IMG/VR virus record: IMGVR_UViG_3300031841_001771
Span: 1-25,226 of that record
Strand: one strand, 5' to 3'
DNA: 25,226 bases
Origin: a virus
Below the pieces are notes generated by a model. It saw only the letters and a program-made list of their open reading frames with translations. It made no database searches and was not told the DNA's origin. Numbering within the stretch: the first letter of the stretch is position 1; each line of letters opens with the position of its first letter. Below, in pieces: positions 1 to 25,226 of the stretch. A program made the position numbers and the translations under genes.

Positions 1-1163
1 AGGCGAAAGCCAATACTCATTTAACTCATTTAGAAGAATTGATTTTAACTCAAGGCGAGGCTGGATATAAACAGGCTCGAGCAGTTCTAATCGAATTGAT
101 AAAAAACTTAAAAGGAAGTTCAGATGCAAAAGTTAATACCACTGTTAAATGGGATGGCGCACCAGCCATCTTTACTGGAATTAATCCTGATAACGGCCAG
201 TTCTTTGTAGCTACAAAGTCTGTGTTTAATAAAGTACCAAAGATTAACTACACGGAAGAGGATATTGAACGTAATCACGGTGAGGCACCGGGTCTAGCGG
301 TAAAGCTAAAGAAAGCATTGAAAGTGTTACCTACATTAGGAATACCAAATATTCTTCAAGGCGATTTCATGTTTGATGATTCCACATTGAAACGACAATC
401 GATTAACGGTGTACCGCATTATATATTTAAGCCCAATACAATTACATATGCCGTTGAAGTTGATTCTGATTTAGGACGTCAATTAGAAAAGGCAGAATTT
501 GGAATAGTTTTCCATACAGCATATGATAGTTTAGATAGTGGAGCTCAATTTGGTGCAAGTGTAGCAAATTTAAAGAAGTCTCCGTTAGTTTGGTATGATG
601 ATGCATTCTTTAAAGATGCCACCGGTTCTGTTTTATTAACTGCAGAAGAAGCAAAAAAGGTAGCTGCGTTAATTAAACAGGCAGATTCAATAAAAGTGAA
701 TTATGATAAAATACCGTCGGCGTTATTAAATACACATATCAATAACGAAATTAGACGTAATGAATTTCTAGATAATCCTAAAAAATCATATGATGAGTTT
801 GTGGAATGGGTTCAAAGTCGAATTGATAAAAAGGTTGATAAACTTAAATCAGAACGAGGTAAGCAAAAAGCTATAGCAGCTGGTCAACAACAAATTGCAG
901 ATATAGAAGCTGCTAAAAAAGATATTCTAGATGCATTTACGGTTACAAAATTATTAGCAGAAGCTAAATTAATTTTTGTTAACAAATATAATAATGCCGT
1001 ATACAATACAAAACATTTTAAAGATGATGGCCAAGGAGGCTTAGTTGCAACAGCACCAGAAGGGTTTGTGGCTATCGATCGATTTGGAGATGGAGTTAAA
1101 TTGGTTGACCGATTAGAATTCTCTAGAGCAAACTTTGCAATGGATAAAGGATTTACCAAGTAG
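1..1163 (+). CDS. DUF6267-like phage protein with KxDG ligase-like motif, 5' end cut by window
   Basis: The reading frame is open to the window edge, so the gene starts upstream. The in-frame residues before the nominal TTG at position 39 (KANTHLTHLEEL) belong to the conserved N-terminal block I remember for this family in marine T4-like phages, so that TTG is not a real start. A TVKWDGAPAIF segment (Lys at codon 147-149) resembles motif I (KxDG) of ATP-dependent ligases and capping-type nucleotidyltransferases. ILQGDFMFDD and FGIVFHT could be the later motifs of that fold, but this is an inference from short motifs. The C-terminus keeps the family's EGFVAI...VKLVDRxEFSxANF block. No function has been shown for the family as far as I know. 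It precedes a late-type promoter motif and a run of small unknown genes. Family assignment is fairly secure; the enzymatic idea is not. Confidence 0.75.
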   Translation, partial: AKANTHLTHLEELILTQGEAGYKQARAVLIELIKNLKGSSDAKVNTTVKWDGAPAIFTGINPDNGQFFVATKSVFNKVPKINYTEEDIERNHGEAPGLAVKLKKALKVLPTLGIPNILQGDFMFDDSTLKRQSINGVPHYIFKPNTITYAVEVDSDLGRQLEKAEFGIVFHTAYDSLDSGAQFGASVANLKKSPLVWYDDAFFKDATGSVLLTAEEAKKVAALIKQADSIKVNYDKIPSALLNTHINNEIRRNEFLDNPKKSYDEFVEWVQSRIDKKVDKLKSERGKQKAIAAGQQQIADIEAAKKDILDAFTVTKLLAEAKLIFVNKYNNAVYNTKHFKDDGQGGLVATAPEGFVAIDRFGDGVKLVDRLEFSRANFAMDKGFTK

Positions 1164-1167
1164 CCGT

Positions 1168-1181
1168 ATATTTATATTAAA
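1168..1181 (+). promoter_or_regulatory. Late-promoter-like motif ATATTTATATTAAA
   Basis: One of nine near-identical elements lying just upstream of structural genes in this window. It is 19 bases from the ATG of the 173-aa gene, followed by an AAAAAAGGAT ribosome binding site. The T4 late consensus TATAAATA appears on the opposite strand of the element. The promoter role is inferred from recurrence and position. Confidence 0.5.
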
Positions 1182-1199
1182 CTAAAAAAGGATAGTATA

Positions 1200-1721
1200 A
1201 TGAAAGAATCTGAATTGCGTGCAATTATACGTGAACATGTCAAAAAGACATTGAAAGAGGCTGGTCCTAATCTAGGAGCAGGGGCCTCTGAATTTGAAAG
1301 AGGATTAGATAAAGTTGATGATAGAGCATCTAGATTATCTAAAAAACAGCGAATACAAGCGGTAATACCAGTATTGCAAAAATTTGGAATCACATCTAAT
1401 GATGTTCCGTTAATTAAAGCTGTTTTAGCTAAAATGAATAAAGCTGCCGCCGCTCCCGCTCCAGCTCCAGAACCAGAAGTTGAAGAAAATTATACTGCTG
1501 GTGTAGATGATGGAGATGCGGGTAAATCATTAGCCGAAGGTTCATTAGATTCTAAAAGCGAAAAATTAGCAAAAACTGATGCATTTAAAATGTTACAAAA
1601 AGCAGTGGATAATAAACCAGCAACCCAGCAAGCTGACTTCGTCATTGATCTTATCAATAAATTTAATTTAGATGATTCCGCTAAACGTAGATTAAAAATG
1701 ACCATTAAAAATATGGCATAA
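1200..1721 (+). CDS. Hypothetical protein with capsid-targeting-like N-terminus
   Basis: 173 aa, not recognised. The first 20 residues form a charged amphipathic helix ending in LKE followed by AG (cleavage would fall after E20). This has the pattern of T4 internal-protein targeting peptides, which gp21 cuts after (L/I)xE. A helical segment at 36-80 is followed by an Ala/Pro linker (82-92, DNA rich in GCTCC) and by YTAGVDDGDAGKS at 98-110, a motif that recurs in the 300-aa gene at 11626. LAE|G at 111-114 is a second potential cleavage site. Residues 118-173 look like a compact helical domain. It has an AAAGGAT ribosome binding site and sits under the late-type motif at 1168. A packaged or core protein is a reasonable inference; the function is unknown. 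Confidence 0.8.
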   Translation: MKESELRAIIREHVKKTLKEAGPNLGAGASEFERGLDKVDDRASRLSKKQRIQAVIPVLQKFGITSNDVPLIKAVLAKMNKAAAAPAPAPEPEVEENYTAGVDDGDAGKSLAEGSLDSKSEKLAKTDAFKMLQKAVDNKPATQQADFVIDLINKFNLDDSAKRRLKMTIKNMA

Positions 1722-1722
1722 T

Positions 1723-2352
1723 ATGGCAGGTAAGTTACAAAATATAAAAGCAATTAAAGAGATGATTGCCGGGACTCATAAGTCTCAAAACAGAATAGTT
1801 CATGGTTATGAAGGAAAGAAAACTATTGCAGATGAAGATGTGATAGAAAGATTTGAAGATGGTAAGCCAAAAGTATGGATTGAAACTAAACCAAACGGAG
1901 TCCGAGAACGTGTAGAACAACATAATGGATTTCGTAGTAGAAAGGCAGAAAATAGCGTTTTAGATTTTATCAACGAAGCATTACGAGTACCGGAAACGTG
2001 TCCAAAATGCGAATCAAAAATGAAAGGTGTTGATGAAGAACGTTTAAATTTGAAATTTTGGTTTATGAATAAACAATGCTTTGGTTGTCAGTTAAAAGAA
2101 GAATCAATGATACGTGCTCAAGGAAAAGAAGCTTGGTCAGAATATTCTCGTAAGAAATTGGCAGCAAATGCAGAATCATGGTTTAAGGATACAGATAAAG
2201 AAGTTGAAATAGTTCGCAATTCATTGAAACTTCAATTTGTACAAAATGCAGATGGTGATTTAGCTGAATATGATCAAACCGCATTTTTTGAAAAGTTTGA
2301 TTCTGACTATAAAAAATTTAAAAAACAAATTTTAGAAAACCTAGAAGGATAA
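1723..2352 (+). CDS. Hypothetical zinc-ribbon protein
   Basis: 209 aa, starting one base after the previous stop, so probably translationally coupled (no convincing ribosome binding site of its own). Two CxxC knuckles, C93-P-K-C96 and C119-F-G-C122, 22 residues apart, suggest a four-cysteine zinc ribbon in the middle of the protein. The N-terminal part (1-75) contains IADEDVIERFEDGKPKVWIETKPNG, whose repeated acidic and basic residues suggest beta structure. The C-terminal 80 residues are charged and helical (ESWFKDTDKEVEIVRNSLK onward). INE84|A fits the prohead-protease consensus, but it lies internally. I do not recognise the family. Its neighbours suggest a head or assembly role. Confidence 0.8.
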   Translation: MAGKLQNIKAIKEMIAGTHKSQNRIVHGYEGKKTIADEDVIERFEDGKPKVWIETKPNGVRERVEQHNGFRSRKAENSVLDFINEALRVPETCPKCESKMKGVDEERLNLKFWFMNKQCFGCQLKEESMIRAQGKEAWSEYSRKKLAANAESWFKDTDKEVEIVRNSLKLQFVQNADGDLAEYDQTAFFEKFDSDYKKFKKQILENLEG

Positions 2353-2353
2353 C

Positions 2354-2800
2354 ATGGCTAACAAAAAAGTAAACAAAGTCGGCAAAGAATTTGATAAGGT
2401 AGTCGATGAAATGAAAAAATTGGCTCCTAAATTTGCAAAAGCAGATGGCGCTGAAAAAGATAAGATTCTTAAAAAATTAAAAGAATTGACTGCCAAGAAA
2501 AAAGATCTTAAAGCAGAAATAGAACGTTCAGTAATGGATGCGGAAAAAGATATTGATTTGCAAATTGAAATCAAAGCAATGATCAAATCAGTATTAGCCG
2601 AATCACTTAATGAAGCTAGGTCTAACATTATGACATCCTGGAAAACGGGAGCAGATGTTTCCGACACTGTGATGGCGGATATGGAAGACTTTTTAGAGAT
2701 GATATACAAAGAGGGTAATTATGATACAATGGATGATTTGTACAATACACTTAAAGTATTATCTGGATTAGCTAAAGATTATATGAAATATATGAGATAG
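2354..2800 (+). CDS. Hypothetical coiled-coil protein
   Basis: 148 aa. It starts two bases after the upstream stop with AAGGATAAC as ribosome binding site. Residues 5-75 are almost entirely Lys/Glu/Leu/Ala with heptad-like spacing, predicting a long coiled coil. MIKSVLAESLNEARS at 76-90 then contains two sites matching the T4 prohead-protease consensus (LAE|S and LNE|A). The remaining 60 residues (MTSWKTGADVSDTVMADMEDFL onward) look like a small helical domain. If the LNE87|A88 site is used, the coiled coil would act as a removable scaffold or targeting part and the C-terminal domain would stay in the head. That is inference. I know no named homologue. Confidence 0.8.
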   Translation: MANKKVNKVGKEFDKVVDEMKKLAPKFAKADGAEKDKILKKLKELTAKKKDLKAEIERSVMDAEKDIDLQIEIKAMIKSVLAESLNEARSNIMTSWKTGADVSDTVMADMEDFLEMIYKEGNYDTMDDLYNTLKVLSGLAKDYMKYMR

Positions 2801-2808
2801 GAGCAATT

Positions 2809-3498
2809 ATGGCTACTTTAAAATTAAAAGATTTATTGAAAGAAACTATTGATGATGCAGAAGCAAAAGAGCTTGAAAATGCTATGGGGTCTGGATTCAA
2901 AGGATTAGAAGCCGCGTTAAAATCAATGGAAGATGAAGCTCGAGAAGAAGTTGAACAAGTTGATGAATCAATTTTAGAAGGGCGATTAGACGAAAAAGGC
3001 CAATTAAAAGAAGAAGTAACTACATTAGCAATAGTAGGTATTATCTTAGCCGCTCCTAAACTAATAGAATTAATTACAAAAGGAATATCTAAATTAATTC
3101 GTGTATTTAAAAAAGTAATGGGTAAAGGAGACGGAAAAGAAGACCCGGAAGGCACCGCTGCTAAAATAATTGAATTTACTCATAAATGGCATAAGTCATA
3201 TATTAAAGCATTGCGATGGATTCTTAAAATTACCGGCGTATTTAAAAAAGCAAAAATAACAGATGATAAAGCACAAATGAAAGCGGCGACATTGCTTTAT
3301 TATACGATCATCGCTGGGATGGCAGTATATAGCGGAGTAGGTGCAGTACACGCTTTTAAATCGGCGGTGGCATCAGCAGGTTCTGGCGCCGGAGGATTTT
3401 CATTATCAGCATTGGAAGCTGGTATGGCAGCTATAAAGTCCGGAGAGGTAGCCGAATTCATAGGAGAGTTAGGCTTGGCTGGTACTGCGAGCACATAA
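2809..3498 (+). CDS. Hypothetical protein, acidic N-terminus and hydrophobic C-terminal half
   Basis: 229 aa with a TAGGAG ribosome binding site. Residues 1-68 are helical and very acidic, beginning MATLKLKDLLKE|T (protease-like site after E12) and containing ILE57|G58, a second (L/I)xE|G match. From residue 70 the character changes. TTLAIVGIILAAPKLIELI (71-89) and TLLYYTIIAGMAVYSGVGAV (161-180) are membrane-type hydrophobic stretches, separated by a basic, Trp/Lys-rich region (93-150). The C-terminus is Gly/Ala/Ser-rich. An acidic propeptide followed by a membrane-active part would suit a protein processed in the prohead and released on infection, but a plain membrane protein fits equally well. 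The family is not recognised. Confidence 0.8.
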   Translation: MATLKLKDLLKETIDDAEAKELENAMGSGFKGLEAALKSMEDEAREEVEQVDESILEGRLDEKGQLKEEVTTLAIVGIILAAPKLIELITKGISKLIRVFKKVMGKGDGKEDPEGTAAKIIEFTHKWHKSYIKALRWILKITGVFKKAKITDDKAQMKAATLLYYTIIAGMAVYSGVGAVHAFKSAVASAGSGAGGFSLSALEAGMAAIKSGEVAEFIGELGLAGTAST

Positions 3499-3504
3499 CA
3501 ATTT

Positions 3505-3852
3505 ATGAATAAAGTTACATACATATTAATAGCGATAATAATAATACTAGCAGTAATCGTAGGAGTAATGTCGGTGCGCAAGCCAGTAACAAACGATGCT
3601 CGTGAAATACAATATCAGAATCAAATTGATAGCTTAAAAACTGCAATTGTCGGATATCAAGAGCAACGCGAAGAGTTAGATAGTATTATCGCAGTATATA
3701 AACAAGACAATATAATTTTAGCATCTAAAATGGATTCCGTTAAAAGTTATATTAGTTGGCTAAAACAGGATTACGATGACCAGATTGATGATATTCTTAA
3801 TTACAATTCTAACGACCTTAACAAGTTTTTCGCAGATAGATACCCGAGATAG
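3505..3852 (+). CDS. Small N-terminally anchored coiled-coil protein, candidate inner-membrane spanin
   Basis: 115 aa. Residues 5-23 are an uninterrupted Ile/Leu/Val membrane segment with no signal cleavage motif, followed by a coiled-coil region (about 33-95) and a short conserved-looking tail, NDLNKFFADRYPR. One N-terminal membrane helix plus a periplasmic coiled coil is the architecture of i-spanins such as lambda Rz. The last 77 bases overlap the next gene in another frame, again reminiscent of nested Rz/Rz1 genes. No clear ribosome binding site precedes the ATG. I recall similar small proteins with a KFFxDRY end in flavobacterial phages, but without assigned function. The spanin call rests on topology and overlap only. 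Confidence 0.75.
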   Translation: MNKVTYILIAIIIILAVIVGVMSVRKPVTNDAREIQYQNQIDSLKTAIVGYQEQREELDSIIAVYKQDNIILASKMDSVKSYISWLKQDYDDQIDDILNYNSNDLNKFFADRYPR

Positions 3853-4207
3853 TATAGTATGTTTACCAATTGGGACTGCTAGACTCATTGCTGCAGATTT
3901 GTTAGAATATGATAAATGCAAACTAGTTCTCAAAGAATCAGAAGAACTTAATCGTTTGGCAGATAAACGCATTAACAGATTATTAGAAACTATTGTATCA
4001 TATGAAAATCGATCAATTCTATATCAAAAAGAATTGGCAGCAACACAATCATTATATGACACGTGTGAAGTGCGTAGAATAGAATTAAAAACAGAAGTAC
4101 AAGATCTAACCATAAAAAATGAACGACTAAAAAAATGGTCAATTGGTTTAGGTAGTGGATTTGTTGCCACCTTAGGTGCATTGCTACTAGTAGTCGCCAT
4201 AAAATAA
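3776..4207 (+). CDS. Secreted coiled-coil protein with C-terminal membrane helix, candidate spanin partner
   Basis: 143 aa. Residues 1-20 form a typical signal peptide (MTRLMIFLITIL...TSFSQ, cleavage after FSQ, a common end in Bacteroidetes secretory signals). A charged coiled coil spans about 45-118, and GLGSGFVATLGALLLVVAI at 124-142 is a C-terminal membrane helix. This resembles a unimolecular spanin, but no lipobox cysteine follows the signal (C29 is not in a lipobox context), so an outer-membrane lipoprotein is not supported. The gene starts inside the previous one (77-base overlap, different frame). It could also start at the second Met (3788). It ends just before the terminase promoter. 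A lysis or envelope role is likely but unproven. Confidence 0.75.
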   Translation: MTRLMIFLITILTTLTSFSQIDTRDSIVCLPIGTARLIAADLLEYDKCKLVLKESEELNRLADKRINRLLETIVSYENRSILYQKELAATQSLYDTCEVRRIELKTEVQDLTIKNERLKKWSIGLGSGFVATLGALLLVVAIK

Positions 4208-4208
4208 A

Positions 4209-4240
4209 TTTGGTTTTTTGAAATATTTTTGTTATATTAA
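4209..4240 (+). promoter_or_regulatory. Bacteroidetes-type promoter for terminase
   Basis: TTTG (4209-4212), exactly 20 bases, then TATATTAA (4233-4240). It also has a TTTGAAATA block in the spacer, as do the elements at 12534 and 15882 with small changes. The Bacteroidetes primary-sigma consensus is TTG then TAnnTTTG. The terminase ATG lies only ten bases after the -7 box, so the transcript would have almost no leader. Confidence 0.6.
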
Positions 4241-4249
4241 AGGTTAATA

Positions 4250-5821
4250 ATGGAAAAGAAATCTTTAAAACAGATAATATCGGACGAGTACAAAAAATGT
4301 GCTGTCGATCCAACACATTTTATGCGTAAGTATTGTGTTATTCAACATCCTACCAAAGGTAAAATGTATTTCAATCTTTATCCATTTCAAGAAGATACTT
4401 TGAATTCATTGAAAGATAATCGATATAACATTATCTTGAAATCACGACAGTTAGGAATATCAACTTTATCAGCTGGATATATTTTATGGAACATGTTATT
4501 CAAACAAGATTTCAATGTTCTTGTAATTGCAACCACTCAAGACGTGGCAAAGAATCTTGTTACCAAAGTTCGAGTAATGCATGATAACTTGCCTTCATGG
4601 CTAAAAGGTAAAACATTAGAAGATAACAAATTATCATTACGATTCAAAAACGGTTCTCAAGTAAAGGCAGTATCAAGTACAGGTACAGCCGGCCGTTCCG
4701 AAGCGTTGTCACTACTTGTGATGGATGAGGCAGCCTTTATCGACCGAATTGACGAAATTTGGACAGCGGCGCAACAAACACTTGCAACTGGTGGAGGTGC
4801 TATCATGTTATCAACTCCTAATGGTACCGGTAATTTATTTCATAAGACGTGGATGGAAGCTGAAGCAGGAGGTAAATTTAATGGTATCCGACTGCATTGG
4901 ACAGTACATCCAGAACGTGATGAAACATGGAGAGAAGAACAAACTCAACTCCTAGGAGAAAAATCAGCCGCGCAAGAATGTGATTGTGACTTTATATCTT
5001 CTGGACATACTGTAGTTGATGGACCTATCATTCAATGGTATGATCAAACATATGTTGAAGATCCAAAAGAGAGACGTGGATTTGATTCTAACTATTGGTT
5101 ATGGGAATATCCAGATTATACAAAAGCTTATGTAGTTGTAGCTGATGTCGCGCGAGGCGATGGAGCTGACTATTCTGCATTTCATATACTAGAAATTGAA
5201 TCAATGACACAGGTAGCAGAATATCGTGGTAAGATAGGAACTACAGAATATGGCAACATGTTGATTTCAGTTGCAACAGAATGGAACAATGCATTACTAG
5301 TAATTGAAAATGCAAATATAGGTTGGGCCGTAATTCAAGTTGCAATTGATAAAGGATATGAGAATTTATATTATTCTTACAAGCAAGATGCATATGTAGA
5401 TGAAAATTTACATTTATCAAAAGGATATGATCTCAAATCCAAATCACAAAAAGTTCCTGGATTCTCAACTACGGCAAAAACACGACCATTAATCATATCA
5501 AAGATAGAAACATACTTTAGAGAAAAAGCTCCAATCGTAAAGTCAAAACGATTGATAGATGAATTATATGTCTTTATATGGAACGGTTCAAGAGCTGAAG
5601 CTCAAAGAGGTTATAATGATGACTTGGTAATGTCATTTGGTATTGCGTTATGGGTACGAGATACGGCATTAAGATTACATCAACAAGGAATAGATTTATC
5701 TAGAAAGGCATTAGGTCATTTAGGCAAGTCTCAAGGAGTGTATACAAATACACCAGGACAAAATATGTCATGGGATTGGAAAGCTGGCAAGGATGACGAA
5801 GGCCTGAAATGGTTACTTTAA
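4250..5821 (+). CDS. 17: Terminase large subunit (gp17-like)
   Basis: 523 aa packaging motor and nuclease. The ATPase domain shows a Walker A-like SRQLGIST at 65-72, Walker B LLVMDEAAF at 155-163 (catalytic E160) and coupling motif STPNGTG at 188-194. The nuclease domain has VVVADVARGDGADYSAF (D299), VIENANIG (E353) and GYNDDLVMSF (D457/D458), the acidic set expected for an RNase H-fold terminase nuclease. T4 gp17 has about 610 residues; the difference is mainly a shorter N-terminus. The usual GKT lysine of Walker A is Ile here, as in many SRQxG-type terminases. The gene sits under its own promoter, and no tail genes separate it from portal. No small terminase subunit is seen in the window. 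Confidence 0.97.
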   Translation: MEKKSLKQIISDEYKKCAVDPTHFMRKYCVIQHPTKGKMYFNLYPFQEDTLNSLKDNRYNIILKSRQLGISTLSAGYILWNMLFKQDFNVLVIATTQDVAKNLVTKVRVMHDNLPSWLKGKTLEDNKLSLRFKNGSQVKAVSSTGTAGRSEALSLLVMDEAAFIDRIDEIWTAAQQTLATGGGAIMLSTPNGTGNLFHKTWMEAEAGGKFNGIRLHWTVHPERDETWREEQTQLLGEKSAAQECDCDFISSGHTVVDGPIIQWYDQTYVEDPKERRGFDSNYWLWEYPDYTKAYVVVADVARGDGADYSAFHILEIESMTQVAEYRGKIGTTEYGNMLISVATEWNNALLVIENANIGWAVIQVAIDKGYENLYYSYKQDAYVDENLHLSKGYDLKSKSQKVPGFSTTAKTRPLIISKIETYFREKAPIVKSKRLIDELYVFIWNGSRAEAQRGYNDDLVMSFGIALWVRDTALRLHQQGIDLSRKALGHLGKSQGVYTNTPGQNMSWDWKAGKDDEGLKWLL

Positions 5822-5822
5822 C

Positions 5823-5837
5823 ATATTTATTAATAAA
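5823..5837 (+). promoter_or_regulatory. Late-promoter-like motif before portal
   Basis: ATATTTATTAATAAA begins two bases after the terminase stop, with the portal ATG 11 bases beyond its end. Same core (ATATTTAT) as the other eight elements. Confidence 0.45.
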
Positions 5838-5848
5838 CGGAAAATAAA

Positions 5849-7738
5849 ATGGCAGATACTTCATTACAGGCACGTTTACGTAGACTATTTTCAACCAATG
5901 TAGTTGTACGACGTGTAGCAAAAAACCGATTAAAGGTAGTGGATGCTAATAAATTACAGTCAACTGGAGCTGTAAGCAATAACAGATACGTAGATAGATT
6001 TACGGGATTGCATCGAGGCCAAGCTGGTTATGCAGCATACAATCAAACATATAACTTTCATCAATCAAAATTAGAATTATTTACTGATTACGAAGCAATG
6101 GATATGGACCCAATATTGGCATCGGCTTTAGATATTTATGCAGATGAAGCAACTGTACAAAATTCAGAAGGAGATACATTAACAATATCATCTCCAAATG
6201 CAGAAATACAAAAAGTATTAAGAAACTTGTTTTATGATATTTTGAATATTGATTACAATTTATGGCCCTGGATTAGAAATGCCTGTAAATATGGAGACTT
6301 CTTTTTACATTTAGATATTGAAGAAGATATAGGTATTGTAAATGTGGTACCATTATCATCGTATGAAATAAGACGTGAAGAAGGATATGACCCGGAGAAT
6401 CCATACGCATATCGATTTGTGTTAGAAGGTACTCATATGTCATATGCAAGTACTCAAAGACAACCAATGCAAACATTTGAAAATTTTGAGATTGCACATT
6501 TCCGTTTATTGTCTGATACAAATTTCTTACCATATGGTAAATCAATGATTGAGCCGGCTCGTAAAATATATAAGCAATTAGCATTAATGGAAGATGCGAT
6601 GTTAATTCAACGTATAATGAGAGCTCCGGAAAGACGTATATTTAAAATTGATGTAGGTAATATTCCACCAGCCGAAGTTGATAACCACATGAATCAAATT
6701 ATCGGTAAGATGAAAAAGATTCCATATATTGATGATAAGACCGGAGAATACAATCTTAAGTTCAATATGGAAAATATGATGGAAGATTATTATCTTCCTG
6801 TTCGTGGTTCTGAATCTGGTACTGAAATTGATACATTGGCTGGATTGACAAATGACGGTCAAATTGAAGATATCGATTATCTACGTAATAAAATGATGGC
6901 AGCGTTAAAAATACCAAAAGCCTTTTTAGGATATGATGAAGGTGTTGAAGGTAAAGCCACATTAGCAGCAGAAGATGTTAGATTTGCTAGAACGGTAGAA
7001 AGAATACAAAAAATATTTGTTTCTGAGTTAACAAAAATTGCAATTGTACATTTATATTCACAAGGGTTTACTGACGATGATTTAGTTGATTTCACATTGA
7101 AATTAGAAAATCCAAGTTTGATATATAAAAAGCAATTAGTAGAATTAATGGAATCTCAGATAGGATTAGCAACTAATCTGAAAGAATCTAAAATGTTTTC
7201 TGAACAATGGATTTATGAAAACATATTTAATATGTCGGCTCAAGAATGGCAAGAAGAAAGAGATCGAGTCATTCAAGATCAGAAAGAAGCATTCCGTCGT
7301 GAACAGATAACATCGGAAGGTAACGATCCTAAAAAGACAAATATGAGTTTTGGTACACCGCATGATATTGCTTCAATGCATGTTGCAACCAAGACAGATA
7401 AATTACCGGGTATGGAACAAGAACATGTCGCTGGCCCTGGAAGGCCTAAAGGGGCAGGAGGTACATGGGGCACACATGCAAGTCCACATGGCCGTGATCC
7501 ATTAGGAGCAAAAGCATTAGGTGGTGCGTTCAATACTGATAAATCGCCATTACAGCATAACTATAGAAAGTCCCCGTTAAGTACGGAAAACAAAAGTTTT
7601 GTAGATATGTTACGAAATTCTGGCTTGAATAATAAAACCAAATCAAATCAAATAATTCAAGAGACACTAACACAATCAAGCAGTTCCAATGATGATACTG
7701 GAACAATGTTAGATGAATCTCAATTACTTGATGATTAA
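5849..7738 (+). CDS. 20: Portal vertex protein (gp20-like)
   Basis: 629 aa dodecameric portal through which DNA is packaged and to which the tail attaches. The T4-family signature regions are clear: ELFTDYEAMDMDPILASALDIYADE near 76-100, a segment of the type TxFLPYGKSMIEPARKIYKQL near 226-245, RAPERRIFKIDVGNIPPAE near 258-276, and EIDTLAGLTNDGQIEDIDYLRNK near 326-348. KIPKAFLGYDEGVEGKATLAAEDVRFARTVERIQ near 357-390 is the most conserved block of this family. The length suits marine T4-like portals (T4 gp20 is about 524). The last 130 residues are low-complexity and Gly/Pro/His-rich (AGPGRPKGAGGTWG), an extension that could face the prohead interior. It follows terminase directly, with the late-type motif between them. 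Confidence 0.97.
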   Translation: MADTSLQARLRRLFSTNVVVRRVAKNRLKVVDANKLQSTGAVSNNRYVDRFTGLHRGQAGYAAYNQTYNFHQSKLELFTDYEAMDMDPILASALDIYADEATVQNSEGDTLTISSPNAEIQKVLRNLFYDILNIDYNLWPWIRNACKYGDFFLHLDIEEDIGIVNVVPLSSYEIRREEGYDPENPYAYRFVLEGTHMSYASTQRQPMQTFENFEIAHFRLLSDTNFLPYGKSMIEPARKIYKQLALMEDAMLIQRIMRAPERRIFKIDVGNIPPAEVDNHMNQIIGKMKKIPYIDDKTGEYNLKFNMENMMEDYYLPVRGSESGTEIDTLAGLTNDGQIEDIDYLRNKMMAALKIPKAFLGYDEGVEGKATLAAEDVRFARTVERIQKIFVSELTKIAIVHLYSQGFTDDDLVDFTLKLENPSLIYKKQLVELMESQIGLATNLKESKMFSEQWIYENIFNMSAQEWQEERDRVIQDQKEAFRREQITSEGNDPKKTNMSFGTPHDIASMHVATKTDKLPGMEQEHVAGPGRPKGAGGTWGTHASPHGRDPLGAKALGGAFNTDKSPLQHNYRKSPLSTENKSFVDMLRNSGLNNKTKSNQIIQETLTQSSSSNDDTGTMLDESQLLDD

Positions 7739-7762
7739 AAGGTATTATTCGACTCCAGTCAT

Positions 7763-7776
7763 ATATTTATTAAAAA
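7763..7776 (+). promoter_or_regulatory. Late-promoter-like motif after portal
   Basis: ATATTTATTAAAAA in the 72-base gap between portal and the next gene, 34 bases before the ATG. Same core as the other elements. The rest of the gap shows no gene. Confidence 0.45.
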
Positions 7777-7810
7777 CGATGTGGACTACTAGTTAATAGG
7801 GCGCTTTTAA

Positions 7811-8656
7811 ATGAAAAAGATAAAACATTCCAAGGTTAAAAATACCGGATTGATATTCGAATTACTTGTACGCCAAGTTGCTGTTGAGACAATGAACAAT
7901 GCAAAAACGGCGTCTTTGAATATCTTGAACAAACACTTTCGCAAAAATACCGAACTTGCAAAAGAATTAAAATTATATCACTCTGTTCAGAATGATACTT
8001 TTACCAACGAATCGCGTGCTGCCAAGTTTATTGATGCTGTAGTCACTGCTCGTAAAACGTTAAATGAACAGCAATTGAAACGTGAAAAATATAATTTAAT
8101 TAAAGATATTCGAGATAGCTTTAATATTGATAAATTTTTCAAATCACGTGTAACTAATTATAAACTGCACGCATCGGTATACAATATTTTCGAACATGCA
8201 GAAGCTGACGAACCAGCTAAATATCTACGAAATAAATTTGTGGTAATGGAGCATGTTCAATCAACAAAGAAACAGCAAGAGACGAAACATAAACTTGTTA
8301 ATGAAGATCACGATGTTAGAATTTTAGCTTCTAAATTATTGATTGATAAATTTAACAAAAAATATGGTAATTTATCTGCACCTCAAAAACGTATTCTTAA
8401 AGAGTATATTAATAATGTAACTAATTCAGAAAAATTAAAATCATATATTAATACCGAAACTCGTAACATTCAAAAAGAATTGACATCGTTAAAATCTACA
8501 ATTCCTAGCAAAGTAGTGCGTATTAAAATAAATGAGGTGACAAGACTGTTAAATAAGTTAGCTAAAAAACATATTACTGAAGACAAAGATATTTTAACAA
8601 TGTTAAGATATTATGAACTGATCAGTGAAATAAAAAAATGTAAGGACGCCAAATGA
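7811..8656 (+). CDS. Hypothetical conserved head-cluster protein
   Basis: 281 aa, predominantly helical and basic. The N-terminal KVKNTGLIFELLVRQ (8-22) is a block I recall at the start of a protein found just after portal in marine T4-like phages, together with the following KTLNEQQLKREKYNLIKDI (near 76-94). No enzymatic motif, signal or membrane segment is visible. The C-terminal half is lysine-rich (KINEVTRLLNKLAKKHITEDKD). T4 has the small core genes 67 and 68 in this position, but I see no basis for calling it either one. The stop overlaps the start of the next gene by four bases (ATGA), so the two are probably translated together. A role in head assembly is inferred from position only. 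Confidence 0.85.
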   Translation: MKKIKHSKVKNTGLIFELLVRQVAVETMNNAKTASLNILNKHFRKNTELAKELKLYHSVQNDTFTNESRAAKFIDAVVTARKTLNEQQLKREKYNLIKDIRDSFNIDKFFKSRVTNYKLHASVYNIFEHAEADEPAKYLRNKFVVMEHVQSTKKQQETKHKLVNEDHDVRILASKLLIDKFNKKYGNLSAPQKRILKEYINNVTNSEKLKSYINTETRNIQKELTSLKSTIPSKVVRIKINEVTRLLNKLAKKHITEDKDILTMLRYYELISEIKKCKDAK

Positions 8657-8952
8657 GTACAGGACCATATAACATAGACTATTCTAATTATAGTCAATTT
8701 GAAACGCTTGGACATCCAGGTAGATATTATAAGTCATTAACTTATTCTTCCGGTCAATTAGATTTGACAGGTTCAAATTATGGATATGGAGCTGTTCTAG
8801 TAAATACAGCAGGAGGCGCTACCATTCATTTATCCGGAGGTGGTACAGTTACAGCGGCTAGTTTACCAGCTACTCATGTAATAGAATTATCAGTATCAAA
8901 AATTACTGGCGGTACTGGCTCAACGATATTTGTATTGAAAAGGCAACAATAA
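8653..8952 (+). CDS. Small beta-rich protein, possible virion component
   Basis: 99 aa. It starts within the upstream stop (ATGA overlap) with AAGGACGCC as a good ribosome binding site, and its stop shares one base with the next start. Composition is Gly/Ser/Thr/Tyr-rich with alternating hydrophobics (AVLVNTAGGATIHLSGGGTVTAA). This predicts a small beta-sandwich or jelly-roll of the type found in decoration and fibre proteins. The segment before it (YYKSLTYSSGQLDLTGSNYGYG) fits the same idea. No homologue is recognised. Tight coupling to head genes favours a capsid-associated protein. Confidence 0.75.
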   Translation: MSTGPYNIDYSNYSQFETLGHPGRYYKSLTYSSGQLDLTGSNYGYGAVLVNTAGGATIHLSGGGTVTAASLPATHVIELSVSKITGGTGSTIFVLKRQQ

Positions 8953-10028
8953 TGAAATTGATTGACGAGATAGAACGACATTTTAAAGCTTTGATCAACG
9001 AAGATACGTATACTTTCTCCGGATCAGATAACTTTATGGACCGTACTGCGGTTAACATATTTAAAAAGCATGGCATTGATAAGTCTGAATTAAATCGTGA
9101 GTATGATGCGAATGAAGGTATTGTTGAATTTACTATAAAATTAGATAATGTATTAGCCAATAAGATAGGATCAGAACTTGAATCAGCGGATAGAGGCAGA
9201 GGAGATTATGGCGGATTTTTAGAAGAAGCAAAACTTGACCCAGTCGGTAAAGAAGATTCTGATATCGATAATGATGGCGATGTGGATTCATCTGATGAAT
9301 ATCTTAAGAAGCGTAGAAAGGCAGTTTCTAAAGCTGTTAAGAATGAAGAAGAAGAATTAGATGAAATGAATTCTACTGCTAGTGCCGGAGGAGAATATAT
9401 GACTCCAAAAGCTTTTGGTGATTTAGATGATGATGCTATTACTCAAGGCGGAATGAAAAAAGTTCCTAAAACAAATAAAATATTTAAACCAATGGAAGGC
9501 AAGTCTACTTACAAAAAGATGATGGCTGAGATGTATGGAGTAGGATCAATTAATGAAGCTCAGAAATATGATATCATTGCTGCGGTTAAAACAATTAAAG
9601 ATTTTAATAGAGGCACTTTACCTGATGAAGAATACATGGCTAAACAAATAGTAAGAGATTTAGGATATCGGCCAACAAGAAAAAATATCGATGCGGCAAA
9701 AGAACATTTAATGTTGAGTCGAGATGATGATAGAGTACCAGAAGATCCAGACTTAGTTAAAGAATTGTATCCATTATTAGAATCGGTATCATATAGAGAT
9801 TATAAAAAAGATCCTACATCTACACCGGCTCAAAAAGTTAACAAAGGTATTAGCGAAGTTAATAAAATGTTAGCTGAAATGGAAAAGATTGTTGCAAATA
9901 ATTTGCGATTGAAAACAGAAATGGGAGTTCAATCAAATCATTTCTGGAAATCTACAGGTAGAAGATTTGCAAAAATAAATGAGCGAATGACTCGTATATC
10001 AAACAAATTAAAGGAATTATCACAATGA
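8952..10028 (+). CDS. Hypothetical virion-type protein with EF-hand/dockerin-like calcium loop
   Basis: 358 aa, acidic. The N-terminus (MKLIDEIERHFKALINE|D, site after E17) resembles a capsid-targeting peptide, and GSINE|AQ near 199-204 is a better protease match. Residues 104-115 (DIDNDGDVDSSD) satisfy the calcium-loop pattern D-x-D-x-D-G-x-V-D-x-x-D exactly. They are framed by DPVGKED and EYLKKRRKAVSKAVK, a combination I recall in other marine phage proteins. The region 205-285 looks like a folded helical domain (DIIAAVKTIKDFNRGTLPDEEYMA onward), and 300-358 is coiled-coil-like. Starts share bases with the stops on both sides, so it belongs to one translational unit with its neighbours. Function unknown; a processed head protein is plausible. 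Confidence 0.8.
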   Translation: MKLIDEIERHFKALINEDTYTFSGSDNFMDRTAVNIFKKHGIDKSELNREYDANEGIVEFTIKLDNVLANKIGSELESADRGRGDYGGFLEEAKLDPVGKEDSDIDNDGDVDSSDEYLKKRRKAVSKAVKNEEEELDEMNSTASAGGEYMTPKAFGDLDDDAITQGGMKKVPKTNKIFKPMEGKSTYKKMMAEMYGVGSINEAQKYDIIAAVKTIKDFNRGTLPDEEYMAKQIVRDLGYRPTRKNIDAAKEHLMLSRDDDRVPEDPDLVKELYPLLESVSYRDYKKDPTSTPAQKVNKGISEVNKMLAEMEKIVANNLRLKTEMGVQSNHFWKSTGRRFAKINERMTRISNKLKELSQ

Positions 10029-10189
10029 TACCTGATAGAACATGGCAACAATTTATCAAAGCTAAAGATAATCAAAAATTGACTTTAGCCGAACAAAAAC
10101 GAAAATATGCAGATGAACGTAAGCGTTTTGAACAACAACGTGCTTTCGTTAATTCTGGTTTATTTATACAAGGAATGAAAAATGGATAA
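10025..10189 (+). CDS. Small hypothetical protein between calcium-loop gene and prohead protease
   Basis: 54 aa: ATG at 10025 overlapping the upstream stop (ATGA), and its stop at 10187-10189 overlapping the protease ATG at 10182. This chained overlap on both sides, with no other use for the 153-base gap, is the main evidence that it is real. The protein (MIPDRTWQQFIKAKDNQKLT...) is strongly charged and probably a single long helix, rich in Lys/Gln/Arg/Glu up to residue 39, with a hydrophobic end (FVNSGLFIQG). T4 places small core genes 67 and 68 just before 21, so a small prohead-core component is possible, but there is no sequence match I can point to. Confidence 0.65.
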   Translation: MIPDRTWQQFIKAKDNQKLTLAEQKRKYADERKRFEQQRAFVNSGLFIQGMKNG

Positions 10190-10790
10190 TAGACAACTAT
10201 TAGTAGATTACGCTTTATTTGAAGTAACGCCTCAACAAATAAACGAATCGTTATCACAAAATGGCGGCCGTTTAATTGTATCTGGTGTATTGCAGAGAGC
10301 AGAAGCTAAGAATCATAATGGACGTGTTTATCCACGTAACATATTAATGCGCGAAGCAAACAAATACGCCGATACATATATTAGAGAAAGAAGAGCATTG
10401 GGAGAATTAGATCATCCAGATTCATCTGTTGTTAACCTAAACAATGTGTCTCATAATGTATTGAACATGGATTGGAAAGGAAATGATCTCGTTGGTACAG
10501 TAGAAGTGCTTTCTACTCCGGCAGGAAACATTTTAAAAGAACTTTTCAAGTCTGGAATTAAATTAGGTATATCGTCTCGAGGTATGGGTTCTGTAAAAGA
10601 AGTCATGAGAGAAGGAGAAGGTACTGTAGAAGTTCAGCCTGATTTTGAATTGATAGCATTTGACTTTGTTTCTAATCCATCTACGCATGGAGCATTTTTA
10701 TCACCGGTAAATGAGTCGGTAAATAAAGTTGTTGCAAACAAATATGGAAATGTAAATAATATAATAACAAGTATAATCACGGAGTTTTAA
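10182..10790 (+). CDS. 21: Prohead core protease (gp21-like)
   Basis: 202 aa serine protease of the herpesvirus-assemblin-like fold that matures the prohead by cutting scaffold, capsid and internal proteins. Family blocks are clear: GVLQRAEAKNHNGRVYPRNIL (36-55), GELDHPDS with catalytic His78, KLGISSRGMGS with catalytic Ser at 131/132, and ELIAFDFVSNPSTHGAF (156-172). The size agrees with T4 gp21 (212). AAGGA before the ATG is a good ribosome binding site. Its gene lies before scaffold and capsid genes as in T4, with four extra genes in between. T4 gp21 cuts after (L/I)xE, and matching sites occur in many nearby proteins, which supports shared specificity but does not prove it. Confidence 0.95.
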   Translation: MDNRQLLVDYALFEVTPQQINESLSQNGGRLIVSGVLQRAEAKNHNGRVYPRNILMREANKYADTYIRERRALGELDHPDSSVVNLNNVSHNVLNMDWKGNDLVGTVEVLSTPAGNILKELFKSGIKLGISSRGMGSVKEVMREGEGTVEVQPDFELIAFDFVSNPSTHGAFLSPVNESVNKVVANKYGNVNNIITSIITEF

Positions 10791-10792
10791 TT

Positions 10793-11050
10793 ATGGCACT
10801 AACAGATTTACAATCAGCATATGGACCTACTAATCCTGGTAAAAAAGGAACTGGGACTTTATTAGGAGCAAATATATCACCGGCAGAAAATGCTCAATTG
10901 GGCAATCCTACTGCAGATGCAACTACATTTAATAGTTTGCAAGATGCATCTCATTCGAGTTTACATGGACCATTCAATACATTAGGTTCAAAAGGGACTG
11001 GTACTATTCCTGATACATTTGGTAACATTCCACCTGAGATAGAATTTTAA
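10793..11050 (+). CDS. Small Gly/Thr-rich hypothetical protein
   Basis: 85 aa, starting two bases after the protease stop, with CGGAG as ribosome binding site inside the protease end. Low in charge and rich in Gly, Thr, Asn and Pro. The phrase (S/K)KGTGT occurs twice (KKGTGTLLG near 17-25 and SKGTGTIPD near 66-74), suggesting an internal duplication around a central HSSLHGPFNTLG. No helix-rich region, signal peptide or membrane segment is visible, so an extended or beta structure is likely. Not recognised. Tight linkage to gp21 suggests a head function. Confidence 0.75.
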   Translation: MALTDLQSAYGPTNPGKKGTGTLLGANISPAENAQLGNPTADATTFNSLQDASHSSLHGPFNTLGSKGTGTIPDTFGNIPPEIEF

Positions 11051-11059
11051 GGATAACCA

Positions 11060-11614
11060 ATGAGTAAGTTCGATCATAATAAATGGATAAAAGACTTTAA
11101 GAGTGCTAAGTTTTTAAATGAAGCTCGTAAACCAAAGTCATGGAATTCTCAGTTTGCAATGAATGCAATTGAAGCTTATGAAGCTGGTGATATAGATATC
11201 AACGATCCAAATTCAGTTAAAAAATGGGATAAAGAATATAATGGAGGAGTAACTCCACGTCCAGCATTTGAAACTGCCGAAATTATTGCATATGCTATTG
11301 AAATGGGTTTAAAGCCAGACGGTTCAGAACTCAAAGATATGGGACCGGTTACTGAAGCAGAATTTGGCATTGAAGATGAATATTCAATGAGTACTCGTCT
11401 TACCGAATATATGGAAGAAGTAGAACGTGTTTTAGAATCATTGCAAGACTTGGAACAACAAGTTGCAGGTGGTATTGATATGTATGCTGATGAATCTGGA
11501 GATTATCGGTTTGATCAGTTAAGAAATCAATCGGCTAGATATATACAATCAGCACAAAAAAATATAGAAGGATTACTAAAAGCTTTAGATAGAGCTGAAA
11601 GATCAAATGCATAA
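11060..11614 (+). CDS. Hypothetical protein with capsid-targeting-like N-terminus
   Basis: 184 aa, preceded by AAGGATAACC. The first 21 residues (MSKFDHNKWIKDFKSAKFLNE, then A22) are the clearest match in the window to a T4-type targeting peptide: basic, amphipathic and ending in LNE|A. Residues 23-100 form an acidic region with EAYEAGDIDINDPNSVKKWD. Residues 112-184 form a long helical, coiled-coil-like segment (RLTEYMEEVERVLESLQDLEQQ and SARYIQSAQKNIEGLLKAL). VTE|A near 97-100 is another weak site. I do not recognise the family. An internal head protein processed by gp21 is the best working idea. Confidence 0.8.
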   Translation: MSKFDHNKWIKDFKSAKFLNEARKPKSWNSQFAMNAIEAYEAGDIDINDPNSVKKWDKEYNGGVTPRPAFETAEIIAYAIEMGLKPDGSELKDMGPVTEAEFGIEDEYSMSTRLTEYMEEVERVLESLQDLEQQVAGGIDMYADESGDYRFDQLRNQSARYIQSAQKNIEGLLKALDRAERSNA

Positions 11615-11625
11615 AGGATTATAAA

Positions 11626-12528
11626 ATGAAAAAGTGGGAAAAACAATTAATGCAACATATCCTAAACGAAAAATATTTAGGAGAAGAAGATCGACCAAAA
11701 ATGCGTAAAGATGAAAGAAAGGCATTTTTAGAATCGGTTGCAAATTATCACCGTTTAGGGGAAATGGTATATAGAAATTCTACACTTACAGAAGTTTCAG
11801 AAACATTAAATAGTATTGTTGAACAAGCAGAAGTATTAACAATGCAAGAATCAGAACATTGGTTTGACAATGTTACGGTATCACGTCATATGAAACAATT
11901 GAAAGAAGCTTATAAAGTATTTGAAAAGACAGCTACTGAAATGAATGGATTGCAACAAAGATTAGAATCTGCATATGATGATATGGGTACTGTATTGAAT
12001 CGTTATTATAAAGTAGGAAATTCAATTTCAGAGAATGATCGAATTTATGATGCAGATGCTGAACAAGATGATGAAGATGTCCCTAATCCAGTTGATGACG
12101 AAGGTAGACCTTTAGGAGAAGATTCTTATACAGTAGGCGTTGATGATAACAGAGCTGGTGACTCAGTAGATTATCCTGGTTCGGATATGTCAATGAATGA
12201 GGCAGCTAGAGATTTTGTATCTGATGATGATCTACTAGATCGATTCTTAAAAAGAAAAGGCCAAACCGGAAGCAGGAAAAGAAAGTTCTATTTGAAAGCA
12301 TATGCAAGAGCTCAAAAAGCAGGAAAACAGGCGTTTAAGGAGCTTAGTGATCTGACGGATGATCTTGCATACTTTAGCTTATATCCTTCTCAATGGAATG
12401 CACCTTTAGAGAAAATAGCAAAAGATATTGAAGATGCATGGATCCCACCTATACCGCGAGAAGATTTTGCTCTAATTAAACAAGAAATAGTCAAAATTTT
12501 AGGCTTGAAAAATATCAAAGAGTTATAA
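11626..12528 (+). CDS. Hypothetical acidic helical protein sharing a motif with the gene at 1200
   Basis: 300 aa with AAAGGATTATAAA ahead of the ATG. The start MKKWEKQLMQHILNE (to residue 15) resembles a targeting peptide, although K16 follows the Glu where A or G would be preferred. Residues 28-135 are helical. Residues 145-185 are an acidic linker (DAEQDDEDVPNPVDDEGRP) ending in YTVGVDDNRAGDS (168-180), matching YTAGVDDGDAGKS in the 173-aa protein at 1200. The C-terminal 100 residues (DDLLDRFLKRKGQTGSRKRK onward) are basic then helical, and could contact DNA. No catalytic motif. Likely a structural or core protein by context. It is the last gene before the bS21 promoter. Confidence 0.8.
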   Translation: MKKWEKQLMQHILNEKYLGEEDRPKMRKDERKAFLESVANYHRLGEMVYRNSTLTEVSETLNSIVEQAEVLTMQESEHWFDNVTVSRHMKQLKEAYKVFEKTATEMNGLQQRLESAYDDMGTVLNRYYKVGNSISENDRIYDADAEQDDEDVPNPVDDEGRPLGEDSYTVGVDDNRAGDSVDYPGSDMSMNEAARDFVSDDDLLDRFLKRKGQTGSRKRKFYLKAYARAQKAGKQAFKELSDLTDDLAYFSLYPSQWNAPLEKIAKDIEDAWIPPIPREDFALIKQEIVKILGLKNIKEL

Positions 12529-12533
12529 ATAAA

Positions 12534-12565
12534 TTTGGTTTATTGAAAATAAATTGTTATATTAA
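12534..12565 (+). promoter_or_regulatory. Bacteroidetes-type promoter for bS21-like gene
   Basis: TTTG at 12534-12537, 20-base spacer containing TATTGAAAATA, then TATATTAA at 12558-12565. Same layout and spacing as the terminase promoter. The downstream gene has no recognisable ribosome binding site (ATAAGTTAT before the ATG). Confidence 0.6.
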
Positions 12566-12589
12566 AAGAAATAAACAAAAATAAGTTAT

Positions 12590-12844
12590 ATGAGTAAACA
12601 TAAAAGAAGATTAGATTCAATCATACCCGGTCATGCGCTCGGAGCAAAAGTTGTGAAAACTAAAAGAAGACCGGAAGGCGATATCAATGCTGCGATAGGT
12701 AAATGGAAAAGAGCTGTTAAAGATGCCGGTGTTATTGAATCAGTAAAAGATCGTAAAGAACATGTCAAGCCATCTGTTAAGCGTAGAGCCGAAGTAGATA
12801 GAGCCAAGTATATGCAAAAGATATACGATCAAAATTCATTTTAA
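12590..12844 (+). CDS. rpsU: Ribosomal protein bS21-like
   Basis: 84 aa, basic. Residues 29-78 align by eye with bacterial S21: an AIGKWKRAVKDAGVIESVKDR stretch corresponds to the E. coli segment [21 protein letters not shown], followed by KPSVKRR (60-66), matching the KP(T/S)xxRKR signature. An extra N-terminal basic stretch of about 28 residues (MSKHKRRLDSIIPGHALGAK) is not part of cellular S21. Cellular S21 joins the 30S platform near the anti-Shine-Dalgarno region and affects initiation; phage-encoded S21 genes are known, including in pelagiphages. Here it has its own promoter and stands just upstream of the gp22 leader. It could retune initiation on infected-cell ribosomes. The alternative is a DNA/RNA-binding protein with chance similarity, which the KPSxKRR motif makes less likely. 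Confidence 0.75.
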   Translation: MSKHKRRLDSIIPGHALGAKVVKTKRRPEGDINAAIGKWKRAVKDAGVIESVKDRKEHVKPSVKRRAEVDRAKYMQKIYDQNSF

Positions 12845-12845
12845 A

Positions 12846-12977
12846 TTGAATCCCACCCCAACCTTAATTGAAGTAATAGGTGTATCCGTTATAACAGGAA
12901 TAGGTATATTTACCTTGTTATTTCTTGTAAATAAGATACATTTATATATTTTAAAGAAAATCTCCAAGAAAAGTTAA
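12846..12977 (+). CDS. Possible small membrane protein, or frameshift extension of bS21-like protein
   Basis: 43 codons from a TTG two bases after the bS21 stop, in the +1 frame. The product begins LNPTPTLIEVIG, has one strongly hydrophobic stretch (about residues 8-28) and ends in a basic tail (KIHLYILKKISKKS), a credible single-pass membrane protein. There is no ATG and no ribosome binding site. The upstream gene ends TCA TTT TAA, so a +1 slip of the Phe tRNA on TTTT would place the ribosome in this frame and attach the segment to the bS21-like protein. Both readings are speculative, and chance hydrophobicity in AT-rich DNA cannot be excluded. Confidence 0.3.
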   Translation: MNPTPTLIEVIGVSVITGIGIFTLLFLVNKIHLYILKKISKKS

Positions 12978-12995
12978 TTGTAAACGGCTGTTTAT

Positions 12996-13116
12996 GCTCC
13001 TCGTGCAATATATATTATTGTATTAAGATACCACTGTCCAATACGTGGTCACTCAATCTTATATTAATCTATTATTAAGTTTCCAATAAACTTATTTCCA
13101 AATTAAATACGAGGAG
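12996..13116 (+). promoter_or_regulatory. gp22 leader with anti-SD sequence able to hide the ribosome binding site
   Basis: CTCCTCGT at 12997-13004 is a perfect 8-base complement of ACGAGGAG at 13109-13116, the ribosome binding site of gp22. Between them lie two further helices: CAATA/TATTG (13006-13010 with 13016-13020), and TAAGAT-ACCAC/GTGGT...ATCTTA (13024-13034 with 13045-13061, six-base bulge). Together they could form a closed multi-branch leader. The 145 bases before the gp22 start hold no other gene that I can support. The switch function is inferred. Confidence 0.4.
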
Positions 13117-13123
13117 AAAATCT

Positions 13124-14032
13124 ATGAAAGATTTATTGAAAGAAGCTATTGCTGATGCAAAAGCCGTAAGGGAAACAGCACTAGCTAACGCAAAAATCGC
13201 ATTAGAAGAAGCATTCACTCCTAGATTACAATCTATGCTATCTGCTAAATTGGCAGAAGAAGAGGAAATGGAAATGGCAGAAGAAGAAGATATGGAAGCT
13301 CCAGAAATGGAAGCTCCTGCTCCAGAACCTGCTCCAGAACCTGCTCCAGAAGAAGAGCCAGTAGCAGAAGAAGAAGACATGATGGACGAAGGCGATTATG
13401 CTGACGATGAAATGTCTGAAACAGATGATCTAGAACTAGAAGCTATTTTACGTGAACTAGAAGGCGAAGATGAAATGACTGAAGAAGAAGACATGGAAAT
13501 GTCAGAAGAAGAAGACATGGAACCTGTAGCTGAAAGCGAAGAAGAGAAAATGGACGAGGAAGAAGAAGTGTCTATCGAAGAAGTAATTCGTGCTTTACGT
13601 GAAGAAGAAGATCTAGAAGAGGGTGAAGAAGAAAAAGTTGAAGAAGATGAAGAAGAAAAAATGGATGAAGAAAAAGAAGCTGAACTTGAAGAAGCTTACA
13701 AAGTCATTAAATTCTTAAGATCTAAAATCAATGAAGTAAATCTTCTAAATGCAAAATTATTGTTCTCAAACAAATTGTTTAGGAACTACCCATTAAGTGA
13801 GTCTCAGAAAATGAAAGTCATTGAAAACTTTGACAGAGCTCAATCATTGAGAGAAGTTAAGTTAGTATTTGGTACATTAGCTGAATCATTCACTGTAAAC
13901 AAAACAAAACGCAAAGTCGTTAAAGAAAGCTATGCTTCTAAAGCAACAAGATCAACAGCACCTAAAAAACAGATATTATCTGAAGGTAATGCTCTAGCTG
14001 CTCGTTGGAAGAAATTAGCTAATCTTAAGTAA
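13124..14032 (+). CDS. 22: Prohead scaffold/core protein (gp22-like)
   Basis: 302 aa major scaffold around which the capsid shell assembles; gp21 degrades it during maturation. Residues 44-190 are extraordinarily acidic (runs of EEEDM and an APEPAPEPAPE linker near 63-76), encoded by GAAGAAGAA-type DNA. Residues 190-257 carry the conserved helical part (AYKVIKFLRSKINEVNLLNA, then KLLFSNKLFRNYPLSESQK, and VKLVFGTLAESF), typical of T4-family gp22. The C-terminus is basic and ends near ARWKKLANLK. Sites fitting (L/I)xE|(A/G/S) include LKE7|A, LAE254|S and LSE287|G. It has the strongest ribosome binding site in the window (CGAGGAG, eight bases before ATG), which the leader may sequester. Acidic length is greater than in T4 gp22 (about 269 aa). 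Confidence 0.92.
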   Translation: MKDLLKEAIADAKAVRETALANAKIALEEAFTPRLQSMLSAKLAEEEEMEMAEEEDMEAPEMEAPAPEPAPEPAPEEEPVAEEEDMMDEGDYADDEMSETDDLELEAILRELEGEDEMTEEEDMEMSEEEDMEPVAESEEEKMDEEEEVSIEEVIRALREEEDLEEGEEEKVEEDEEEKMDEEKEAELEEAYKVIKFLRSKINEVNLLNAKLLFSNKLFRNYPLSESQKMKVIENFDRAQSLREVKLVFGTLAESFTVNKTKRKVVKESYASKATRSTAPKKQILSEGNALAARWKKLANLK

Positions 14033-14054
14033 TTAAAAAATAGGGGATATTAAA

Positions 14055-15776
14055 ATGAATATCAATTCTTTGTTACCTCATGATGCAAATGTTAACCAAA
14101 ACAATGTTGCGATCGCTTTGGAAAATAAGTGGACGAAAACTGGTCTTTTGGAAGGCATTGATAATGAGATTGAAAGACGAGGTATGGCAGTTCTTCTTGA
14201 GAACCAAGCTAAACAACTCGTAACGGAAGCAAACTCTACAGGTACTGATGCTAACGCTGAAGAATGGGCTGGAGTTGCTCTTCCATTGGTACGAAGAATC
14301 TTCGCTGAAATTGCAGCAAAAGATTTCGTATCTGTACAACCTATGAACTTACCATCTGGTCTAGTATTTTACTTAGACTTCAAATATGGTACTGCTCAAG
14401 GTACTAACGGAACCGCTGGTGGTAATGACTTCTTGACTGGTCAAGGACGTAAATCACAAGGTGATTCTGTATTTGGTATTACTGATGCTGGTGGTCTTGG
14501 AACCGAGGCTGTAGGTGGAAATGCTCCATCTGAAGGTCTTTATGGTGCTGGACGATTTGGTTATACTATCAATGACGTTACTTCATCTACATTGACTTTA
14601 GCTAATGATGTAGCATCTGCAAGAACAGGTTCTGTTGCTGTAGGTACTGGAGTATTCTCGAACGGTGGAAATTTATCTGCTGCTCAATTTGATTGGTATA
14701 CTAACTTTAATGCTGAATTATCTGCATCTGTTGTTTCTAACGCATACGGACCATTCACTGTATTATCAATACCAACTTCATCATTGTCTAACCCAGATCT
14801 TCGTGGTGTGAGAGCATTCAACGTAACTGGTACTAACATTGATGGTGTTTATCCTGAATTTACAAGAATTTCTCAAGACAAGGGTCATGTTGAATTCTTA
14901 ATCGATGCAGATTCTGATTTTAATGGTGCAATCGTTACTTATCACAAACAACCTACTGATATTACTAGAGGTGATTTCGAAGATCCTTCTGCTATTGGAA
15001 ACAATACCGGAACTACTTTGGATATTCCAGAAATCAATCTTGAAATGAGATCAGAGGCTATCGTAGCTAAGACTCGTAAGTTGAAAGCAATCTGGTCTCC
15101 AGAATTTGCTCAAGACTTGAACGCATACCATTCAATTGATGCTGAAGCAGAGTTGACTTCTATGTTATCTGAGTATATTTCGCAAGAGATCGACTTAGAG
15201 ATCCTAGATATGTTGATTCAGAATGCTCAAACAACTGAGCGTTGGTCAGCTAAGATTGGATTTGAGTATGATGCAGCGTCTAACGCATTCGTTCAGTCAA
15301 ATGCAACTGCTCAAGCATACAACCAAGGAACTTGGTTCCAGACTCTTGGAACTAAAATCCAAAAGGTATCAAACAAAATTCATCAGTTAACACTTCGTGG
15401 TGGTGCAAACTTCTTAGTATGTTCTCCAACTGTTGCAACTATCCTAGAATCTATTCCTGGATATGCTGCTGATACAGATGGTGATAAAATGCAGTTTGCA
15501 ATGGGTGTTCAAAAAGTTGGTGCTATTAACAATAGATTCCAAGTTTATAAAAACCCATACATGACTGAGAATACTATATTAATGGGATATAGAGGATCTC
15601 AATTCCTTGAAACTGGTGCGGTATATGCTCCATATGTTCCATTAATTATGACACCTCTAGTGTATGACCCAGACAACTTCACTCCAAGAAAAGGTGTGAT
15701 GACTCGTTACGCGAAGAAAATGGTTCGTCCAGAATTCTACGGTAAGGTTCATGTTGCTGGTTTGGATACTATTTAA
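14055..15776 (+). CDS. 23: Major capsid protein (gp23-like)
   Basis: 573 aa shell subunit of the HK97 fold. Family landmarks: EEWAGVALPLVRRIFAEIAAKDFVSVQPMNLPSGLVFYLDFKYG (about 69-112), EINLEMRSEAIVAKTRKLKAIWSPEFAQDLNAYHSIDAEAELT (about 325-367), EISQEIDLEIL-type segment, and the C-terminal LVYDPDNFTPRKGVMTRYAKKMVRPEFYGKV. The N-terminal 58 residues should be the propeptide removed by gp21: VTE58|A59 and LLE33|G34 are the candidate sites, the former close to the T4 position (E65). The gene follows gp22 with a TAGGGGATAT binding site and is closed by a strong terminator, consistent with very high expression. No gp24-like vertex protein follows here. Confidence 0.97.
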   Translation: MNINSLLPHDANVNQNNVAIALENKWTKTGLLEGIDNEIERRGMAVLLENQAKQLVTEANSTGTDANAEEWAGVALPLVRRIFAEIAAKDFVSVQPMNLPSGLVFYLDFKYGTAQGTNGTAGGNDFLTGQGRKSQGDSVFGITDAGGLGTEAVGGNAPSEGLYGAGRFGYTINDVTSSTLTLANDVASARTGSVAVGTGVFSNGGNLSAAQFDWYTNFNAELSASVVSNAYGPFTVLSIPTSSLSNPDLRGVRAFNVTGTNIDGVYPEFTRISQDKGHVEFLIDADSDFNGAIVTYHKQPTDITRGDFEDPSAIGNNTGTTLDIPEINLEMRSEAIVAKTRKLKAIWSPEFAQDLNAYHSIDAEAELTSMLSEYISQEIDLEILDMLIQNAQTTERWSAKIGFEYDAASNAFVQSNATAQAYNQGTWFQTLGTKIQKVSNKIHQLTLRGGANFLVCSPTVATILESIPGYAADTDGDKMQFAMGVQKVGAINNRFQVYKNPYMTENTILMGYRGSQFLETGAVYAPYVPLIMTPLVYDPDNFTPRKGVMTRYAKKMVRPEFYGKVHVAGLDTI

Positions 15777-15831
15777 TAGTTAACAATTGATTGATTTGTT
15801 AATTAACAATTAGCAATTATTAAATGACTTT

Positions 15832-15858
15832 AAAGGGTGGCTTCGGTCACCCTTTTTT
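15832..15858 (+). terminator. Rho-independent terminator after capsid gene
   Basis: AAAGGGTGGC-TTCG-GTCACCCTTT followed by a T-run. The stem has a C-UUCG-G tetraloop and one G-U pair, a very stable hairpin. It lies 56 bases after the gp23 stop and separates the head genes from the accessory cassette. The bases before it contain two TTAACAATT copies with no evident role. Confidence 0.93.
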
Positions 15859-15881
15859 ACTGGCAAAAAGCTTCAAAAAAA

Positions 15882-15913
15882 TTTGGTACTTTGAAATATT
15901 CTTCTTATATTTA
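15882..15913 (+). promoter_or_regulatory. Bacteroidetes-type promoter of accessory cassette
   Basis: TTTG (15882-15885), 20 bases including TTTGAAATATT, TATATTTA (15906-15913). The upstream AAAAAGCTTCAAAAAAATT is nearly repeated at the promoter at 16621. It lies immediately after the gp23 terminator, so the next genes can be expressed independently of late head genes. Confidence 0.62.
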
Positions 15914-15935
15914 AGTATAATAATTAATAGAAGAT

Positions 15936-16124
15936 ATGAACCACCACGAAGAATTAGGAAATCAACATAGAAAATTGCTTAAGCAATTAGAGTTAGCTAA
16001 GCAGTTTATGGAAAAGAAAAGAAAACATTGGAAAGCTAATACAACCAGCGATAACGCTAGATTTGCCTTTCAAAATGCGATCGGATTAGTTAACCAATTA
16101 GAAAAAAAGTTATGGCAGTTTTAG
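15936..16124 (+). CDS. Small basic hypothetical protein
   Basis: 62 aa, no ribosome binding site (AGAAGATATG), first gene after the promoter at 15882. It is highly charged and probably all helix: a Leu/Lys/Gln-rich stretch (RKLLKQLELAKQFMEKKRKHW, about 12-32) then ARFAFQNAIGLVNQLEKKLWQF. Its end overlaps the HD hydrolase by 13 bases, so the two are likely coupled. A helical hairpin regulator or partner of the hydrolase would suit, but nothing in the sequence shows it. Confidence 0.7.
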   Translation: MNHHEELGNQHRKLLKQLELAKQFMEKKRKHWKANTTSDNARFAFQNAIGLVNQLEKKLWQF

Positions 16125-16603
16125 GATATGAAAAAGTAAAAAAATTTGCTACCGATGCACATCAAGGGCAAAAGAGAAAGTATACCGATGAGGATTATAT
16201 TACTCATCCAGTAGCAGTTGCGAATTTGGTACATGCAAGGTATGAAGATGATAATATGACTTGTGCTGCTTTATTGCATGATGTATTAGAAGATACGACG
16301 GTTACTCATTCTGAATTAAGAGCATTTTTACATAAAACATTTAGTGTTGAAAGTGCAGAAGATATTCTATCATTAGTTGTTGACTTGACCGATGTATATA
16401 CCAAAGAAGCTTTTCCTGATTATAATAGAAAGCAAAGAAAAACGTTTGAGGGTTTAAGATTGGCATATGCATCTAAAAGAGCTAAGCAGATCAAAAAAGC
16501 AGATATAGAACATAATTCAGAATCTATTTTAGAACACGATCCTAAATTTGCAAAAGTATTTTTAGCAGAAAAAGTTCAGTTAATGAGTTATATGTTTAAT
16601 TAA
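16112..16603 (+). CDS. HD-domain hydrolase of MESH1/SpoT type, putative alarmone hydrolase
   Basis: 163 aa, single domain with no synthetase, TGS or ACT part, so of small-alarmone-hydrolase size. Motifs in order: AHQGQKRKYTDEDYITHP (16-33, metal-ligand H32), AALLHDVLEDT (52-62, H56-D57 and E60-D61), DLTD (91-94), then KKADIEHN (128-135, D131 ligand and N135). This order matches the (p)ppGpp hydrolase domain of SpoT/Rel and animal MESH1, which remove pyrophosphate from the alarmone; MESH1 also acts on NADPH. In a phage it could quench the stringent response during infection. Other HD phosphohydrolases acting on nucleotides share parts of this pattern, so the substrate is inferred. It overlaps the preceding small gene by 13 bases and is followed by a separate promoter. 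Confidence 0.85.
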   Translation: MAVLGYEKVKKFATDAHQGQKRKYTDEDYITHPVAVANLVHARYEDDNMTCAALLHDVLEDTTVTHSELRAFLHKTFSVESAEDILSLVVDLTDVYTKEAFPDYNRKQRKTFEGLRLAYASKRAKQIKKADIEHNSESILEHDPKFAKVFLAEKVQLMSYMFN

Positions 16604-16620
16604 AAAAAGCTTGAAAAAAA

Positions 16621-16652
16621 TTAGGACTTACGAAATAAAGTTCTTATATTTA
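16621..16652 (+). promoter_or_regulatory. Second Bacteroidetes-type promoter in accessory cassette
   Basis: TTAG (16621-16624) in place of TTTG, 20 bases, then TATATTTA (16645-16652). Flanks repeat those of the 15882 promoter (AAAAAGCTTGAAAAAAATT). Probably drives the 170-aa gene and the structured RNA beyond it. Confidence 0.5.
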
Positions 16653-16675
16653 TATATAATTAAAAAATAAGAGAT

Positions 16676-17188
16676 ATGAGCCAATTCAAAATTCAAAACC
16701 AAGAAGATTTTAATGATTGTTTAATGTGGGTATCGGACCTATATAAAGACGTGTATGGATCGAGGCCTCGAGGGTATGATTTCCAGTCATGGTCATTTCA
16801 AGAGTTGCAAGACTTTGTTGATGATTTGATCGAAATGAATGATAACCAAATCGAAGCTGAAAAGGCTCATGAAGATCAATGCGTTGCGGAGTTCCGTAAA
16901 AAGTTTGAAGCTATTATGGAAGAGCAAGGCCAAGGTTACCATAAAGCTTTAGAATGGATGTTTGATGGTTTTATTGCCGAAGAGGGATTGGATTATTATT
17001 CAATTGAGATGTTTGAATATTATCATGGTATTAGTTATACAGAGTTAGGTCATAAAATTAAAAAAGATCTTGAAGATTTAGTCCAATCAAATAAGAAGTA
17101 TATTTATAATGAGCATATTGATATGGCTCCGGAAGTTGAAGATCAAGAAGAAATTTTGAATAAAGAGCATGATCCTTTATTTCAATAA
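16676..17188 (+). CDS. Acidic hypothetical protein
   Basis: 170 aa, start AAGAGATATG without ribosome binding site. Strongly acidic, aromatic-rich and probably helical. The N-terminal part contains DLYKDVYGSRPRGYDF (21-36), a phrase resembling (L)YKDVYGxRPR segments I have seen in unannotated phage and plasmid proteins, followed by WSFQELQDFVDDLIEMN. The second half has EWMFDGFIAEEGLDYYS and ends in a tail of acidic residues (MAPEVEDQEEILNKEHDP). No catalytic motif, membrane segment or signal is visible. It is the last protein gene of the accessory cassette and is followed nine bases later by the structured RNA. Function unknown. Confidence 0.8.
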   Translation: MSQFKIQNQEDFNDCLMWVSDLYKDVYGSRPRGYDFQSWSFQELQDFVDDLIEMNDNQIEAEKAHEDQCVAEFRKKFEAIMEEQGQGYHKALEWMFDGFIAEEGLDYYSIEMFEYYHGISYTELGHKIKKDLEDLVQSNKKYIYNEHIDMAPEVEDQEEILNKEHDPLFQ

Positions 17189-17196
17189 AAAGACCG

Positions 17197-17439
17197 ACCT
17201 ATCATTAGGGTGGCACCACGAATAGCCGTAGCTGGCACTAGTGTTAAGGTTTAGACCGCCATTGGGATAGATTCAGAAACCCAATGCTTAACACGAAGGT
17301 TTGATAGGTATGAGTAGATACAAGCGGGTGGGCAGGACAAGTATGTTCATGATATGTGAAACCGGCAGATCGATATGCCAGATTAGCAGAACGGAAAGTA
17401 AGTCGCGAGACGGGAGTCAAGAAATTGGCTCCTTTTTTT
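17197..17439 (+). ncRNA. Candidate structured RNA ending in an intrinsic terminator
   Basis: The 307 bases between the 170-aa gene and the next ATG contain no convincing ORF and are clearly richer in G and C than the surroundings. Nested perfect helices: ACCTATCA (17197-17204) with TGATAGGT (17302-17309), enclosing GTGTTAAG (17241-17248) with CTTAACAC (17287-17294), enclosing ATTGGG (17261-17266) with CCCAAT (17280-17285). GGTGG (17209-17213) can also pair with CCGCC (17256-17260), which would make a pseudoknot. A second domain has GGCA/TGCC (17364-17367 with 17376-17379) and GTC-GCGA-GAC (17402-17411, GNRA loop). The terminator at 17413 closes it. It fits no tRNA, tmRNA or RNase P pattern that I can recognise. 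The exact 5' end is unknown; it may be processed from the 16621 transcript. Confidence 0.65.
17413..17439 (+). terminator. Rho-independent terminator of structured RNA
   Basis: GGAGTCAA (17413-17420), GAAA loop, TTGGCTCC (17425-17432) with one G-U pair, then seven T. It closes the accessory cassette before the late-type motif at 17471. Confidence 0.9.
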
Positions 17440-17470
17440 GTGTCAAAAAGTATAAATGCTAATTTGTTAC

Positions 17471-17484
17471 ATATTTATATCAAA
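17471..17484 (+). promoter_or_regulatory. Late-promoter-like motif before first tail-fibre gene
   Basis: ATATTTATATCAAA, 11 bases before the ATG and overlapping the AAAAGGAT ribosome binding site region. It follows directly after the cassette terminator, where a new promoter is needed to transcribe the fibre genes. That makes this copy one of the better arguments for promoter function. Confidence 0.55.
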
Positions 17485-17495
17485 AGGATATAGAC

Positions 17496-17897
17496 ATGGC
17501 ATCCGGAAAATATTCATTCATAGTTGAGCAAGGAGCAACCACTGATTTTCAAATAGTGTATAAAGATTCAGACGGCGTGGCCGTTGACCTATCTGGTTAT
17601 ACAGCTGCAATGCAATTACGAGATTCAAAAGGTGGTTCAACATTATATACTACATTAACATCGAGTTTAGGCGATACATATACAAAAACCTCCGGTTCGG
17701 CATTTTTAAGTTTATCCGGAAGTAATTTAACAACTGATCAAGTTTCCGGAAGTATAGGTGTTTATATAGGTCATGGCGTAACTAATGATTTTTCATTTAA
17801 CGAAGCATATTACGATATTGAAATAACTAACGGGCAGATACGAACAAGATTACTAGAAGGAGCAATCAAACTTACTAAGCAAGTAACAACGGTATGA
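17496..17897 (+). CDS. Baseplate/tail-fibre-associated beta protein
   Basis: 133 aa. The N-terminal GKYSFIVEQGATTDFQIVYKDSDG, followed by VDLSGYTAAMQLRDSKGG, matches a pattern recurrent in phage baseplate (BppU-type) and fibre-attachment domains: EQGATxxxxxxxKD...DLxGYxAxMQxR. The rest alternates beta strands (GSAFLSLSGSNLTTDQVSGSIGVYIG, NEAYYDIEITNGQIRTRLLEG) and ends with LTKQVTTV. No signal or membrane segment. Its stop overlaps the next start by four bases (ATGA), so the collagen-bearing fibre is translated with it. A role as connector or N-terminal cap for the fibres is inferred from similarity and position. Confidence 0.8.
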   Translation: MASGKYSFIVEQGATTDFQIVYKDSDGVAVDLSGYTAAMQLRDSKGGSTLYTTLTSSLGDTYTKTSGSAFLSLSGSNLTTDQVSGSIGVYIGHGVTNDFSFNEAYYDIEITNGQIRTRLLEGAIKLTKQVTTV

Positions 17898-18964
17898 CCA
17901 CTCCACGTGTACGGATAATAGAAGTATCAAGCCTAGGACCTACCGGACCTGCTGGACCTGCTGGACCAAGTGGTTCAATTGATACCGGTTCATTAGTATC
18001 TACATCATCATTCCATTCATATACCGGATCGGCATCAAGTCAATTTGCAGGTACTGCTTCATTTGCGGCACAAGCATTAACCGCTTCATATGTCAATCCA
18101 CTCGATCAAAATGTAATCATAACCGGTTCGGTAACAATAAGCGGATCGGAATCTATATTAAATACACAAGAAATCCAATTCAATACAGATCACTCAGCAT
18201 CAGGTCACACTGCTGGTAGAATGTATTGGGACGATAATAACAAAACGATCACTGTTGATATGCAAGGATCAGATGTTAGGCTTCAACTCGGACAAGAAGA
18301 GCACGTCTATGCAAAAAACAACTCTGGTGTTACAATAAACAATGGAGATGCAGTAAGGTTATCAGGTGCACTTGGTGCAAATGTCACCATAGAAAAAGCT
18401 GTATCGAAAATAAAGTCTTTTAAGGATATAACAGAAAAAGACCAAATACTAGGATTAGCTACAGAGCAGATAGATGACAACATGTCTGGTTATATTACTA
18501 CATTCGGAGCGGTGAGGGATTTAGATACATCTACATTCGCAGAAGGAGATATCCTATACTTATCGAATACTACATCCGGATCATATACAAATACACGACC
18601 ACCAGCACCATACTTTGAAGCTAGGATTGGAATTGTTGAAGTGTCTAATGCAACAGAAGGCGTAATATTAGTAAGGCCAGCTGAGCCAACATTCTTAACA
18701 GACATATCACAAGTAACAGCATCAGGCGTAATACCAAACGAAAAAACTTACTTGGTATATGATGACAGTACAAACTTAATTAATTTTACTAATGAGTTTA
18801 GTGGATCTTTTACTGGTTCATTTACAGGAGATATTATATTTCCCGGTAGTGCTTCTTTTACAGGTTTACCTACAACAGAACCAACAACAACAGGTTCATT
18901 ATGGATATCAGGCAGTAGCCCTAACCACCCTAATTCAGGATATTTAATGGTTTTTAACCCTTAA
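17894..18964 (+). CDS. Tail fibre protein with short collagen-like segment
   Basis: 356 aa. A short Gly-X-Y run ([13 protein letters not shown], 15-27) follows an N-terminal attachment segment. A beta region with GSVTISGSES then leads to a domain beginning VYAKNNSGVTINNGDAVRLSG (about 137-157) and continuing through GLATEQIDDNMSGYITTFG, AVRDLDTSTFAEGDILYLS and IGIVEVSNATEGVILVRPAEP. This block recurs in many phage fibres. GSFTGSFTG (about 304-312) and LPTTEPTTTGSLWISGSSP near the C-terminus are fibre-type motifs, the former shared with the 311-aa gene. Host recognition or a fibre shaft is likely. The exact receptor role is unknown. Confidence 0.85.
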   Translation: MTTPRVRIIEVSSLGPTGPAGPAGPSGSIDTGSLVSTSSFHSYTGSASSQFAGTASFAAQALTASYVNPLDQNVIITGSVTISGSESILNTQEIQFNTDHSASGHTAGRMYWDDNNKTITVDMQGSDVRLQLGQEEHVYAKNNSGVTINNGDAVRLSGALGANVTIEKAVSKIKSFKDITEKDQILGLATEQIDDNMSGYITTFGAVRDLDTSTFAEGDILYLSNTTSGSYTNTRPPAPYFEARIGIVEVSNATEGVILVRPAEPTFLTDISQVTASGVIPNEKTYLVYDDSTNLINFTNEFSGSFTGSFTGDIIFPGSASFTGLPTTEPTTTGSLWISGSSPNHPNSGYLMVFNP

Positions 18965-19022
18965 TCGAAACACAAGCCTATTTATATACATGAGCAGATT
19001 CTATAAATAACGCTACATGTCG

Positions 19023-19036
19023 ATATTTATATAAAA
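19023..19036 (+). promoter_or_regulatory. Late-promoter-like motif before collagen-like fibre gene
   Basis: ATATTTATATAAAA, 24 bases before the ATG. In the same 96-base gap are a weaker TATTTATATA at 18979 and a forward TATAAATA (the T4 late consensus) at 19002. The gap has no gene. Confidence 0.5.
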
Positions 19037-19060
19037 GTATATCCGCAATAAAGGAAAGCT

Positions 19061-19945
19061 ATGGCTAAAGTACGAGACACTGGTATTGAAAATAAAATAG
19101 ATATAATAACAGTACCAGTCGTTGATATCGATGTTACTCAAGAATCGGCCGATGTAAATGTAGAAAATCAAACAACATCTGTTACTATAACAGACCCTTC
19201 GACAGGTAAATCGGTTAATGTAGCTTCTCCCGTACGACAAAACATTATAGTTACTGCAGCAGGCTTGCAAGGACCACGTGGTGCTGATGGAGCACGAGGA
19301 CCACAAGGACCCGCAGGAGGACCATCAGGATCTCAAGGACCGCCGGGGCCATCCGGATCGATAGGACCGACGGGTTCGATAGGACCGGCAGGACCGACGG
19401 GTTCAATAGGACCAGCGGGGCCAACAGGTTCTCAAGGACCGCAAGGTGAACAAGGACCATCAGGATCCCAAGGTATACAAGGTCCAACCGGTCCAGCAGG
19501 ACCATCTGGCTCTGCACTACTTGCTATACGAGACGAAGGAATTGAATTAACACCAACTGCATCTGCAATTGACTTTGTAGGGGATGGCGTTACTGCAACT
19601 GCATCTGCATCTATAGTAACAGTAACGATTAATAGTACCACATTTCCATTTACTGGCGATGCTGAAATTACAGGTTCATTAGACATTAATGGTACGGGTG
19701 GAGATATATTTTTAATTAAATCATCATCATTTGGTGTAATGAATGTCGAAGAAACTGGAGCGGTTACTCTTACAAACAATGCTCCTACCATGTTTTTGAT
19801 ACGCAATACATCATTTGCTCCTATATTAGCAGTAAGCCAAAGCGGTGTAGTTATATTCGCAACACAATCAGCTGAACTTACCGGGACTGCACCTAATGGA
19901 GGATTATATTTTACATCATCTTCTTTGTTTGTAGGATTGGATTGA
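19061..19945 (+). CDS. Collagen-like tail fibre protein
   Basis: 294 aa. Residues 1-67 form a beta-type N-terminus ([20 protein letters not shown]). Residues 68-151 are Gly-X-Y repeats with one interruption at GPAGGPSG, predicted to form a trimeric collagen-type triple helix. Next comes [20 protein letters not shown] and [18 protein letters not shown] (153-190), a conserved beta block I recall after collagen stalks in marine phage fibres. The C-terminal 100 residues include [21 protein letters not shown] and end [11 protein letters not shown], probably the trimer cap. AAAGGAAAGCT is the ribosome binding site. Local DNA is much richer in G and C because of Gly/Pro codons. Confidence 0.88.
19262..19513 (+). 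repeat. Collagen-like coding repeats with 27-base units
   Basis: 28 Gly-X-Y triplets (one broken). Within them GSIGPAGPT is encoded twice in tandem at 19373-19399 and 19400-19426, differing by third-base changes. Such runs change length easily by slippage or recombination, so the stalk may vary between relatives. Confidence 0.85.
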
Positions 19946-19960
19946 AAATGATTAAACGAC

Positions 19961-19974
19961 ATATTTATATAAAA
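19961..19974 (+). promoter_or_regulatory. Late-promoter-like motif before 311-aa fibre gene
   Basis: ATATTTATATAAAA, 15 bases before the ATG and followed by ATAAAGGAAT as ribosome binding site. Confidence 0.5.
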
Positions 19975-19989
19975 TAATAAAGGAATATT

Positions 19990-20925
19990 ATGGCAGAATG
20001 GAAAAAGGTTGCCGTCTCAGGCAGTAACATATCTCAATTTAATAACGATAGTGGATATCTAGTTGCCGATGGTTTAACTAATGCATATGCAACAGCATCT
20101 GTCAATGGTGTAGAATTAATTGCAAGTGCTGAAACATCATCATTTAGTATTGTAACTGGTTCGGCCGGAACTGGTTTAACGATATCAGGAAGTATCTCAA
20201 ATGATACCATAACATTTGATTTAGCTAACATTCCAAATTCGACATTAGCTAATTCATCAATGACATTTGGTTCTACTGTAGTTAATCTTGGAGATACTGT
20301 ATCTCAAATAAATGGATTGAACGTTACAGGTTCGTTTACTGGTTCATTTGCCGGCGCTGCTACATTAGATAATGCAGTGACAAATGGTACCGGTATTACC
20401 GCATTTACATATAATGGTAGTGCAGCTGCTACAGTACAAGTATCAGGATCTGATACATTATCATCAAATGCAGTAACGAAATGGGATGGTGATTCGTTTG
20501 TAGATTCAAATATAACAGATAATGGTACATTGGTTACAGTCGCCGTTAATACCTTATTCCAAGGTGATATAACAGTTGAAGGAACTGCCTCATTCCAAGA
20601 AACAACAAATTTAACAGTTGCTGATCGATTTGTATTATTAGCATCCGGATCTTCTACTGCCGGCGATGGTGGTATTGTAGTTCAACAAGATACACAAGGA
20701 TTCGGAAAGGCATTTGCTTATGATTCAAATACAAACAGATGGGGATTCACATCATCATATGATGCCGTGTCACCGACATTTGTACCTGATGTATTTGTAG
20801 GAGCTGTACAAACAGGAACTGGTCAAACAGCAGCATCAGATGCTCCTGTATATGGAGGTGCAGGAAATGGTTACGGAACAATACATGTTGATACCGATGA
20901 TGGTGAAATATGGATATATGCATAA
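19990..20925 (+). CDS. Tail-fibre-type structural protein
   Basis: 311 aa. It opens with MAEWKKVAVSGSNIS, close to MPNWKKVIVSGSDAA of the gene at 21366, so the two share an N-terminal attachment module. The body is low-complexity Gly/Ser/Thr/Asn beta (GSAGTGLTISGSISNDTITF, VTGSFTGSFAGAATLDN). A QGDITVEGTASFQETTNLTVADRFVLLASGS segment (about 194-224) then leads to the C-terminal GGIVVQQDTQGFGKAFAYDSNTNRW region (about 227-251). The latter resembles fibre domains that contact the next subunit or receptor. No enzymatic motif. Product most likely forms part of a trimeric fibre. Confidence 0.82.
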   Translation: MAEWKKVAVSGSNISQFNNDSGYLVADGLTNAYATASVNGVELIASAETSSFSIVTGSAGTGLTISGSISNDTITFDLANIPNSTLANSSMTFGSTVVNLGDTVSQINGLNVTGSFTGSFAGAATLDNAVTNGTGITAFTYNGSAAATVQVSGSDTLSSNAVTKWDGDSFVDSNITDNGTLVTVAVNTLFQGDITVEGTASFQETTNLTVADRFVLLASGSSTAGDGGIVVQQDTQGFGKAFAYDSNTNRWGFTSSYDAVSPTFVPDVFVGAVQTGTGQTAASDAPVYGGAGNGYGTIHVDTDDGEIWIYA

Positions 20926-20941
20926 AATAAAAAATAAGGTT

Positions 20942-21115
20942 ATGAGTTTAATAAATCAAATGAAAAAACAAAACAAAGAAGTAGTACCAGATGCATTAAC
21001 AAAATCTGATATTGAATTTTTATTGACAATGATAAAAGAAGCTTCTTTCAAAGGAGAGCAGTTAGAACAGATATATACAATTGTATACAAACTGCAACAA
21101 CAATATATAAAATAA
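20942..21115 (+). CDS. Small helical hypothetical protein, paralogue of next gene
   Basis: 57 aa. The ATG at 20942 (AATAAGGTTATG) is preferred over one at 20840, which would lie inside the preceding fibre gene and add out-of-context residues. The product MSLINQMKKQNKEVVPDALT... has one clear helical repeat, FLLTMIKEASFKGEQLEQIY (26-45), with the pattern L..IKEA.FKG..L...Y..V.KLQ. The gene following it has the same pattern. The two lie between fibre genes and are unlike them in composition. A small regulatory, chaperone-like or assembly protein is possible; no function can be assigned. Confidence 0.65.
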   Translation: MSLINQMKKQNKEVVPDALTKSDIEFLLTMIKEASFKGEQLEQIYTIVYKLQQQYIK

Positions 21116-21121
21116 TAAGTT

Positions 21122-21271
21122 ATGTACGACATTCCAGAACTACAATTAATACGACACGCACTAGACGTTATTACTATAAAAGGTTCAGATGCCAAATTAT
21201 TAGCATCACTTCAAACCAAAATTGAAGATGATATTAAATCGAAATCTAAACCAACTAAAAGTAAACGATAG
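21122..21271 (+). CDS. Small helical hypothetical protein, paralogue of preceding gene
   Basis: 49 aa, too short for usual ORF cut-offs. ATG six bases after the previous stop, in the context ATAAGTTATG, nearly the same as before the previous gene and the bS21 gene. MYDIPELQLIRHALDVITIKGSDAKLLASLQTKIEDDIK aligns without gaps to the previous protein over about 35 residues: matched hydrophobic positions, an identical KG at the centre and a Lys/Ile near the end. A basic tail (KSKSKPTKSKR) follows. The conserved layout and shared leader type support both as real genes derived by duplication. Confidence 0.6.
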   Translation: MYDIPELQLIRHALDVITIKGSDAKLLASLQTKIEDDIKSKSKPTKSKR

Positions 21272-21285
21272 ATATTTATATTAAA
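21272..21285 (+). promoter_or_regulatory. Late-promoter-like motif before 363-aa fibre gene
   Basis: ATATTTATATTAAA directly after the small-gene stop and 80 bases before the next ATG, the longest leader of the set. The leader contains a GCATATGC palindrome but no gene. Confidence 0.5.
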
Positions 21286-21365
21286 CATCATTGTTGGCCG
21301 AAAGGAAGTAGGCATATGCACGGCATAAGTGTATGTATCTAACCGCAATGTGATAAAGGAATAAT

Positions 21366-22457
21366 ATGCCAAACTGGAAAAAGGTCATTGTATCCGGATC
21401 GGATGCAGCATTAAATTCGTTATTAGTTACTGGGGGCATTACTGGCTCTACGGCTATATTTGAAGGTAATACAACAACAGAGCTCGTACGAATAACCCAG
21501 TTAGGCACGGGAGACGCATTACGCGTAGAAGATACAACCAACCCAGATGCAACACCAACTGTGATTACAAAAGATGGTGATATGTTTATAGGGTCAGGAT
21601 CTGCACCACAATCGGGTGGAGGTAATTCTCCAAAACTATACATAAAAAACGGAAGTAGTGGATACACCGGCAACTTAGCTATTGATACAGCAATGTTGTT
21701 TGAGGGTAATGGAGCTACTTACTTTGCGACCTTATCCCCTGATGCAAGTGTTAGTGGATTATATTTTGGAAGCCCCTCAGATATTTTTGGTGGATTTATA
21801 CGATGGGGATATGATTCTGGAGAATTAAGAGTTGGAGCAGCCTCACCAAACCATAAAGTTACATTCACTGTCGGTAATAAAAGCAAAACATCAATGCAGT
21901 TGATTCCCGTAGGAGGAACGGGAGTACCAACAGCTCGATTAAATGTAACTGGAAGTATTGTAGTTTCTGGATCTACTCCATTAACAGCAATAGGCGTCTC
22001 AGATGGAATTGGTACTAACACAGTTGCAACATACAATACAAGTTCGGGTGTTTTTACTTATTCAAATTCTCCGGTTGTAGATACCCTCACAACCAACAAC
22101 AACGTAAACGTAGGTGGTGATCTAATAGTCACCGGATCTTTTGTGTCTAGTGGTAGCATAACAACCAAGACATACCGATTAACTCAAGCAACATATACAG
22201 CTTCATTAAACGATTATCGTATAGGGGTTCGATACACACAAACTGGTTCTGTATCAATACAACTACCCTTGATCACAGACGCAGGAGAGATAGAGTATAA
22301 ATTTAAAGATGAAGAGGGTAACTCAAAAAAGAATAACATTACAATTATAGCATCAGGAAGCGATTTAATAGATGGCGATGTAAATGCGATAATGAACAGA
22401 AATTATATGGCAATAGGATTATATAACGATGGCGTATCGAATTGGTTCATTGAGTAA
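21366..22457 (+). CDS. Tail-fibre-type structural protein
   Basis: 363 aa with ATAAAGGAAT binding site. It shares the MxxWKKVxVSGS start with the 311-aa fibre. The middle has LYIKNGSSGYTGNLAIDTAML, IFGGFIRWGYDSGELRVGAA and RLNVTGSIVVSGSTPL, all beta-rich. The C-terminal 100 residues include KTYRLTQATYTASLNDYRIG, TGSVSIQLPLITDAGEIEYKF and NNITIIASGSDLIDGDVNAI, ending in LYNDGVSNWFIE. This end block occurs at the tip of many marine phage fibres, usually as a trimerising or receptor-binding domain. It probably forms its own fibre or extends one of the collagen-bearing fibres. Confidence 0.85.
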   Translation: MPNWKKVIVSGSDAALNSLLVTGGITGSTAIFEGNTTTELVRITQLGTGDALRVEDTTNPDATPTVITKDGDMFIGSGSAPQSGGGNSPKLYIKNGSSGYTGNLAIDTAMLFEGNGATYFATLSPDASVSGLYFGSPSDIFGGFIRWGYDSGELRVGAASPNHKVTFTVGNKSKTSMQLIPVGGTGVPTARLNVTGSIVVSGSTPLTAIGVSDGIGTNTVATYNTSSGVFTYSNSPVVDTLTTNNNVNVGGDLIVTGSFVSSGSITTKTYRLTQATYTASLNDYRIGVRYTQTGSVSIQLPLITDAGEIEYKFKDEEGNSKKNNITIIASGSDLIDGDVNAIMNRNYMAIGLYNDGVSNWFIE

Positions 22458-22471
22458 TATTTATTAATAAA
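22457..22471 (+). promoter_or_regulatory. Late-promoter-like motif before 112-aa gene
   Basis: ATATTTATTAATAAA overlaps the last base of the fibre gene stop and ends eight bases before the next ATG. Same variant as the one before portal. Confidence 0.42.
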
Positions 22472-22479
22472 GAAAGCAA

Positions 22480-22818
22480 ATGGCATACATACCAGAATTA
22501 ACAGCGTTAGAAGAAGCATTAGCATCATCATATGATTTGAGCAATGGTGATACTACGTTTACATCATCTGACATTGGAGATTACACCAAAGTTAATTTAC
22601 AATTTAGTTATAGCAGTGTACAAGGAGAAAATGTATTTGTTATCGAACAAAGTGTAGACAATACTAATTGGGTAGAAATAAGTGAAACTTATGATTTAGT
22701 TAATGGCTCTGGAACTTTTATAATAGACAAATCAGAATTTACTGCAAAATATATGCGAGTGAATTTGTCTACAGCAACTGCAGGAACGTTGACTATAACA
22801 TTATTAGCAAAGAGATAG
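22480..22818 (+). CDS. Small beta-sandwich virion-type protein
   Basis: 112 aa. Residues 1-20 are helical (MAYIPELTALEEALASSYDL). The rest is a regular beta pattern (TKVNLQFSYSSVQGENVFVIEQSVDNTNWVEI, then FTAKYMRVNLSTATAGTLTITLLAKR) reminiscent of jelly-roll domains that bind carbohydrate or decorate fibres. The phrase QSxDNTNWxEI is common in phage structural proteins of this type. Four bases separate it from the next gene. Likely part of the fibre or adhesin apparatus; the assignment is by fold-like pattern only. Confidence 0.75.
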   Translation: MAYIPELTALEEALASSYDLSNGDTTFTSSDIGDYTKVNLQFSYSSVQGENVFVIEQSVDNTNWVEISETYDLVNGSGTFIIDKSEFTAKYMRVNLSTATAGTLTITLLAKR

Positions 22819-22821
22819 ATT

Positions 22822-23049
22822 ATGGCACATACAACTTTAAAAAATGGTTCGGTTATTTCATTAGATTCATTAGATAATAGATTAATCGAATTAAATAAAA
22901 CCTTACTAACCCAAGTGACTAGAATGGACGATCAAATTAGTCATCAAGAGCAAATAGTAGGACAATTAAAAGTAGCAAACATATACAAATCATACGAAAC
23001 TGACATTGTAATCGATGAAAAGATTTTTGACACAGAAGAAGATAATTAA
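22822..23049 (+). CDS. Small coiled-coil hypothetical protein
   Basis: 75 aa. Heptad-like hydrophobics through SLDSLDNRLIELNKTLLTQV and the following TRMDDQISHQEQIVGQLKVA (about 14-53) predict a coiled coil, flanked by a short beta-like start and an acidic tail (VIDEKIFDTEEDN). A short coiled coil between two adhesin-type genes suggests a trimerising connector or chaperone for fibre assembly, by position only. The acidic tail ends just before the late-type motif at 23058. Confidence 0.7.
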   Translation: MAHTTLKNGSVISLDSLDNRLIELNKTLLTQVTRMDDQISHQEQIVGQLKVANIYKSYETDIVIDEKIFDTEEDN

Positions 23050-23057
23050 AAAACAAT

Positions 23058-23070
23058 ATATTTATATAAA
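23058..23070 (+). promoter_or_regulatory. Late-promoter-like motif before the adhesin paralogues
   Basis: ATATTTATATAAA, 11 bases before the ATG, with AAAAGGCAT as ribosome binding site. It probably serves the three following genes as one unit. Confidence 0.5.
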
Positions 23071-23081
23071 AGGCATATAAT

Positions 23082-23678
23082 ATGGCAACAATAATACAAG
23101 ATGGTACCGGTACCGGTGATAGATTAAGAATCACCCCCTTTAATAGAATGTTAGCTCAATCTGTGGTTATTACAGAAGAGGATGATGCTATCTCTCGCGG
23201 TGATGGTTATCAGATAGCATCTGGATTACTAACATTTACAGCTCCTTCAGCATCAGCTGTACTTTACACAAAAAATGAAGACGATAGAGATTTTGTACTA
23301 GATAGAGCAGTATTAATTTTAGGTTCAGCAGTAGGTGCTGGAACAACAGATGATTGGACGTTTCAAGTATTAAGAAATCCGACATCTGGATCAATTATAG
23401 ATAATGCAGTAGCTGCTGGTATATCTAATTCGAATCATGGTTCTGCAAACATACCAACTGGTCTTAATTACAAAGGAGTTCAAGAAGATACATTTGTAGA
23501 TGGCGCCGGAGCTCCTCAACCAATTAAACAATCAATTGACCGAATTATATTACCATTAGGAAGAAGATTACCTAAAGGTACAAGTATAGGATTCAAACTA
23601 ACACCGCCGGATAGGACAACGTCAGCTACAGCAATAGTAGTTACACATTGGTGGTATGATGAAGATACAAAAGGTTAA
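23082..23678 (+). CDS. Adhesin/receptor-type virion protein, paralogue of next gene
   Basis: 198 aa. It opens with QDGTGTGDRLRITPFNRMLAQ, matching KDGTGTGNVARVDSENKLAV in the next gene. A second shared block is AVLYTKNEDDRDFVLDRAVLILG against ALLYIKNNEDRPLIVAAWFIG. A third is LPLGRRLPKGTSIGFKLTPP against LVLPKGSSLVATYDPN near the C-terminus. The DGTGTGxxxRVDxxNxL start is widely seen in phage fibre or baseplate proteins. All-beta composition and location after fibre genes favour a surface protein. Receptor specificity unknown. Confidence 0.8.
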   Translation: MATIIQDGTGTGDRLRITPFNRMLAQSVVITEEDDAISRGDGYQIASGLLTFTAPSASAVLYTKNEDDRDFVLDRAVLILGSAVGAGTTDDWTFQVLRNPTSGSIIDNAVAAGISNSNHGSANIPTGLNYKGVQEDTFVDGAGAPQPIKQSIDRIILPLGRRLPKGTSIGFKLTPPDRTTSATAIVVTHWWYDEDTKG

Positions 23679-23698
23679 CAAAATAAAAGAGTAATAAA

Positions 23699-24292
23699 AT
23701 GGGATTCGAAATAAAAGACGGTACAGGAACTGGAAATGTAGCAAGAGTTGATAGTGAGAACAAACTCGCGGTAAGAGCAGTACAAGAAACAGAATTTGAA
23801 AAAGCTGTATTAGGCGGTAGAGCCTTTAATATTAATACTGAATTTTTAACTATCACATCAGATACAGAACATGCTTTATTGTATATTAAAAACAATGAAG
23901 ATCGGCCACTTATTGTTGCGGCGTGGTTTATAGGAACTGATGCTGGTACTAATGGAGCTAATCTTGGATTAGTAAGAACATACTTTAATCCAACCGGAGG
24001 AACAATTATAAGTGGTGGTACAGACGGAACCGCGGTGAATAGAAATGGAGGTAACTCAAGAACATTAGATGCAGATATAAAAGTAGGAGGTCAAGGGTTT
24101 ACGTTTACTGGACAAGACACTCCTGCAGTACTTTATCAAACACAAACAGTATCATCTAGAGTATTTGGTAATGTGTTTTTAGTATTGCCTAAAGGTTCTT
24201 CATTAGTTGCAACTTATGATCCAAATGGAGCAGAAACAATTAATATCTATACTGGATTCCAAGTTTATGTTGAATCTGAATTCCAAGAGTAA
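23699..24292 (+). CDS. Adhesin/receptor-type virion protein, paralogue of preceding gene
   Basis: 197 aa, weak ribosome binding site (AAAGAGTAAT). It shares the three blocks described for the previous gene but has diverged strongly between them. The middle holds TYFNPTGGTIISGGTDGTAV and RNGGNSRTLDADIKVGGQGF (about 100-139), typical of flexible loops in receptor-binding heads. It ends FQVYVESEFQE. Tandem copies of a tip protein with similar ends and different middles suggest duplication followed by diversification of receptor contact. Confidence 0.8.
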   Translation: MGFEIKDGTGTGNVARVDSENKLAVRAVQETEFEKAVLGGRAFNINTEFLTITSDTEHALLYIKNNEDRPLIVAAWFIGTDAGTNGANLGLVRTYFNPTGGTIISGGTDGTAVNRNGGNSRTLDADIKVGGQGFTFTGQDTPAVLYQTQTVSSRVFGNVFLVLPKGSSLVATYDPNGAETINIYTGFQVYVESEFQE

Positions 24293-24295
24293 TAG

Positions 24296-24982
24296 ATGGC
24301 AGTACGTAGTAAAATAGTTTTTGGTGATAATGAAGCCATTGTCGATGATGGTGGTTTTTTAAGGGTTTCTGTATCTGGACTCCCTCTTAATACTACTGGA
24401 AATAAACAAATCATATATCGAAGATTTCTCACACTAAACAATGATGGAACTACAACCGAAATGACTGTTGATGGTTCTGTTACTTCCCAATTATTTTCAG
24501 TTAATGCTGAACAAAATAAAGATATATTCATTACTTCTTTATCAATTATTATCATAGGAACTGGAATTGCATTAGGAAATGATTTTGCAGGTAGTGGAGC
24601 ATCTTTAACTAATGGATGTCGTTTATTCTATAAAGATAATGTAAATGGTGAAGTAAACATAGGCACCCAACTTCAAAACAACTTTGATTTTATTAGATTA
24701 TGTCAAGGTAATCCTCCGTTTGCAGATCCAACTGCTGGAGCATTTATAGCACCTTCAATTGCAGGAAGTAGTGCAAAAGGTGGATCAGTTGCCGATGGTA
24801 TTATTCCTGTGTTAGATGTTAAGAGTGTATTTGGGTTAGCTTTTGGTATAAGATTAAATGCAGATACTAAAGATGAATTAGTTTTAGAAGTGAATGATAA
24901 TTTAAGTACTGGATTAGGTGCAAATGCCTCATTCAACATAATAGCATACGGATTTGAAATTGATCGTAATCAAGAAGGTTAA
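24296..24982 (+). CDS. Probable adhesin/virion protein of unknown family
   Basis: 228 aa, starting three bases after the previous stop. Short N-terminal block (VFGDNEAIVDDGGFLRVSVSG) recalls the xxDxxNxLxVxV start of the two preceding proteins. The rest is beta-rich with a notably hydrophobic strand (IFITSLSIIIIGTGIALG, about 76-93) that is probably buried rather than a membrane helix given its Gly/Thr content. It contains two cysteines (NGCRLFY and IRLCQGN), rare in the fibre proteins here. It ends NIIAYGFEIDRNQEG. By position the third member of the tip-protein run; no enzyme motif. Confidence 0.72.
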   Translation: MAVRSKIVFGDNEAIVDDGGFLRVSVSGLPLNTTGNKQIIYRRFLTLNNDGTTTEMTVDGSVTSQLFSVNAEQNKDIFITSLSIIIIGTGIALGNDFAGSGASLTNGCRLFYKDNVNGEVNIGTQLQNNFDFIRLCQGNPPFADPTAGAFIAPSIAGSSAKGGSVADGIIPVLDVKSVFGLAFGIRLNADTKDELVLEVNDNLSTGLGANASFNIIAYGFEIDRNQEG

Positions 24983-25226
24983 TGTATTTTCCACCAACTA
25001 AAATATATGTAAAGCCTGTCGAAGGCAAAGGATTAGGCGTCTTTGCACGAGAAGCGATTGCAGAAGGCGAAACAATAGAGGTATGTCCTTTAATGTCGCT
25101 AGGCAAAACCCCGGGACACAAAAACCAAGATCCATTTTTTAATTATCGATTTGCATATCCAAGAGAAGGAAGACATAATGGAAATGAGGATATGGTAGTT
25201 GCTTGGGGATATGGCTCATTGTATAA
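24982..25226 (+). CDS. SET-domain protein, 3' end cut by window
   Basis: 81 codons visible from an ATG overlapping the previous stop (TAATG). The sequence KPVEGKGLGVFAREAIAEGE (11-30) then TIEVCP is the standard SET-domain opening: GxGLGVFA...I..GExIExxP. It continues through an FFNYRFAYP segment to AWGYGSLY at the window edge, where the NHS-type SAM/catalytic core would be expected next. SET domains methylate protein lysines; phage examples are known but their targets mostly are not. The remaining catalytic motifs (NHxxxxN and the C-terminal Tyr) are outside the window, so activity cannot be judged. It directly follows the fibre genes, where modification of a virion or host protein is conceivable. 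Confidence 0.85.
   Translation, partial: MYFPPTKIYVKPVEGKGLGVFAREAIAEGETIEVCPLMSLGKTPGHKNQDPFFNYRFAYPREGRHNGNEDMVVAWGYGSLY

Follow-up and report, generated by a model that had tools for sequence, protein, structure and literature searches.

What occupies the 300 bases that lack a protein gene in the capsid region of this phage, and what could this stretch do during infection? The window, by which we mean the whole stretch analysed (25,226 nucleotides, IMG/VR record IMGVR_UViG_3300031841_001771), belongs to a T4-like phage, within its structural region; the host is probably a Flavobacterium-type bacterium. The capsid protein of the phage shares 57–58% identity with the counterparts in Flavobacterium phage immuto and Microcystis phage Mel-JY01. 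The capsid gene ends at 15776 and the next late gene starts at 17496, with a 62-aa ORF, an HD-domain hydrolase gene, ORF170 and then the protein-free gap lying in this order between them. Inside the gap, segment 17197–17439 has a G+C content of 45.7%, compared with 31.0% upstream and 35.2% for the whole window. The initial annotation had described a G+C-rich island here and had placed its ends correctly. Elsewhere in the window, a gene for ribosomal protein bS21 (PF01165, 12590–12844) stands between the protease and capsid genes, and that of Mel-JY01 has the same neighbourhood.

The features of the interval are as follows, names in L denoting related viral sequences.

16112 to 16603: HD-domain hydrolase gene (HD_4, PF13328, metal-dependent phosphohydrolase).
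16604 to 16675, plus strand: spacer with a repeated promoter-like module (..TTAGGACTTACGAAATAAAGTTCTTATATTTATATATAA..AAGAGATATG), common to the slot genes of the window, L140, L141 and L001; putative promoter.
16676 to 17188, plus strand: ORF170, PHROG 21968, a family without assigned function; ends 8 bases before the RNA and also precedes it in L140 and L141.
17197 to 17439, plus strand: structured non-coding RNA of about 240 bases, from the first P1 base to the end of the terminator T run; kept in L140 and L141, with no Rfam match.
17446 to 17495, plus strand: leader of the late gene that starts at 17496 (TTACATATTTATAT..), where homology to L001 restarts and the inserted unit has its right-hand limit.

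The HD_4 hydrolase possibly acts on a nucleotide signal at the time of infection. As for the segment behind ORF170, the comparisons below demonstrate the existence of an RNA, its conservation, its strand and the genomic unit that carries it. We are highly confident that this is a functional RNA of one of three kinds, namely one acting in trans, a cis-acting 3′ untranslated region, or the RNA part of a ribonucleoprotein with the ORF170 product. The RNA is composed of two domains and a terminator.

17197 to 17309, plus strand: 5′ domain, closed by P1 and holding P2, P3 and a small hairpin (17225–17227/17234–17236).
17197–17204 with 17302–17309, plus strand: P1, 8 bp, all Watson-Crick.
17241–17248 with 17287–17294, plus strand: P2, 8 bp, all Watson-Crick.
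17260–17266 with 17280–17286, plus strand: P3, 7 bp, all Watson-Crick.
17209 to 17260, plus strand: possible pseudoknot of GGTGG (17209–17213) with CCGCC (17256–17260); base 17260 is also in P3.
17310 to 17411, plus strand: 3′ domain, a hairpin (17335–17339/17344–17348) and a larger surrounding stem in the consensus fold of the window and L140.
17402 to 17411, plus strand: GNRA-type hairpin GTC-GCGA-GAC, part of the 3′ domain.
17413 to 17439, plus strand: intrinsic terminator, an 8-bp stem (17413–17432) capped by a GAAA loop, with 7 T behind it; L140 has the stem and loop unchanged.

This architecture bears out the GNRA-capped hairpin and the terminator of the initial annotation, together with the lengths it gave for the two outer of three nested perfect helices, while the innermost, P3, has 7 rather than 6 bp. 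The pseudoknot it proposed can pair, but at the cost of a base shared with P3, and its strands are invariant in all three copies, so that covariation neither supports nor refutes the pairing.

Taken by itself, the window sequence is suggestive only and leaves the case for a structured RNA open. The fold energy of the RNA segment is weakly better than that of shuffled sequences (z −1.64, 11 of 200 shuffles), with z −1.6 for 17198–17309 and z −0.2 for 17198–17412. Three nested perfect helices with 23 bp in all were reached in 0 of 1000 dinucleotide shuffles when only Watson-Crick pairs were counted, but in 361 of 1000 once G-U pairs were allowed, and a different 222-nt stretch of the window attains 22 bp in the same count. 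The structured RNA is convincing because of its conservation in L140 and L141, not because of single-sequence energy or helices. The earlier argument that such order implies a functional RNA thus stands on the homologues and not on the single sequence.

Both homologues were found by an IMG/VR search with ORF170 and its L014 relative. ORF170 is 72% identical to the window copy in L140 and 70% in L141, and the RNA stands directly behind it in both, complete in L140 and partial in L141. A search model derived from the window copy only scores 117 bits in L140 and 100 bits in L141. The RNA matches L140 at 209 of 229 bases (91.3%) and L141 at 97% over the first 92 bases. The L141 contig breaks off inside the RNA (L141:3596; contig end, position 5748); assemblies tend to end at sequence common to several strains or copies. 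Between the window and L140, neighbouring sequence is 72–90% identical (HD gene 87%, spacer before ORF170 90%) and third codon positions 57–79%, with 71–79% for those of ORF170 or the HD gene. Under drift at the rate of ORF170 or HD third positions or of whole ORF170, the RNA identity has a binomial p between 1e-13 and 7e-7, the third-position comparisons of ORF170 or the HD gene (71–79%) giving 3e-7 or lower. In the least favourable comparison, with the whole HD gene at 87%, the identity is marginally high (p 0.04); third codon positions are the more apt yardstick. Long invariant blocks cross helices, loops and joints and include the entire stretch from P2 through P3 and back as well as the terminator stem-loop, whereas the bases just before P1 vary between copies. 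The comparison rests on three copies from close relatives, one of them the truncated L141. Absence of conservation in homologous phages had been named as grounds for abandoning the RNA, and conservation is what L140 and L141 display.

The substitutions respect the fold. Of the 24 between the window and L140, 5 fall in the 116 paired columns of the two-sequence consensus fold and 19 in the 124 others, and no pair is broken; random placement of the same substitutions kept every pair in 3 of 20000 trials, a lenient test, as both sequences went into deriving the consensus. Of the four pairs that changed, three are G-C/G-U exchanges. The sole double compensatory change, U-A to C-G, lies in P2, which also has one G-U change, and both changed paired columns of the 3′ domain are G-C/G-U exchanges. 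Gaps are confined to unpaired columns, the internal ones measuring 2, 1, 1 and 2 bases. When the structure is drawn from the window only, L140 no longer forms the outermost P1 pair; 99% of cells still pair, compared with 26–46% for slid controls. A pair-shuffle control with this structure gave 235 of 500 and is uninformative. Of the compensatory changes anticipated in the initial annotation, one double change is present, with the helices kept.

The G-U pairs are kept on the plus strand only and the terminator is on the same strand, which identifies the plus strand as that of the RNA. The same observations bear on the reading of the segment as a DNA element, that is, a site for recombination, packaging or integration that contains inverted repeats. 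Its location at the edge of an inserted unit would suit such a site, but the G-U exchanges form pairs only in single-stranded RNA of the plus strand and a transcription terminator closes the segment, making this reading extremely unlikely.

Equally remote is the idea that the 3′ half codes for a small protein and not for an RNA. One plus-strand frame is open in both the window and L140, and three of the four substitutions that follow the indels look silent by eye. Against this, two plus frames look equally conserved, and the mechanical frames in the region (53 and 58 aa) have no conserved start, the plus-strand one reading through the terminator. From an ATG present in both, the window frame runs for 50 aa, but the one in L140 is short and soon stops. 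More generally, the plus frames extend into or beyond the terminator. No convincing Pfam, PHROG or phage match was found for any frame of the region. We rejected the small-protein reading on its non-conserved start, indels, terminator read-through and lack of family resemblance; the segment had been described as free of ORFs, and in substance it is, the 53- and 58-aa frames not being conserved as genes.

Does the RNA belong to a recognised family? A scan of the window against Rfam 15 (4227 families), with family gathering cut-offs and with loose thresholds, gave no match; the best chance result for the RNA had E 7.2, and that for L140 was a minus-strand hit to an unrelated miRNA model (E 0.34). 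ARAGORN found no tRNA or tmRNA in the window. The initial annotation had likewise been unable to place the segment among tRNA, tmRNA, RNase P or self-splicing introns, and its proposed Rfam scan has now turned up nothing to alter that view.

Individual likenesses were followed up. The AGGGTGGCACCACG at 17207–17220 resembles AGGGUGGNACCGCG, the motif of T-box leader RNAs (RF00230), but here it sits at the 5′ end, with no specifier stem. The RF00230 covariance model had no match in the window at E ≤ 10, L141 has AAGG for AGGG, so that AGGGUGGNACC is not kept, and 45 viral stretches sharing that motif gave no R1 match; the lead was dropped. The strand order PK5′-P2-PK3′-P3 resembles the P3-P7-P8 pseudoknot topology of group I introns, from which it differs in that P3 runs straight into P2 on the 3′ side; the RF00028 model found no match, and this candidate was also rejected. 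A type III toxin-antitoxin RNA was discarded, as 17197–17439 contains no tandem repeat and the RNA lies behind its ORF, not ahead of it.

GOLLD and ROOL RNAs are likewise phage-encoded and structured with function unassigned (PMC12286853). Many GOLLD members exceed 800 nt, and both families often lie near tRNA islands, whereas the RNA here is shorter and the window has no tRNA. Both are in Rfam, from which that study drew its profiles (PMC12286853), and their models found no match here. Racr RNA anti-CRISPRs, which are small and phage-encoded, target a ribonucleoprotein of the host (PMC10651486), and the likeness extends as far as the mere possibility of such a target. Racrs mimic a CRISPR repeat (PMC10651486), while a BLAST comparison of our RNA with 296 Bacteroidota genomes, a set that may not include the actual host, revealed no shared repeat and chance-level matches only.

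Searches for further members gave a consistent picture. A 5′-half model had no match in 24 related phage records or 395 Bacteroidota genomes, and a 3′-half model matched L140 only among 17 records, the complete genomes of Mel-JY01 and immuto included. When conserved stretches were used as exact patterns against viral contigs, the scans returned nothing, L140/L141 only, or L140 and nine places negative with the 3′-half model. A pattern scan of genomes hit four places, all unrelated, and distant BLAST against cultured phages and plasmids gave no convincing match. The family is either narrow or diverging too fast for these searches, whose models come from very few sequences. The suggestion that the RNA belongs to a translation takeover marked by bS21 is not supported as a specific link, because Mel-JY01 carries bS21 and its complete genome gave no 3′-half-model match.

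The genomic context is more informative. In the slot between the capsid and late genes (15777–17495 in the window; also L001, L140 and L141), genes carry a near-identical promoter-like module of about 70 bases, ending in AATAAGAGATATG or similar. The contents vary between an HD hydrolase, ORF170 with the RNA, a probable DNA ligase, and nothing, as in L002–L005, where only a terminator and the late gene are present. L001, the phage with the most similar capsid C-terminus (98.7%), lacks the RNA unit and has the first two slot genes followed by a DNA ligase gene in place of ORF170 and the RNA; the ligase label reflects similarity to the L140 ORF and inspection by eye, not a family search. L140 has the ORF170–RNA unit with the ligase gene, under its own promoter module, behind it. 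In L141, the two genes ahead of ORF170 are missing, and ORF170 and the RNA are all that precedes the contig end. Because the unit recurs while its neighbours differ, promoter, ORF170, RNA and terminator appear to form one unit that moves within a slot of variable content separating capsid from tail genes. In the same interval, L074:6412–6754 and L076:6858–7358 hold 340–500 bases with no long plus-strand ORF (G+C 38–46%), where a minus-strand gene is possible and Rfam gave no match.

This arrangement raises three further explanations. The main rival to trans action, which we consider possible though somewhat unlikely, is that the RNA is a cis-acting 3′ untranslated region of ORF170, whose fold protects the mRNA, times its decay or sets its 3′ end, with no trans-acting RNA at all. 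In the window the RNA starts just past the stop codon of ORF170, and in L140 and L141 too it comes immediately after that gene; no sigma-70-like promoter was found directly before it, none is conserved there, and the bases ahead of P1 are not conserved. Two points weigh against it: protection of an mRNA would hardly seem to require loops and joints that stay invariant across 240 nt, and L014 encodes a distant ORF170 relative (48% over residues 1–95), in another gene context, with no RNA behind it.

The L014 gene also counts against a single ribonucleoprotein or two-part system formed by the ORF170 protein and the RNA, which would explain why the two are together in three of three copies while neighbouring genes change. 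The predicted fold of ORF170 is all-helical and has no convincing or informative PDB relative (best E 0.42), and we regard such a system as distinctly improbable. Less probable still is a cis attenuator or riboswitch controlling read-through into the downstream gene. A long structured region directly before a strong terminator is what one would look for, but what lies downstream is a late structural gene in the window and, in L140, a ligase gene under a separate promoter module, and no conserved helix was seen to compete with the terminator stem.

The best explanation, to which we give close to an even chance, is a trans-acting phage RNA recognised by its shape and produced from the ORF170 transcription unit. 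Transcription would start at the promoter module upstream of ORF170 and would end at the RNA's own terminator. Processing just behind the ORF170 stop codon would probably then release a stable RNA of about 240 nt that accumulates. Conjecturally, its three-dimensional shape may let it bind a protein or ribonucleoprotein of the host, which it would block or redirect; we favour this mode over antisense pairing because loops and joints vary no more than the helices do. A role as a decoy, also raised in the initial annotation, is a possibility for such an RNA.

More speculatively, and with correspondingly lower expectation, we suggest that this compact RNA represents a new family confined to a few Flavobacterium-type T4-like phages, where it would act in trans through its shape, inhibiting a host RNA-binding machine (the ribosome, RNA polymerase or a defence ribonucleoprotein) or serving as its adaptor, and be swapped in and out of the capsid–tail interval as a self-contained unit. 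We know of no isolate that carries it, although related phages, the immuto phages of Flavobacterium, are in culture. Few phage RNAs are known to have a conserved structure but no known function, and this one, being short, clear-ended and part of an exchangeable unit, is amenable to expression, deletion and pull-down. For the anti-CRISPR RNAs, finding the partners brought to light new phage strategies for blocking the defences of the host (PMC10651486).
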